A stretch of 58,483 bases of DNA, from the NCBI GenBank assembly GCA_018396725.1, contig JAGTRC010000010.1, positions 281-58,763 of the forward strand. Direction: 5' to 3'. The notes beneath the pieces were generated by a model. It did no database searches. It saw only the letters and a program-made list of their open reading frames with translations, and had not been told where the DNA came from. The DNA is from Candidatus Bathyarchaeota archaeon (GTDB lineage Archaea; Thermoproteota; Bathyarchaeia; 40CM-2-53-6; DTGE01). Below, piece by piece: positions 1-58,483 of this stretch; the stretch's first letter is position 1; each line of letters begins with the position of its first letter. Both the position numbers and the translations under genes were made by a program.

Positions 1-1174
1 GCCCTATAGGTAGGAGGGCCTCCTCCCTGGCGATCGTTCTTTTCTCGATGGATCCATAGCATGTGGAGCCGCCTATCCCATCTAGCGTTTCTCCCGCCTC
101 AAGGTCGCGCTTCGCGATGGCGATGGCGTCTGAGAAATGGCCTTTCGCGTTGATTATTGACCTGCGATAATGCACGGCCCACACCGCTGTAAGCAGGGTC
201 TCGGTTCCAGGTAAATGGTAAGGCCTGTAGAAGGCGTAGGGCGGACCTTCACCCACCTTCAAGTAGTCGAGGTTGCTTCTCACTTCTTCATCGGGTATGT
301 CGACGACCGTGAAGACGCCTGGGGCGATGCCTATAACATAGTCCACGACGCCTTCATCATCTAAGATACCCCCTGCCTCCTTACCTTTGAAGATCTTGCC
401 TAGCTCTTCAACCCTAGCTGTGGGGCCGTGCATCCCTCTCACGTCGGGCGTTAACCCGGTGGCGTTTGAAAGCACCGTCATCTCCACCATGGTCTTAGTT
501 CCGTCTACGAATGAGACGAGTATGGCGGGGTTTAAGCCGCGGGCCTCCGCCTCGCTTTTAAGGGTTTCGGGTGTGGCGTATCTGTTTAAGGGATTATTCT
601 TTCCTTTCCCTGCGGCGATCACCTTAAACCCTAGGGAGGCGAATGGTTCGTATAGATAGTGCATTATGGTGCCGGGCTCGTCCCCTAAGTCGCCTGAATA
701 TACAACTCCAGCTGTTGACGCTAGCTTCGATAGTATTGGACCGATCGTCGCGTCAGCCTCGGCATTCATCATCACAAAGTTCTTCCTGTTCGTTATCGCC
801 GTGTAGCCCAGTTGGGCGCCGACCTCGACTTCACCAGTAGCATCTATGATCACATCTATACCAGGGATCTCGACCAGATTTGAGGCTTTAGCCGTTAGGG
901 CCACGACACCTTTGTCTATCGCTTTAGAAAGCTCTGCTGGATCATCAGAGCACTCTACAAGGCCTCCATGATATCCAAGCTCCCTTAGGGCAGCGTAGGC
1001 CCTTGGAAGCTCCTTCTCCGCCACCGCCACTAATTTAACACCCTTGGTGGCGCTCGCCTGATGTATTATAGCCTTGCCCATCTTTCCTGCTCCTACGAGG
1101 CCTACCCTGATGAAGGCCTTAGCGGAATCCCTCTCCTCCAAAGCCTGTATGAAGCCTACCATATTGTTCATCAT
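1..1174 (-). CDS. COG4091-type NAD(P)-dependent oxidoreductase with SAF domain, 3' part cut by window
   Basis: This is an open frame of about 391 codons running off the window start, so the C-terminus is missing. The N-terminus has a Rossmann fingerprint (VGLVGAGKMG) like homoserine dehydrogenase. A middle segment reads SGDLGDEPGT, the GDxPG-type motif of this family, and the end seen here (KRDLEAGETLDGIGG) looks like the start of a SAF domain. Members of COG4091 are called predicted homoserine dehydrogenases with a C-terminal SAF domain; many sit in sugar or polyol catabolic loci, and the substrate here is unknown. The start is the first of two tandem ATG codons, after AAGGG. The gene lies downstream of the ABC importer genes on the same strand but has its own TATA-like box. 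Function in the pathway is inferred only from position. Confidence 0.8.
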   Translation of the reverse strand, partial: MMNNMVGFIQALEERDSAKAFIRVGLVGAGKMGKAIIHQASATKGVKLVAVAEKELPRAYAALRELGYHGGLVECSDDPAELSKAIDKGVVALTAKASNLVEIPGIDVIIDATGEVEVGAQLGYTAITNRKNFVMMNAEADATIGPILSKLASTAGVVYSGDLGDEPGTIMHYLYEPFASLGFKVIAAGKGKNNPLNRYATPETLKSEAEARGLNPAILVSFVDGTKTMVEMTVLSNATGLTPDVRGMHGPTARVEELGKIFKGKEAGGILDDEGVVDYVIGIAPGVFTVVDIPDEEVRSNLDYLKVGEGPPYAFYRPYHLPGTETLLTAVWAVHYRRSIINAKGHFSDAIAIAKRDLEAGETLDGIGGSTCYGSIEKRTIAREEALLPIG

Positions 1175-1184
1175 CCCTTGAGAT

Positions 1185-1196
1185 GGGGATATCCCC
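1185..1196. promoter_or_regulatory. Perfect 12-base palindrome upstream of COG4091 gene
   Basis: GGGGATATCCCC is its own reverse complement. It lies 11 bases upstream of the start codon and downstream of the presumed TATA box, where a repressor dimer could block initiation. A role as operator is a guess: the palindrome was not seen in the other promoters of the island. Confidence 0.3.
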
Positions 1197-1238
1197 CATG
1201 ATAATAGCTCATACGATTGAGTAGGTATTAACATGACC

Positions 1239-1250
1239 TATATTTATAGT
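1239..1250 (-). promoter_or_regulatory. TATA-like box for COG4091 gene
   Basis: On the minus strand the sequence reads ACTATAAATATA. It is preceded by a T/A-rich stretch (1256-1272) that could end the upstream importer transcript. Expected initiation would be about 25 bases further on, leaving a leader of roughly 40 bases. Confidence 0.5.
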
Positions 1251-1337
1251 ATGGTAATTTTTTAAAAATTATGAGGAATTTTACGGCGCCGTATGATGGA
1301 GGCTTCTAAAAGTTAGATTTTACAGGAGAATTTAAGG

Positions 1338-2414
1338 TTATATTTTTATTCTTTTACCTCTTTCGTCGAAGAAACTCATGTATTCTAACGGGAAATTTAT
1401 CCATATGTTTGAGCCCTCGGGGATTTGCATGGTGCTCCTAACCCTTATCCTATGGCTATCAGTGACTATATGGAGGATGCCGAAGCCTTTCCCTAAATCC
1501 TCGAAGGTTTCAACTTTGAAGCATGCCCAGCCCTTCTTCTCCTTCGCGCTTACCTCTACATGCTCCGGCCTTATCCCCACCTTGACCTTTTTAATATCAC
1601 TTGGAAGCCTCATGTCGGGCGGAAGGGTGATGCTGAAATCCCTCAGTTCGATCCTATCGCCCAGGTTTTCACCCTCCAATATGTTCATGCCAGGTGAACC
1701 TATGAAGAAGCCTACGAATGCCGTGTTGGGTCTAGCATATATATTATCGACGGTGTCGAACTGGGCTACTCTCCCCATCTCCATTACAGCTATTCTTTCA
1801 GCGAAAGTCAAGGCCTCCGTCTGATCATGGGTTACGTAGATGGTTGTCTGCTGCAAAGTTTCTTGGATCCTCTTTATCTCAGTCTTCAGATAAACCCTCC
1901 TATCTGGCTCGATCGATGATAATGGCTCGTCGAAGAGGAATACTTTGGGTTTACGTATCAGAACTCTCCCTATGGCGACCCTCTGCTTGTCTGCAGGGCC
2001 TAAGCTTGGGGCATGGTGGTTAAGTAGATCCTTAAGCCCTATAGACTCCGCTACCTCCAAGACCTTCCTTCTTTTCTCTTCCTTAGGGATCTTCAGGTTT
2101 AAAAGCGGGAACATGAGGTTATCGTATACGCTCATTGAGTAGACGACAGGGAACTGGAATACTATGGCGACATCCCTCTGCTCCGGCGGCAGCTCCGTTA
2201 CATCCTGGTCGTCGAAATAGATCCTGCCTTTGGTTGGCTTTAATAACCCAGCTATTATCTTGAGGATTGTGGTCTTCCCGCATCCCGATGGGCCCAGTAT
2301 CGCGTTTGCGGTTCGATCCTCGAATGTTAGATTTATATCCTCCACCGCATTCGTCTTCCCATTATAGCTATGCGTTATATTTTCAAGGACTACCCTAGCC
2401 AATTTTACCCGCAC
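1338..2414 (-). CDS. ABC transporter ATP-binding protein, GlpT-like member of a GlpSTPQV-type importer (degenerate signature motif)
   Basis: This is a 358-residue MalK/UgpC-like ATPase: a nucleotide-binding domain (about 1-235) followed by an OB/TOBE-type regulatory domain. Walker A is canonical (GPSGCGKT, residues 41-48), Walker B is VFLFDEP, and the switch histidine is present (YVTHDQTEA, His196). The ABC signature, normally LSGGQ, reads LGPADKQR (138-145), and the D-loop is SSIEPD. The start is GTG, one base after the stop of the other ATPase gene, so the two are translationally coupled. It should pair with the neighbouring ATPase as a heterodimer that powers solute import. Glycerol-type specificity is inferred from the whole gene set, not from this protein. 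Confidence 0.85.
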   Translation of the reverse strand: MRVKLARVVLENITHSYNGKTNAVEDINLTFEDRTANAILGPSGCGKTTILKIIAGLLKPTKGRIYFDDQDVTELPPEQRDVAIVFQFPVVYSMSVYDNLMFPLLNLKIPKEEKRRKVLEVAESIGLKDLLNHHAPSLGPADKQRVAIGRVLIRKPKVFLFDEPLSSIEPDRRVYLKTEIKRIQETLQQTTIYVTHDQTEALTFAERIAVMEMGRVAQFDTVDNIYARPNTAFVGFFIGSPGMNILEGENLGDRIELRDFSITLPPDMRLPSDIKKVKVGIRPEHVEVSAKEKKGWACFKVETFEDLGKGFGILHIVTDSHRIRVRSTMQIPEGSNIWINFPLEYMSFFDERGKRIKI

Positions 2415-2415
2415 C

Positions 2416-3510
2416 TCACTCCCGTCTTCTATATTTTGTGATTAGAGCCCCGGTGCTCTTACTGAATATGTAGAAGTCGGATGGATTTACATATACCATT
2501 ATCTTCTTCTCCAAGATTTTCTCATATGGTACATACATAGTTAAGGTGGAATCGTTCCATTTTATCCTAATGGTCATTTCTGATCCTGCTAGTTCCTGTA
2601 GCTCAAGGTCTGAGGGGATCTCCACCATCCCCTCGCCCTCGCGCGTCAAGTAAATGTTATAGGGGTATACCCCTACTATGTATTCGGTCTCCCCTTCAGG
2701 CAGGTTTAAATGGGTTGCATCTAGCTCCAATTTACCTGAGACGCTTAGGATGGCTCGCCCGTTCCTCCGCATCAATATCGCATCTAGCAGGTTCATGGGA
2801 GGAGTGCTGTAGCGCCTTGCAGCAGTAACGTTTACAGGGTTCTCATAACACTCCTTCACCCGCCCTGTCTGGATGACCCTCCCATTTTCTAGGAAGATCA
2901 ACTTATCCGTGAGGACCAGGGCTTCTTCGGGTGATGGGGTCGCGTAAATTATCGTCGTCTTCTTCAGGGATAATATTTTTTTGAGCTCAACCTTCATGCT
3001 CTCCCTCAGCTTATAGTCCAGGTTTGTCAATGGCTCGTCCAGTAAATAAACAGCGGCGTCTTTAACCAAAGCCCTGCCTAAAGCCACCCTCTGGGCTTCC
3101 CCGCCGCTCAGCTCATACGGTGACTTCTCCAGTAACTCTTTGATTCTCAAAAGCGATGCCATTTCCATTACTTTCTTATCAACTTCGCTCCTCGGTAATC
3201 CCCCGACCCTTAAGGGTGAAGCTATGTTATCGTAAACCGACATGTTCGGGTATAGGGCGAACGACTGGAATATTACCCCCACGTTTCTCTTCTGGGGTGG
3301 GATGTTCGTTACATCCTTGCCGTCGAAGAATACCCGGCCCTTATCTGGTTTCAGGGTTCCCGCTATGATCCTTAGGAGCGTGGTCTTGCCAGCGTTGGCG
3401 GCGCCAAGTATCGATACGAAGGCTCCGGATTCCACGGTGAACGACACATCATCCAATACTTTCCTACCTAAGAAGCTTTTCTCAACACCCTCAAGCTCTA
3501 TTTTCGTCAT
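2416..3510 (-). CDS. ABC transporter ATP-binding protein, GlpS-like member of a GlpSTPQV-type importer (missing switch histidine)
   Basis: This 364-residue sugar-type ABC ATPase has an unusual but complete P-loop (GAANAGKT, 36-43), an intact signature (LSGGEAQR, from 134) and Walker B (VYLLDEP). The segment DEPLTNLDYKLRE resembles GlpS of the rhizobial glycerol importer. The switch (H-loop) position reads YATPSPEEA, with Pro192 where histidine is expected. The C-terminal 130 residues form a TOBE-like domain. It follows the DUF2160 gene by 4 bases and precedes the second ATPase by 1 base, so the five genes 5483-1338 form a tight operon. The defects of the two ATPases are complementary (see findings). 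Confidence 0.85.
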   Translation of the reverse strand: MTKIELEGVEKSFLGRKVLDDVSFTVESGAFVSILGAANAGKTTLLRIIAGTLKPDKGRVFFDGKDVTNIPPQKRNVGVIFQSFALYPNMSVYDNIASPLRVGGLPRSEVDKKVMEMASLLRIKELLEKSPYELSGGEAQRVALGRALVKDAAVYLLDEPLTNLDYKLRESMKVELKKILSLKKTTIIYATPSPEEALVLTDKLIFLENGRVIQTGRVKECYENPVNVTAARRYSTPPMNLLDAILMRRNGRAILSVSGKLELDATHLNLPEGETEYIVGVYPYNIYLTREGEGMVEIPSDLELQELAGSEMTIRIKWNDSTLTMYVPYEKILEKKIMVYVNPSDFYIFSKSTGALITKYRRRE

Positions 3511-3514
3511 GGAA

Positions 3515-3790
3515 CTACCCCCGGAGTAATATTGTGAAGAAGGCTGCGAGCCCAGGTATTATCGCGTACCTCATGGGAAATGGCGTCTTCAACCATAGTA
3601 TGCCTATGATTATCATGACGGCTAAGCCTAAGAATATCCTATCTCCCCTTGTCGTGGCTATTGGTAGAAAGCCTTTCCTGGGAATGTCGGACCTCCATTT
3701 AAGATCCAATACAGCCAATATTATAAAGAATGTTATTAACGCGCCGAGGAAGATTAATGTCTCCCGGGTCCAGAACATCCACTCCAGCAT
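3515..3790 (-). CDS. DUF2160-family small membrane protein of the importer operon
   Basis: A 91-residue protein with about three membrane segments. It contains GFLPIATTRGDRIFLGL, which matches what I know of DUF2160 proteins (predicted small integral membrane proteins). Those are typically encoded beside the permeases of GlpSTPQV-type glycerol ABC importers in bacteria. The ATG start lies 17 bases after the second permease stop, and the stop lies 4 bases before the ATPase gene. Its exact role in transport is unknown; it may be an accessory subunit. Finding it here is the strongest sign that the importer belongs to the glycerol-type subfamily. Confidence 0.75.
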   Translation of the reverse strand: MLEWMFWTRETLIFLGALITFFIILAVLDLKWRSDIPRKGFLPIATTRGDRIFLGLAVMIIIGILWLKTPFPMRYAIIPGLAAFFTILLRG

Positions 3791-3807
3791 TTTTATCTCC
3801 TCTATCT

Positions 3808-4629
3808 CTATATCCTCCCGAATGTGAAGCCTTTCGCTAGATAGGCCCTAGCCCAGTAGAGGAGCGCTATCCCAGGGATCATAGTTAGTACACCTGCCGC
3901 AGATGCTATACCGTACTCTACTCCCCAGCCCACCCTACCCAGGGAGATCATCAGCTGCGCCGTGAGGGGTTTAGAGTGCACCGAAGAGATTATGCTGGCT
4001 ATGAACATTTCTGACCAAGTATAGATCCATACGAAGAAGCTTGTTACTCCGATGCCGGGTAGGCATAACGGGAGGAAGATCTTCCGGAAGTATCTGGCTA
4101 AACTATATCCGTCGATGAAGGCTGCCTCATCTATCTCCCTTGGGATCGAGGCCATGAAGCTTGCGAGCAGCCAGACCGAGATGGGGACGTTGAACACCAT
4201 GTAGGCCATGACCAGTCCATGGAGCGTATCCCAGATACCTATGGCACGCCACATGACTAAGTAAGGTAGTATTAAGCATGCAGGAGGAGTCATTCGGTTG
4301 GTTAAAAACCAGAAGAATAGATGCTTATTAGCCATGAATTTATGCCGGGAAATAGCGTAAGCTGCAGGGATTCCAAGTATGAGTGAAACTACGACGCTTG
4401 ATGCCGAGATTATCAGGGAGTTAGTGATTCCGGATCCGCCGATGCCCCCGAAGCCGCTTATTACGTCATTCCAGTTCTTCGTGAACATGTCCGGAACTAG
4501 GGAGCCTGTCTCGATGTGTGGCTTACTGGAGAGCGAGACCGCTACTAAGTAATATAACGGAAACGCGAACACTACTGCCGCACCTATCAGGAACGCATAT
4601 CTTATCAGGGTCTTCACGGATACTTTCAT
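3808..4629 (-). CDS. ABC sugar/polyol transporter permease, MalG-like
   Basis: About 273 residues with six membrane segments, ending KGFTFGRI as in MalG/UgpE-type permeases. The cytoplasmic EAA loop (EIDEAAFIDGYSLARYFRKI) that docks on the ATPase is clear. The frame is open further upstream, but the ATG at 4629 is the likely start: it overlaps the TAA of the first permease by one base (TAATG) and follows a GGGGAAGGGGG ribosome-binding stretch, and residues after it (MKVSVKTLIRYAFLIG) begin the first membrane helix. It pairs with the upstream permease to form the transmembrane channel. Confidence 0.88.
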   Translation of the reverse strand: MKVSVKTLIRYAFLIGAAVVFAFPLYYLVAVSLSSKPHIETGSLVPDMFTKNWNDVISGFGGIGGSGITNSLIISASSVVVSLILGIPAAYAISRHKFMANKHLFFWFLTNRMTPPACLILPYLVMWRAIGIWDTLHGLVMAYMVFNVPISVWLLASFMASIPREIDEAAFIDGYSLARYFRKIFLPLCLPGIGVTSFFVWIYTWSEMFIASIISSVHSKPLTAQLMISLGRVGWGVEYGIASAAGVLTMIPGIALLYWARAYLAKGFTFGRI

Positions 4630-5483
4630 TATATCAGCCCCCTTCCCCTTGTCATTACTATTAGCAGGAGGTAGCATAGCATTAAGACTATAAAGTTATA
4701 GATTAGAGATCCAGCCGCTCCAATCCCTATTATCCATTGGTCTATAGCTATTGTCTTTAAATATTGACTGATGTACTCGTTGGTGAGCCCTGGACCACCA
4801 CCAGTGAGTATTATTACTTCATCGTAGATTTTCAGGCTATCTATCAGCCTAATTAATGATACAAAGACTAATGGGAACGATATAGCGGGCAACTCGATAT
4901 ACCTGAAGATCTGCCATCTCGTAGCTCCCTCAGTCTTCGCAGATAATATAGGCGTCCTATCCATCCCCGCCAGCCCGGCTGATGCCACTATTGTTACAAG
5001 GGATGTCCAATGCCACATATCCATTAATATTATGGTCCAATACGCATGGGAGGGTATCCTAAAGGGATCGTATCCAAGTTTCATTAATGCTGCTAATTGA
5101 CCTAAGGGCCCTGCGGTCCTGATCAGTAGCCTCCATAGTAGTCCTATCGATATCGGGGGGACTAGGGCAGGTATGATTATGAAAGTGGAGATTATAGTGT
5201 TAACTCTACTTTTTTCATAGAGTAGGAATGCCAATAGGAGTCCGAGGGGAATCTCTATGGATAGGACGGTTGCGCTGAATATTACGTTTCTACGTAATGC
5301 ATCTATAAACCTAGGCTCGGAGATTATCTTTCTAAAATTATTGAATGCGACGAATACATTCTGCTCAGCGTAGGGAGTTTGAACGCTATAATTTATTAAG
5401 ACTAAGAACGGAACTAGGCCCACAACCAAGACCGCGATCACGGCAGGAAGGATTAGATATTTCGACACTCTTGATCTCCCCAC
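4629..5483 (-). CDS. ABC sugar/polyol transporter permease, MalF/UgpA-like
   Basis: A 284-residue permease with six predicted membrane helices. Its EAA-type loop reads KTEGATRWQIFRYIELP and is followed by a typical GGGPGLTNEYISQY segment seen in MalF/UgpA proteins. It is the first gene of the minus-strand importer operon. The called start is GTG at 5483, and a second in-frame GTG lies five codons later behind GGGGAG. An AT-rich block at about 5508-5525 looks like its promoter and faces away from the binding-protein promoter, so the two transcripts are divergent. Confidence 0.88.
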   Translation of the reverse strand: MGRSRVSKYLILPAVIAVLVVGLVPFLVLINYSVQTPYAEQNVFVAFNNFRKIISEPRFIDALRRNVIFSATVLSIEIPLGLLLAFLLYEKSRVNTIISTFIIIPALVPPISIGLLWRLLIRTAGPLGQLAALMKLGYDPFRIPSHAYWTIILMDMWHWTSLVTIVASAGLAGMDRTPILSAKTEGATRWQIFRYIELPAISFPLVFVSLIRLIDSLKIYDEVIILTGGGPGLTNEYISQYLKTIAIDQWIIGIGAAGSLIYNFIVLMLCYLLLIVMTRGRGLI

Positions 5484-5681
5484 TCACTGGTACTAATTTC
5501 GAGAGTTCTTATACTTATAAATCTTATCCATCATTTATCGAGTTGCCCTTTATGCTTGGAGGCACATCCAGAAATGTTCTCTAGAGAGTAGGGACCCGTT
5601 GGATGGGAATTACCCTCAGCATATATTTGAATCTCCATACCCGATAAGGCATATATTGGAGGCTTTTGCTACCTTAGGTGC

Positions 5682-5697
5682 AAAGGCTTAAATATAT
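5682..5697 (+). promoter_or_regulatory. BRE/TATA promoter of the solute-binding protein gene
   Basis: AAAGGCTTAAATATAT combines a purine-rich BRE-like stretch and a TATA box. It is centred about 33 bases before the ATG at 5725, so the transcript should have a very short leader or none. Confidence 0.6.
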
Positions 5698-5724
5698 GAA
5701 CCATTAACTAATACCTGACCTACC

Positions 5725-7470
5725 ATGACAGAAGAGAAAGTTTCCAGAAGAAGTTATGTAAAATATGCAGGTGCCGGGGTAGTCATAGTGGCAGGAGCCG
5801 CCGCCGGAGCATATTACGCGACTAGACCTAAACCAACACCGACACCCACGCCAACTCCAGGAGTAACACCAACACCCACACCGACACCGAAGCCTACACC
5901 AACGCCGACGGTAAACCCGTACATCCAGGCTGCACATGACATGGCGAACTGGATAGGTAATGAAACGGTTCTCACCAAGGATCAGCTTATAAAAGAGTTG
6001 GAGCATTTCGCAATAGCCTCCGAGCCCTACAGGGGTACGACCCTTACGGTGATGTATGAGGCTGTCCCAGGCGCGGTATGGGAGGAGGAACACCTCGGAG
6101 AATGGTTCACCAAGGTGACAGGAATCAAGGTAAAATGGGAGGCTATGTCAAACTACGATACGATCCTCAAGTCCCTGGAAGACCAGAGGACCAAGGCAGG
6201 CATCTACGACCTTGTGGGCACCGATCAGGACATGATGGCCTTCTACATATACTACCAGAGCGCGGTTAACATCACGGAGCTGCTGAAGGACAAGCCCGAG
6301 CTCACCCCACCCTTCTTCGATCCGGAGGACTTCTACGCCAGGGCGAGCTACAGCGACTCGAAAGGGAACCTCTACGCCCTCCATGCTTACAACGCCTTCG
6401 CAGGCACCGTCTACAGGAGGGATTGGTTCACTGATCCCAAGGAGAAGGAGGCTTTCGAGAAGCAGTACGGCTACGAGCTTAAGACGCCTCTGCAGTGGGC
6501 TAGAGATGCCCTGAAGTCCGGAAATGTTAAAGACGACTGGACCACGGATAAAGCGAGAGATGTCGCCGAGTTCTTTACCCGCCCAGGCGAAGATAAATGG
6601 GGAACAATAACTGGAGTCAGAGCCGGAGACCACATGGGCTGGTACATTGCCGACGGCTTAGACGACTGCTTCCAGCTCGCCTCACCAGCGCCCGAAGGGA
6701 AATGGCCCCTAGAGGTCCCAACGATCTCCCCTGTGACCACCCCATGGGGAATAAAGATAGATGAGAACAATGTTATCTGGGGAGCCTCTACGGCGGAAGG
6801 AGGCACCCTGGACAGCGAGGCAGGCCAAGCATGCTATAAATGGTGGTTCGAGGACTGCCTAAAGTTCTGTCCTCCAAAAGCATACGAGATGGACATAGTT
6901 GAGGCGCACAACGCATTCGCCTACGACGGTAAATATGCCTTCATGTGTCCATTCTACTTCCACTGGGCTGCATCGGTACTCCCAACCCCAGAGTCCAAAG
7001 TTAAGGGCGTGTTCGAGTTCGGGCCATACTTCGTCTACGCGCCGGCATGGCATCCGAGGAAGCCGAGGGGCTACATAGACCCATCGGGATGGGTTATATC
7101 CAACTACTCGAAGAACAAGGAGGCGGCATTCCTCTTCGCGGCCTTCATGACATCTAAAGCGGTGGAGCTGAAGAAGAACCTTTCGCTCGGTCTCAGCGTT
7201 AGGACGTCTACGATGAACCATCCGATGTATAGAGCCAAGGATGAAGAGTGGGGACACATGCTAACGATGCTTGATGACTTCGCCAAGTTACAGTTCGGAA
7301 CGGACAACAGGCAAGTGCTCTACCCATACCTGCTTCCATTGGCAAGAGACGTAGGCATAGACGCCCTAGAGAAAAAGATGAAAGGCGCAGATATAGCTAA
7401 AAAGGTCGCCAGCGAAATAGACAAGTGGATAAAGGATAATGGCTGGTACCAAAAGAAAATAACCATATAA
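5725..7470 (+). CDS. Tat-exported, lipid- or membrane-anchored ABC solute-binding protein (GlpV-like)
   Basis: 581 residues. The N-terminus reads SRRSYVKYAGAG and then a hydrophobic segment, a twin-arginine signal that probably stays as a membrane anchor. A TP-repeat linker (codons 36-62) then spaces the binding domain from the membrane. The domain has extracellular SBP family 1 features (YDTILKSLEDQRTKAGIYDLVGTDQDMM; GYIDPSGWVISNYSKNKEAA) and many surface tryptophans and tyrosines, as in polyol and sugar binders. It is divergent from the permease-ATPase operon and should deliver the solute to it. The ligand cannot be read from the sequence; glycerol or a longer polyol is the best guess from the GlpSTPQV-like partners. 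Confidence 0.85.
   Translation: MTEEKVSRRSYVKYAGAGVVIVAGAAAGAYYATRPKPTPTPTPTPGVTPTPTPTPKPTPTPTVNPYIQAAHDMANWIGNETVLTKDQLIKELEHFAIASEPYRGTTLTVMYEAVPGAVWEEEHLGEWFTKVTGIKVKWEAMSNYDTILKSLEDQRTKAGIYDLVGTDQDMMAFYIYYQSAVNITELLKDKPELTPPFFDPEDFYARASYSDSKGNLYALHAYNAFAGTVYRRDWFTDPKEKEAFEKQYGYELKTPLQWARDALKSGNVKDDWTTDKARDVAEFFTRPGEDKWGTITGVRAGDHMGWYIADGLDDCFQLASPAPEGKWPLEVPTISPVTTPWGIKIDENNVIWGASTAEGGTLDSEAGQACYKWWFEDCLKFCPPKAYEMDIVEAHNAFAYDGKYAFMCPFYFHWAASVLPTPESKVKGVFEFGPYFVYAPAWHPRKPRGYIDPSGWVISNYSKNKEAAFLFAAFMTSKAVELKKNLSLGLSVRTSTMNHPMYRAKDEEWGHMLTMLDDFAKLQFGTDNRQVLYPYLLPLARDVGIDALEKKMKGADIAKKVASEIDKWIKDNGWYQKKITI
5830..5910 (+). repeat. Tandem Thr-Pro codon repeat (linker of binding protein)
   Basis: Repeated ACC/ACA/ACG-CCx codons encode a KPTPTPTPTP / GVTPTPTPTP / KPTPTPTV linker in three near-identical blocks. 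This is coding repeat, not a regulatory array. Confidence 0.85.
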
Positions 7471-7485
7471 AAACCATTAAACCCC

Positions 7486-7500
7486 TTTTTTAATTTTTTA
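7486..7500 (+). terminator. T-rich archaeal terminator after binding protein
   Basis: Sixteen bases after the stop codon the plus strand runs CCCCTTTTTTAATTTTTT, the oligo-T type of terminator used by archaeal RNA polymerase. Confidence 0.6.
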
Positions 7501-7718
7501 TCATCTTAGCTTTGTTTAGGGTTATTACTGGGCGTATTCCACCTAAGAGCCATGCTCGATGCTAATCCGTTCTGAGGCAGCAATATTAAAGACTTTACAT
7601 CTGATGTAGGGATAGAAGAAAATGCGTGAAACTTTAACTGGAAACTTCATCCGATGTTTAGGGGATGTTCATTTGGTGTTGGAGGATACTTAATACGCCG
7701 GATAGGAGATGCCTTCCT

Positions 7719-9368
7719 TTGGTTGAATACGATGTGGTTTTGATACATCCTCCAAGCTTCTACGACTTTAGAAGGAGTATATGGTTCCCGGGACCTATAG
7801 ACAGGACCGTACCTAATTACACGCCAGCATTCATCATGTTTCCCGTAGGCCTTGTAAGTATGGGCGCTTATCTCCAAGATAATGGTTTTAAAGTTAAAAT
7901 AATCAACTTGGCTGAAATGATGGTGGTAGACAAAGGTTTCGATGCAGATGATTTTCTAAAGGGGTTAAACTCGAAGGTATATGCTGTAGATCTTCACTGG
8001 GCAGTCCATTCCCAAGGAGCCGTAAAGGTTGCGCAGATCTGTAAAGAGCATCACCCCGATTCTAAGGTGGTTCTAGGAGGACTAACGGCCACCTGTTTCG
8101 CGGATGAGCTGGTATCAAGTTTCAACTTTATCGATTGCGTGGTGAGGGGGGAGGGAGAGGAGCCCCTTCTTAGGCTGGCGGCCGATATCGACAATTCGAA
8201 GATCTTCCACAGGACTCCCAACCTCACGTTTCTAGATGAAGATAAGAATGTGAGGAGAACGGAGAGTATTAGGGTACTTGATAGCATAGATCCCCTCGAT
8301 TTCACAAGATTAGAGCTTGTGGAACCGATTACCCGTACAATAACCTCCGCATTTCATAGATCTAAACTCTGGAATATACCCATATGTAGAGGGTGCAGTT
8401 TAAGCTGTGTTACTTGCGGAGGCTCAAGCTACAGCTATCGGAGATTAATGAATCGGAGCAGCCCTGCCTTCAGATCTCCTGAAAAGATACTCGAGGACCT
8501 CATGATATTGGATGGGAAGGGGATCAACTCCATATTCTTATTTCAGGATCCCCGTCTTGGAGGTGAGAAATATGTGAGGCGATTGTTTGAGGCTTTGAAG
8601 GGGGCAGGATGGTCCAACATTACGAGTATAGGGATCGAACTTTTTCACCCCGCTAGTAGGTCATTTATAAGATGTTTAAGTGAGAATAGGCCTGCGGATC
8701 ATATTGGGTTATCCATCTCCCCGGAATCCGGCCTAGAACCTGTGAGAAAGGCTCAAGGACGAGAATATTCCAACGATGAGCTCCTGAAGACTTGCCGTTA
8801 CTGTATGGAGTATGATATCCCCTTGGGGATATTCTACATGGTCGCGTTGGGCAACGAAACCTTTGAGACGATTGAGGAGACTTGGAAACTATGGGAGAAG
8901 ATATACTCATTGGAGAAAGGTTCGGGTAAGGCGCATCGTATATTCCAAGACTTCGGACCGATGGTACTCCTAGATCCGGGATCCTTGGCTTTTGACTATC
9001 CGGAGAGGCATGGATACAAGTTAATATTTAAAAATTTTCAGGATTATCATAGGGCTATGAACCTCCCTCATTGGTCCCAGTGGATAAGTTACGAGACCGC
9101 CAATCTGAGCCGGCTGGACATCGCGCATATGATACTTAAATCTGCGGAGAAGCTGCTTGAATATAAGATAAAGTTTGGTAGAATAACCGAAAATGAATAT
9201 AAACATGAAAAGTTAATCCTGGATTTAGACAAGATATTTATAAAGAAGTTCGATGAGATCATGAAGATAAATGACGAGAAGGATCGCAACGCCAAGATCA
9301 AGGAGCTGGCGGAGATCTCCAAGGATCCACTCCTATCACTATCCTACATCCTCACAGAAAGCGAATAA
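7719..9368 (+). CDS. B12-binding domain radical SAM protein (Ta0216-like)
   Basis: The N-terminal half looks like a cobalamin-binding Rossmann domain (VVLIHPP, then VYAVDLHWAVHSQG and VVLGGLTATCFADELV). The second half is a radical SAM barrel with the cluster motif CSLSCVTC (Cys-x3-Cys-x2-Cys) preceded by one more Cys. It resembles the archaeal Ta0216-type family, whose reaction I do not know. The frame is open from an ATG at 7665, but I prefer TTG at 7719: GGAGAT lies 8 bases upstream and the protein then starts directly at the conserved VEYDVVLIHPP strand. Placed between the binding protein and the dehydrogenase, it may modify a pathway metabolite or be an unrelated insertion. Confidence 0.75.
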   Translation: MVEYDVVLIHPPSFYDFRRSIWFPGPIDRTVPNYTPAFIMFPVGLVSMGAYLQDNGFKVKIINLAEMMVVDKGFDADDFLKGLNSKVYAVDLHWAVHSQGAVKVAQICKEHHPDSKVVLGGLTATCFADELVSSFNFIDCVVRGEGEEPLLRLAADIDNSKIFHRTPNLTFLDEDKNVRRTESIRVLDSIDPLDFTRLELVEPITRTITSAFHRSKLWNIPICRGCSLSCVTCGGSSYSYRRLMNRSSPAFRSPEKILEDLMILDGKGINSIFLFQDPRLGGEKYVRRLFEALKGAGWSNITSIGIELFHPASRSFIRCLSENRPADHIGLSISPESGLEPVRKAQGREYSNDELLKTCRYCMEYDIPLGIFYMVALGNETFETIEETWKLWEKIYSLEKGSGKAHRIFQDFGPMVLLDPGSLAFDYPERHGYKLIFKNFQDYHRAMNLPHWSQWISYETANLSRLDIAHMILKSAEKLLEYKIKFGRITENEYKHEKLILDLDKIFIKKFDEIMKINDEKDRNAKIKELAEISKDPLLSLSYILTESE

Positions 9369-9609
9369 GGTTACTTAAATCCTAAAATCCATTTCGTTTT
9401 ACTCCCAAACAGCAGGGGCATGACGGTCGGAGGAAGATGCTATCCAAAGCAACTCAACATATACTTAATGGGCGGCGAGTTAAGCCCTCCATCCTCAAAA
9501 CCTCTATTTACGTGAGGGAAGCTTGCTCCAAGTCGTTCTCCCACCGGTATCCTTAAGGTATTACGGAAAACTTTAAGATGAAAGGATGTTATGCAATACG
9601 GGATCTAAA

Positions 9610-10656
9610 ATGACTGGATTAAAAGATGGTAAGATGAAGGCCGCCGTGGCATATGGACCTAGAAACATTAGGATTGAACTAGTGGATGTCCCGGCAATCT
9701 CCGATTATGAAGTGCTCATAAGGGTGAAGGTGATAGGAATCTGCCCCAGCGACGTTCGATCCTATGAGGGGGTCTATAAAAGGGAGATGTATCCGTATGG
9801 ATTGGAGAGCTACGGTCTATCAGGTCATGAATGGTGTGGGGAGATAGTCGAGGTAGGAGGGAGCGTCGAAGAGTTTTCAGTAGGCGATAGGGTTGTACCT
9901 GAAATAATAATACCTTGTGGAACGTGTAAGTTCTGCAGGAAGGGCATGTCCAATATCTGCGCAAACAAGAGGAATATTACGAGAGGATACGCCGAGTACG
10001 CCAAAGCTCCAGCAGCCTTTCTATTTAAGATTCCTCCCAACGTAAGCTTCGAGGCAGCGGCGTTCACGGAGCCTATAGCCGTATGCCTCCATACAAACGA
10101 GATAATTTCGCCTAAACCGGGTGATAGCATACTAATAATTGGTGGAGGCCCGATGGGACTAATACATACACAGGTATCAAAGATGTCAGGAGCCACCGTG
10201 ATTTTGAGTGAAGTGATCGAGGAGAGATTGAGGGCGGCGGAGAAGTTTGGCGCAGATTTCGTGGTTAACCCCATGGAGGAGGATCTAACTGGGAGGGTTA
10301 GAGAATTAACGGATGGGTATGGAGCTGACGCGGTAATAGTCGCTACGGGGAACAAGAACGCCATAGAGGCAGGGGTTAAAACCGTTAGCAATGCAGGTAC
10401 AGTGGTGCTCTTCGGAGGCTCTTATCCCCCGGTTAGCGTCGAAATTGACCCGAACGTTATCCATTATGGGGAGATAAGGATAACGGGAAGCTACGATCAC
10501 ACGCCCATCCATACCGAGAGAGCTTTAAGGATCCTCTCCAAGAACCTCATAAACGTGGAAGATTTGATATCTAGAACCTTCAGCCTCGACGAATTGGAGA
10601 GGGGATTCGAGACCGTGAAGAAGGGTGAAGCACTTAAAGTGAACATTAAACCTTAG
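9610..10656 (+). CDS. Zinc-dependent medium-chain alcohol/polyol dehydrogenase
   Basis: A medium-chain dehydrogenase of the threonine/sorbitol dehydrogenase type. Catalytic zinc ligands are Cys in GICPSD, His-Glu in SGHEW and Glu in FTEPIAVC; four structural zinc cysteines follow the C-x2-C-x2-C-x7-C spacing (CGTCKFCRKGMSNIC). The NAD(P) fingerprint is IIGGGPMG. The frame opens at 9586; the ATG at 9610 is about 33 bases after a CTTTAAGA box, so it fits a leaderless message, while a third ATG at 9634 begins the conserved MKAAVAYG. It likely oxidises the imported polyol to a ketose or works on a sugar alcohol intermediate. Confidence 0.85.
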   Translation: MTGLKDGKMKAAVAYGPRNIRIELVDVPAISDYEVLIRVKVIGICPSDVRSYEGVYKREMYPYGLESYGLSGHEWCGEIVEVGGSVEEFSVGDRVVPEIIIPCGTCKFCRKGMSNICANKRNITRGYAEYAKAPAAFLFKIPPNVSFEAAAFTEPIAVCLHTNEIISPKPGDSILIIGGGPMGLIHTQVSKMSGATVILSEVIEERLRAAEKFGADFVVNPMEEDLTGRVRELTDGYGADAVIVATGNKNAIEAGVKTVSNAGTVVLFGGSYPPVSVEIDPNVIHYGEIRITGSYDHTPIHTERALRILSKNLINVEDLISRTFSLDELERGFETVKKGEALKVNIKP

Positions 10657-10720
10657 GAGGGAAATTAAGCGGGGACGGGATGGGGAAGGCCCCCTATTGA
10701 GAAGTCGTACAGGGCCACGA

Positions 10721-11737
10721 TTAAGCTTTGCCGGCTGAAAATAAGATCTTATTCTTGTTTTTTATATATTCTTTTAACTCGCTCCTCGCGATCTCCAGAT
10801 ATTTTTTAGGATCGTATTCTCCTGGATGTTCAGCGAAGAATTTCCGGCTTATGGCGGTGAAGATCAGTTTAATATCTGTGTCGAAGTTGACCTTGCAGAC
10901 GCCCCTCCTGATGGCTTCTTGGAGCTGATCTTCCCTGACCCCTGCGGTACCCATCATGCTTCCACCATGGGCATTTATCATGTCGACGTATTTCGAGGGC
11001 ACCGATGAGGCCCCGTGGAGAACCAATGGAAATCTACCAACTCTGTCTCTTATCTCGTCGAGTATGTCAAACCTTAGCTTCGGGGGGCCTTCCTCCAGCT
11101 TGAACTTGTAGGCACCATGCGCAGTCCCTATAGATACGGCTAAGCTATCCACTTCGGTTCTACTTATGAAATCCTCGGCTTCTTCCGGTTTCGTAAACTT
11201 CTCTTCAGGGGTGACGCGCTCCTCGATTCCAGCTATGCCCCCCAACTCACCTTCAACCGGCACATCGTACTCATGGGCGTACTCCACGACGCTCCTAGTC
11301 AACCTAACGTTCTCCTCGTATGGCAGGAAGGACCCATCTATCATCACTGAGGAGAAACCCCAGTCTATGCATCTCTTGCATACTTCTAAACTGTCGCCGT
11401 GATCTAAGTTCAACGCCACAGGGACGTCATAGCCCTTCTCCCTTATGGACTGGATGGCCCCTTTAACCATAGACATCAGACAGGCGGGGTTCGTGTAATC
11501 CAGGTTACCCCTCAATATCTGCAATATGACGGGTGAATTCGACTCAGCACATCCATACAGGATTCCCTGGAGCTGCTCCAAGTTATAGAAATTGTATCCG
11601 GGAACGGCGTAGCGATCTCTTAAAGCCCTCTTAAACATTCTTCGCGTATTCACCAAGCCTAAATCCTCGAAGTTTCTGACGGTGAATTCCTTAATATCCA
11701 TCAATTTTCGCCAAAGCCTGACCTGATCGAGGCTCAT
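10721..11737 (-). CDS. Class II (zinc) fructose-bisphosphate/tagatose-type aldolase
   Basis: About 338 residues. Class II aldolase hallmarks are visible: ALNLDHGDS (zinc His with Asp), a glutamate in VEGELGGIAG, IGTAHGAYKF, LVLHGASSVP and KVNFDTDIKL. These bind the metal and dihydroxyacetone phosphate. Substrate class cannot be told apart from sequence alone: fructose, tagatose, fuculose or other ketose 1- or 1,6-phosphates are possible. An upstream in-frame TTG (11755) would add six residues; the ATG at 11737 was preferred. Most archaea use class I aldolase or the bifunctional aldolase/phosphatase, so a class II enzyme beside sugar kinases suggests a catabolic, perhaps acquired, role. Confidence 0.85.
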   Translation of the reverse strand: MSLDQVRLWRKLMDIKEFTVRNFEDLGLVNTRRMFKRALRDRYAVPGYNFYNLEQLQGILYGCAESNSPVILQILRGNLDYTNPACLMSMVKGAIQSIREKGYDVPVALNLDHGDSLEVCKRCIDWGFSSVMIDGSFLPYEENVRLTRSVVEYAHEYDVPVEGELGGIAGIEERVTPEEKFTKPEEAEDFISRTEVDSLAVSIGTAHGAYKFKLEEGPPKLRFDILDEIRDRVGRFPLVLHGASSVPSKYVDMINAHGGSMMGTAGVREDQLQEAIRRGVCKVNFDTDIKLIFTAISRKFFAEHPGEYDPKKYLEIARSELKEYIKNKNKILFSAGKA

Positions 11738-11872
11738 ACTAGAGGACACCCGCAAACTAACTTTTCAGGCGGCCACTCTCCAATGAATGACAAGAAACGT
11801 TTAAAATTTTAATAGGATTTAACTACTAAGCTCGAATTTTGAGCATGAATAGATTGTAACGTCACTGGATGG

Positions 11873-12628
11873 TTACTTGATGGTTTCGAGGGCTTCTTTA
11901 ACGTCCATATCTTCATGTACGAGCCCTTTGATGGCTGCGACTATCTTTTTCGCGGCCCTATGCTGCCATATGTTCCTCCCTATGGCGACTCCTTTGGCTC
12001 CCGAATCGATGCTTTCCCTAACCATCCTTATGAGGCTCTCATCATCCCCTATTTTCGGTCCCCCAGCAATCACTATGGGCACCGGACATGCCTCGACTAC
12101 CCTCCTGAAGGTTTCACGGCTTCCGGTGTAGACGGTCTTAACGATGTCGGCACCCAGCTCCGCAAGGATCCTCGCCGCTTTCTTAACAATGTCTGGTTCA
12201 AAGGCAGGGTTCCCATCTGGATCCATCGGAAGGTACTCCGCCATATATGGAATGCCCAATTCTCCGCATTTCAGAGCAACGCGCTTAATCTTCTCCTTTA
12301 ACGCATCGTCAGGTGGAACGACACCTAGATATGTGGTTTTGACAGCGACGGCATCAGCCTTGAGGGCTTCCATTACACTATTTTCGTCATATTCCGTGGT
12401 AGCTACGAGGGCTACCCTGCCCGCTATTTCCGAGACATAATTTTTTAAGATACCTACATTCATCATCACTGCATCCGCACCCGCCTTCGAGACCAAATTA
12501 ATGGTCTCACCCATGTTCTCTAACCCATCCACTATGCCATATGCTCCATGATCCATGGCCACTATGAAGACCTTGCCATCACCTCTGAACAACCTATGCA
12601 TCCGGTTACTCTTCCCCATAGACGACAT
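11873..12628 (-). CDS. DeoC/LacD-type class I aldolase (DhnA-like archaeal fructose-bisphosphate aldolase family)
   Basis: About 251 residues forming a TIM barrel typical of archaeal class I aldolases: FIVAMDHGAYG, a central Schiff-base lysine in ADIVKTVYTGS, phosphate-binding IVIAGGPK and GVAIGRNIWQH. The family cleaves fructose 1,6-bisphosphate or related sugar phosphates; LsrF and ADH synthase relatives do other chemistry. The open frame begins with a GTG at 12637, but ATG at 12628 lies about 37 bases after a TATA-like box. It is the second aldolase in the cluster, next to a class II enzyme, which suggests either two substrates or separate catabolic and biosynthetic roles. Confidence 0.85.
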   Translation of the reverse strand: MSSMGKSNRMHRLFRGDGKVFIVAMDHGAYGIVDGLENMGETINLVSKAGADAVMMNVGILKNYVSEIAGRVALVATTEYDENSVMEALKADAVAVKTTYLGVVPPDDALKEKIKRVALKCGELGIPYMAEYLPMDPDGNPAFEPDIVKKAARILAELGADIVKTVYTGSRETFRRVVEACPVPIVIAGGPKIGDDESLIRMVRESIDSGAKGVAIGRNIWQHRAAKKIVAAIKGLVHEDMDVKEALETIK

Positions 12629-12658
12629 AGCTGGCACCCAGCCATATTCCTAAATAAT

Positions 12659-12670
12659 CCTATTTAAATG
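12659..12670 (-). promoter_or_regulatory. TATA-like box of the class I aldolase
   Basis: CATTTAAATAGG on the minus strand lies about 37 bases before the aldolase ATG, within the 160-base region divergent to the first FGGY kinase. Confidence 0.45.
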
Positions 12671-12796
12671 AAGCGCCCCCGCACTGATGCAATTCATTTA
12701 AAAGAAGCGAGATTAAAAAGGCTCAAGCTCTCCCCTAGAAAGAATTTTGTATAGGTTTCAACTATTTTTACATTGGTTTTCGGTGGTTAGAGACGA

Positions 12797-14320
12797 ATGG
12801 CGGTAGGTAATTACCTAATGGGGATAGATGCAGGTTGCACGACCGTTAAGACTGTCATATTTAGCCTGCAAGGAAGGGAAGTTGCCGTCGCCAGGGAGAA
12901 GCTTCCGAACTTACATCCCGCTCCAGGCCGGGTTGAAAGGGATATGGAGGCACTCTGGAGCCTTACCAAGGAGGTGATAATAAGGGCCCTGAAGATGAGC
13001 AATATTCCCCCTAGGGAGATCTTGGGTTTAGGCGTCTCCGGGCATGGCGATGGATTGTACCTCCTCGACGAAGATGGAGAGCCTGTTCGAAACGGTGTCT
13101 TATCTCTTGACAGCAGATCCTCCCCTTTAGTCAAGCGATGGGAGGAGGACGGGATTGTAGACGAGGTCTTTCCCATAATTGGACAAAGACTTCACGCATG
13201 TTCGCCATCGAGCATACTCGCATGGATGAAGCATGAGGAGGAGGGGAGCTATAATAGGGCGAGGTGGATCCTCTTCTGCAAGGATTTCATAAAATTCAAA
13301 CTTACCAATGTTATATGCACTGATGAAACCGATCCGAGCGCGTCGCTAGTTAACGTTAGGACGAGGAAATATGCAGACGAAATCTTCGAAACTTTAGGCA
13401 TCGAGGAGTGTAAAGGTAAGCTACCGGAGATCATACCAGGATGGAGGACGTGTGGCGAGGTAACCGCTCAGGCTTCAAGGGAGACCGGGTTGATGGAGGG
13501 GACGCCGGTAGCCTCGGGGCTTCACGATATAGATGCAACCGCTCTAGGCTCAGGATGCTTGGAGAACGGCCAAATGGCGATGATAATTGGTACCTGGACG
13601 ATAAATGAGGTGATCCAGGATAGACCTCTACTTGACCCGATGAAGCTGTGTCAGACTCGAACTTTCGGTGCTCCAGACCGTTGGCTGCTCCTCAACGCGG
13701 ATCCAGCCTCGGCGGCTAACCTGGACTGGTTTATCGAACAGTTTTGTGATCATGAGAGGCTTAGAGCCGAAAGGTTGGGCATCAGCCCTCATGTCCTATG
13801 CGATGGAGAGGTTGAGACGGTCGAAGTTGGCGCAGGAGGGATAATTTATCATCCATTCCTCTATGGTTCGCTGGATATGCCGAAGGCGAAAGCTGGTTTC
13901 TATGGAATCGCCGGATGGCACGGTAGGGCACATCTCCTGAGGGCACTATACGAGGGGATAGCCTTCGCAACTAACATGTGCGTTGAGAATCTGAAGAGGG
14001 TAACCGAGATAAAGGAGGTTAGGATTGCGGGCGGCGGCGCGAGGAGCAAGATCTGGACGCAGATATTTTCGGATGTGACAGGTTATCCGATAGGGGTACC
14101 TGACGGCACGGAATTAGGTGCACGCGGAGCTGCCATGTGCGCCGGGATCTCCATAGGGGTCTATAAAGACCATAGGGCAGCAGTCAGAGAGGCGACATCG
14201 ATTTCACGGAGGCATGTTCCTAAAAGCGAGAATGAGATCAGGTACAAGTCCATATACAGCAAGTTTAAGGATTCCATCAGAGATGCTTCGCGCATCTGGG
14301 ACAGACTACAACAAAAGTAG
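12797..14320 (+). CDS. FGGY carbohydrate kinase, L-xylulose/erythritol kinase-like
   Basis: 507 residues of the FGGY (actin-like) kinase fold. It opens with GIDAGCTTVKTVIFSLQGRE (phosphate 1 loop), then PGRVERDMEALW, GLGVSGHGDGLYLLDEDGEP and the ATP-site segment RIAGGGARSKIWTQIFSD. The run VSGHGDGLYLLDEDGEPVRN and the HACSPSSILAWMK region are closest in my memory to L-xylulose kinase (LyxK) and erythritol kinase rather than to glycerol kinase. It phosphorylates a ketose or polyol with ATP. It is divergent from the aldolase operon and followed 78 bases later by the hydroxyacid dehydrogenase. Confidence 0.8.
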   Translation: MAVGNYLMGIDAGCTTVKTVIFSLQGREVAVAREKLPNLHPAPGRVERDMEALWSLTKEVIIRALKMSNIPPREILGLGVSGHGDGLYLLDEDGEPVRNGVLSLDSRSSPLVKRWEEDGIVDEVFPIIGQRLHACSPSSILAWMKHEEEGSYNRARWILFCKDFIKFKLTNVICTDETDPSASLVNVRTRKYADEIFETLGIEECKGKLPEIIPGWRTCGEVTAQASRETGLMEGTPVASGLHDIDATALGSGCLENGQMAMIIGTWTINEVIQDRPLLDPMKLCQTRTFGAPDRWLLLNADPASAANLDWFIEQFCDHERLRAERLGISPHVLCDGEVETVEVGAGGIIYHPFLYGSLDMPKAKAGFYGIAGWHGRAHLLRALYEGIAFATNMCVENLKRVTEIKEVRIAGGGARSKIWTQIFSDVTGYPIGVPDGTELGARGAAMCAGISIGVYKDHRAAVREATSISRRHVPKSENEIRYKSIYSKFKDSIRDASRIWDRLQQK

Positions 14321-14398
14321 AGCCCCGCGGCTTTATGTCAACGGAGTTATGGATCATTAGAGGTTTACTTCCCCATAACGAGTTGGAGGGCCAAGGAC

Positions 14399-15409
14399 GT
14401 GAAGTGCCTGATAGTTGGCGACCCTGGGTTGCCTAGTAAATATATCTATGAGGGGGTAAAGAGGCTTGAAAGGTACGGAGTGACTTTTACCTGCATTGAT
14501 TGGAGAAAGAATCTATCCATGGAAAGATTCTACTCGGTTATAATGGAGATCGAACGGGGAGGAGCTGGGGGAGTGAAGCCTCCTAGAGGAATACGCAAGC
14601 TCGTATCCGATAAGGAAATTCTAATAGTCCATTTCGCCCCTGTTTCAAGCCAGATAATTGAAAACGGAAGGGCATTAAGGATAATAGGTTGTGTGAGGGG
14701 CGGCCTCGAGAACATAGATGTCAAAACCGCTGAGGGAAGGGGGATCACCATCATAAATGCTCCTGGGAGAAATTCGAACGCAGTCGCAGATTTAACCATG
14801 GGGCTGATTTTAGCCCTGGTTAGGAGGATCGTTTCATCACATTCTCTACTAAAAAAAGGCTTATGGAGAAGTTTCAGCAGAGAAAAGTTGCCGTACGACC
14901 TCAAGGGAAAAGTTTTAGGCGTTATCGGTTTTGGACACATAGGCAGAGAAGTCGCTAAGAGGGCCAGCGCATTCGGGATGGCTATACTTGCCTATGACCC
15001 CTACGTTGACATGGAGACATTCTCGAGGTTTGGAGCTATGCCCGTCGATTTATGTAGCCTGCTGAGCAATTCAGATGTAGTTTCCCTTCATACAAGGTTG
15101 ACTCCTGAGACTTATCATTTAATCGGCGAAAGAGAATTTAAGATGATGAAGAGAACCGCCTTCTTAATAAACACGGCCAGGGGACGGCTAGTCGACGAAA
15201 GAGCGCTGGTCAAGGCCCTCAGAGAAGAATGGATTGCGGGGGCGGCATTGGATGTCTTTGAGGAGGAACCCGTAACCAGCGAAAACCCGATTTTACGGTT
15301 TGAAAACGTGGTCCTAACCCCCCATATAGCGGGCTCCACTAGGGAAAGTATACTTGTTAACGGTCCTAGAATCGTATGCGATCGGATAGAAGACCTATTA
15401 AGACGCTGA
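14399..15409 (+). CDS. D-isomer-specific 2-hydroxyacid dehydrogenase (phosphoglycerate dehydrogenase-like)
   Basis: 336 residues from a GTG start behind GGAGGG. The NAD-binding domain has GKVLGVIGFGHIGREVAKRA. Catalytic residues are in place: Arg in INTARGRLVDE, Glu in DVFEEEP and His in LTPHIAGST. The family reduces 2-keto acids or oxidises D-2-hydroxyacids such as 3-phosphoglycerate, glycerate or erythronate 4-phosphate. No C-terminal ACT domain is present, so it is the short form and probably not feedback-regulated serine synthesis. Its position after the FGGY kinase suggests it acts on an acid arising from sugar or polyol oxidation. Confidence 0.82.
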   Translation: MKCLIVGDPGLPSKYIYEGVKRLERYGVTFTCIDWRKNLSMERFYSVIMEIERGGAGGVKPPRGIRKLVSDKEILIVHFAPVSSQIIENGRALRIIGCVRGGLENIDVKTAEGRGITIINAPGRNSNAVADLTMGLILALVRRIVSSHSLLKKGLWRSFSREKLPYDLKGKVLGVIGFGHIGREVAKRASAFGMAILAYDPYVDMETFSRFGAMPVDLCSLLSNSDVVSLHTRLTPETYHLIGEREFKMMKRTAFLINTARGRLVDERALVKALREEWIAGAALDVFEEEPVTSENPILRFENVVLTPHIAGSTRESILVNGPRIVCDRIEDLLRR

Positions 15410-15493
15410 TCCACAACCACCCCTTGAGAGGTTAACGCCTGCAAGAAGTTAGATAGGCCATAATGATGAAGGAGGAGGTCAATTTGAGGTTTC

Positions 15494-17035
15494 CTATTCC
15501 ATCCCCCCAGCGGTCATGGAGTGGATCATATGTGCATCAGATTTGGTGTTTGGATATAGGTTCTTATAGACTTGGAAAAGCTTCGAGTATATTTCCGTCA
15601 AAGTTTTGTTCGGGATCACCTCCTCCTCGACCTTCACGAACCTCTTTACCTCATCGAATTTTTTAAATAGACCGATGCCTATCCCAGCTAGCAGAGCGTC
15701 ACCGAACGGCGCCCCTGGCGCTTTGGGGACATATAGCTGGGGGAACCCCGTGATGTCGCTGATTATTTGTCTCCACAGCTTGCTTTTAGCTCCTCCATTG
15801 GCGGCTATTATACTTTTCACTTCTATTCCTATTTCCCCGGCTATCTCCATATGCTGCTTGAGGGCATAGCCCGCGGCTTCAAGCAGGGAGCGGTATATGT
15901 GCGCCCTTGTATGGTAGAGGTTTAAGCCGAATATGATCCCCCTAGCCATGGGATCCCATATGGGGGTCCTTTCGCCCATAAAATAGGGCAATGTCACTAA
16001 TCCATCGCAGCCAGGAGGTATCTTCTCAGCTTCCTCATCCAACAGTCTGTAGGCGCTTATTCCCTCCGCCTCTGCTCTTTGTTTTTCGGGATGGCCAAAT
16101 TGATCCCTGAACCATCTAACCAGGCCACCTGTGGTGACCATTGCCCCCACACTCGTATATTTTCCTGAGAAGTAAGGGGCATTCACGAATCTCGGATCGA
16201 AGCGCGGCTCATCTTGAACGATGACCCAGCATCCAGTGGTGCCATAGGTGAAGGCGGATTCCCCTTTATTAAGTATGCCCACGCTTAGGGATGAAATCAT
16301 CGCATCTGGAGCTCCGGATACCACGGGTGTACCCTCCGCTAATCCTGTCTCCCTCTCACCCTCCGAGTTTACCTCGCCCACCACTTCGTGAGGCTCGAAG
16401 GATCTCGGCAGCTTATCTATATCCACGCCTGTTATCTGGCATATCTCCTCCGACCATTCCCTCCTCTTATAATCGAATAATGGAGCGAAGATGGTGGCCG
16501 TCGTATGATCTATAACTGGTTCGCCCGTGAGCTTGTAGATTACATATTTATCGGCGTTCAGTATCTTCCAGGTTCGATTATAGTTTTCAGGCTCATTATT
16601 CAGATACCATAAAACTTCGTAACCTGCGAAATATGAATCGACAGCGTTTCCAGAGATCTCGAAGACCTTATCGAAGCCTATGTTGTCCAGCACCCATCTG
16701 CATTCTCTCTCCGCCCTACGATCCATGTAGATTATGCATGGCCTGACTGGCCTTCCATCCCTATCGATGGGCAGCATGTCGGGGGCTAAGCTGCTTATCC
16801 CTATACCGGCTATATCCCCTGGATCTATCCCGGAACCCTTCAAGAGCACCCTGATTATGGTTTTAAAGTCTTGCCAGTAGCATCTCTCGGGATCTTGCTC
16901 AACCCATCCAGGCCTAACCACGTTTATGTCGTGCTCGATGAAATGCTCCGCGCATATAGTTCCCTCGGCGTCGATTAATACCCCCTTGGATCCGAACGTC
17001 CCTATATCTATTCCAAACAAATACTGACTTGCCAT
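15494..17035 (-). CDS. FGGY carbohydrate kinase, xylulokinase-like
   Basis: 513 residues. The family pattern is clear: FGIDIGTFGSKGVLIDAEG, RPGWVEQDPERCYWQDF, GIGISSLAPDMLPIDRDG, CIIYMDRRAERE, then GTPVVSGAPDAMISSLSVG and the nucleotide-binding IIAANGGAKSKLWRQIISD. It resembles xylulokinase (XylB) and related ketose kinases more than its neighbour, so the two kinases probably use different substrates. ATG start behind GGGAGG. It converges with the hydroxyacid dehydrogenase gene, with 84 bases between stops. Specificity cannot be set from sequence alone. Confidence 0.82.
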   Translation of the reverse strand: MASQYLFGIDIGTFGSKGVLIDAEGTICAEHFIEHDINVVRPGWVEQDPERCYWQDFKTIIRVLLKGSGIDPGDIAGIGISSLAPDMLPIDRDGRPVRPCIIYMDRRAERECRWVLDNIGFDKVFEISGNAVDSYFAGYEVLWYLNNEPENYNRTWKILNADKYVIYKLTGEPVIDHTTATIFAPLFDYKRREWSEEICQITGVDIDKLPRSFEPHEVVGEVNSEGERETGLAEGTPVVSGAPDAMISSLSVGILNKGESAFTYGTTGCWVIVQDEPRFDPRFVNAPYFSGKYTSVGAMVTTGGLVRWFRDQFGHPEKQRAEAEGISAYRLLDEEAEKIPPGCDGLVTLPYFMGERTPIWDPMARGIIFGLNLYHTRAHIYRSLLEAAGYALKQHMEIAGEIGIEVKSIIAANGGAKSKLWRQIISDITGFPQLYVPKAPGAPFGDALLAGIGIGLFKKFDEVKRFVKVEEEVIPNKTLTEIYSKLFQVYKNLYPNTKSDAHMIHSMTAGGME

Positions 17036-17483
17036 GTACTATTCCTCCCGGGGTATAGGATTAAAAGTTTACCATTTGTTTGGAAAATTTTTCTCTCTTC
17101 GGAACGGAGATAAAACTTCATTTCAACCTCTAAGAGAGAAGGTTGAGCGCCGCCGTAGGCCTTTCTTAGGTGATACCACTAGAGTCGTCATGCAGTGATG
17201 GCGCCTCAGGTATGGATGGATAGAGGTTGAAAGGTGGTTCTTAGAAGTTGATGGGGGAGCGAGTTGAGGTTAACCTTTACGGAGAAGGAAGGGCCTTTGC
17301 TCGAGGAATAAGATCAGGATACACAAGGAGGATGCTAGGAGGTCCTGGAGGAATTGAGTAAGGTTGAGAAAATTGGAGGTTCCGACTTCCTGATCCGTCC
17401 AACAGCGGAGGCTAAAACGCGTGAAATGAAGTTGATAGCCTCCTGCATGAGGTAAAATATACGATATATGAGTTTGAAAGAGA
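17036..17483. other. 448-base intergenic region, no gene recognised
   Basis: It holds the promoter of the xylulokinase-like gene next to 17036 (a CTTTTAATCC-type box on the minus strand). The rest has only short open frames, the longest a 36-codon plus-strand frame from 17250, with no recognisable family. The words CTTCATTTCA (near 17113) and TGAAATGAAG (near 17426) are an inverted pair about 300 bases apart, of unknown meaning. Confidence 0.5.
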
Positions 17484-18359
17484 TTATTGATTCGTTTCTT
17501 TATCGCTGTTTGGGCCTAGAAGTAGCTTTGCTTCATTGATTAATTCATCCAATTCCTCGAGGGAGGTTATGCCTACGGCTACCCCGTCCACTTTATCTGA
17601 GAGAAATCTGAGGGCCTCCCTAGGTTTCAATTCGCCAGCTGCTAGGGGCTTCATGGCTATGACCTTCTTGCCCCTCCTCCTCGAGTTTGAGATCGCTTCT
17701 AATGTTGAATTCATGTCGGGTTCCATGAATTCTCCTCTCGGATTTATGGGGGCCATTATCACCTCTACTTCGTTGATGTTTAGGTTTAGGATTTTAGGCA
17801 GGGTTTTCCCTGGGAGATGGGTTGCGATCCCTGTGGGAATATCACCGAACCTCCTCTTGACCTCTTTCAGGATGCAGCCCAGCTTTTCACTCATGAGATC
17901 CGTGTAGGAGCCGTGGACTATAATGGAGTCAGCTTCAACCATCTCACACAGGGACAGTTCTTCCTCCAGGTTCCGGGCGTTAATGGTGGCCAGGATGAAG
18001 CTTCCGACCCCAGATGAATATACGGCGTCGCGTACTGCCCTAACTATCACGGGATCGCTTAGGACGTGGATCGCGTTTAACCCTCTAGATATGGAATCTA
18101 AATAGAGCCTAGTGATATTTCTAGGATTAAGGTAGAATTCGAGGTAGTACCTCATGGCTCTTTCCCCGAACTGACCAGCGCCTATGAAGGGAGACGTGCC
18201 GAATAATAAGCGGGGGAACTTGACGCCCCCCACCTGGAAAAGCCCGAAAGCATACTTGTCATAGAAGCAGGCCGAGCCCATGAGATTCGATTCCCTCCGG
18301 AAAGGGATCAACCTGTCCGCCTCCGGGCTTGCCGTGAGCCCTTGATCCCATAGATACAT
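17484..18359 (-). CDS. TIM-barrel protein resembling aldo/keto reductases
   Basis: 291 residues. The mid and C-terminal parts look like an aldo/keto reductase barrel: VIAMKPLAAGELKPREALRFL followed by VDGVAVGITSLEELDELI is the typical end of AKR-like archaeal proteins of the COG1453 type. The N-terminal region contains FPRLLFGTSPFIGAGQFGERA. The classical Asp-Tyr-Lys-His tetrad is not obvious to me, so enzymatic activity as a reductase is uncertain. ATG starts at residue 1 or 27 (MGSACFYDKYAFG) are both possible. It is 52 bases downstream of the 84-residue gene on the same strand and may belong to the sugar island. Confidence 0.6.
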   Translation of the reverse strand: MYLWDQGLTASPEADRLIPFRRESNLMGSACFYDKYAFGLFQVGGVKFPRLLFGTSPFIGAGQFGERAMRYYLEFYLNPRNITRLYLDSISRGLNAIHVLSDPVIVRAVRDAVYSSGVGSFILATINARNLEEELSLCEMVEADSIIVHGSYTDLMSEKLGCILKEVKRRFGDIPTGIATHLPGKTLPKILNLNINEVEVIMAPINPRGEFMEPDMNSTLEAISNSRRRGKKVIAMKPLAAGELKPREALRFLSDKVDGVAVGITSLEELDELINEAKLLLGPNSDKETNQ

Positions 18360-18411
18360 TCTGGTTTACAGACGACACTACTTGTGGTCATCTTACCCAT
18401 GAGACATTTTA

Positions 18412-18666
18412 CTATTCGCCTAGGAATTCCTCCTGTGAATCTTCAGCTTCTGTTAGAGGCTGGCGTTCGGGGAGCTGCGAGTAGTTACCGTCGCTGGACC
18501 TGTACACGGCTAATCTCCCGATGGTCCTCCAGGAATCGGCTTCGAGGCGCCTTATCTGTATGGTTAACACCTCCGCTGTCGGATCCCTCTTTCCAGGCCA
18601 AACGGCCAGGGTGAGGTAATCCCCGTTGGGGAGGCGGCTTGAAAATCGAGCTTTAGGATAGACCAA
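18412..18666 (-). CDS. Small hypothetical protein, 84 residues
   Basis: No family recognised with certainty. The sequence is rich in charged residues with alternating hydrophobics (LTLAVWPGKRDPTAEVLTIQIRRLE, then TIGRLAVYRSSDGNYSQLP), which suggests a small all-beta domain, followed by an acidic tail. There is no membrane segment or signal. The frame has the codon use of its neighbours (AGG-rich) and lies upstream of the aldo/keto-reductase-like gene on the same strand, so it is probably a real, conserved gene. Confidence 0.5.
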   Translation of the reverse strand: MVYPKARFSSRLPNGDYLTLAVWPGKRDPTAEVLTIQIRRLEADSWRTIGRLAVYRSSDGNYSQLPERQPLTEAEDSQEEFLGE

Positions 18667-19192
18667 CTGAATTCACCTAGCAATATTATGTTCCTACCTT
18701 ATATTAGTTTCTGGATTAAATATGATCCTTCAATAGAGGTTTTAACTTTTCTAGATGAACCTTAACCTTGTTTAACGCTTTCAACGCGACGTATTTTTGA
18801 GACTTCTGTGGGGCGATCCACCTGGGGATGGGAGAATAAGGTTCCTTGATAGGGACGTGAGGACCAGAAATTAACCGCGGGGTTCATCCCTGGATGCGGG
18901 GAAGGAAGATGTTAAGCCTGTCTGTAAATTTATCTAATGCGAACGAGATAATGGAGTTCTGCACAAGGGATAATCCGTGTACCCGGCGCGAGAGTTCCCT
19001 ATTTACCGTCTATTATGAGAGGGATAGACGGCTGATCCGGCGGGTTAATGGGTGGCTGGCGGAGATTGAGCGGCTGCGGTTCTACGCCGCCTCGAGGGGA
19101 ACGACTCGATTGAAATGTGCCGACCCATCCTAGTCGTGTAGGCAGGTTTATTAGACGGGGATTATTTCGGATTTTGCGCTGCATCGCTTGAT
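18667..19192. other. 526-base intergenic region
   Basis: No convincing gene. A plus-strand frame at 18894-19133 (79 codons) has no recognisable domain and no clear ribosome-binding site; its last third is arginine-rich. The stretch before 19193 should hold the promoter of the Mrp gene (AT-rich block about 19147-19170). Confidence 0.4.
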
Positions 19193-20062
19193 GTGAGTGG
19201 TATGGATCCGAGAGGAGTGATTGATCGATTAGTCGAGCTGCAGATGGAGCGGGAGAGGATTAGGGAGAGGATGCAGCTGGTTAAACATAAATTGGCAGTT
19301 ATGAGCGGTAAGGGCGGTGTTGGTAAGAGCGTCATCGCGGCTAATCTGGCGGTGGCGTTATCCCTCCGCGGATGGGACGTGGGGATACTAGATGCGGATA
19401 TCCATGGGCCGTCCATACCTAAAATCTTGGGTGTGAGGGGGATGAAGCTACAAGCCGGTCCCCCCGGAATATTCCCCATGGAGGGGCCTTCAGGTGTCAA
19501 AGTAGCATCCATGGACCTGATACTTCCCAGGGATGAGACGCCCGTGATATGGAGGGGGCCCATGAAGATGTCCGCTATAAGGCAGTTCTTAGCGGATGTG
19601 GCGTGGGGGAGGCTCGACTACCTGGTCTTCGACCTGCCGCCTGGGACGGGAGATGAACCCCTGAGCGTTCTGCAACTCCTACCGGAGATGGACGGCGTAT
19701 TGATAGTGACGATACCCTCAGAGGTCTCACGAATAGTCATAAAGAAGGCCGTCTCCTTCGCGAGGGAGCTCAAAACACCAATACTGGGAATAATCGAGAA
19801 CATGAGCGGCTTCGTATGCCCCCACTGCGGGGCTGAAACCCCCATATTCAAGGTTGGGGGCGGGGAGGAGGTGTCCAGAGAGATGGGAGTGCCCTTCCTG
19901 GGCAGGATACCCTTGGATCCCAGGATATGCGAGGCCTCCGATGAAGGCATCCCATTCATCCTGGAGAACCCGAGGGCGAGGGCGGCTGAAGCCTTCATGA
20001 AAATAACCGCGAAGATAGAAGATGACATAAGGATGCGTAGGGCCAGCCAGGGGCGAGGTTAG
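19193..20062 (+). CDS. Mrp/NBP35-family ATP-binding iron-sulfur carrier
   Basis: 289 residues. It has a deviant Walker A typical of Mrp/MinD proteins (MSGKGGVGKS, residues 37-46), ILDADIHGPSIPKILG, DLPPGTGDEPLS, and a CPHC pair (Cys-x2-Cys) in GFVCPHCGAETP that bridges a 4Fe-4S cluster in a dimer. The family stores and passes clusters to apo-proteins. Start is GTG at 19193; an ATG three codons later is equally plausible. No DUF59 domain precedes the ATPase domain. It stands alone between a gene-poor stretch and a convergent acetyltransferase. Confidence 0.9.
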   Translation: MSGMDPRGVIDRLVELQMERERIRERMQLVKHKLAVMSGKGGVGKSVIAANLAVALSLRGWDVGILDADIHGPSIPKILGVRGMKLQAGPPGIFPMEGPSGVKVASMDLILPRDETPVIWRGPMKMSAIRQFLADVAWGRLDYLVFDLPPGTGDEPLSVLQLLPEMDGVLIVTIPSEVSRIVIKKAVSFARELKTPILGIIENMSGFVCPHCGAETPIFKVGGGEEVSREMGVPFLGRIPLDPRICEASDEGIPFILENPRARAAEAFMKITAKIEDDIRMRRASQGRG

Positions 20063-20129
20063 AGACCACCACCAGGGCCTCCTATCTCGTCAACCGTCTG
20101 CCCCCTAAATTTCCTCGCTGAAGCTCCCG

Positions 20130-20159
20130 AGCCCCGGCCTCGACGACTTTGCCGGGGCT
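20130..20159. repeat. Nine-base-pair GC-rich hairpin between convergent genes
   Basis: AGCCCCGGC at 20130-20138 is perfectly complementary to GCCGGGGCT at 20151-20159, leaving a 12-base loop. It sits in the 150 bases between the ends of the Mrp gene and the acetyltransferase gene. It could limit read-through or be part of a small RNA; no T-run follows. Confidence 0.45.
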
Positions 20160-20214
20160 GGCCTCCGAATGTCCAGGCGCAGCCCTGAAACCATGGCCAT
20201 GGAGCATACGCCCT

Positions 20215-20553
20215 CTACGATTTTAAGACACTGCTGTGCTGACCCATCCTCTTCTCCAGGTAATATCTCGCGTAGCTGCACTCCGGCACCACTCTTAGAT
20301 TATTCTCCTTGGCATACTTCAACGCTTCTTCCATGAGGAGGGCCGCGAGGCCCCTCCCCCTGAACTCCTCAGGAGTATACGTGCTCAATATCTTCATGTC
20401 GCCGCCTTCGATGGAGTACTTGAGGTAGGAGTATTTCCCAGGCGCCAATCTTATATGAAACATCCCAGGCTTATGTCCAACCTTATAGGTCAAACTCCAC
20501 ACGCCCTTCTTAGGGGAGTCCAAATCTATAATGGTTATCCGTATTCGATTCAT
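20215..20553 (-). CDS. GNAT-family N-acetyltransferase (small, COG2388-like)
   Basis: 112 residues. The acetyl-CoA binding signature is complete: STYTPEEFRGRGLAALLMEEALKYAKENNLRVVPECSYARYYLEK, with the R-G-R-G-L-A loop (motif A). The compact size and the ending PECSYARYYL match the small single-domain GNATs of the YjdJ/COG2388 group. Substrate is unknown; a small molecule or a protein lysine is possible. An HDAC-family gene lies about 2.4 kb away, but I see no direct link. Confidence 0.75.
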   Translation of the reverse strand: MNRIRITIIDLDSPKKGVWSLTYKVGHKPGMFHIRLAPGKYSYLKYSIEGGDMKILSTYTPEEFRGRGLAALLMEEALKYAKENNLRVVPECSYARYYLEKRMGQHSSVLKS

Positions 20554-20659
20554 TAAACTATGTAGTCTCGGTTCGCCTCATTTCTATTGTTGAGGCTTTA
20601 TGGGCTTAGACGCCCCGTGCTTCTGAGGCCCCTTTTCTGCAAGTTCCAGCCTGGAGGAG

Positions 20660-21061
20660 TTAGAATGTCCTCTTGATCCATGGGATCCTGTCGAAGTCTT
20701 TGTCGTTTGAATATATTTCCCTTATTTGAAGTCTCCTCATTTGAGCAGCGATCACCGCATCATCCCACATTGACCATGGAAGATTTAACTCTGATCGTAT
20801 CGATTTTGCCTCCTCGAAATCCAGCATATGCGTCTCAACTTTCTCTAGTGTGGTTAGCTGTTTCAGGAGCGAGAGGAAGAGTGGTATCGCGTTCTGCTCC
20901 TTCTTCCACTTAAGGTAGCTGCAAACCTGGATGATCACCAGCGTGGAGGTGGCAGCCCTCTCACCGCCCTCTATCCTCTCCAGCAGGTGCCTGGCTTTCT
21001 CTCCATGTAGCGGGTCCGCGGCTAAATGGTATACGAACACATTAGAATCTATGAAGCTCAC
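20660..21061 (-). CDS. vapC: VapC-family PIN-domain ribonuclease toxin
   Basis: 133 residues with PIN hallmarks: FIDSNVFVYHL (first Asp), a mid Glu/Thr region, SMWDDAVIAAQMR (Asp pair) and YSNDKDFDRI (final Asp). Such toxins cleave tRNA or rRNA. The GTG start overlaps the antitoxin stop (GTGA), the usual vapBC coupling. Confidence 0.85.
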   Translation of the reverse strand: MSFIDSNVFVYHLAADPLHGEKARHLLERIEGGERAATSTLVIIQVCSYLKWKKEQNAIPLFLSLLKQLTTLEKVETHMLDFEEAKSIRSELNLPWSMWDDAVIAAQMRRLQIREIYSNDKDFDRIPWIKRTF

Positions 21062-21279
21062 GGGATCTCCCTTCCCGCGGCCTCCTCGACGTCTTCAACC
21101 TCAACTTTACCGACTTGAATTAATCCCCAGGTTTCCCCGACGGAGGCCCCCTTAGGCTTTAGGAGTATGCCACCGCCGGAGACCTCGATCGAAAGGAAGT
21201 CCCCCTCCCTAATGCCCAGGAGCAGCCTTAATTTCCTGGGGATAGTCATCCTCCCCTTATTCCCAATTTTAATTTCCAT
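21058..21279 (-). CDS. vapB: VapB-type AbrB/SpoVT antitoxin
   Basis: 73 residues: a swapped-hairpin AbrB DNA-binding domain (MEIKIGNKGRMTIPRKLRLLLGIREGDFLSIEV) and a short acidic tail that should occupy the toxin active site. It is the first gene of the pair and likely represses its own promoter. The AT-rich sequence just upstream (21285-21325) fits a TATA region. Confidence 0.85.
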   Translation of the reverse strand: MEIKIGNKGRMTIPRKLRLLLGIREGDFLSIEVSGGGILLKPKGASVGETWGLIQVGKVEVEDVEEAAGREIP

Positions 21280-21411
21280 TTCTAAGTACCAATATAAAGA
21301 GCCGCTCCTCCCCTTATAAATATTCCTTTAATCCTTGAGTCGGGTAGCTCCGCCTACCATCAATTCATCGCTCGAGGATTTACTGAAATATTCCTTTTGT
21401 TGCGGGCAAGT

Positions 21412-21773
21412 CTAAGGAGCTGCTCCTGAACTTGACCGTTGCTTCTCCTTCTCTTCTTCTGCCCTTATCGTCGGGTTGGGGTGAGCCGTCCTAACCTCGT
21501 GGACGGAGCTTCCGGCGAGGCCAGTTATGAGCTGCTCACATGCGGCCTGATCTAGGGATGTATTAGCCGGAGCCCCACTTTTAGGAATGGCTTATGTTTA
21601 CATATAAGCCTAACATTGATGTTCATACATCCATATAGGTGTTAAACTTCGCCAGCTGCCGTAGAAATTGAGGGACATGCTCGACCATTTAGAGGCCAAG
21701 TTTATGAGGGGTAGGCGTTACCTTGCCTTTTAGGAATGGCTTCAGAAGAAACATCCAACCTCTGATGTAGGTG
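21412..21773 (-). pseudogene. Decayed transposase-like C-terminal tail, split by a 149-base insertion
   Basis: Removing the stretch between two 16-base direct repeats (21578-21593 and 21727-21742) restores one minus-strand frame of about 70 codons, including SSEAIPKSGAPANTSLDQAA and GSSVHEVRTAHPNP, ending in a stop at 21412. Its composition and pattern remind me of the variable C-terminal tails of IS605-type TnpB proteins, but no catalytic part is present. The identity is a tentative reading; what the sequence shows is a broken frame interrupted by a direct-repeat-flanked insert. Confidence 0.3.
21578..21742. repeat. 16-base direct repeat flanking a 149-base insert
   Basis: CTTTTAGGAATGGCTT occurs exactly at 21578-21593 and 21727-21742. 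Just inside the first copy, GGCTTATGT and ATATAAGCC (21589-21610) can form a 9-pair hairpin, including one G-T pair, with a 4-base loop. This resembles an insertion with target duplication, or an excision scar. No coding capacity is seen in the insert. Confidence 0.55.
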
Positions 21774-21886
21774 CTACGGCGAGCCGGAGGCTGACCTATC
21801 TTATGATTTTTCGACCTGCATCGAGATATTTTCTGATTTTTGGGTTGGACAGGCCTTTCGAGTCCTCCATATGCTGTTCGACGGGG

Positions 21887-22855
21887 TTAGAGTTTCAGCC
21901 CAGCCCTCTCCCTTATGAATTCGAGGGCTTCCCCGATCCTGGGTAGGCCGCTCCTCGTCCCGACCTTCATGACCTTAAGAGCCGCCACGGCGTTCCCGAG
22001 GATCACGGCCTTCTCCAAGGGGAAGCCTTTGAGGAGCCCTGAAAGGAAGCCCGCGTCGAATGCGTCTCCAGCCCCGGAGGTGTCGGCTGCCTTAACCTTG
22101 AAGACTGGGACTTTGAAGGCCCTTTTACGGGTCACCACCTGATAATGGCTTCTCCCCCTGACCACCATGATGGATGGGCCTGACGCCAGGATTCTATCCA
22201 CCGCCTTGCCCGGGTCATTTAGGCAGCCTGTGATGAGCGCCGCTTCCCTGAGGGTTGATAGGAATATATCGGTTAGGGCTAGGACTTCCCTCTGAATCCT
22301 CTGGAGCTCGCTCCTGCTGGACCAGAGGGCCTCCCTCACGTTGGGGTCGTAGGAGACTTGGACGTTATTTCTCCTCGCCGCCCTCAGCGCATTGAAGACG
22401 GCTCCCCTGGTCCCCCTCAGCCTGAGCATGGACTCGGAGAAGTGGAGCATCCTTGAGTCCGCTATGTAGCTTTCTTCGGGGGCTCCTATCTCCATGGATG
22501 ATTCTGGATCGGAGTATCCCGGGAACCTGTAGAAGAGGTAGTGCCTCTCGCCCTCCTCGTCTATGGAGTAGAAGGCGATCCCTGTCCGGCGGCCCCTAAC
22601 CCTTCTGAGATGGCTCGTATCCACTCCTTCGCCTTGGAGGTCTCGGATTATGAGGTCCCCGAACTCATCGTCCCCCACGCATCCTATCAAGCCCGTCCTT
22701 AACCCCAGCCTCGAGGCCGCGACCATTACGTTCGCCACAGCTCCCCCTGCGGATGGTATGAAGGATCTAACCAGGCTCAGCGGGCCCTTATTTCCAGGCA
22801 CGAAGTCTATGATCGCGGACCCCAATCCTACAAGATCCAGGACCATCCGGGACAC
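21887..22855 (-). CDS. PfkB-family sugar or nucleoside kinase
   Basis: 322 residues of the ribokinase fold. The N-terminal glycine pair reads PSAGGAVANVMVAASRLG and the C-terminal PfkB signature AADTSGAGDAFDAGFLSGLL carries the catalytic base Asp and the anion hole. The family phosphorylates sugars (ribose, fructose, 2-keto-3-deoxygluconate) or nucleosides; I cannot choose. It lies 121 bases downstream of the HDAC-family gene on the same strand and may be cotranscribed. Confidence 0.85.
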   Translation of the reverse strand: MSRMVLDLVGLGSAIIDFVPGNKGPLSLVRSFIPSAGGAVANVMVAASRLGLRTGLIGCVGDDEFGDLIIRDLQGEGVDTSHLRRVRGRRTGIAFYSIDEEGERHYLFYRFPGYSDPESSMEIGAPEESYIADSRMLHFSESMLRLRGTRGAVFNALRAARRNNVQVSYDPNVREALWSSRSELQRIQREVLALTDIFLSTLREAALITGCLNDPGKAVDRILASGPSIMVVRGRSHYQVVTRKRAFKVPVFKVKAADTSGAGDAFDAGFLSGLLKGFPLEKAVILGNAVAALKVMKVGTRSGLPRIGEALEFIRERAGLKL

Positions 22856-22976
22856 CAGCCATGTTTGGGGATCGGAACCCGCGCCTCTGGGGTTCAGCCC
22901 CTTTAAATCTTTGTCTCCGGAGTTTTATCTCTTATTAGCCTTTCAAGCCTTTATGGGTTATGGGTTGTCCAGTGGT

Positions 22977-24041
22977 TTATAGCTTCCAGTAGCTCCTGAT
23001 CCTCTTCTTTACTTCACCTATGACCCTCAGAGTCTCATCCAGCCTGCTCAGATGTATCTCTTCGCTGGGTTTTCGGATGGGCTCCTCCAGCTTCACCTCC
23101 ACACCCGTGGCCCCGGATATCAGGGCTAGCCAGGCATATGGTAGGACCTTCCTGTTATATCCGCTTCCGATGAGGCTTACGAGCCTTCCATGGCATATCT
23201 TATCTGCGGCTTTCCTGGTCTCAGCGCCTATGAGTTTGAACCCTTCCAGGGTCAGCTTTAAGCTGCCGAGCATGTCGGCGAAGTGGGGGTCGGATCCCCC
23301 GTTCCTTATGATTATGTCGGGCTTGTACTCCTCGGCTAGTGGCTGGAACAGCTCCTCCAGGGCTAGACGGTAGGATTCATCCGATGCTCCTGGGGGCAAA
23401 GGGATGTTGACCGTGAAGCCCTCGCCCTCGCCTTCCCCGACCTCGTCTATGAATCCCCTCCCGGGATAGATCGTCGAGGGATCCTGATGTATGTCTATTA
23501 GGAGGACCCTGGGATCCCTATAGAAGATCTCGGCGGTCCCGTCGCCGGCGTGCACGTCCGTGTCGAGGATCAATATGCGTCTGAGCCCATGCACCTGGAT
23601 GAGCTTCGAAGCTGAGACCGCCACATCGTTGTATAGGCAGAATCCAGCCTCCCTGTTCTTCTTAGCGTGGTGGAGGCCCCCGCCTATCCCGAACGCTTTA
23701 CGATCATCCCCCTCTCCCAGGATGGATTCGCAGGCTGTGATGGAGCCTCCTACTATGAGCCTGGCCGCGGATTCCAGGCTTGGATGGAGGGGGGTATCCG
23801 GGTCGTATCCGGCGTACCGTCTACAGCCCTCGATCAACCTTGCGATGTAGTCCTCGTCGTGGACCAGTAGCAGCTCGTCGTCGCTCGCATATCTAGGCTC
23901 TATGATCTTGAAGGCCGGGTTTCCCCCCATCTTATCCCTGAAGAGGTTTATGAAAGCTTCGAAGCGGTCGCCCCTGAAGGGGTGGCCTGGACCGAAATCG
24001 TAACTCTTCAACCCATCCCCATATACTATTATGAAGCCCAT
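22977..24041 (-). CDS. Histone-deacetylase superfamily amidohydrolase (AcuC/HDAC-like)
   Basis: 354 residues. The zinc and charge-relay residues are visible: GGGLHHAKKNREAGFCLYND (tandem His), ILDTDVHAGDGTAEIFY (zinc Asp and His), RNGGSDPHFAD (second zinc Asp) and a late GSGYNRKV tyrosine. Prokaryotic members act on acetylated proteins, acetylpolyamines or other amides. The window does not identify the substrate. Start ATG with Met-Gly-Phe-Ile; upstream on the minus strand is a possible TATA box (CCTTAAACGG) near 24095. Confidence 0.85.
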   Translation of the reverse strand: MGFIIVYGDGLKSYDFGPGHPFRGDRFEAFINLFRDKMGGNPAFKIIEPRYASDDELLLVHDEDYIARLIEGCRRYAGYDPDTPLHPSLESAARLIVGGSITACESILGEGDDRKAFGIGGGLHHAKKNREAGFCLYNDVAVSASKLIQVHGLRRILILDTDVHAGDGTAEIFYRDPRVLLIDIHQDPSTIYPGRGFIDEVGEGEGEGFTVNIPLPPGASDESYRLALEELFQPLAEEYKPDIIIRNGGSDPHFADMLGSLKLTLEGFKLIGAETRKAADKICHGRLVSLIGSGYNRKVLPYAWLALISGATGVEVKLEEPIRKPSEEIHLSRLDETLRVIGEVKKRIRSYWKL

Positions 24042-24135
24042 GCGCCGCTCCGAACCCTTTAAGGGACGAACCCCTTATTAAGGAGCAGCCCTAGGCTGAC
24101 CGTTTAAGGATAGAGTTCAGGGCGGGCTTCGATGG

Positions 24136-24187
24136 GCACGGCGAGGGGGCCCGCGGTCCTCTCGGGTTTGGTCCCTCCACGCCGTGC
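24136..24187. repeat. Structured inverted repeat between HDAC-like and ECF genes
   Basis: GCACGGCG (24136-24143) pairs perfectly with CGCCGTGC (24180-24187). Inside, AGGG can pair with CCCT and CCCG with CGGG, giving a branched stem of 52 bases that is much more GC-rich than the flanking AT-rich promoter. It may be a regulator site or a small RNA. It lies upstream of, not within, the likely ECF gene leader. Confidence 0.4.
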
Positions 24188-24244
24188 AATTTATCTGAAA
24201 TCTTTAATAGGCTTGCTGGCCATTACCCGCCGAGCTGATGAGCC

Positions 24245-24799
24245 TTGTCTAGGAGGTATGGAGCTTTATGGGTGGCCGGCACCGCCACCCTTGGGGCCTT
24301 AGCGGCGGTCTTCGACCTCGCCTTCTGGGTTCTTAGGGTTAAGATTCCTTTCCCGATATTCCCCAGGCTTAAATTCGACTTGGATGGGATACCCGTGATC
24401 CTGGCCCTCCTAATATATGGTCCGAGCTCGAGCATCGCGGTAAGCGTAATACTCTTCCTGGTGATATCCTTCAGGGACCCTCTGAGCGGCTTCATGAAGG
24501 GTTTAGCAGAGGCCTCCACAGCCCTAGGGATGGCCCTCCTCTATAAAAGAGGCTCTAGAGGGGCCGTGGTCCTATCGATCTTTTCAGGGGTAGCCCTCAG
24601 GGTCTCGGTGATGTCTCTGGGCAACCTCCTGATCCTACCAGCCGCCTCGATAATATCCATGGAGGCGGTTTCGGGGATCCTCCCCTTCATAGCGGGGTTC
24701 AACGCAGCGGCGGGGGCTATAAGCGCCCTGGGGGGATGGCTGATCCACGCGGAGTTGAACAGGAGGATCCCCCAACTGGTGGGGGCGGACCTAAACTAG
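24245..24799 (+). CDS. ECF transporter S component, RibU-like
   Basis: 184 residues, about six membrane helices. The first loop reads KIPFPIFPRLKFDLDGIPVILALLIYGP, the FPxLKxD...PV pattern of RibU-type S components that bind riboflavin or another vitamin, here joined to a hydrophobic core. No EcfA or EcfT gene is nearby, so it probably shares an energising module encoded elsewhere. Start is uncertain: TTG at 24245, or GTG at 24272 with AGGAGG 15 bases upstream. An AT-rich stretch at about 24188-24212 is the likely promoter. Confidence 0.72.
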   Translation: MSRRYGALWVAGTATLGALAAVFDLAFWVLRVKIPFPIFPRLKFDLDGIPVILALLIYGPSSSIAVSVILFLVISFRDPLSGFMKGLAEASTALGMALLYKRGSRGAVVLSIFSGVALRVSVMSLGNLLILPAASIISMEAVSGILPFIAGFNAAAGAISALGGWLIHAELNRRIPQLVGADLN

Positions 24800-25006
24800 G
24801 TGAGCTCCATGAGATCCATAAGATAACTGAGACCGGCCTATTATCTCGGGGAACCGATTTTTTAAACGTGTAGTCGGGATCTTTCTATCCATGAAGGTTC
24901 ACTTCCATGTATGTGGAAATGGGATTAAGCCGTGAAACGATTAGAGAAGGCTGATGAGGGGGTAGGGAGACGTGTAGGTGGAGGAGTGGATTCGGACGTG
25001 GCTATG

Positions 25007-26503
25007 TTACGGGATCAGTTTTGAGAGCAGTGTTCCCAGCTGGCTCGTTATGGGGGTCGGGTAGATCCCTAGTATCGCTGAGAGCACCGTTAGAATTATT
25101 ATTGGGGCGAGCATCGTGGATGGGGCTTCGCCCGGCCTTAGTCCCTCCCTTTCCCGGCCGAAGAATATCCTCCTAACAGCTCTGAGGCCGTAGCCCGTCG
25201 TTAACACGGTGGCTGTGACTGCTAAGGCGGTTATCCAGGCCTTCCCCATGTCCAGGGATAGTAGCCCCGTCAGGCTGGAGTGCATGGATCCCGCGAATAT
25301 GAATATTTCGCTCCAGAATCCTAGGAGGGGGGGTGTCCCGGCCAGGCTCAGGAAGGATACCAGGGCTGCCGTGGCGGTGTAGGGCATCTTCCCGGCTAAT
25401 CCCCCTAGGTCGGATATGCGGCGGGTATCGTATTTATGCATGAATACGCCTGATACCATGAAGAGGACGGCTTTCGCGAAGCCGTGGCTCATGTATAGGA
25501 GGACGGCGCCTGCGACCCCTATTATGGAGGATGAGGCTACGCCGAGGAGGAGGTATCCCATCTGGCTTATGCTGGAGTAGGCGAGGAGCCTCTTGAGATC
25601 ATCCTGGGCTAGGGCTAGGAAGCCCCCGTAGAACATGGTGACCACAGCGAGGGTCGAGATGGCCGCTATGAACCTGTGATCCATTATTAGGGCCGGGAAC
25701 GCCGTGTATATTATCCTTATGGCGGCGTATCCCCCTATCCCGATCATGGCCGGGGATAGGAGGGCGCTTATAGGGGTTGGGGCTTCGGCGTGGGCGTCCG
25801 GGAGCCACGTGTGGAGGGGGAATATGGCCATCTTCACGAATAAGCCTAATAGTATGAGCGCGGCCACGGTGAAGGCTGTACGATCCGCGGCTGGGGCGGC
25901 CATCTTGATCTTGAAGATGTCGAAGGTCCCGTATGTGAACCTCGATATTAGGATGCCCGCCAGCAGGGATAGGGCCCCAGCCTCGGTGAACATGAAGTAT
26001 TTGAAGGCTATCCTCTCCTTGGGCCCCGTGCCCCATACGCCTATGAGGGCCCATGAGGGGAGGAGCATGAGCTCGAAGAACAGGAAGAAGGCCGCCAGGT
26101 TCGTTGAGAGCACGGAGCCGAGCATCCCCACCGTGTAGAGGAGGTAGAGGGCATAGTAGACTTCCAGGTGCTCAGCCTCCCCCATGTACTCCATGGAGTA
26201 CACGGCTATCAGGGCGGCTAAGATGGCCACCGTGAATGCTATGGGCGTGCTCAGGCTGTCGGCGAGGAGGGTGAGGTCCCCGATGTAGGGGGCCCACGGA
26301 TAAGATGCCTCCAATCCTCCCTGGATGAAGCCTAGCGGGGTCCCCAACCCTATATAGGCGTATATGGCTGCGCTGTATACTAGGGGGATGAAGGCTATCC
26401 ATCCGAGCCTCCTCCCATAGCCCCGGCCGAGGGAGAGGATTATAACGGAGAACACGGCTGGAGCCACCAGGGATTGGAGCAGTAAATGATTCGTGTCGAT
26501 CAC
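25007..26503 (-). CDS. Antiporter-like subunit of a complex I/Mrp-type complex (NuoM/NuoN family)
   Basis: 498 residues, about 14 membrane helices, of the proton-translocating NADH dehydrogenase/Mrp antiporter family. Seen motifs: FFELMLLPSWALIGVWG (Glu144), FVKMAIFPLHTWLPDAHAEAPTPISALL (Lys224), and YMSHGFAKAVLFMVSG (helix 12 lysine). The helix 8 lysine expected in the sequence after SALL is replaced: residues 246-259 read SALLSPAMIGIGGY, with Gly255 at the lysine place. It is the last gene of the operon, with GTG start 12 bases after the nuoL stop. Whether it matches NuoM or NuoN is not decidable by eye. Confidence 0.85.
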   Translation of the reverse strand: MIDTNHLLLQSLVAPAVFSVIILSLGRGYGRRLGWIAFIPLVYSAAIYAYIGLGTPLGFIQGGLEASYPWAPYIGDLTLLADSLSTPIAFTVAILAALIAVYSMEYMGEAEHLEVYYALYLLYTVGMLGSVLSTNLAAFFLFFELMLLPSWALIGVWGTGPKERIAFKYFMFTEAGALSLLAGILISRFTYGTFDIFKIKMAAPAADRTAFTVAALILLGLFVKMAIFPLHTWLPDAHAEAPTPISALLSPAMIGIGGYAAIRIIYTAFPALIMDHRFIAAISTLAVVTMFYGGFLALAQDDLKRLLAYSSISQMGYLLLGVASSSIIGVAGAVLLYMSHGFAKAVLFMVSGVFMHKYDTRRISDLGGLAGKMPYTATAALVSFLSLAGTPPLLGFWSEIFIFAGSMHSSLTGLLSLDMGKAWITALAVTATVLTTGYGLRAVRRIFFGREREGLRPGEAPSTMLAPIIILTVLSAILGIYPTPITSQLGTLLSKLIP

Positions 26504-26515
26504 GGCTCATCACCC

Positions 26516-28564
26516 TTATCCTAGGGAGGCCCTTAACAGGAGCAGTATTAGGAGGAGGAGCCCGGCTGCGAGGCCGACCATGTTATAGGGTAGGATGCCC
26601 GTATGGCTCCTCCTAAGCCATGAGGAGAAGCGTTGGACGGCCCCCGATAAGGCGTAGTTGAAGCGGTCGATGCCCCCCAATTCAAGGTAGGATAGGGCCC
26701 ACCTGCTGAAGCCTGTGAAGGAGCCTAGGAGGACCCTGTAGTAAAACCTGTTTATGTACCAGCGGCGGTGGAGGAAGCGCCACAGGGCCTTCAGGGCACC
26801 CCCCTCCCCGACCACCCTGGATGGATCCAGGCTCCTCCCTATGTAGAGGAGGTAGGCAGGTATGGATCCCACCACGAGCATCGCCGCCGAGATCCCGGGT
26901 ACGAGCCAGGCCGAGGCGTGGACTGGTATGGATCCGCCGGCGGCCCCAGCGGGGATTAAATGGGATAGGAAGTGCCTGAAACCCTCTTCAAGCCATGCCT
27001 TGAGGGTAGATCCCTGTAAGCCGAACACTATGGTTAATATGGTTAGGATGGTGAAGGGGATCCACATGACTCTGGGAGCCTCATGGACGTGGACCCCCCT
27101 CTCCCCCAACGCCTTCAGATGGCTGCTCTCCTCCCCTAGGAAGGCTAAGCCTATCATCCTCAGCGTGTAGAAGGCTGTGACCGCGACGGTTAGGGCGGCT
27201 ATAATGAATAGGTGTGTCTGGCCTGAGGTGAGGCTCGCCTCCAGGATCATGTCCTTGCTCCAGAAGCCGCTGAAGGCTAGGGGCACCCCCATGAGGGAGA
27301 AGCCGGCTAGGGTGGCGCTCCAGAAGGTTATGGGCATACCCCTCTTCAGGCCTCCCATGTGATGCATGAACCTTGAATGGGATGCGTGGATGACGGCCCC
27401 TGCGGCGAGGAAGAGCGCCGCCTTGAAGAGGGCGTGGCTCATGAGGTGGAAGACCCCGCCCGTGTACCCGATTATGTACTCGGCTGTGGTGCCTGCGACT
27501 CCCAGGCCGAGCATCATGTAGCCTATCTGGCTCACGGTGGAGTAGGCGAGCACCTTCTTTATCTCAGTGGAGGCCATGGCCTGGGTTCCAGCCACGAGGG
27601 CTGTGAGGGCCCCTATCCAGGCCGCCGCATAGAAGAAGTTTATTATCTGGTTGGGGGATCCCCCATGCCATGCGGCCGTGTATAGTATGGGGAATATCCT
27701 CCCCACGAGGTATACGCCAGCTTTGACCATCGTGGCGGCGTGGATGAGGGCGCTGACGGTCGTGGGGCCGGCCATGGCGTCTGGAAGCCACTCCATCAGG
27801 GGGAGCTGGGCCGACTTGCCTATGGGGCCTCCCAGCAGGAGGATCGCCGCGGGGGCGAGGAGCCACACCGGGACCCTTAGGATGGCCCCCTCCTGGAGCT
27901 CCAGGTAGTTCAGGGTCCCCGCGTAGGCTAGGATTATGAATAACCCTATGAGCATGGCCACGTCCCCTATACGGGTCGTTATGAAGGCCTTCATGCCGCA
28001 GTGGCTGGGGGGATAGGCTTCCCTCCCCTCGCCCACCCAGCATCTAAGCCAGTCCTCCATGGAGTCCCTGTACCAGAAGCCGATGAGGGCGTAGCTGCAC
28101 AGGCCCACCCCCTCCCAGCCGAAGAGGAGCTGGATGAAGTTATCGGAGAGGACGAGGAGGAGCATATCCCCTATGAAGAGGTTCATGAAGAACCAGTATC
28201 TAGTGAGGCTCGGATCATCCTTCATGTAGCCGAGGGAGTAGATCATTATGAGGGCCCCTATCACGGCCACCACGTTCGCCAATATGACGCTCAGCGGGTC
28301 CACTAGTACGCCGGCCTTCAACGACCCTAGTATCGGCGAGCCTGGGAGCAGGATCCATTCCACCTGGCTCTGGATCATACGCCCCTCCAAGAGGTATGGG
28401 ATCATGGAGAGGGTTAGGGCTGCAGCCGCCAGGGAGAAGGCTACCGCCGCGTAATCCCTAACCCTCTTATCTATCTTGGCGAGTACCGGGGTTAGGCCCG
28501 CCCCGACCATGGGGATTATCCAGCAGAGCCAGGCAGGCCAGACCCACTCCATCGCATAGGCCAT
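26516..28564 (-). CDS. nuoL: Complex I membrane subunit NuoL
   Basis: 682 residues. NuoL features: LLFGWEGVGLCSYALIGFWYRD, IGKSAQLPLMEWLPDAMAGPTTVSALIHAATMVKAGVYLVGR (both channel lysines), HLMSHALFKAALFLAAG and PLAFSGFWSKDMIL. After helix 14 the protein continues about 180 residues with further hydrophobic segments and a basic stretch, consistent with the lateral helix that braces the membrane arm. It lies 4 bases after the preceding antiporter-like gene. All expected ion-path residues appear intact, unlike its two paralogues here. Confidence 0.9.
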   Translation of the reverse strand: MAYAMEWVWPAWLCWIIPMVGAGLTPVLAKIDKRVRDYAAVAFSLAAAALTLSMIPYLLEGRMIQSQVEWILLPGSPILGSLKAGVLVDPLSVILANVVAVIGALIMIYSLGYMKDDPSLTRYWFFMNLFIGDMLLLVLSDNFIQLLFGWEGVGLCSYALIGFWYRDSMEDWLRCWVGEGREAYPPSHCGMKAFITTRIGDVAMLIGLFIILAYAGTLNYLELQEGAILRVPVWLLAPAAILLLGGPIGKSAQLPLMEWLPDAMAGPTTVSALIHAATMVKAGVYLVGRIFPILYTAAWHGGSPNQIINFFYAAAWIGALTALVAGTQAMASTEIKKVLAYSTVSQIGYMMLGLGVAGTTAEYIIGYTGGVFHLMSHALFKAALFLAAGAVIHASHSRFMHHMGGLKRGMPITFWSATLAGFSLMGVPLAFSGFWSKDMILEASLTSGQTHLFIIAALTVAVTAFYTLRMIGLAFLGEESSHLKALGERGVHVHEAPRVMWIPFTILTILTIVFGLQGSTLKAWLEEGFRHFLSHLIPAGAAGGSIPVHASAWLVPGISAAMLVVGSIPAYLLYIGRSLDPSRVVGEGGALKALWRFLHRRWYINRFYYRVLLGSFTGFSRWALSYLELGGIDRFNYALSGAVQRFSSWLRRSHTGILPYNMVGLAAGLLLLILLLLRASLG

Positions 28565-28568
28565 TACC

Positions 28569-30140
28569 CTACCATCCCCCCATCAACGCCTTACTCACGT
28601 ATTCCATAAGGGTTATCATGCCGCCCGGGGCTAAGCCTACGAGGAGGGATACGGCCGCCAGGATTATTACCGGGATGACCATGGCCCCGGGCGCCTCCAC
28701 GGCTTCGGCGGCCAACCCAGAGGGCTTCCTTAGCATGATCCGCTGCATAAGCCATAGGTAATAGGCTGCTGAGAGTACGCTGTTGAATATCAGGATGGCA
28801 GTTATAGTGTACAGGGCTGTGTCGCCGGCTATGCTCAGGCCCGCCAGGATTATGAACAGCTTGCTCCAGAAGCCGCTCAGGGGTGGAACCCCGGCCAGGG
28901 AGAAGAGGCCTAAAGTGAAGGATGTACCCGTCAGGAACATCCTACGCCCAACACCTTCCAGCTGGGATATGTCCCGGGTGCCCGTTTCGTGGACGAAGCA
29001 TCCGGAGCAGAGGAAGAGGAAGCCCTTGCCCACGGCGTGGTTGAATATGTGGAATAGGGCTCCCGAGGCCCCTAGGAGGGCGACCTTCAAGGCGAGGCCT
29101 GGATCCACAGGATAATAATGGGATAGGGCGTAGGCCGCGATCCCGAGCCCCGCGGTTATGTAGCCTATGTTGGCTATGCTGGAGTAGGCGAGGAGCCGTT
29201 TTATATCCCTCTGGAGGAGGGCTACAAAGTTGGCGACCGTCATGGTTAAAGCCGCGAAGATGAGGATCGCGGTGCCGTAGTCGAAGGCCACAGGGTTAAA
29301 TAATGTGAACAGGCTCCTGCCCAGGCCGTAGACCCCCGTCTTTATTACGACCCCTGAAAGCATGGCGCTTATAGGGCTGGGGGCTGCGGGGTGGGCGTCC
29401 GGGAGCCACGTGTGGAACGGGACCATGGAGGCGGTGACCCCGAAGCCCACTATTATGAGGGCGACGAGGATGTAGAGGGGTGAGGGGACACCCGCCTCGG
29501 CTATGGAGTCCAACCCCACGCGGATGAGCCTGAAGTTAACGGTTCCCGTTAAACCGTATAAGAGGGATATCCCGTAGAGGATGGTGAGGGAGCCTAGGCT
29601 GCTCATCATGAGATACTTGAAGCCCGCCTCTATAGGCTCCCAACGGTACTTCCTGAAGGATACCAGGGCGTAGGAGGAGATGCACATGAGCTCCCAGGAG
29701 ACGAAGAGGTTAAAGAAATCCCCTGCGAAGGCCACCCCGACCATCCCAGCTACCAGGGTGAGGAGCAGGAGATAATAGTATTCATGGCCTGTATCCCCCT
29801 CCATGTATCTGACCGAGTATATGGATGCGAGGAGACCTATGCCGCAGAATATCATGGCCATGTAGACGCTGAGCATGTCCACGTGGAGCTCCACCCCGCC
29901 ATTCACGGGTAGATATGGGTCTAAGGCCACTGAGACCGGCCCCGAATAGTATACTCGAAGGTAGAGCCTATACAGGGTGTAAAGGGTTACTGTGAAGCCC
30001 AGCACCGCGAACACGTCCACGGCCTTACCCCCGCCGGGCCTAGCCCTCCTAGCCGCCGAGGCCACTATGGGGGTGAGCATCGCGGCTCCTAGGAGCGTAG
30101 CCAAAGGGGTTAGGACCATCCAGGCCTGGTCGTTCACCAT
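28569..30140 (-). CDS. Antiporter-like subunit, MrpD/MbhH-like (NuoM/NuoN family)
   Basis: 523 residues with about 14 helices. Glu150 lies in LFVSWELMCISSYALVSF; the helix 7-8 region reads GFGVTASMVPFHTWLPDAHPAAPSPISAMLSGVVIKTGVYGLGR, with the helix 8 lysine (Lys267) present but Thr236 where helix 7 lysine is expected. The helix 12 lysine (FNHAVGKGFLFLCSG) is present. PSPISAMLSGVVIK is closer to MrpD or MbhH than to NuoM. The gene directly follows nuoK (7-base overlap), the MrpC-MrpD order. A Mrp-like ion path is an inference. Confidence 0.82.
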   Translation of the reverse strand: MVNDQAWMVLTPLATLLGAAMLTPIVASAARRARPGGGKAVDVFAVLGFTVTLYTLYRLYLRVYYSGPVSVALDPYLPVNGGVELHVDMLSVYMAMIFCGIGLLASIYSVRYMEGDTGHEYYYLLLLTLVAGMVGVAFAGDFFNLFVSWELMCISSYALVSFRKYRWEPIEAGFKYLMMSSLGSLTILYGISLLYGLTGTVNFRLIRVGLDSIAEAGVPSPLYILVALIIVGFGVTASMVPFHTWLPDAHPAAPSPISAMLSGVVIKTGVYGLGRSLFTLFNPVAFDYGTAILIFAALTMTVANFVALLQRDIKRLLAYSSIANIGYITAGLGIAAYALSHYYPVDPGLALKVALLGASGALFHIFNHAVGKGFLFLCSGCFVHETGTRDISQLEGVGRRMFLTGTSFTLGLFSLAGVPPLSGFWSKLFIILAGLSIAGDTALYTITAILIFNSVLSAAYYLWLMQRIMLRKPSGLAAEAVEAPGAMVIPVIILAAVSLLVGLAPGGMITLMEYVSKALMGGW

Positions 30141-30439
30141 CTCAGCCTCCTCAGCCTCCTCAAATCTATCGAGCCGTAATGCCTGTACGCGTATATCACC
30201 AGGGATAGGGCTAAGGCGGCTACGGCCGCCCCTATGACTATGGAGGTGAAGGCCATGGACTGGGCTAACGGGTCCACCGTGCCCCCGCTGGATCCCATGG
30301 CGAGTATGTTGAGGTTGACCGCCGAGGTTATAACCTCCAAGCCTATAACGGCCCTGAGCATGTTCCTGCTCGTGAGTAGGGCGTATAATCCTATGAGGAC
30401 CAGGACCATGGAGGCCGCGAAGTAGGCTGTGGACGCCAT
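30134..30439 (-). CDS. nuoK: NuoK/MrpC-like small membrane subunit
   Basis: 101 residues, three helices. The family glutamate lies in AVIGLEVITSAVNLNILAMG, and the third helix carries AFTSIVIGAAVAALALSLVIYAYRHYG. The basic tail SIDLRRLRRLRW overlaps the next gene by 7 bases. The same fold is NuoK in complex I and MrpC in antiporters; neighbours of both kinds are present. Confidence 0.88.
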   Translation of the reverse strand: MASTAYFAASMVLVLIGLYALLTSRNMLRAVIGLEVITSAVNLNILAMGSSGGTVDPLAQSMAFTSIVIGAAVAALALSLVIYAYRHYGSIDLRRLRRLRW

Positions 30440-30441
30440 GT

Positions 30442-30726
30442 CTAATCGGCCTCCTCCACGACAGCCTCCTCCCTCGGAGGCTTCTCAGGCTCCCTCCGGA
30501 AGAAGGCCGCCACAGCCGCCGCGGCGGCGAGTATCAGGAAGGCTTGGAAGAGAACGTCGAAGCCCCTGTAAGTCCAGTAGAAGGCCTCCACCGGCAGGAA
30601 CATGCTCACAGGCATGACCTGGAGGGTTAAACCCGTGAACTTGGAGACGAAACCTAGCAGGAGGACGGCTAGGATCAGGATGATGAAGGCGCCCAGAGCC
30701 CTCTCAACGGTGCCAGCCTCGCTCAT
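30442..30726 (-). CDS. Small membrane subunit, NuoJ C-terminal or MbhE/MrpA-tail-like
   Basis: 94 residues, two helices and an acidic tail. The second helix reads YWTYRGFDVLFQAFLILAAAAAVAAFFRRE. The RGFDxLFQ(A)xxxxLAAxxxxAxLFR pattern is what I recall from MbhE and the C-terminal region of MrpA rather than from NuoJ. The ATG overlaps the upstream nuoJ-like stop (ATGA). With the 82-residue gene before it, it makes a split equivalent of a longer NuoJ or MbhD-E unit. Confidence 0.65.
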   Translation of the reverse strand: MSEAGTVERALGAFIILILAVLLLGFVSKFTGLTLQVMPVSMFLPVEAFYWTYRGFDVLFQAFLILAAAAAVAAFFRREPEKPPREEAVVEEAD

Positions 30727-30971
30727 TCAGCCTCACCCCCACCCAGGGTGTGGAGGGCCGCTAGGAATAGGACTGTGACAGCCCCCGCGTACACCAGGAG
30801 CTGGAAGACGGCCACGTAAGGCGCGCCTACAAGGTAGAAGGAGGCGGAGAGGGCCACGCTGAAGGCTGCGAAGGCGGCTATAGCCCTGTTCAGCTCCCTA
30901 AGGCATACGGACAATCCCGCAAAAACCACGGCTAGGAGGATTAAGAGGATGTTGATCAAGGTTTCAAACAT
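30723..30971 (-). CDS. nuoJ: NuoJ-like small membrane subunit
   Basis: 82 residues, three helices. The third reads YVAVFQLLVYAGAVTVLFLAALHTLGG, the NuoJ VYxGAVxVLFL signature of the membrane hinge helix. It is about half the length of bacterial NuoJ (about 180), with the rest perhaps supplied by the next, overlapping gene. The ATG lies about 100 bases after nuoH; the intervening sequence is AT-rich with no gene. Confidence 0.8.
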   Translation of the reverse strand: MFETLINILLILLAVVFAGLSVCLRELNRAIAAFAAFSVALSASFYLVGAPYVAVFQLLVYAGAVTVLFLAALHTLGGGEAE

Positions 30972-31070
30972 TCAACCACACCTCGCATCCCGATCAGACC
31001 ATCCACCTTGGTCTTTCCAATTTAATTTCATCCGAATCCTAATTATCTATTTAAGATTTGTTTCTTCTTT

Positions 31071-32042
31071 TCATATTAGTATTCTGACTAGAAAGAGTTG
31101 AAGTAGGGATATTGGTACCAGGTACTTCCATGCGAAGGCCACCATCTGGTCTATCCTGAACCTCGCGAAGAGGGCCCTGATGGTTGAGAGGATCAGGAGG
31201 ACTATGATGGTCTTCGCCAGGAAGTAGACGGGTCTTAGGATCGATTCCAGGCCCGGCGGGGCGGGTCCCAGGGGCCCTCCCAGGTATAGGGCTGCGGCTA
31301 ATCCTGAGACGTATAGGAGCTCCAGGTCAGCCGAAAGCCGGATCAGGGCGAGCTTTCTCCCGGAGAACTCTGTGAGCCAGCCTGCGACTATCTCGGTCTC
31401 GGCCTCGGGTATGTCGAAGGGTATCCTCTCCAGCTCGGCTTGGGCGGCTATCAGGAATATGGCGAAGCCCAGGGCTTGGGGGCCCAGGATGAGCCATCCC
31501 CTCTCGGCTTGGGCCTCGACTATGCTGGAGATCCTGAGGCTCCCCGCAGCCAGGGCGACCCCCACCACGGCGAGGGTCATGGGTATCTCGTAGCCTAGGA
31601 GCTGGCTTACAGCCCTCTCCGCGCCCACGCTGGAGAACCTGTCCACCGAGAAGGACCCCGAGAGATACACGATTATGCAGTATATCGTCATCAGGGCCAC
31701 GGCTAGTATTAGGTCTCCCTCGAAGGAGACGAGGCCTGAATAAGCGGTTACGGGTAGGAGCGTCACGGCTGTGAGCATGACCGCGGCGGCTAGGGCTGGC
31801 ATGGAGCTGAAGAAAGGTTTATCCGCGGCCTTCGGCGTTATATCCTCCTTGGATAGGAGCTTTATGAAGTCCGCTAAGGGTTGGAGTATCCCCGAGGGAC
31901 CCGTGTATAATGGCCCGACGCGGTTCTGGAGTTTAGCGTAGAATTTACGATCTATCCATTCGAGGGCCAACGCCAGGAGTATCGCGAATATGAAGCCGGG
32001 GAAGACCATGATCTTCACGAGGGCTAAGACCGACTCAAACAT
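31071..32042 (-). CDS. nuoH: Complex I membrane subunit NuoH
   Basis: About 323 residues and eight helices. Core signatures: QNRVGPLYTGPSGILQPLADFIKLLSKEDITP near the N-terminus and AQAELERIPFDIPEAETEIVAGWLTEFSG in the middle, the charged loop that lines the quinone cavity beside NuoB and NuoD. An in-frame TTG at 32072 could extend the protein by ten acidic residues, but the ATG at 32042 has a strong GGGGAGGAGGGAG upstream. No NuoB or NuoD gene lies in the cluster, although this subunit normally contacts both. Confidence 0.92.
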   Translation of the reverse strand: MFESVLALVKIMVFPGFIFAILLALALEWIDRKFYAKLQNRVGPLYTGPSGILQPLADFIKLLSKEDITPKAADKPFFSSMPALAAAVMLTAVTLLPVTAYSGLVSFEGDLILAVALMTIYCIIVYLSGSFSVDRFSSVGAERAVSQLLGYEIPMTLAVVGVALAAGSLRISSIVEAQAERGWLILGPQALGFAIFLIAAQAELERIPFDIPEAETEIVAGWLTEFSGRKLALIRLSADLELLYVSGLAAALYLGGPLGPAPPGLESILRPVYFLAKTIIVLLILSTIRALFARFRIDQMVAFAWKYLVPISLLQLFLVRILI

Positions 32043-32086
32043 CCCCGGTTCTCCCTCCTCCCCTTCCTCCAATCCACTCCTAAGGT

Positions 32087-32548
32087 TTAACCCTCCCTTG
32101 GACCCCTCCCGGGCTTGTAGTCCTTCCTTAACGGGTAGACGCCCTCCGGCCAGTCGTCGGGTAGTAGGACCCTCTTAAGGTTTGGGTGGCCCTCGAACCT
32201 CACCCCTAGGAGGTCGTAGACCTCCCTCTCGTAGAAGGCGGCTCCTGGGAGGATGTCGGTTATCGACTCTATCCTGGGGTCTTCCCTGGGTAAGGCCGTG
32301 GTCACGGTTAGCTCCACGCCTCTGCCGAAGAGGTGGGTTAGTATCTCTATCTCCTTGCCCGTGTCGACGCCGGTTATGGTGGAGATGTGGATTATCCCCT
32401 TATCCTCCACCAGCCTCCTGACCGCCTCCTTGTAGTCCTCTGCTTTAACCCTTATGAAGAGGCGCCTGGGCCTGGAAGGGTTCGCCTCCAGGCATTTACC
32501 GCCCAGGAGGATCTTAACCTCCTCCGCGAGCCTCTTCTCAGGGCTTAT
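32087..32548 (-). CDS. nuoC: Complex I hydrophilic subunit NuoC (probable ATA start)
   Basis: A 153-codon frame. It contains TGVDTGKEIEILTHLFGRG, AAFYEREVYDLLGVRFEGHP and LPDDWPEGVYPLRKDYKPG, the conserved NuoC core that packs against NuoD. The frame has no ATG, GTG or TTG before codon 47 (GTG at 32410), yet coding-like sequence (RRLFIRVKAEDYKEAVRRL) extends upstream. It reads back to the overlap with the nuoA stop, where ATA at 32546-32548 follows GGAGGGGGGAG. I place the start there. A start at 32410 would lose the first third of the domain. An ATT nine codons earlier is an alternative. Confidence 0.78.
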   Translation of the reverse strand: MSPEKRLAEEVKILLGGKCLEANPSRPRRLFIRVKAEDYKEAVRRLVEDKGIIHISTITGVDTGKEIEILTHLFGRGVELTVTTALPREDPRIESITDILPGAAFYEREVYDLLGVRFEGHPNLKRVLLPDDWPEGVYPLRKDYKPGRGPREG

Positions 32549-32898
32549 ATCTTCCGTAGCTCCCCCCTCCTGAATATCAGGATGGCCGCCATCGCGGCCA
32601 CCGCTATGTAGACGGTGGCTAGGGTTGAGGTTAGGGTGTTGCCTTTAAATGGGACACCCATTGATAGGGCGAATATCACTGCGACGACGTCGAGGATCAG
32701 GAACATGGCCGCATAATTGTAGAGGTATACGCCTAGACGAGCCCTCTCCGGGGGCATGTCCTCGCCGCAGGCGTAGGGCATGAGCTTGTCCTCGCTCGGC
32801 TTGGGTTTAGGGGATATTCTGCCGCCTACGCCGTAGATCACGGCTGCAACTATGACCGCTAATATGAAGACTATTATAGGCGATGATTCAGCGGCCAA
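32545..32898 (-). CDS. nuoA: Complex I membrane subunit NuoA
   Basis: 117 residues with three helices. The conserved loop before helix 2 reads KLMPYACGEDMPPERARLGVYLYNYAAMFLILDVVAVIFALSMG; the YxCG...LDVEx-type pattern marks NuoA. The TTG start follows GGGGCGGGAG, and a TATA-like AATATTTAAAAATAAAT lies about 50 bases upstream. First gene of the operon. Its final codons overlap the proposed nuoC start. Confidence 0.9.
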   Translation of the reverse strand: MAAESSPIIVFILAVIVAAVIYGVGGRISPKPKPSEDKLMPYACGEDMPPERARLGVYLYNYAAMFLILDVVAVIFALSMGVPFKGNTLTSTLATVYIAVAAMAAILIFRRGELRKI

Positions 32899-33137
32899 GT
32901 CTCCCGCCCCACATATTATGCATATTTTATGGATAGGATTTATTTTTAAATATTAGCATTGGAAGCCCTTCGATCGTCCAGGAGGCCCGTGCCCGCCGCG
33001 GTACGAGGTCCCTTCCACTGGGTTGGGGTCCATCGGCGGCCCCGGGGATCCGTAAATTTTAAAGAGGAATAAGCGGAATACATTAATTATGTAATGCGGT
33101 GCATACTTAAGTTTTAATTTAGGGGGAGAGGTCGGCC
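32899..33137. promoter_or_regulatory. Divergent promoter region for nuoA operon and atpIK
   Basis: On the minus strand AATATTTAAAAATAAATCC (about 32938-32957) suits the nuo transcript; on the plus strand the AT-rich CATACTTAAGTTTTAATTT (about 33102-33120) lies just ahead of the GGGGGAGAGG ribosome-binding site of atpI. Between them is a GC-rich block (32970-33050) where CCGCCG and CGGCGG can pair. I saw no gene in it. Confidence 0.5.
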
Positions 33138-35072
33138 ATGATAATCCCTGTGAAGAAGGTCACGGTCTTAACCCTCGCAGATTATGAGAGGCCCCTCCTC
33201 GAGGAGCTGGGCAGACTGGGCGCCGTTCAGCTTAGGAGGCTCAGGGAGGATGAGTACATAGGGTTTAGGGAGGAGACGGCTGAGGAGGAGAGGGCCTACG
33301 ACCAACTATACGAGAGGCTGAAGATGCTTCACGGGAAGTTCTCGAGGGGAGAGGCCCCATCCAAGGAGGTTTACGGGACGATCCCGCCTGAGAGGGTCGA
33401 GGAGGAGGTTAAGGCATTCGAGGATAGGGCCGCTGGCTTGGAGGGGGAGATCCGGGAGGCTAAGGAGAGGACGAAGGAGCTGGAGGATGTTAGGCCCATA
33501 TTAAAGGCGATGGAGGAGCTCGGGGTGAACCCCGGGGACGTGGGGGAGTTCATACATATATTCGGGAAGATCGGTAAGGTGAAGGCTGAGACCCTTCAAG
33601 CCCTGGAGCACAGGTTTAAGGGGAGGAGGGACATCCTATATAGGGCGGCTCCCATCCCCGGCTCGGAGGGCGAGCACCTCCTCTACGTGACCGGGCTTAT
33701 GGAGCTGAAGGCTCCCGTGGAGAAGGCCCTCTCAACGGCTGGCTTCGAGGAGTTCAAGCTCCCCAGGGGGATCCCGTCCAGCCTGGATGAAGCTGCCAGA
33801 TGGGTCGAGGAGGAGGTGGAGAGGGAGAGGAAGAGGCTTGGGGGGCTCGAGGAGGAGTGGGCGAGCCTCAGGGAGGGTTTCCAATCCAAATATAAGGTTT
33901 TAGAGGATACCCTGAGGAGGCTTCTAGCCCTCGCGAGGGCGAGGACTAACATGCTTAGGAGCGAGATGATGGTGGTGCTCCAGGGATGGGTTCCTGAGGA
34001 TAAGATCCCGAGCCTCGACTCCTTCTTCGACGACGCCAAGAGGAGGATGGGCGGTAGACTAGCCTACTCATACGAGGATCCGGCGCCGGGAGAGGAGGTT
34101 CCCACGGTTATGAGGAACCCGAGGCTCTTCAGCGCATACGAGCTCCTAACCAGGCAGTACGGCTACCCGGACCCCAGGGAGAGCGATCCAACCCCGATCT
34201 CCACGATCCTATGGATAACCATGTTCGGCATGATGTTCCCGGACTACGGCCAGGGATTGGCCATACTCCTCCTCGGGGCATTCTTCGCCTACAGGCTCAG
34301 GAAGCCCTTAATGGGGATGAACATGGCCAGGATAGGCCGGCTCATGATGGGCTTAGGCGTCTCAGCCATCGTATTCGGCCTCCTCACAGGCTCATTCTTC
34401 CTCATAGAGGTTACGCCGTTATGGCCTGGATTGATGCCGGCCTGGATAACCTATCCAAGCAACGTCATATGGATAATAAAGGTAGCGGTCTTCTTCGGGA
34501 TAGCCCAGATAGTCCTAGGCCTCTCCATGAGCATTAGGAACCATCTGAGGGCGGGGGAGAGGCTGGAGGCCCTCCTAAGCGAGCACGGCCTCGCAGGCCT
34601 GGTCGCCTTCCTTGGGATAGCCATAGTGGCCTTCGAGTTCCTAGGCGTGGGCGTGCTCCCATGGGTGAGGTTTCCGAGGCTCGGCATGGGCGTCCTAACC
34701 CATTGGACCATGGCCTTACCAGTGGCGGGGCTGATAGCCATATTTATACATCCGGTCCTCTCCGGTGAGGGCGCTACCATGGGGATAGGGGTGGTCCTTG
34801 AGGCCTTCATCTCGTTCCTGGCGAACATGCTCTCCTACGCGAGGATAGCCGGCTTCGCCATAGCCCACGCAGCCTTCGCCCTGGTCGTGGGGGAGCTCCT
34901 CCACGCTAACCCCGCCTTGGGGATAGGGTTGGGCCTAATGTTCCTGAACGTCTTCGCCCTAACCCTGGAGCTTCTCGTATGTATGATACAAGCCCTACGC
35001 CTGCTATACTACGAGTTCTCCACGAAGTTCTTCAAGGGCACGGGCGTACCCTACATCCCCTACAGGCTTTAA
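33138..35072 (+). CDS. atpI: A-type ATP synthase subunit I (a-subunit)
   Basis: 644 residues. The first about 330 are hydrophilic and coiled-coil-rich (YERLKMLHGKF, EEVERERKRLGGLEEEWASL), forming the peripheral-stalk connection. The second half has about seven to eight membrane helices: MFPDYGQGLAILLLG, ANMLSYARIAGFAIAHAAFALV and RLLYYEFSTKFFKGTGVPY. Arg in the LSYARI(A) segment is the family's ion-path arginine. It starts with ATG behind GGGGGAGAGG and is followed 63 bases later by the proteolipid gene. Confidence 0.92.
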   Translation: MIIPVKKVTVLTLADYERPLLEELGRLGAVQLRRLREDEYIGFREETAEEERAYDQLYERLKMLHGKFSRGEAPSKEVYGTIPPERVEEEVKAFEDRAAGLEGEIREAKERTKELEDVRPILKAMEELGVNPGDVGEFIHIFGKIGKVKAETLQALEHRFKGRRDILYRAAPIPGSEGEHLLYVTGLMELKAPVEKALSTAGFEEFKLPRGIPSSLDEAARWVEEEVERERKRLGGLEEEWASLREGFQSKYKVLEDTLRRLLALARARTNMLRSEMMVVLQGWVPEDKIPSLDSFFDDAKRRMGGRLAYSYEDPAPGEEVPTVMRNPRLFSAYELLTRQYGYPDPRESDPTPISTILWITMFGMMFPDYGQGLAILLLGAFFAYRLRKPLMGMNMARIGRLMMGLGVSAIVFGLLTGSFFLIEVTPLWPGLMPAWITYPSNVIWIIKVAVFFGIAQIVLGLSMSIRNHLRAGERLEALLSEHGLAGLVAFLGIAIVAFEFLGVGVLPWVRFPRLGMGVLTHWTMALPVAGLIAIFIHPVLSGEGATMGIGVVLEAFISFLANMLSYARIAGFAIAHAAFALVVGELLHANPALGIGLGLMFLNVFALTLELLVCMIQALRLLYYEFSTKFFKGTGVPYIPYRL

Positions 35073-35129
35073 AAAGGGGCGTTTAAGGATAAACTTTAAA
35101 AAGAAAAGATGATTAAATAAATGCTCTGA

Positions 35130-35435
<306 letters not shown>

Positions 35436-35517
35436 CCCGCATCAAAGAGAGGAGCGAATAGAGTTACGTGGGGTCGAGCGCAAAGCCGTTTAAGCCGGGC
35501 GGCCTGGGATTCAAACC

Positions 35518-35760
35518 TTGAACAGGAGCGAAGTCCATCGGAGAGTAAACATTAGGATGATGATCCTCTACTTCTCATCCCTGATAACCCTTCAAATCAT
35601 GGGCGTACTATACTTCCTCAGATATCCATCGGCCCTCTCAGGCCTGATCATAGGAGTCCTCGCGGGAGCCTTAGCCCCCGTACTATTGGCGGCTCTCCTA
35701 GTCAAGCTGGTTAAGATCGTTTATAGGGATGAGCTTTCACAGGACAGCAACGCCGAATGA
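35518..35760 (+). CDS. Small two-helix membrane protein after atpK
   Basis: 80 residues from a TTG start, with two hydrophobic helices (ILYFSSLITLQIMGVLYFL and LIIGVLAGALAPVLLAALLVKLV), a basic N-terminus and a polar tail. I do not recognise the family. It lies on the same strand 82 bases after the proteolipid gene and could be an assembly or accessory factor for the c-ring, comparable in position to UncI of bacteria, though no homology is claimed. Confidence 0.5.
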   Translation: MNRSEVHRRVNIRMMILYFSSLITLQIMGVLYFLRYPSALSGLIIGVLAGALAPVLLAALLVKLVKIVYRDELSQDSNAE

Positions 35761-35796
35761 GGATCGCACTCCCCTCCACGGCGGCCGTAAAGGCCT

Positions 35797-36801
35797 CTAG
35801 ACGGATAGGTATCCTCCCGGGCTTACGCCATGCTCCACCGCTACGGCTATGAAGGATAGGTCCCTGCATTCCAGCTCGCATAGGATTAGATATCCTAGCG
35901 TGTAGGGTAGTTCTATAGGCGAGCCACGCATCGCATGCTCGGCTTCCTCCCTTAGGATTTTGAGCCCCTCCGCCTCGGCCAGGTCGTCCCTCCCGGCTAG
36001 GATTTGCTCCACCACCCTGTTGTACGGGGTTAAAGCATCCAACGCCGCCTGGGAGCTCTTGGCCCTCACCGCCTCCACCAGCTTTGAGCCTGAAACTCTA
36101 TGGTGATACGGGATGAGCAGCTGCACCGTCAAGTCCTCGGAGTACCCGTATACTAGGGGGGCGAGGGATGCAGAGACGTTTGCTAGGTCGACCTCCAACC
36201 CTATCAGGGGGAGGATCGCCTCCCTTGACTCCGAGGGCAGCCTCTCAGCATGGTCCAGCACACCCATGTAATACATGCGTTTCAGGGCATACTCCATGGG
36301 TAGGATGCTCCCATACGCGCTGCAAGGCTCCACGTAGCCTCCGAGCCCTTCGTAGAATGTGCCTTTGAGGAGCCCCACAGCCCTCTCCAGGCTCTCAGCC
36401 TCCAGGAGGGCATCCCAGTTCAGCCTGGATAGACCGCTCAACGGCGTGAGCCACGCTCCAATCTCCCCGGGGGAGGCGGCCGAGTATTTACCCCTCAGGA
36501 GCCTTGAGAGGTTCCTCACCTCTAATCTCCGTGCATAAGCCTCCATGAACCCCTCCAGGTTCTCGGGGGCCAGCTTTACCAGGTACCTGAACCTCTCAGC
36601 TAATACCTGGTTGAACGCCTCCTCCAAGGCCTGGGCGTCCACCTTCTCGAGCCCTACTATTCTATGGCCATAGTCCGTGGGTGTGAGGATGCTCGTAAGG
36701 TCTTGGAGGCCCTTGGCTGAGGCTAAGGCCCCCAAGACGTCCCGGGGGAGTAGATGGGTTACGAGTCCATGACACCTCACCGCGATGTAGGTCTCATCCA
36801 A
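35797..36801 (-). CDS. atpC: A-type ATP synthase subunit C
   Basis: 334 residues, mostly helical, of the V-type subunit C/d family that forms the collar between the central stalk and the c-ring. Features: MDETYIAVRCHGLVTHLL N-terminus, RLEVRNLSRLLRGKY (the conserved Leu/Ile-Glu-...-N-L-R segment) and ILCELECRDLSFIAVAVEHGV at the C-terminus. TTG start, three bases after atpD. Last gene of the minus-strand operon and convergent with the small plus-strand gene. Confidence 0.9.
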   Translation of the reverse strand: MDETYIAVRCHGLVTHLLPRDVLGALASAKGLQDLTSILTPTDYGHRIVGLEKVDAQALEEAFNQVLAERFRYLVKLAPENLEGFMEAYARRLEVRNLSRLLRGKYSAASPGEIGAWLTPLSGLSRLNWDALLEAESLERAVGLLKGTFYEGLGGYVEPCSAYGSILPMEYALKRMYYMGVLDHAERLPSESREAILPLIGLEVDLANVSASLAPLVYGYSEDLTVQLLIPYHHRVSGSKLVEAVRAKSSQAALDALTPYNRVVEQILAGRDDLAEAEGLKILREEAEHAMRGSPIELPYTLGYLILCELECRDLSFIAVAVEHGVSPGGYLSV

Positions 36802-36803
36802 GG

Positions 36804-37427
36804 CTACGGCCTCCTCCTGGAGAGCAGGGCCTTCACGAACTTAGTCCTCGTGAACTCCTCCAACATGGCCTCTTCGAGCATGTCCTCTATGTACTTGATC
36901 ATCCTTTTATATCCGGGTATGACTATCTTCTCCAGGGCGTTTACTTGACGGTTCGTCTTCTCCAGGTCCTCGGCCACCCTCTCTATGCGGGCTTCAAGCT
37001 CCGCTACGCTCACCAGGTCGTTCAGGATGCCGTGGATCTTCCGGGCTGCGGCCCTCACCACAGGTTTGAACTTATCCCTCACCTCGGGCATGTGGAGTAT
37101 CTTGACGTATGGGACCTGGATCCCCATTACGCTCCTGGGGAGGACCTCCAGCTCCAACCCTCCCCCAGGGTTGATCCACGAGGAGGCCTCCATGGATCCC
37201 AGAGACGCGTACATCCAGGCGACGGCGTCTAGGGCTTCCTCGACCTTCTCCTCGAAGCCTATCCTCCTCGAGGCTAGCTCTTCCAGGTCGGATCTAAGCT
37301 CCTTGGCGAGCTCATCCCTCTTCATCTCGAGGAGCTTGTAGCCCTCCTCGATGAAGCCCACCCTCCTTTTAAGTTGGAGGAGGAAGCCCCTCGTAGGCTT
37401 GGCCTTCGCCCCGATCACGGCGGCCAT
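36804..37427 (-). CDS. atpD: A-type ATP synthase subunit D (central stalk)
   Basis: 207 residues. Long N- and C-terminal helices suit the coiled-coil rotor: KPTRGFLLQLKRRVGFIEEGYKLLEMKRDEL at the start and ERVAEDLEKTNRQVNALEKIVIPGYKRMIKYIEDMLEEAMLEEFTRTKFVK near the end, the family's RRVNALE-type signature. The ATG directly follows the atpB stop. Confidence 0.93.
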   Translation of the reverse strand: MAAVIGAKAKPTRGFLLQLKRRVGFIEEGYKLLEMKRDELAKELRSDLEELASRRIGFEEKVEEALDAVAWMYASLGSMEASSWINPGGGLELEVLPRSVMGIQVPYVKILHMPEVRDKFKPVVRAAARKIHGILNDLVSVAELEARIERVAEDLEKTNRQVNALEKIVIPGYKRMIKYIEDMLEEAMLEEFTRTKFVKALLSRRRP

Positions 37428-38855
37428 CTAACTCTCCCCTGCGGGTTCCGGGGATCCCCGAGTTCCACCTCCTCTACGGCCTGGATGATACTTCGCTATG
37501 TACTCCTCCTTCACCCGGATGAGCTCATCCTCTGGGAGCATGGAGAGGAGGTCCCATGCTATCTCCAGGGTTCTCTCCAGGGATCTGTTCTCGTAGACAC
37601 CTTGATTGACGAACCTCCTCTCGAACTCCTCAGCGAACTTAAGGTATTTACGCTCCCTCTCGCTCAAGCCCACTTCGCCTATTATCCTTACGAGGCCCCT
37701 CGCCTTGACGCCCTCAGCGTATGACATGTAGAGCTGGTTGGATACGTCCGGGTGGTCCTCCCTCGTCCTCCCCGGGCCGACCCCATCCTTCATGAGCCTC
37801 GAGAGAGACGGTAACACGTTTATAGGTGGGTAGATCCCCCTCAGGTAGAGGTCCCTGTCAAGGATGAGCTGCCCCTCGGTTATGTAGCCGCTCAGGTCAG
37901 GTATGGGATGGGTTATATCCCCCCCTGGCATTGTGAGGATGGGCATCAGGGTTACGGATCCCTTCTTACCCTTTATCTTCCCAGCCCTTTCATATATGGT
38001 GGCTAGGTCCGTGTAGAGGTATCCTGGATAGCCCCTCCTGGCGGGGACCTCCTCCCTGGCCGCGGATATCTCCCTGAGGGCTTCGCCGTAGTTGGTCATA
38101 TCGGTCAGGATGGTTAGGACGTGCATGTCCATGTCGAAGGCGAGGTATTCGGCCACGGTCTGGGCCACCCTCGGGGCTATTATCCTCTCTATTATGGGGT
38201 CGTCGGCCAAGTTCAATATGACCACGGCTCCGGCTAGGGCGCCTGTCCTCTCAAACTCTGTGCGGAAGAACTCGTACTCCTCATGTTTTACGCCCATGGC
38301 GCAGAAGACCACGGCGAACTCCTCCTCCCTACCTGGGACGGTGGCCTGCCTGGCCACCTGAGCCGCCACTATGTTGTGGGGTAGGCCGGCCTCTGAGAAG
38401 AATGGGAGCTTCTGACCCCTCACGAGGGAGTTCATCCCATCTATGGCGGATATGCCGGTCTGGATGAACTCGCTGGGGGGCTCCCTAGCTGCAGGGTTTA
38501 TTATGGAGCCGAATATCTCCCTATGCTCCTCCCCCATGGGCTCGGGCAAGCCGTCCAGGGGTTTGAAGCTTCCGCTGAAGACCCTGCCGATGAGGTCGTC
38601 CGATAAGGGTATCTTGATCACCTCGCCCGTGAACCTCACGGATACGCCCAGCTCCAGGCCCTCTGTGGAGCCGAACACCTGGACGACCGCCCTATCGGTG
38701 AAGGTGTCCAGGACGCTCCCGATCATCTCCGTTCCATCGGGGAGCCTCACCTCGACGAGCTCGTTGTAGGCGGCGCCCCTCACTCCCTCCACCACGAGTA
38801 TGGGGCCCCGGATCTCCCTCGTCGTCCTACATAATAGGCCTGCCTTCTCAACCAT
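37428..38855 (-). CDS. atpB: A-type ATP synthase subunit B (regulatory, non-catalytic)
   Basis: 475 residues, close to the usual 460. Features: N-terminal beta-barrel ([25 protein letters not shown]), [49 protein letters not shown] in place of a P-loop, and [42 protein letters not shown]. The missing P-loop is normal for B subunits, which bind nucleotide weakly and shape the three catalytic sites. ATG start 20 bases after atpA. Confidence 0.95.
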
Positions 38856-38874
38856 CGCCCGCCATCCTCCCTTT

Positions 38875-40596
38875 TTAGAAGGCTAAGCCGTATTGTTCGG
38901 CCAGCCTCCTTATGTCGCCTTCAACCATGCTCCTCACCTTATCTATCCATTCGAGGCCCTTCCTCTCCTTCAGGCGCATGACCTCCACCAGGGAGGGCAT
39001 CTCCCTTATCTTGTCCACGGGCACCCTCCCCCTGACGAGGGGCTCGACCATGTCGTAGAACTCCACCATGAACCTGAGCATGGCCGCCTGCTTCTCAGGC
39101 TCGCAGTACGTGTCCACCTCGTGATATGCGTGTTGGACGAGGAAGCCCTCCCTCACTATCTCGGAGAAGAGGAGGACTAGGCGTTGCTCGTCTGGGAGGG
39201 CCTTCTCCCCCACTATCCTGGCGGTCTCCTCTATCTTCGAGGCCTCCTCCAATAGGCTTAGGGCCCTCTCCCGGAAATACGACCATTCCGGATCGTATTT
39301 GGACCAGTATTCGCTGAGGAGGTCCGTGTACCTGCTGAAGCTCATAAGCCAGTTTATGGCTGGGAAGTGCCTCCTGAAGGCGAGCTCCGTGTCCAGGGCC
39401 CATAGGGTTCCAACGAACCTCAGGGTTATCGAGGTTACGGGCTCGCTGAAGTCCCCGCCGGGCGGGGAGACCGCCCCCATTATCGTCACGGATCCTATCC
39501 TCTGGCCGCTTCCAAGGGTGATCACCCTGCCGCTCCGCTCATAGAATTCAGCTATCCTCTCGGCCAGGTATGCGGGGTATCCCCCCTCGGCGGGTATCTC
39601 CTCGAGCCTCCCGGAGATGTCCCTTAGGGCCTCGGCCCACCTCGAGGTGGAGTCGGCCATCACCGCCACGTCGTAGCCTTGATCCCGATAGTATTCGGCT
39701 ATGGTTATGCCCATGTATATGCTGGCCTCCCTAGCGGATACGGGGAGGTTGCTCACGTTCGCTATGAAGAGGGACCTTTCTATCAGGGTCTTTCCGGTCC
39801 TGGGGTCCTCGAGCCTCGGGAAATGGGTTATCACATCGGCCATCTCGTTCCCCCTCTCGCCGCATCCCACATAGATGATTATATCCGCATCGGACCATTT
39901 GGCCAGTTGATGCAGGGTCACGGTCTTCCCGGTTCCGAACCCGCCTGGGATGGCGGCGGCGCCCCCCTTAGCCACCGGGAAGAACGAGTCTATCACACGT
40001 TGCCCGGTTATGAGGGGCTCCACCGATGGAAGTCTAACCTTGTAGGGCCTGGGAACCCTTACAGGCCACCTCTGCATCAGGGTTACAGGCCTCTCCTCCC
40101 CATCCGGCGTCCTAATGACCGCCACAGTATCCTCCACTGTGTATTCCCCCTCCCTTATCTCGGATATGGTTCCCCTCAACCCTACGGGGGTGATTATCCT
40201 GTGCTCCACAGCCGAGGTTTCAGGTACAACCCCTAGAATGTCGCCTTCAACCACTTCATCGCCCTCTTTAACCTTCGGGGTGAAGGGCCACCTCCTCCTC
40301 CTGTCCAGGGGGGGTATCCTGACCCCCCTGCCCATGAAGGGGCCTGTCAGCTCCCATAGAGCGGTCTCCGAGAACTCTAATCCGTCGAGTATCGTCCCTA
40401 TGAGGCCTGGGCCCAGCTCGGCCACGAGGGGTAGCCCCGTTGAGGCCACGGGCTCCCCGGGCCTCAGGCCGCTGGTGTCCTCGTAGCATTGGATGGCCAC
40501 ATCCCTCCCCGTGATCCTCACGACCTCCCCTATTAGCTTAAGCTCCCCCACGTGGACTACGTCGCCTATCTTGATCATGGGGAGGCCCTCGGCCAC
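38875..40596 (-). CDS. atpA: A-type ATP synthase subunit A (catalytic)
   Basis: 573 residues, near the usual 580-590. It contains a catalytic P-loop, [18 protein letters not shown], the [15 protein letters not shown] segment with the catalytic glutamate region, and the A-type bulge insert after the N-terminal barrel. The P-loop normally reads GPFGSGKT in archaeal A subunits; here Pro is Gly and Ser is Thr. GTG start at 40596; ATG at 40578 (MIKIGDVV) is an alternative. No intein is present. Confidence 0.95.
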
Positions 40597-40618
40597 GACC
40601 AGCGATCCGTTGATCCTC

Positions 40619-41287
40619 TTAATCCTCCCCTCCGCGGACGTGGACGGCCACCCCCTCCTCGGATCCCAGGATCCTCCTTAATATTTTACCCTTCAGGGCC
40701 TCCCTCACCTTGAGGAGCCTCCCATCCAACGTATTATTATAAAGCCTTAATCCATCCATACTCCTCACAACTACGCCGCCTATACAGTTTATGGGTTCAT
40801 CCGCCGCTACGAGTTTAACTCTTCGTCCAAGCTCCCTGGACAATCTCTCCCCTATACGGTCCATGTTCCGGGTGAGATGGGATAGGTCCCTACTGTTGGC
40901 TGAGACCACGACCTCATCCTCCCCTAACCCGGATACGGCCTCCTTTAGGAGGTGGAAGAATACCTCGCTGTATTTCCAGCCTCCTCCGGTCTCGCCTTCA
41001 GCTATCCTTCTAAGCTTCTCCTCCGCGGCTTTCAGGACGCTCTGGACCAGTTCATGCTTGGCTTTAAGCATCATCTTCCTCCCCTCCAGCATGGCGGATC
41101 CGAGTATGCGCCTCCTCATAACGTCGACTTCAGGCTTCACGGACGCCATCATAACCTCCCGGGCCTTCCCCTCGGCCTTGGAGAGGATGCTTTCAGCCTC
41201 CCTCTCAGCCTCCGTGATTATCTTCTCTGATTCCTCCCTGGCCCTCCTCATTATCTCGCTCTTGATCAATTCGACGGCTTCACTCAA
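40619..41287 (-). CDS. atpE: A-type ATP synthase subunit E (peripheral stalk)
   Basis: 222 residues: a long charged N-terminal helix (ELIKSEIMRRAREESEKIITEAEREAESILSKAEGKAREV) and a C-terminal alpha/beta head (VVVSANSRDLSHLTRNMD, NCIGGVVVRSMDGLRLYNNTLDGRL), matching the E subunit that pairs with H to form the outer stalk. TTG start overlaps the atpH stop (TTGAGTGA); atpA begins 22 bases downstream. Confidence 0.92.
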   Translation of the reverse strand: MSEAVELIKSEIMRRAREESEKIITEAEREAESILSKAEGKAREVMMASVKPEVDVMRRRILGSAMLEGRKMMLKAKHELVQSVLKAAEEKLRRIAEGETGGGWKYSEVFFHLLKEAVSGLGEDEVVVSANSRDLSHLTRNMDRIGERLSRELGRRVKLVAADEPINCIGGVVVRSMDGLRLYNNTLDGRLLKVREALKGKILRRILGSEEGVAVHVRGGED

Positions 41288-41588
41288 ATTTGAGGACCTC
41301 CTCGACGACCAGGTCGGCGGCCTCCAAGATGGAGGATTCAGGGATCTCCCTAAACCTTGAAAGCCTCCTCCGATAATCCTCCAGGATCCCCTCAGCTTCC
41401 CTCTTGGCCTTCTCCTCCTCCTCCTTGAGCATGGCCTTGATGTGCTCCGTCTTGGTGGCCTTATCTATCAGGCTTTGAGCCTTCTTCTTAGCCTCTGAAA
41501 CTATCTTCTCAGCCTTGGCCTTGGCCTCCCCTATCAGACTTATGGCTTTACGTTCTTCCTCTATCAACTCGTCAAACCTTATCGACAA
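41280..41588 (-). CDS. atpH: A-type ATP synthase subunit H (peripheral stalk coiled coil)
   Basis: 102 residues of almost continuous charged heptads (ERKAISLIGEAKAKAEKIVSEAKKKAQSLIDKATKTEHIKAMLKEEEEKAKREAEGIL), the AhaH-type coiled coil that pairs with subunit E. TTG start, 11 bases after atpF. The stop overlaps the atpE start. Confidence 0.85.
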   Translation of the reverse strand: MSIRFDELIEEERKAISLIGEAKAKAEKIVSEAKKKAQSLIDKATKTEHIKAMLKEEEEKAKREAEGILEDYRRRLSRFREIPESSILEAADLVVEEVLKFE

Positions 41589-41599
41589 TCCCCGCCACC

Positions 41600-41917
41600 C
41601 TAAAACCTCAGCTCAGCGCCCACAGCTAGGCTTATGCTGCGTTTAAGCTCCTCCACCCTCCTCCCCTTAACCCCGGTGTAATCCGGTATGAAGGCGAATA
41701 TAGGGGTGACCTTACCCTCCTTCATGAGCCTGGATCTAAGCTCCCTCGTAGCCTCCACGAACCTTTCAGGGAGGATTAAAAGCTTGTATTTGGGGTCTTC
41801 GATGAGCCTCTTCACAGCATTTAACACCTCTTCCTCCTCGACCGCTACGACGCCCTCCACGCCTACGAGCCTGAACCCGGCCGTGAATGTGGGATCGCCG
41901 ATAGCTGCGGCGCTCAA
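41600..41917 (-). CDS. atpF: A-type ATP synthase subunit F
   Basis: 105 residues with a CheY-like fold: AAIGDPTFTAGFRLVGVEGV at the start (GDxDTxxGFRLAG is the family motif) and KLLILPERFVEATRELRSRL, PIFAFIPDYTG later. Subunit F binds D at the rotor tip. First gene of the minus-strand operon. TTG start with a TATA-like ACATAAAAATAC about 40 bases upstream. Confidence 0.9.
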   Translation of the reverse strand: MSAAAIGDPTFTAGFRLVGVEGVVAVEEEEVLNAVKRLIEDPKYKLLILPERFVEATRELRSRLMKEGKVTPIFAFIPDYTGVKGRRVEELKRSISLAVGAELRF

Positions 41918-42072
41918 GGCTTCACACCCTAATAAGATATTTAGGCTGTATTTTTATGTATTTCGCTCAGCCCTATCACCCCATTCAGCCTTCGAGGATC
42001 GCCGGGTAACCCTTAAAGGGGACCGGTTGAAGAAGAGTTAGGATCCGAAGTGGTTGATGGAAGGCGACCTTG
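41918..42072. promoter_or_regulatory. Divergent promoter region for atp operon and MFS gene
   Basis: The minus strand has ACATAAAAATACAG and CTAAATATCTTATTAGG, either of which could be the atpF promoter. On the plus strand GGAAGG lies 8 bases before the MFS ATG. Confidence 0.4.
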
Positions 42073-43284
42073 ATGGCCTCGAACCCCAAGGCGGACAGGG
42101 GAACCCCAATACTCCTATACTTCACGGGCTTCATGGCTACGGCGAGTCAGCAGGTTATAGCGCCGGTGATACCCATATATTTCAGGGAGGGGCTGGGAGC
42201 CCCTCTGGAGCTGGTTGGCCTCCTGGTCTCCCTGTTGTTCTTCTCATCGGCGGCGAGCAAGATCCTGATCACCCTTTATTTAAGGGAGAGGGATGTTCCA
42301 AACGCCCTCCTTGTAGGCTGCGTCTTGATGGCTTCTTCACCCCTCCTCTACTTGATCGCGGGGTCACCCCTCCAGGCTGGACTGGTCAGGATCCTCCACG
42401 GTTTAGGCTTCTCACTCTTCTCAACCGCTGGTTTAAGCCTCGCCTCGCTCACATCCTCAGGGGATAGGGATAGATCCATAGGATTATACACCTTGGCCTT
42501 AAGCCTGGGCTTGATGGTTGGACCGGGGATCGGATCCCTGGGGATCAGGCTTCTAGGCTTCGAGTCAGCCTTCTTCCTCGCCTCAGCCGCATCCCTATCG
42601 GCCTCCCTTTCATCCACCTCTTTGAAGATGGGGATACGCAGGATCATAGGCGGGATGGAGGCGGATTCGACAGGTTTCAAAGCCTCCCCTGGGACGGTGT
42701 TTAAAGTCTTAAAGGGCGGAGAGTTCCAAACAGCGTTTCTATGCTATCTAGGCTTCTCCATCTACTACGGCGCCGTGATAGCCTACGCCCCCATATATCT
42801 GAGGGGGAGCTACGGGTTTGAAGCCGACCTTGTATCCCTGATATTCCTGTTATACTTCTTGATGACGGTGGTTGGGAGAACCCTCATACCCAGGATGCTA
42901 TCCGTGTTCAAGCCTTCAGGTGTGCTGCTCCTGGGGTTGATAAACGTCGCAGTGACAGCGATCCTCCTATACGCGCTCAGGGGCCCCCTAGCCGCCTCGG
43001 CTCCTCTGGTCTTAGCGGGGTTATCCCACGGCGTGATATTCCCATCGGCGGCTGTGATCGTATCCCACGGGGTTGAATCCTCGGCGATCCTGCCGGCCGC
43101 CAACGCCGTCTACCTTCTGGGATTTGACCTCGGAACCACGATAGGACCCGTGATGGTTTCAGGGATCGCCTCGTCCATCAATGTGCAGGCGGCGATCTTA
43201 GCCTCAGCAGCTCCATCCATGGTCCTCATCCCGTTCCTAGCCTCACATTCTAGAGGGAGACGGATGGAGAAAGAAAAGGGATAA
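42073..43284 (+). CDS. Major facilitator superfamily transporter
   Basis: About 403 residues, 12 predicted helices. Between helices 2 and 3 it has SKILITLYLRERDVPNALL, in place of the usual GxxxDRxGRR; then GFSLFSTAGLSLASLTSSGDRDRSIGLYTLALSLGLMVGPGIGSLG, a good match to drug/sugar exporter-like MFS proteins (helix 4-5). Substrate unknown. TTG at 42070 and ATG at 42073 are adjacent; ATG is taken. Divergent from the ATP synthase operon and followed by cutA. Confidence 0.82.
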   Translation: MASNPKADRGTPILLYFTGFMATASQQVIAPVIPIYFREGLGAPLELVGLLVSLLFFSSAASKILITLYLRERDVPNALLVGCVLMASSPLLYLIAGSPLQAGLVRILHGLGFSLFSTAGLSLASLTSSGDRDRSIGLYTLALSLGLMVGPGIGSLGIRLLGFESAFFLASAASLSASLSSTSLKMGIRRIIGGMEADSTGFKASPGTVFKVLKGGEFQTAFLCYLGFSIYYGAVIAYAPIYLRGSYGFEADLVSLIFLLYFLMTVVGRTLIPRMLSVFKPSGVLLLGLINVAVTAILLYALRGPLAASAPLVLAGLSHGVIFPSAAVIVSHGVESSAILPAANAVYLLGFDLGTTIGPVMVSGIASSINVQAAILASAAPSMVLIPFLASHSRGRRMEKEKG

Positions 43285-43311
43285 ATTATGGCCCCTAGAT
43301 AAATTCTATAT

Positions 43312-43620
43312 ATGTACGTTCTCGTATTGGTTAGCTGCCCGGATGAGGGGGAGGCTGCAAGGATAGGGAGGATAGCAGTGGAGAACAGGCTTGCGGCCTG
43401 CGCCACCGTCGTACCAAGGACTAGGAGCATATATCGTTGGAAGGGTCGGATAGAGGAGGCTGATGAGGCGCTGCTCATGGTTAAGACAAGGGAGGAGCTT
43501 TTCCGGAGGCTGGAGAAGCTCGTGGTGGAGAACCATCCATACTCCATCCCGGAGATAATCTCCTTAAGGATAGGTGAAGGCCATACACCCTACCTTGAAT
43601 GGATAAGGGAGGAAACCTAG
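43312..43620 (+). CDS. cutA: CutA1 divalent-cation tolerance protein
   Basis: 102 residues, the usual length. Conserved segments: LVSCPDEGEAARIGRIAVENRLAACATVVPRTRSIYRWKG and EALLMVKTREELFRRLEKLVVENHPYSIPEIISL, with YLEWIREET at the end. CutA forms tight trimers; its cellular role beyond metal tolerance is not settled. It begins 27 bases after the MFS gene and is followed 24 bases later by the pyruvate-kinase-C-like gene, so these may be cotranscribed. Confidence 0.92.
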   Translation: MYVLVLVSCPDEGEAARIGRIAVENRLAACATVVPRTRSIYRWKGRIEEADEALLMVKTREELFRRLEKLVVENHPYSIPEIISLRIGEGHTPYLEWIREET

Positions 43621-43644
43621 AGGGCTAAGGAGATGGTTCATAGC

Positions 43645-44247
43645 ATGAGGAAGGGGGAGATACTATACTTTGAGAGGCCGGGCCTCCAGAATACAGAACT
43701 GGTCTTAGAGGCTGTGGAGGAGAGACTTAAACTAGGCGATTTAAGGGTCGTCGTGGTCCCCGTGACTACGGGTAGAACCGCTGAGCTCTTCTCGAACAGA
43801 CTGGGTGGCAGGGCGGATGTCGTGACCATCTCGGAGGAGGAGGCTGCATCGGCGTGTAGGCGCATAGCGGCCTCCGAGGAGGGGTTGCTGGCTAAACTGG
43901 TTAGGGATCGTCTAGAGGAGGCTTCCATGAGGGCTCATAGAAGGATATTAAGGGAAGCTTTTGACTTGACTTTCCTGCCCTTCTGCGGCGAGGATTGGAG
44001 GCTCGTCGCTGAGCCGTTATATGCCTTCGGTCAGGGAGCCAAGGTTGCCGTGGAGGTATCCATAGCGGCTGTGGAGGTGGGGAAAGCGAAGCCCTACAGC
44101 AGGATCGTAGCTGTGGGGGGCACGGGGGAGGGCGTCGATACGGCCATGGTCGTTAAAACCTCGACTCAGAGGGAGGCCTTCGGCAGGAGGCCGGAGAAAA
44201 GGCTATCCATCCAGGAGATCCTGGCATTACCTATAGAGAAATGGTAG
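43645..44247 (+). CDS. Pyruvate-kinase C-terminal-domain-like protein (COG1751 type)
   Basis: About 200 residues (an in-frame ATG at 43633 would add four residues). It begins YFERPGLQNTELVLEAVEERLK and continues LRVVVVPVTTGRTAELFSNRLGG and RIVAVGGTGEGVDTAMVVKTSTQREAF, the pattern of stand-alone proteins shaped like the C-terminal (effector) domain of pyruvate kinase, as in AF0103/MTH1675. No catalytic domain is present and no enzymatic activity is known. Directly after cutA; function in the window is unclear. Confidence 0.78.
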   Translation: MRKGEILYFERPGLQNTELVLEAVEERLKLGDLRVVVVPVTTGRTAELFSNRLGGRADVVTISEEEAASACRRIAASEEGLLAKLVRDRLEEASMRAHRRILREAFDLTFLPFCGEDWRLVAEPLYAFGQGAKVAVEVSIAAVEVGKAKPYSRIVAVGGTGEGVDTAMVVKTSTQREAFGRRPEKRLSIQEILALPIEKW

Positions 44248-44345
44248 TTGGAACATTATATATCGATTTCGATACGCCGCGGATTAGGTGTATCATTTGT
44301 ACGTGATCTGGCTGGAATGTCCCATCTCTAACAGTTAACCTATTG

Positions 44346-44795
44346 CTATTGGAGCTCCCTTGACGCTGTTACTCCAGGTTCCTCAGCGTTGATAGGGATG
44401 ATCTCACCTTTCAGATCCATGAAATGTTTATCGCCAGTCACAATTTTAGCGCCTCCCTTTCGAGCTGTGGCAAGGATTATTGAGTCGGCCATCCCCCAGC
44501 CCTTAACCGTCTTCCTCCTTTCAACATCTATTTCTCCGGCTAGCCTAGCTATCTCCTCGGTTAAATCGACTATGAGGGTTGAGATCTTCATGAAGTCCAG
44601 CTTATTTTCCCTCCCTTCCACCGTTTCTCTTCCAGCTGAGATTTCGTAAAGTAGCTTCCTGCTTATTTCTGCGACCACTATGCTTGGGGTCGCCGATTCC
44701 TCCTCTTCGATGTAAGCTTTAGCAACGGCGCCTTCCTTCGAGCCTATGAAGTACTCGATCCAGGCATATGAATCTATGATGAAGTTATAGCTCAT
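44346..44795 (-). CDS. vapC: VapC-family PIN-domain toxin
   Basis: 149 residues. PIN acids: FIIDSYAWIEYF (first Asp), SIVVAEISRKL (Glu), KGWGMADSIILATAR (Asp) and IVTGDKHF (Asp). Typical vapC size and order after the antitoxin, overlapping it by 11 bases. Likely an RNase toxin held in check by the upstream 66-residue protein. Confidence 0.85.
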   Translation of the reverse strand: MSYNFIIDSYAWIEYFIGSKEGAVAKAYIEEEESATPSIVVAEISRKLLYEISAGRETVEGRENKLDFMKISTLIVDLTEEIARLAGEIDVERRKTVKGWGMADSIILATARKGGAKIVTGDKHFMDLKGEIIPINAEEPGVTASRELQ

Positions 44796-44985
44796 GGAGT
44801 TCTGCTTCCTCTTCTTCCTTGAAAGATGCTATCCTAGGGTTCGATCCAAAGAGGGATTCTTGAATCTTATACCTTTCATTTATTAATGTTCTTATGAGCT
44901 CATCATAGGTTTCAACGCCTGTCCTCTTCATCAGCTCCCTTAATATTCGAGCCACTCTTCTACTAACCTGTATAGTCGTACTCAT
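44785..44985 (-). CDS. vapB: Putative VapB-type antitoxin (ribbon-helix-helix-like)
   Basis: 66 residues: STTIQVSRRVARILRELMKRTGVETYDELIRTLINER is a plausible ribbon-helix-helix arrangement (short strand, two helices), unlike the AbrB antitoxins elsewhere in the window. The tail FKEEEEAELHEL is acidic, fitting a toxin-binding segment. Overlaps vapC by 11 bases. Confidence 0.72.
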   Translation of the reverse strand: MSTTIQVSRRVARILRELMKRTGVETYDELIRTLINERYKIQESLFGSNPRIASFKEEEEAELHEL

Positions 44986-45229
44986 AGCAGTAATTATAGC
45001 TATAGCGCATATTTTAAGTTTGTTGTGGGGCAGGCCGCTCTACGACGGTGGAGTAGCCTCAGGGCTCTACAGCTTCACCATTTATAAAAATTAAGGGAGG
45101 GTTTATTGAGTAGGCGATCGGGTAATGTGCTTTCATCGTTTCGGGAAGGAATTTTAACACAGTAAAATTTTAATAGGTTGAAGCCCTAATAATTGATACG
45201 TTGATATTTGAAGTGAGGGGACATATGAT

Positions 45230-45625
45230 ATGTCTGAGGAGTTCTCCTTAAAGGAGGTTAATAGGGTTAGGGATCCCAGGAACCTTACGGGGATGGAGAA
45301 GAAGCATCTACCCGTGTTCCTCGAGGCCCCGGAAATCGTGGAGAAGGGGAAGCCCTTCAAGGTTAGGGTGAAAGTGGGTGGAATAGACGGGGTGGAGCAT
45401 CCCAACCTTTTAGGCCATTGGATAAACTGGGTGGAGCTCTACGCCGGCGAGGTACCCGTGGCCAGGATCGTGTTCGCACCCGTCTTCAGCGATGGATACG
45501 AGGTCGTGTTCACGATAGCCCTGGAGGATTCAACTCTTCTAAGGCTCAGGGAGTACTGCAATCTCCACGGGGTATGGGAAGGAGATGAGGAGACCGGGGG
45601 GGCCAAGAGGATAACCGTCAAGTAG
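45230..45625 (+). CDS. Superoxide reductase (neelaredoxin/desulfoferrodoxin-type)
   Basis: 131 residues, the small class lacking the N-terminal desulforedoxin domain. Iron ligands by family pattern: His26, His57 and His63 (VEHPNLLGHWINWVELY), Cys110 and His113 (CNLHG). It reduces superoxide to peroxide in anaerobes without releasing oxygen. The motif EKHVP, whose Glu can ligate Fe(III), is EKKHLP here, placing Lys24 rather than Glu two residues before His26. Followed 63 bases later by rubredoxin, its usual electron donor. A TATA-like region lies at about 45160-45185. Confidence 0.9.
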   Translation: MSEEFSLKEVNRVRDPRNLTGMEKKHLPVFLEAPEIVEKGKPFKVRVKVGGIDGVEHPNLLGHWINWVELYAGEVPVARIVFAPVFSDGYEVVFTIALEDSTLLRLREYCNLHGVWEGDEETGGAKRITVK

Positions 45626-45688
45626 CTGTGCATGGAGGCAGCCTAACCCTGCGACAAACCCCTCCAAGGGGATAGGAGGCAGATCTCG

Positions 45689-45847
45689 ATGGCTAAGTGG
45701 AGATGCCTGATATGCGGCTACATATACGATGAGGATGAGGGATATCCAGACTCTGGGATCCCGCCTGGGACGAGGTTCGAGGACCTCCCTGATGAATGGA
45801 GATGCCCCATATGCGGGGCTGAGAAAACTCAGTTCGAGAAGATGTAG
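45689..45847 (+). CDS. Rubredoxin
   Basis: 52 residues, ATG to TAG. Both iron-binding pairs are present: [15 protein letters not shown] and [17 protein letters not shown] (Cys-x2-Cys-Gly twice), with the [20 protein letters not shown] linker that is nearly invariant. It carries one Fe(Cys)4 centre and should reduce the superoxide reductase encoded just upstream. GGAGG lies 9 bases before the start. The gene is small and easily missed. Confidence 0.93.
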
Positions 45848-45951
45848 CGGAGCCTTAAAACCCTGAAACTCTAGGCTGAACCCCACCCCTTTTATTCTTC
45901 TGTTCTCTAGGATTTCTCGGCTGTTTTATCCCTAAGTTCAGCGGCACAGCT

Positions 45952-48900
45952 TTACGGTTTGCTCCGGTTCCTTCTGGATTTGGAGTAGGCTGCGGCGGCT
46001 AGGGCGGGTATTAGAGACCCCACAGCCATGAATGTTAGGACGAGGATGGCCGAGGATGCCTCCATGAACGTCTGCAGGGCTGAGAGCTCGGCTATGCCGG
46101 TGAGCATCAGGGAGAGGCCCACTAGGGTTCCCATGATCCTCGTGGAGAGCTCGAGTTTTCCTTTGCGCCTCCAAGCCTTCACCGCTATCGGAGAGGCTAT
46201 GGGGGACAGGTAGACTAGGCCTATTAGGAGGCTGGCCTCGATCCCGGCCGCTACGACGGCTGCTTCAGGCCATCTCCCAAGCTTGGCGTAGACGAGGCTT
46301 GAGCCTTCAAGGATTCCCAATAGGGGTTTAAGCCATATCCTCGCGATGGCTTTGCCGGTTTCGCTCTTGGCGAGTTCGGGGGCTAGGGATGGGCTGAAGG
46401 AGTAGTACCATGCGTTGAAGACCTTCATGAAGCTGGAGCCGGCGAAAGTCTTCATGACGAGGCCGTCCCTGAAATCCCTGAGGTATTGGACTTGGGGTGA
46501 GAGCTCCGATTCATAGGCGGCTGTAGCTATTAGGCAGCCGAAGCTCTGCCTGTACACGGCCCTCACGGTGTGGGGTGAGTCGGCGGTGAGCTGGCCCTCC
46601 AGGGGGTATCCGTTCTCATCCTCCAGGTGGTCTAGGATGTAGAAGCCTATCCTGGATGGGACGCGCTCCACGGCGGATACCGTGAACGCTTCCCCCTCGT
46701 CCAGCCATATCTCGGCTCCCTGGCCAGGCTGAACCCCGTACCTGTACTGTCTCCCATCTATGGTGACGTTGAAGACAGGCTTACTCGAACTCGATAGGCC
46801 TACGGCCTCTAGGAGGAGCCTGTACTGGGTGGACCATGTCGCCCTCACATGTTTGGGGGAGTCCATCTTCACAGAGGCCTCGGGGGTTGAGGCCTCAAGG
46901 TCCCCGGTCCACGCCTTGAAGGCATGGCGTACCCCGTCCCCGCCTTGGACGATCCTGGATATGGATATGTTGGCGGTCCGCCCTTCAGGGTACCATCCGC
47001 CGCCCTCCGGGTCTCCATATGGGGATTCCAGGGTTAGGAGGTATTCTATGAGCCATACTGCCCTTATCTCCTTGGGCCCGTCGACGGTTAGGGCTGCGCT
47101 GGGCTGGGCGCCCCTATAGTCCCCGGTCCATCCCATGAACCTGGCCCTGGTCCCGTTCCCCTCTATGGTCTGGTTGACCACAGCGAATGAGGCGGCCTTC
47201 CCCTCATCGTACCAGCCCTCCCCCATGGTGGACCCGAAGGGTGAGACGACGCGGAGGTAGTATTGGCGCGTCCAGGTCGCCTGGATCCTCAATGGCTGAT
47301 CCACGGTCAACTCCACGATGGGGGAGGTGCCCTCCAGGTCCCCCTTCCATCCCGAGAAGGTGAGCCTTGTGACGCCCTCCTGGACGCGGCATGGATCCTC
47401 GGCTTCTATCCTGGCAGTGGAGTTCTCATCGTACCATCCCCCGCCCTTCACCTCGCCGATGTCCGGATCCACATCCACCAGGTACTGCCTGCCATACTCG
47501 GCTTCCAGGGTCTCTATCCCCTGGACCGTAACGGTCCTAGGGTTCTCCTGGGAGCCGTCATCCCATCCCTTGAAGACGGAGCGGGTTCCCCCTCCCTGAT
47601 CCACGATCCTCTCAACCTCCACGGTCACCCGGGATCCCGGCGCGGCTTGGACCGCCACCCTCCCCCCAGGCCCCGGCGTATACGCGGTTCCGTTCACCCT
47701 GACGGTGGCGTTCACGGGCACCATTATGATGAGGCTGTATCCCACAGCCAGGGTGGTCTCCAGGACGTTGTTGGACATGTCGGAGTCGCCGGTTAGGGTT
47801 GTAGGCTCCACCTGGAACCTCACTACGTTCAGGCCTTCCACAGCCCTCCAGTTGGTGTTCAAATCCTTCGACTCGCCCGGGTTAAGAGACAACCCCGTGA
47901 AGGCCTTGTGGGGTTCCCCGTTTATGAGGCAGGTTATCGTGAAGCCCTTGGCGGGCTCGGTGCCCCTATTCGATATGTGGGCGGTTATGTAGACGGTCTC
48001 GTTGGCCTGGACCTCGGGGGGATCGAAGCTTATCCTCTCTATGGCCACGTCCGGAGCCGGGCCTGAACGGTCGACCTGGACCGTGTAGGAGTTGCCGCCT
48101 GTGGAAGCTGAGACCCTAATGGTGAACTGGTTCTTTGGGTCCACGAAGGCCATGCCGGGGGTGTAGGCTGCGTCGTCCAGGGTGTCCGTGGAGTCCACCG
48201 CATCGTAGGCCTTTACCCTGCCCCCCTGGGCTTGAAGCTTCTCGTCCACCGCGTATATTACCACGCCCTCGCCTGGGAGGGCTGAATCGAACCCTATACG
48301 GCTTCGGGCCTCTATGAGGTAGTACTTCTTCCCGTCGCTGGACAACGGAACCTTAACCAGCTGATACTCCCCTTCGCCGGGCTCAGCCTCGGCCGGGGAT
48401 AGAGCTACATCAGTTTTAACCCCTATGGTGGCCATGTAGATCTTGTCGTTGGGGATCCATTCCAGCCTTATCCTGCTCCAGGCATCGGGGTGGGCGGGGC
48501 TCGAACCGGGGGGATCCCCGTTCCAGAGCCCTCTATCCATCAGGCTCCACCGGCCCACGTAGCTTTCGCCGTTCCTCCCGTAAAGGTCAAGCAAGCCTAT
48601 GAGGTGGGCTAGTTCATGGCAGGCCACGCCGAGCGGCGAAGCCCCCTGGGCCTCCATCTCGGGGACCAGGGCGCCGCCGTAGAAGCTGTTCCCATCCCTG
48701 GTCTTCGTCCAGACGCCGCCGATGTATGCTACAGACCATATATCGTTGGAGTTCTTGCTGGACTCCTGGCCGTAGCCGGCGTGGATCACGACGAGCTTAT
48801 CGTATCTCGAGAAGTTCACGTAGGGATCAGCTACAGCCACCGCGTCCCTGAGGAGCCACCAGGAGTCTATGCTGCCGTCGAAGTTGGGGTCGTCGACCAT

Positions 48901-49323
48901 CCGGCCGTCCCTCCCATAATAGGAGAGGGACTTATCCAGCCGGTACCATCCCACGACGTCGGCTTCCAGCCAGGCTCGGCCGTGGCTCACCTCTCGGTAG
49001 TAGCTGTCCATCCTGTCCACGAAGGACCTCACCTCGGATATGCTTAAGGTATGGTTCAGGTCGCGGAAGTAGACGGCTATGAATACAACCTTGATGCCCC
49101 CGACCGCGCCCTCAGGGGTGGTTTCGGCCTCGCCGATGGGCTCAGGCGCGAACCTTGGGGGGACCCCGCCGCCGTTCAACGGCGGGGCATACCATACGAT
49201 AGGCTCGAAGGAGTTGGATCCCTCAATCCCCCAGATCGTGGAGGCTGCGGCGGCTGCGAAGGCTGAGGGCAAAGCTAAGAGGAGCAGGAGAAGGCCTACA
49301 ACCCTTACATGCTTTGAACTCAA
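45952..49323 (-). CDS. Secreted M6-type metalloprotease with CARDB-like domain, repeats and CFI-box C-terminus
   Basis: 1123 residues. An N-terminal signal peptide (VVGLLLLLLALPSAFAAAAA) is followed by a protease domain with HELAHLIGLLDLYG (residues 236-249; HExxHxxGxxD zinc site), like immune inhibitor A and other M6 peptidases. Residues about 424-530 look like a CARDB/CARF adhesion domain (PPEVQANETVYITAHISNRGTEPA). About 531-830 contains three repeats with GGGWYDEG..., GWTGD and ATW motifs. At 930 CLIATAAYESELSPQVQYLRDFRDG is the CFI-box motif, followed by hydrophobic helices and SKSRRNRSKP at the C-terminus. It is probably cell-surface anchored by that tail. Substrate unknown. Confidence 0.82.
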   Translation of the reverse strand: MSSKHVRVVGLLLLLLALPSAFAAAAASTIWGIEGSNSFEPIVWYAPPLNGGGVPPRFAPEPIGEAETTPEGAVGGIKVVFIAVYFRDLNHTLSISEVRSFVDRMDSYYREVSHGRAWLEADVVGWYRLDKSLSYYGRDGRMVDDPNFDGSIDSWWLLRDAVAVADPYVNFSRYDKLVVIHAGYGQESSKNSNDIWSVAYIGGVWTKTRDGNSFYGGALVPEMEAQGASPLGVACHELAHLIGLLDLYGRNGESYVGRWSLMDRGLWNGDPPGSSPAHPDAWSRIRLEWIPNDKIYMATIGVKTDVALSPAEAEPGEGEYQLVKVPLSSDGKKYYLIEARSRIGFDSALPGEGVVIYAVDEKLQAQGGRVKAYDAVDSTDTLDDAAYTPGMAFVDPKNQFTIRVSASTGGNSYTVQVDRSGPAPDVAIERISFDPPEVQANETVYITAHISNRGTEPAKGFTITCLINGEPHKAFTGLSLNPGESKDLNTNWRAVEGLNVVRFQVEPTTLTGDSDMSNNVLETTLAVGYSLIIMVPVNATVRVNGTAYTPGPGGRVAVQAAPGSRVTVEVERIVDQGGGTRSVFKGWDDGSQENPRTVTVQGIETLEAEYGRQYLVDVDPDIGEVKGGGWYDENSTARIEAEDPCRVQEGVTRLTFSGWKGDLEGTSPIVELTVDQPLRIQATWTRQYYLRVVSPFGSTMGEGWYDEGKAASFAVVNQTIEGNGTRARFMGWTGDYRGAQPSAALTVDGPKEIRAVWLIEYLLTLESPYGDPEGGGWYPEGRTANISISRIVQGGDGVRHAFKAWTGDLEASTPEASVKMDSPKHVRATWSTQYRLLLEAVGLSSSSKPVFNVTIDGRQYRYGVQPGQGAEIWLDEGEAFTVSAVERVPSRIGFYILDHLEDENGYPLEGQLTADSPHTVRAVYRQSFGCLIATAAYESELSPQVQYLRDFRDGLVMKTFAGSSFMKVFNAWYYSFSPSLAPELAKSETGKAIARIWLKPLLGILEGSSLVYAKLGRWPEAAVVAAGIEASLLIGLVYLSPIASPIAVKAWRRKGKLELSTRIMGTLVGLSLMLTGIAELSALQTFMEASSAILVLTFMAVGSLIPALAAAAYSKSRRNRSKP

Positions 49324-49930
49324 ACTATGACCTCCTAAACCTGTAGGTCATCCATCCAATCTATGTCAATCCTTGAAGGTTAGCCCTCATCCATCGATGC
49401 ATCATACGTTTTGAGGGCCAGCGTCCACCGGGTTAACGTGGAAAAGATAAGGGGCTTAGATACATAACCGAGTAATCAATCATATAAAACGAGGCGGCCA
49501 GGTTTACACGTATATTTATTATTGTGTTAGGGAGCCGGCATCGTTTAGGATTTTGATCGGGATTCAGATAAAGGCTTGATCCAGAATAGATTAATCCCTT
49601 AGCTCCAATTTTGGATGGAATTGACCTCATGTTAATTGACGAGTTAACTCTAACCGTTGTTCCCTATCTCTCCAGGGTTGAAGCGGTAAAGGCGGACTTT
49701 TCAGAATTTGAGGGACCCTCTTTCAACTCTACAGCGGCTATTTATAATCATAGATTCAAGTCTCTTATCGGCGCAGATGGTTTCTGAGAATCCCAGCTCT
49801 TCCTTACAGCTTGCAGCTCAAAAATATTGTTAATTAAGGCATAAGGGAATTCAGGTAAATTAAATGTTATGGCGTATTGTCACGTTTAACGAACGCGTAT
49901 GGAGGGTGGACGTGGATTGAGGAGTTCTAT
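49324..49930. other. 607-base intergenic region between metalloprotease and vapC
   Basis: Contains the promoter region of the protease gene (close to 49330-49370) and no recognised gene. A plus-strand frame at 49629-49787 would encode 52 residues (MLIDELTLTVVPYLSRVEAV...); it lacks a clear ribosome-binding site and a known family, and could be a chance frame or a relic. Confidence 0.4.
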
Positions 49931-50350
49931 CTACATTGGTAGCCTTTTAACGTCTTTAAATTGATCAAAGTGTTTATCAAAGGAGTATATTTCCTTTAAT
50001 CCATGGGTTTTCATGTATAGATATGCTAGGGCATCATTGGCGCTGACATCCTTATCCTTCGCTATCAGCATGGCACTTTCATAATTCTTTGCAGCCACCG
50101 GATAAACCTTTATGCTTTCACTTGCTATAATCCATTCTAGGAATCCCAGGGATTTCTGAAGGTTTATCCCCGCCTCAATTAAGTTGACGATCTCAGATAA
50201 ATGTACCGTGGTTAGGGCCACCTCCTCACCCTCCTCTATTCTTTTCACTATGGCTTTAGCCTCATCCTTAACTCTCTGCTCATTATCTGTTAATGTCCTG
50301 CGAGGGATAAGGAAGGCATGGATAAATACGTTTGAATCTATGAACCTCAA
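49931..50350 (-). CDS. vapC: VapC-family PIN-domain toxin
   Basis: 139 residues. PIN acids: RFIDSNVFIHAFL, TTVHLSEIVNLIE (Glu), KDKDVSANDALAYLYM (Asp) and YSFDKHFD (Asp). The TTG start overlaps the antitoxin stop (TTGA). It is the only complete vapC of the three vapBC loci in the 50-54 kb region. Confidence 0.85.
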   Translation of the reverse strand: MRFIDSNVFIHAFLIPRRTLTDNEQRVKDEAKAIVKRIEEGEEVALTTVHLSEIVNLIEAGINLQKSLGFLEWIIASESIKVYPVAAKNYESAMLIAKDKDVSANDALAYLYMKTHGLKEIYSFDKHFDQFKDVKRLPM

Positions 50351-50586
50351 CTTCCTCGTATCTCCAGCAGGGCCCTTTTAAGGGAATGCGGATCTGAGAA
50401 ATCTACTTCGCTGGAAACCTCGATGGAATCGAAGAGATTGGATGGGGGAACCGGCTCTATCGGCACCATTTTGACCTGGTTTCCATACCTTATCAGGATT
50501 AGCTTACGGGACCTCCAACTGCTACGCCATCGAATCGGGATGGATACTCGGCCCTGGCCGTCCATCTTCTTCACGATCACTTCCAT
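50347..50586 (-). CDS. vapB: VapB AbrB-type antitoxin
   Basis: 79 residues from ATG 50586; the open frame extends 30 codons further, but the AbrB domain starts at MEVIVKKMDGQGRVSIPIRW, and the upstream sequence is AT-rich promoter-like. Downstream SVEVSSEVD-type acidic residues (EVSSEVDFSDPH) should neutralise the toxin. A second, decayed copy of its 3' end is seen at 52925-53005. Confidence 0.8.
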   Translation of the reverse strand: MEVIVKKMDGQGRVSIPIRWRSSWRSRKLILIRYGNQVKMVPIEPVPPSNLFDSIEVSSEVDFSDPHSLKRALLEIRGS

Positions 50587-50969
50587 TTTAATCCACTTCA
50601 CCAAAATTACTATTATTGGCGAATATAAGTTTTTACCAATTAAGGAAGCACATCCTATGAGCCAATCCCAATCCACGAATATAACGTATGCGTAAAGAGC
50701 ATCAAATTTGGTTATTTATTTTTGAAGAAATCGACCTTTGATTCAAGATCAGGCAGAAAGGCAGGTCTTAAATGTGGAGCTGCTCCCCTATGGGTCAGTT
50801 TATATCCCATATACTTAGGTTAACTTCACCGATGAATTGAAAAATTAGATGGGAGTTTAATGGCTTCACCTAAGGGGTTGAAGAGGAAGCGTAGGCTAAT
50901 AGAAACTTCCTTGAAGTGGAAAGTCCGGTTGGAATCTAGATCATACCCCGGTTCGATAAACCTACTAAC
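50587..50969. other. Intergenic region upstream of vapB
   Basis: AT-rich, with the vapB promoter next to 50587 and no recognised gene. The stretch after about 50970 merges into the vapB-vapC relic. Confidence 0.4.
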
Positions 50970-51290
50970 CTGTTGATAGATCTGTTATGGAGCTTTCAGG
51001 TCTGTCCGTAGATGGACCCGGTAAGCAAGACCGAAATTTTAAGGGATGTTAGGAGTGAGTCATCCGGCAAGTTGTATGTTGAAGGCAGCTCCCTCCTCCA
51101 CCTCGATAGCAACATCTTCCTAAAAATTATGTGGGGAAGCCAATTATTGGTGGTTCCAGAAAGCCCCTCGAAGGAGCAGAGGTTGGGAGGGGAGTTCAAG
51201 CCCCAACCTCGGTCACCATAATCCTAGAGTTTAAGCTCGTCACGGAGGAGTTTTGTAACTGGGAAATCATGAACGGCCGACCATTATAGA
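50970..51290 (+). pseudogene. Decayed vapB-vapC pair, fused
   Basis: Plus-strand sequence around 50980-51060 matches the end of the vapB at 53284-53538 base by base in many places (for example GGACCCG..AAGCAAGACCGAAAT beside CGACCCGCCAAGCCAACCATCGA). A short frame at 51012-51221 runs through the antitoxin end (SSGKLYVEG) straight into LLHLDSNIFLKIMWGS, the PIN N-terminus; the antitoxin stop is lost. After a frame change the text resembles GEFKPQPRSP / VTIILEFKLVTEE, the counterpart of LTSAVTILEVKLVMARLG. No PIN catalytic end remains. The relic is read by similarity only. Confidence 0.6.
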
Positions 51291-51424
51291 AGATTTAGAG
51301 GACCCTGGATCGTGCCTTTAAGTAGATCGATAATCGAGCTTCACCTCCGGCTTTGAACGAAATGGCATGATCAGCTAACTCAACCTCTAGAGCATTTACT
51401 TTCCTTTATTCCAAATCTGGGCCG

Positions 51425-52828
51425 TCAGCGATGTTCGGACAGAATCTCCTCTATGTCCTTTAAGTCGAACAGGAGGGCGCCGGGCTCTTTGAATTTTTCC
51501 TTGAAGCTTTTCGCGAATACAGCGTAGATTTGGGTTTTGCTCCGCCATCGGACGAGCATAGCCTTCTCTCTGAGCCCGGCTAGGATGGATCCGGCGTCGA
51601 CCTCATCGCTCCACTTGCATTCTGCGAATAGGATGTTTTTTGTCTGTTCGTTGAGGGCGACGATGTCGATCTCTTCGTCTTTATGCCACCATTTGCCGAT
51701 CCGGCTCCATGAGAAGCCGCGTAGAAGCCTCCCCTCCCTTAACAGTTCTTCTATTAATCTTTCGAACATGTATCCGCCGTAGTTTGGGAAGTCGGCTTTG
51801 ATCCGTTGCAGGACCTCGGACTGTCTGTGGGCCTCCAGATCGATCCTATTCGTGTAGACGTATCTGAACCAGAAGTTGAAATATGGATCTATCAACGAGT
51901 AAAGTCTTCCCTTGAACTTGGGGGAGGCTGTAATGGGGATCTCTTCCCTCACGAGGCGGAGGTTTTTGAGTACATCAAGGTATTTGGAGACCATGCTTTT
52001 ATCCAAGCCCGTGAGGTTGCATATCTCGCCCAGGGTGTTTTTGCCTAGCACGAGCGCTTTAAAGATTAATTTGTAGTTTCTAGGTTCCCGGAACTCCATT
52101 CTCAGCAGGATCTCCGCTTCATCATAGAGGTACCTCCCCTTGGTTAGGATGTTCGTCTTCACGTTATCCCAGAAGGGGAGTGCTGGATCGAATTTCAGCA
52201 GGTACTCCGGGATACCCCCCAAGACGAACCAGGTTTTTATCTGGTCCTCGATGTCGTAGTTAAGGAAATCCTTTATATTCACGAAGGAGAGGGGATTCAG
52301 CTGCCATTGCCCCGTCCGCCTGCCGTAGAGCGGGCTCCTCCTGCTTAGGACTTCGGTTTCCATCACGCTAACGGATGAGCCGCATAGGATAAGCATGATA
52401 TTCAGCTTCTTCAGGATTAGATCGTAGATCTTCTGGAATATCGAGGGGATAGCGGGGTTCCCCGCTATGAGATATGGGAACTCGTCTATGCAGATGACGA
52501 GTTTTTCTCTGAGTAGGTCGAGGAAGTTCACGTTCCTGGACAGCGCCTGAAATAGGGAGAACCAGTCGGCGAACTCTATTTCGGCGAAGGAGGGGTCTTT
52601 TATGAGTTCGGAGCACTTGGCCTTGAAGTTCGCGATGTTCTCCCTATCCCCCTCGGTCGAGGCGAGGAAATATAGGCCGGGCTTGTATTGGAGAAATCTT
52701 AGGATGAGCTCCGTCTTCCCGACTCTGCGGCGGCCATAAATAATTATGAATTCGGGCCTCCTAGAGTTATAGGCGGCCTCAAGGAACTCGAGCTCCTCCT
52801 CGCGGTTCACGAAAAATCGTTGAGACAT
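51425..52828 (-). CDS. Archaeal AAA ATPase with DUF234-type nuclease-like C-terminus
   Basis: 467 residues. STAND-like P-loop ATPase: Walker A YGRRRVGKTELILRF, Walker B LVICIDEFPYLI, sensor ILCGSSVSVMETEV. The middle has a winged-helix-like segment (LGEICNLTGLDKSMVSKYLDVLKNLRLVREE). The C-terminal DUF234-type domain carries EEIDIVALN...ILFAECKW, a D...ExK arrangement of PD-(D/E)XK nucleases. Such proteins are frequent in archaea, often near mobile or defence genes; their action is unproven. A TATA-like TTTTAAATAG about 27 bases upstream implies a leaderless message. It lies between the vapBC relics. Confidence 0.85.
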   Translation of the reverse strand: MSQRFFVNREEELEFLEAAYNSRRPEFIIIYGRRRVGKTELILRFLQYKPGLYFLASTEGDRENIANFKAKCSELIKDPSFAEIEFADWFSLFQALSRNVNFLDLLREKLVICIDEFPYLIAGNPAIPSIFQKIYDLILKKLNIMLILCGSSVSVMETEVLSRRSPLYGRRTGQWQLNPLSFVNIKDFLNYDIEDQIKTWFVLGGIPEYLLKFDPALPFWDNVKTNILTKGRYLYDEAEILLRMEFREPRNYKLIFKALVLGKNTLGEICNLTGLDKSMVSKYLDVLKNLRLVREEIPITASPKFKGRLYSLIDPYFNFWFRYVYTNRIDLEAHRQSEVLQRIKADFPNYGGYMFERLIEELLREGRLLRGFSWSRIGKWWHKDEEIDIVALNEQTKNILFAECKWSDEVDAGSILAGLREKAMLVRWRSKTQIYAVFAKSFKEKFKEPGALLFDLKDIEEILSEHR

Positions 52829-53232
52829 AAGTATAATACTTTATCCTCAACTATTTAAAACGTTGCGTTCACCCCCACCATCAAAATGAGAAGCCCGCTA
52901 TGTACGTAGACGCCGGATCCCCTTAAATACCAGATGGGGCCTTTTAGGAGGGATGCAAGCCTGAGAGGTCTATATCCCAGGATGCCTAGATGGAATCGAA
53001 GAGACGGGATAGATACCTCTTGTCCCCTCAGCACCCCCTCAACCTAATCTCCATGCCCCATCGACATTACCTTAATGGATTTTCATCTACCCCACCATCG
53101 AACCCGGGGTTAGTAAGCGGCTTTAGCCGTCGATCCCCTCACGATAACTTCTGCTGTCCCTAGCCCGCTTCGCCGAGGATAACCATCATTCAAATCATAT
53201 CCATCCCGAGGGTCTGTGGGGAAGCTTGGAAG
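52829..53232. other. 404-base intergenic region carrying a vapB relic
   Basis: Contains the ATPase promoter (52845-52865), the vapB relic at about 52925-53005 (listed separately), and otherwise no recognised gene. The stretch 53050-53200 has no long open frame. Confidence 0.4.
52925..53005 (-). pseudogene. Relic of a vapB 3' end
   Basis: On the minus strand the sequence TCTCTTCGATTCCATC... is shared nearly base for base with the end of vapB at 50347-50586 (codons for FDSIEVSSEVDFSDPH), followed by similar, drifted bases over about 80 positions. It has no intact frame. Identified by alignment by eye. Confidence 0.5.
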
Positions 53233-53283
53233 GTGGTCCACCGCGATAAGTTTATATTCTTAGCTTTAACTTTTGACGATAAA

Positions 53284-53538
53284 TTGGAGAAAATTATTAA
53301 AGTTGGAAAAAAAGGCGTGATAGTCTTACCTAAGAAGGTTAGGGAGGAGGCTGGGGTCCGCGAAGGGGGATCCATCAGGGTGAAGACCACTCCAGCTGGG
53401 GTGTTGCTCATCCCAAGGTTCGAGAGCCCGGCTAAGGAACTTTCAAACCTGCCCGTAAATCGACCCGCCAAGCCAACCATCGAAGTCCTGAGAGGGCTCA
53501 GGGGCGAGGTGCATAGGGAGCTGAAAGTTGAAGGCTAG
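53284..53538 (+). CDS. vapB: VapB AbrB-type antitoxin (orphaned)
   Basis: 84 residues from TTG 53284: EKIIKVGKKGVIVLPKKVREEAGVREGGSIRVKTTPAGVLLIPR is an intact AbrB domain; the tail carries PAKPTIEVLRGLRGEVHRELKVEG. An upstream GTG (53233) is in frame, but an AT-rich TATA-like stretch (about 53247-53275) lies between them, so the shorter form is preferred. Its vapC is broken by a 20-base duplication, so the antitoxin now seems to lack a working partner here. Confidence 0.72.
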   Translation: MEKIIKVGKKGVIVLPKKVREEAGVREGGSIRVKTTPAGVLLIPRFESPAKELSNLPVNRPAKPTIEVLRGLRGEVHRELKVEG

Positions 53539-53720
53539 CTCTCCCATCTACCTCGACAGCAACATTTTCCTCAAGACAGCAACATTTTCCTCAACGTAAT
53601 ATATGGGGAGCCCCCCTCAACGAGGCCTCCGGAAGGCTCCTTGAAAAAGTAGAGCTGGGAGAGCTCCAAGCCTTAACCTCGGCCGTCACGATCCTAGAGG
53701 TCAAGCTAGTCATGGCTAGG
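53528..53720 (+). pseudogene. vapC: vapC disrupted by a 20-base tandem duplication
   Basis: The frame starts at TTG overlapping the antitoxin stop and reads LKASSPIYLDSNIFLK, a clear PIN start. A perfect 20-base duplication (53555-53594) then shifts frame and brings a stop (TAA) within ten codons. Deleting one copy restores SPIYLDSNIFLNVIYGEP. A later frame change is needed to read LTSAVTILEVKLVMARLG. No C-terminal acid motif (SxDxxF-type) is found downstream. The toxin is inactive as written. Confidence 0.7.
53555..53594 (+). repeat. Perfect 20-base tandem duplication inside vapC
   Basis: GACAGCAACATTTTCCTCAA occurs twice in immediate succession (53555-53574, 53575-53594). Because 20 is not a multiple of three it frameshifts the toxin gene. 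Confidence 0.9.
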
Positions 53721-54097
53721 CTTGGCCGCCTCCTTCTCCACGGGGAAACATAGCCTTTTATATATTGTAAAAGATCATCTTAACTTAAGGATTCATTAAT
53801 CATACATTCACTTCTTGGATAAATCAACGCTAGTTAGGAGGGATTGGATACTTCAAAAGTCTAATGGGATATTGTGGGCGCAAAGCCGAAATAGTTGAGT
53901 CTGTTCTTCCATAATAAGCCTGTGATAAAAGAGGGGAGGGCCCGAAATTTTAGATTTAAGAGGGAAGACACCGCTAAAAATTAAACATATATAACAATAA
54001 GGTAATAGATATGGAAAGATGCAAAGAAGGAGCCGATAGCGTGTGATGCCCGTTATGATTAGTTGTTTAAAAGTATTTTATGGAGGCCCGCAGAGTA
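53721..54097. other. Intergenic region before the propeller gene
   Basis: AT-rich, no gene recognised. GTTTAAAAGTATTTT at 54064-54078 is the probable promoter of the propeller gene. The rest carries short frames only. Confidence 0.45.
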
Positions 54098-55669
54098 GTG
54101 AAGAATAAAGCTTTGATTTCAGCATCTTGCATAACTTTGATTGTTTTAGCTTTAGCTTCGAAGACGTTTCCGACCGAAGGTGCCTCTTGTGAATATTGGA
54201 AAATCCCCGGACTCGGTGAGCCCTACGATGTAACCGTGGATGAATATGGTGAATCTGGCAGAGTATGGTTTACGGAGCATAGTTCAGGGGAGTTAGGGAT
54301 GTTTGACCCCGGAGATGGGACGTTCAAGGAATATCTCATTTCCAATTTCGCTCAACTCCAAGGAGTATCCTACGGCGGTGGGAACATATGGTATGTGGAT
54401 GGCCTCCGATCCAAGGCAGGCTATACGAAGGCTACTATTAAATCTACTATTAAATCGCCGACCGCTTTCACTGAGTTTCAACTTCCTGAAGGTTCAAAGC
54501 CGACGGACATAGTGCCCTACAACTCGACAATTGTTTGGATCTCATTGCTGGGGGACAGATCCATAGCGTTCCTAAACATATCTGATGCTATAAGACCTTC
54601 TTTGACCGTATTTGGCTTGCCGGAGCGGGATGGGTTGAAGCCTGTCCCCGGCTCAATTATATTCGTAGAGGGATCTGGATGCTGGTATACGGATAGTGGC
54701 AGAGGCGTAATCGGGCAGATACCGCTCTACTCGAATAAGACCTTCATAGAGGACCTTGGACTTATCAGGGAATGGACCCTAACGAAAGGAAGGCAGCCGT
54801 GCGACTTGGCCGCTGACGCCTATGGCAGAATATGGTTTACAGATCCGACCAACGGCCTTATAGGAGTTCTTAATCCCGTCACCAATGAGGTTGTGGAGTT
54901 CGAGGTCCCTGGCTTTGATGCCAGACCATATGGGATAACGATTGATGATTCGAATAATATCTGGTTCACAGATAAATTAAGGAGCTCGCTTTGGAGATAC
55001 AGCCAGGAAAGCAGGACCTTCACGGAGTTTAAGCTCCAAAGCAAGACACCGCTGTATTTGACTACTGGTAGGGATGGAATCTCGATCTGGATAGTCGATT
55101 TTGACGGCAACCTTCTGATAAGATTTAATCCCACAGTAGTTAGAACTACCGTCTATGTAACTGGTTTATCCCAAGCCTTGCCTACAGGCTCTTATGTTAC
55201 ACGGTTTATTTCTAGAGATATCGATGCTGAAAAGCTTATCCTTAATACGGAGTCTAAGACCCCATTTACCTCCATGGAATCGGGCATCTCAACCTCCCAT
55301 GACATCACAGAGACTGTGAGCATAGTTAGAACATCTATCCTCCACACGGAGACGAAGACGGAGACCGTGGTCTTCACAGTGAATTCGACGACCACGGCCA
55401 TTACCACAGTTGTGGGATCCACCGTCACGGGGGGTACGACGACCATTATGATGACGGAGACCTATACGAGCTATATAACGACCATTAATAGAACGATAGT
55501 TTTCACCAGTATTTTAACCGCATGGAACGCTACAGCCCAGGCGATCCCGTGGGGGAACTCGCTCCATATAGGCTTAGGCCTGGCCTTTGGAGGCCTAATA
55601 TTGGCCCTAGCCGCGAGGTATAGGTCCAGGTGGAGGGGACCAGTGCGCGTATGCTCCCCCGAGGCCTGA
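54098..55669 (+). CDS. Secreted beta-propeller protein (Vgb/NHL-like) with Thr-rich stalk and C-terminal anchor
   Basis: About 523 residues. The GTG at 54098 follows GGAGG and a TATA-like GTTTAAAAG; an in-frame ATG six codons upstream (54080) is too close to that box to be the start. Signal sequence (NKALISASCITLIVLALASKTF) then virginiamycin-B-lyase-like repeats: ...VWFTEHSSGELGMFDPGDGTFKEY, IWFTDPTNGLIGVLNPVTNEVVEFEVPG, IWFTDKLRSSLWRYSQ. Residues about 400-480 are a Thr-rich stalk (ETKTETVVFTVNSTTT). The C-terminus, AIPWGNSLHIGLGLAFGGLILALAARYRSRW, is a transmembrane helix and basic tail. Function is unknown; its end faces an archaeosortase-like gene. Confidence 0.75.
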   Translation: MKNKALISASCITLIVLALASKTFPTEGASCEYWKIPGLGEPYDVTVDEYGESGRVWFTEHSSGELGMFDPGDGTFKEYLISNFAQLQGVSYGGGNIWYVDGLRSKAGYTKATIKSTIKSPTAFTEFQLPEGSKPTDIVPYNSTIVWISLLGDRSIAFLNISDAIRPSLTVFGLPERDGLKPVPGSIIFVEGSGCWYTDSGRGVIGQIPLYSNKTFIEDLGLIREWTLTKGRQPCDLAADAYGRIWFTDPTNGLIGVLNPVTNEVVEFEVPGFDARPYGITIDDSNNIWFTDKLRSSLWRYSQESRTFTEFKLQSKTPLYLTTGRDGISIWIVDFDGNLLIRFNPTVVRTTVYVTGLSQALPTGSYVTRFISRDIDAEKLILNTESKTPFTSMESGISTSHDITETVSIVRTSILHTETKTETVVFTVNSTTTAITTVVGSTVTGGTTTIMMTETYTSYITTINRTIVFTSILTAWNATAQAIPWGNSLHIGLGLAFGGLILALAARYRSRWRGPVRVCSPEA

Positions 55670-55866
55670 AAAAGAGGACCTTACGCTGGACTTAACTACC
55701 AACATAGTGTATAAATAATAATGGGGTGGATGCTCGCGATTTCAATCAGTCTTAACCATTTTCCTCCTCTAATGTGGGGGCCTCGATGGTGGGTAGAGGC
55801 GGTGGATGTATCGTATCCTTGGTTGATCCAGCCTCCTTTACCTGCGGGATCGCCACCCTTCAAGTC

Positions 55867-56433
55867 CTATCGGGGTTTCTCCCTCTCCGTGGCTGTGTTG
55901 CCGGTTTTACGGCCCTTGAGCTTATTTGCGGCCTCCACCATGAATTCGCCTATCTCAGGTATGTAATGGTTCGCCGCCAGGAGGAATAGGGCTACGCTTA
56001 CCACGCTCAGGATCGTCCCGAAGGGTTCGTGGGCTAGGCTCCAGGGGAGGATCCCGGCGTAGAGGAGCCAGAGCTCCAATACTATGCGGATGACGTTGGC
56101 CACGTAGACTGCTAGGGAGACCACGGCTAGGGCCTTCAGCTTAACCGTCCATTTAACCCTGGGTAATGGCAGTATCACGCCGGCGAAGACCGCTATGACC
56201 TGGATGCCGGTGCACTCCTTCACTATCTCCACCTGGTTGAGGAAGACCCTCCCATCGATTATCCGGACCACGCCGGGGAACCTTAAAGCCCTGAGGATGA
56301 AAGCTGAATTGACGGCCGTAACCAGCTTCAGATAGAAGTACTCCGGTATGTAATATATGCCCAAGGCTATCCCTATGAATGATAGGATGTACAGCGATAT
56401 CCTGAGCAGGGTTCTATGCGAGGAATTCACCAT
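55867..56433 (-). CDS. Exosortase/archaeosortase-family membrane protease
   Basis: About 188 residues (the frame opens 27 codons earlier, but ATG 56433 lies beside GGAGGGG and starts just before the first helix). Family catalytic residues are visible: Cys in EIVKECTGIQVIAVFAG, Arg in YVANVIRIVLELWLL, and His in LAHEPFG. Archaeosortases cut C-terminal signals (for example PGF- or PEF-type) and transfer the protein to a lipid or cell-wall partner. The subfamily is unclear. Nearby surface proteins at 54098-55669 and 45952-49323 end in transmembrane helices plus basic tails and may be clients; that is inference. Confidence 0.72.
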   Translation of the reverse strand: MVNSSHRTLLRISLYILSFIGIALGIYYIPEYFYLKLVTAVNSAFILRALRFPGVVRIIDGRVFLNQVEIVKECTGIQVIAVFAGVILPLPRVKWTVKLKALAVVSLAVYVANVIRIVLELWLLYAGILPWSLAHEPFGTILSVVSVALFLLAANHYIPEIGEFMVEAANKLKGRKTGNTATEREKPR

Positions 56434-56514
56434 GGCCCCTCCATGCAGCTTTCCGGCAGGCAGGTTCCTGATGTATGGGTATCCTCGGATCCCTGTATTA
56501 ATGTTTGTAACCAT

Positions 56515-56816
56515 GGGCGCTTTAAACGTCGGGTTTTGACCCTAAAGTATGCCTGGGTCCATTTCCCCCTTCCTCCCAGGTTTTCTGATAGACCCTGATG
56601 GGGCGGAACCCCATAGGCCCTGATTCCCTGATCCAGTATTTTTCATTCCTTATATGGTTCCCTTATCTATGTTGAGAACAAGGGAAACGATTAGGAGTAG
56701 CGGGGCGGGCGTCCCTAAGCGCTAAACCGTATACTCCAGTAACGACCGTGAGAACTGTGGTAGGGTCCAGCCCCCTGTGAGGTCATGACCGAAAGGGAGG
56801 CCTCCTTACTGTTTAT
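56515..56816. other. 302-base intergenic region
   Basis: Contains the archaeosortase-like gene's upstream region and the end of the MNT gene. GGTCATGACC (about 56779-56788) is a perfect 10-base palindrome. No gene, tRNA or structured RNA was recognised. Confidence 0.4.
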
Positions 56817-57164
56817 CTACTCCTTCCTGAAGAGTACTTTGCCCTTTCTCAGTATCTCCTCGATGAACGGGTTTTTCCCCTTCATCTCATCGAACTCTTC
56901 GGGGGTATAGCCCAGCGGCTCCACGGGTATGCCGAACCTGTTAAGCTTCATCAAGGCCTTTATCCTGTCTAGGAATCCTTCCTTGAAATCCGCGACGACT
57001 ATAAGGTCCACGTCAGATCCCTCGTTTATATCGCCTTCGCCGAATGATCCAAACAGGATCACGAGTCTCGGATCCAGTCGTTTGACGACCTCCCTTACGT
57101 AGCTTTCTATCTTCTCATAGACCTCTCCACTTCTCTCAATATCGATTCTGCGTAGGATGCGCAT
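56817..57164 (-). CDS. MNT-type nucleotidyltransferase (HEPN-MNT toxin-antitoxin partner)
   Basis: 115 residues. The nucleotidyltransferase motif reads LVILFGSFGEGDINEGSDVDLIVVADF (GS..G...SDVDL, metal Asp pair). Such minimal nucleotidyltransferases pair with HEPN proteins; in some systems they AMPylate the HEPN toxin and neutralise it. The gene start overlaps the HEPN gene by 58 bases, unusual but common for this pair. GTG or ATG alternatives further down are possible. Confidence 0.82.
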   Translation of the reverse strand: MRILRRIDIERSGEVYEKIESYVREVVKRLDPRLVILFGSFGEGDINEGSDVDLIVVADFKEGFLDRIKALMKLNRFGIPVEPLGYTPEEFDEMKGKNPFIEEILRKGKVLFRKE

Positions 57165-57508
57165 CTCTCCGCTATGCCCCTCGTATAATACTTGTATGCT
57201 GGGCCTTTAGGATAAAGGTTAGGGTGCCTCGAACCGATGTAGTGCCTATCTAGTTCTACGCCCTCCTCGTTGAAACGTTTAAAGTTCGCGGAGAGACTCG
57301 AGGATTCCTCGAGCAGCTCCACGACCGAGTGGGTTATCAGGGCTCTATAACCCTTCGAGTAGAGGAAGCCCTTCAAGGCCTTCTCAGCCGACTGCTGGGA
57401 GAAGAAGGCGCAGGCATAGTAGTTTCCATCCCTTAGACAGTCCCGGGCGGTCTTAAGGTCCGCCTTAGCCTGGTCGAGCCACCTCTCCCCCTCCTCTAGA
57501 TTACCCAA
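57107..57508 (-). CDS. HEPN-domain protein (HEPN-MNT toxin partner)
   Basis: 133 residues, helical. Features: WLDQAKADLKTARDCLRDGNYYACAFFSQQSAEKALKGFLYSKG and the SRHPNLYP segment, the R-x(4-6)-H-like or RH(P)xx region of HEPN RNases; the exact catalytic spacing is not certain. First gene of the pair, in front of the MNT partner. Together they form a plausible toxin-antitoxin or defence unit. Confidence 0.8.
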   Translation of the reverse strand: MGNLEEGERWLDQAKADLKTARDCLRDGNYYACAFFSQQSAEKALKGFLYSKGYRALITHSVVELLEESSSLSANFKRFNEEGVELDRHYIGSRHPNLYPKGPAYKYYTRGIAERCASYAESILREVERSMRR

Positions 57509-57645
57509 AATCTACCCATTTCAGCCCATTACCATTACACTCGATTTTAGCTTTACGGTAAAGCCTTAATGTACTGGTTCCATGTCGCGAGGTTCCTCGC
57601 CAAAGTCCACTGGAAGATTTTTGGAGGCGGAAGAGGGGCATCGAA

Positions 57646-57668
57646 GCCTCTAGACGCTCCTTAGAGGC
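57646..57668. repeat. Hairpin just after the deoxyhypusine synthase stop
   Basis: GCCTCTA (57646-57652) pairs with TAGAGGC (57662-57668), a seven-pair stem with a nine-base loop, ending at the first base after the coding end on the minus strand. It may be a 3' end structure; no T-run follows immediately. Confidence 0.4.
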
Positions 57669-58483
57669 TAGAGCCTTGATATGAGCGAGCATACCATTAT
57701 TGGGAGGATCAGTGAGGCATCGCCTTCGATCATAACCGTGTCCGCTCTCCGGTTTATCTTGCCCCAGGAGACCGCCTCCCTCGGCCTCGCGCCTGATAGG
57801 CTTCCATCCCACTCCTCGCCGGTGGAGACGTAGACCGCGTAGTCCAGCCCCTCTTTGAATTGGTTCCACCAGAGCGTGTGATGCTTCGAGATCCCGCCGC
57901 CCACTATCAGCGCACCCGTCTTCTCCGCTGTAAATACGGTGTCGCTGAGCTCACCTGAATCCTTCAAGAGGTTAATCTTTAAATCGTGGGTTTGCGAGAA
58001 GAGCCAGAGCTGATAGCCCACCGCCCCATCGGTTATGCCTGGCACGTAGACCGGTATGTCGTTTCTAGTTGCCCAGTATAGGATGGAGTCCTCGTTGCAT
58101 ATGCGCTTCCCGATCTCACGGCATAGCTGGCTTGTGGAGAGCTCCCTGAAGCCCTCATCCCATAGGGTTTGGAGGAGCCCCTGCATCTTCTCCTCGATTA
58201 ATATCCCATAGCTCTCGTTTGGGACGAGAACGTTCCCTAGACGGTTTATCCCTTTACCATGGAGTTCGGCGTCGTCCATGAGGAATGAGCCCTTGTAATA
58301 GTTCTTCCAGCATCTGGCGATGTCGTGGTCGAGGGCTCCGCAGGTCGTGATCACTACGTCGAAGAGCTTCCGCTTCACCAGCTCCCTCAAGACGCCCCTC
58401 GCCCCGGTGGCCACGAGGTTCCCTGTGAAGGAGAGGAACTTCACGCATTCGCCGTCCCTGATCATCCTCTCCAGGATGTCGAC
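57668..58483 (-). CDS. dhs: Deoxyhypusine synthase, 5' end cut by window
   Basis: At least 271 codons; the frame continues through the window end (VDILERMIRDGECVKFLSFTG), so the start is missing. Conserved segments: FDVVITTCGALDHDIARCWK, DDAELHGKGINRLGNVLVP, LIVGGGISKHHTLWWNQFKEGLDYAVYVSTGEEWDGSLSGARPREAVSWGKI; the Lys in SKHHT is the active-site lysine. It transfers the butylamine of spermidine to a lysine of initiation factor aIF5A, the first step of hypusine formation, an archaeal/eukaryal trait. Confidence 0.93.
   Translation of the reverse strand, partial: VDILERMIRDGECVKFLSFTGNLVATGARGVLRELVKRKLFDVVITTCGALDHDIARCWKNYYKGSFLMDDAELHGKGINRLGNVLVPNESYGILIEEKMQGLLQTLWDEGFRELSTSQLCREIGKRICNEDSILYWATRNDIPVYVPGITDGAVGYQLWLFSQTHDLKINLLKDSGELSDTVFTAEKTGALIVGGGISKHHTLWWNQFKEGLDYAVYVSTGEEWDGSLSGARPREAVSWGKINRRADTVMIEGDASLILPIMVCSLISRL

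Follow-up and report, generated by a model that had tools for sequence, protein, structure and literature searches.

What kind of enzyme is specified by an operon that resembles that of complex I and has no genes for subunits B, D and I? The 58,483-nucleotide stretch of Candidatus Bathyarchaeota DNA analysed here (the window) carries on its minus strand, from 32898 to 25007, an operon of the complex I/hydrogenase superfamily with the gene order A-C-H-J1-J2-K-N-L-M. The initial annotation had noted subunits A, C, H, K and L, two J-like and two antiporter-like subunits, and had proposed that B, D and I are either encoded elsewhere or replaced by another electron donor module in a novel hybrid complex. 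We find that B, D and I are not missing from the genome; their absence is limited to the window. What the operon helps to specify is very probably an ion-pumping hydrogenase of a known kind whose genes are split, rather than a new complex devoid of its core.

The membrane-arm operon

The annotated composition of the operon was borne out by Pfam, TIGR models and an orthologue profile (Table 1). A Pfam search of the operon confirmed the families of A, C, H, J1 and K and placed three further proteins in Proton_antipo_M; the NuoJ family scored slightly below its cut-off with J1. J2 had no match in the Pfam search, and a profile built from five orthologues matched subunit E of the membrane-bound hydrogenase MBH (6cfw_E, E 7e-4). 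In searches against the PDB, the best match of L was the NuoL of complex I, M was about equally close to complex I and MBH, and H matched chloroplast NDH at 184 bits, the Escherichia coli subunit at 149 and MBH at 94. Genes A, C and H abut with no B, D or I gene between them, just as had been annotated. The operon likewise has no NADH (NuoEFG) or F420H2 (FpoF) input module within it, an FrhB/FpoF-like gene lying beside B-D-I, and no MbhABCF genes, for which the rest of the genome was covered by the PF00361 search only.

Table 1. Features of the membrane-arm operon and its surroundings (positions in the window)
Feature	Position	Strand	Basis
A subunit (NuoA/FpoA-like)	32545..32898	-	PF00507, 35.8 bits, above cut-off
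C subunit (NuoC-like)	32087..32550	-	PF00329, 107.8 bits; open frame and alignment with relatives
H subunit (NuoH/ND1-like)	31071..32072	-	PF00146, 297 bits; the genome's only PF00146 protein
J1 subunit (MbhD / N-terminal half of NuoJ)	30723..30971	-	PF13244 MbhD
J2 subunit (MbhE-like / C-terminal half of NuoJ)	30442..30726	-	Orthologue profile and position
K subunit (NuoK-like)	30134..30439	-	PF00420, 90 bits
N-type antiporter subunit, MbhH/MrpD-like	28569..30140	-	Best PDB match MbhH, 270 bits
L subunit (NuoL-like), C-terminal extension	26516..28564	-	TIGR01974, 492.6 bits, above cut-off
M subunit (NuoM-like)	25007..26503	-	TIGR01972, 300.5 bits, above cut-off
Putative TATA-like box atatttaaaaata upstream of A	32941..32953	-	Reading of the sequence
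V/A-type ATP synthase genes adjoining the operon	33138..40596	I, K +; C, D, B, A -	ORF list; named from sequence

The start of the C gene required a closer reading. A product of 107 amino acids was rejected: no stop interrupts the frame upstream as far as about 32560, and the N-terminus encoded there aligns with the C subunits of relatives. The first ATG, GTG or TTG, at 32410, is thus internal, and there is none in the frame upstream of it. Most likely, translation would begin at a non-canonical ATA at 32550, which aligns with the GTG start of the orthologue in a relative (G010) and is preceded by ggaggggg (window 32545-32560). Elsewhere in the window, an Mrp/Nbp35-like P-loop ATPase was recognised by eye at 19193-20062.

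The B-D-I cluster and its catalytic subunit

Searches of the window's own genome (G000; 1.75 Mb, 98.9% complete) with PF01058 and PF00346 recovered a contiguous B-D-I cluster at C6:47454-49509. The first option offered by the initial annotation, that these subunits are encoded elsewhere, therefore stands; the kind of hybrid to which the complex very probably belongs, Hfo, has already been described (PMC7886697). The genome has one PF00346 gene, adjoined on C6 by the NuoB and NuoI genes, and the family searches found no other B, D or I homologues of this type in it. It also has one NuoH-type gene (PF00146), and its antiporter-type genes (PF00361) are the three in the window only. With one set of each half present, the window operon and the C6 cluster look like halves of one complex. 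A second PF01058 match, at C4:51561, was rejected as B because it encodes the small subunit in a HydBGDA cluster of group 3b type; this (sulf)hydrogenase cluster occupies L006 7644-11576.

The D subunit retains the four Ni-binding cysteines in its L1 (RICGICNVAH) and L2 (DPCMCCMDR) motifs, although L2 deviates at one non-ligand position, with a Cys where the published motif has A, G, S or T. Full-length alignments ranked MbhL (277 bits) above HycE of formate hydrogenlyase (255) and Nqo4 of complex I (228). In an alignment of D with Nqo4 and MbhL, the motif cysteines are replaced in Nqo4. Conversely, the Nqo4 stretch GPQHPSTHG, which carries the quinone-site histidine, reads GPQHPALKE in D; both this “STH” and the Tyr of the Nqo4 quinone site are replaced. 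D extends about 32 residues beyond L2, and B has a hydrogenase-type GGCNAC. Judged by these motifs, D is the catalytic subunit of a group 4 [NiFe]-hydrogenase without the quinone ligands of complex I.

The genome also encodes maturation functions, with hypD and a HycI-family protease gene adjacent on C1; the protease scored 78.6 bits with TIGR00142, below the equivalog cut-off, and exceeded the cut-off of the TIGR00072 superfamily model. G000 thus combines a HycI-type endopeptidase with a C-terminal extension of D, as is characteristic of group 4, whereas the pairing characteristic of complex I and Fpo, a D that lacks Ni ligands and has the quinone His and Tyr, is not what we see. A candidate HypE at L005:15827-16987 was rejected because it lacks the HypE C-terminus, and the true HypE is in L098.

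These observations bear on the idea that the two loci encode a split-operon respiratory complex I or Fpo-like dehydrogenase that reduces quinone or methanophenazine. H and L are indeed nearer to complex I than to MBH, NuoA is present, and the NCBIfam NuoD and FpoD models match D, albeit below their cut-offs. Nevertheless, with all four Ni cysteines kept and the quinone ligands gone, D does not belong to complex I, and the presence of HypD and a HycI-family protease also argues against this idea, which we consider improbable. All 11 subunits shared with Fpo and Nuo are encoded, A, C, H, J1, J2, K, N, L and M in the window and B, D and I on C6, and by this make-up and the motifs of D the predicted complex matches Hfo, the Fpo-like [NiFe] hydrogenase of group 4g. 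Hfo is expected to be encoded by a single Fpo-like cluster and here there are two loci, a difference that concerns gene order and not protein make-up.

The split and the FrhB-like neighbour among relatives

In a class-wide sample of 137 genomes with 75 D loci, D is adjacent to H at 64. The remaining 11 loci are those of the three split genomes, G133 and G134, G003, and G004 and G009, together with two at contig ends and one whose H was sub-threshold. Besides the window's genome, the split occurs in G001, of the same family, and G010, of another family in the same order. Both share the B-D-I locus, FrhB included, and keep the order A-C-H-J1-J2-K-N-L away from it; in G010 the halves lie about 300 kb apart on one 623-kb contig. 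G005 has the membrane arm, no B-D-I was found in its assembly, and the region around B-D-I of G010 has no clear counterpart there, which could reflect either loss or an assembly gap. Of the in-frame stops noted in the D genes of some relatives, that of G042 was rejected as a selenocysteine or pyrrolysine codon, being the natural gene end.

The recurrence of the split speaks to whether it is an artefact, with C6 derived from another organism or the operon misassembled. The genome is a draft of 32 contigs with an estimated contamination of 4%. However, the same arrangement recurs in two other genomes, in one of which a single contig carries both halves, and the halves in G000 lie inside contigs, away from the ends. 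Tetranucleotide usage correlates at r = 0.97 between the window and the C6 stretch, whereas none of the loci compared from relatives exceeds 0.74; contamination is thus unlikely. An artefact is therefore exceedingly improbable and in effect already refuted.

Trees of D and of H, for which closely related unsplit sequences from this class served as reference, both group the split genomes together (support 100/99 and 100/100) with no well-supported conflict. The D and H distances correlate at r 0.86, a value that mostly reflects species kinship. The initial annotation had held that a nuoBDI cluster elsewhere with a matching phylogeny would mark a normal, merely split complex I; the cluster and the congruence are there, but the complex is not a normal complex I if D is a hydrogenase subunit, as its motifs indicate.

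The membrane-arm operon of the relatives carries further clues. In G010 and G005 it is flanked by hypE and hycI-hypF, which ties it to hydrogenase maturation. A lone nuoM sits between the ATP synthase K and I genes in both (L123 8510-10015 in G010, L124 1554-3074 in G005), flanked by the same V/A-type ATP synthase genes that neighbour the operon in the window. This gene apparently stayed behind when the remaining operon moved, and its position suggests that the ancestral operon adjoined the ATP synthase genes, as it does in the window. Throughout the split clade (the four genomes G000, G001, G005 and G010), the N subunit has threonine in place of its TM7 lysine; MbhH and the N subunits of five unsplit relatives retain the lysine. 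We suspect from this replacement that one of the three pump-like subunits, N, may work differently in the clade.

Other lineages depart from the D-H arrangement in their own ways. In G133 and G134, of a different family, B-C-D-I-FrhB lies beside hypE/hypF/hycI, and a separate contig carries A, H, J1, J2, K, N and L; here the genes seem to have come apart a second time, independently and at a comparable joint. B-C-D-I precedes a more distant membrane arm in G004 and G009. The B-C-D-I of G003 (L100 2822-13657) lies beside genes for a 2-oxoacid:ferredoxin oxidoreductase, with NuoE-, NuoF- and NuoG-like genes on the other strand. No cognate H was found for it, and the contig end may cut off its membrane arm; it may be a hydrogenase that is soluble or coupled in another way, so heads of this kind might also function with no membrane arm.

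The FrhB/FpoF-like gene lies tail-to-tail with B-D-I on C6, and likewise in G001 and G010. It is the sole FrhB gene of the window's genome, and its product has an FpoF-like layout, a ferredoxin domain joined to the FrhB core. The genome also encodes cofE, which is located at L006 1005-1769, a few kb upstream of the group 3b-type cluster. FrhB genes number 0-2 per genome (21 in the 17 genomes examined), yet they occur at 13 of the 37 Hfo loci fetched, against about 0.4 expected from gene density. The FrhB-bearing loci span eight families, so shared descent alone is not the cause. Pfam confirmed the FrhB domains in all nine proteins tested, four of which are fused to CBS domains (L139 10350-11909, L145 5778-7316, L110 3974-5521 and L153 17545-18999); three of these four fusions directly follow I.

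The proximity of FrhB could also mean that there are two enzymes, B-D-I and FrhB forming a soluble, Frh-like F420-reacting [NiFe] hydrogenase and the window encoding a pump with some other electron module. Such a reading would account for the position of the only FrhB gene next to B-D-I in three genomes and would find a parallel in the B-C-D-I of G003. It fits poorly with the single H and D of this type in each split-group genome and their congruent trees, with the C gene, whose product docks on D in known complexes, being part of the membrane operon, and with the maturation genes flanking the arm in G010 and G005. Moreover, the PF01058 and PF00346 searches of G000 found no other module able to cap the arm. 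We thus regard two enzymes as unlikely.

Proposed mechanism and comparison with known systems

We are confident, if short of certain, that the window encodes the membrane arm and C subunit of an energy-converting [NiFe] hydrogenase, Hfo (4g), that B, D and I come from C6, and that a split operon thereby specifies one complex. According to this interpretation, the small subunit B, the Ni-containing D and the two-cluster ferredoxin subunit I from C6 would assemble with the products of the window. Electrons, likely from reduced ferredoxin, would enter via I and B and pass to the Ni-Fe site of D, where protons would be reduced to H2 or, in reverse, H2 oxidised. Energy would pass via H to the J/K/N/M/L chain, which would move H+ or Na+ across the membrane, and the gradient would serve the V/A-type ATP synthase whose genes adjoin the operon. 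The FrhB/FpoF-like flavoprotein may add F420/F420H2 as a partner. A further possibility, offered tentatively, is that Hfo of Bathyarchaeia, a class held to lack FpoFO (PMC8407382), uses an FpoF-like FrhB, sometimes CBS-fused, as its electron-input module to pass electrons between H2 and F420/F420H2, whether or not ferredoxin takes part, and that the head and FrhB form a detachable soluble unit whose genes parted from the membrane arm more than once.

What looks like an “incomplete complex I” in an archaeal draft genome can turn out to be a hydrogenase with its catalytic head encoded at a distance, and annotation that goes operon by operon is then wrong on function as well as on completeness. 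The repeated separation of head and pump and the association of the head with an F420 flavoprotein fit the view of complex I as modular in origin. That association also points to an electron partner that can be tested in the 4g hydrogenases, a group still uncharacterised.

The membrane-arm plan (A-H-J-K-L-M-N) and subunit C are shared with respiratory complex I and Fpo, from which the complex differs in the [NiFe] hydrogenase nature of D, its missing quinone ligands and the lack of an NADH module among the operon genes. Four subunits recall the Pyrococcus furiosus MBH (group 4d), D being similar to MbhL, J1 to MbhD, J2 to MbhE and N to MbhH, whereas the window has subunits of the NuoA, NuoL and NuoM types, its H is like that of complex I, and the MbhABCF Na+/H+ module was not found in its operon. 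Rearranged “fpo-like” operons with apparent subunit loss were reported from hot-spring Bathyarchaeia, the class to which the window's genome belongs, and were treated as Fpo-like; B, D, H and L were always present and fpoFO was stated to be lacking (PMC8407382). In the genome studied here, a separate locus holds B, D and I, and FrhB is next to them. The closest counterpart is Hfo itself, described from Bathyarchaeia as an Fpo-like, 11-subunit [NiFe] hydrogenase of group 4g, a group of which, according to the same paper, no member had been characterised biochemically (PMC7886697; Loh, Herve and Brune 2021). Subunits and Ni-site motifs agree, neither operon has NuoEFG or FpoO, and the window's genome falls in the same order as G017 (QZM_A2_bin_35), a metagenome-assembled genome deposited as Bathyarchaeota. 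The differences are the division of the genes into A-C-H-J1-J2-K-N-L-M and B-D-I, with M at yet another locus, the third, in G010 and G005, the FrhB/FpoF-like gene beside B-D-I and the N subunit without its TM7 lysine. In a different lineage, f__YL-1 of the Syntropharchaeia, a group 4g hydrogenase is likewise encoded beside an F420 hydrogenase beta subunit (FrhB), and coupling of H2 and F420 was suggested (PMC12533140); the present analysis counts this association over a class and includes FrhB-CBS fusions.
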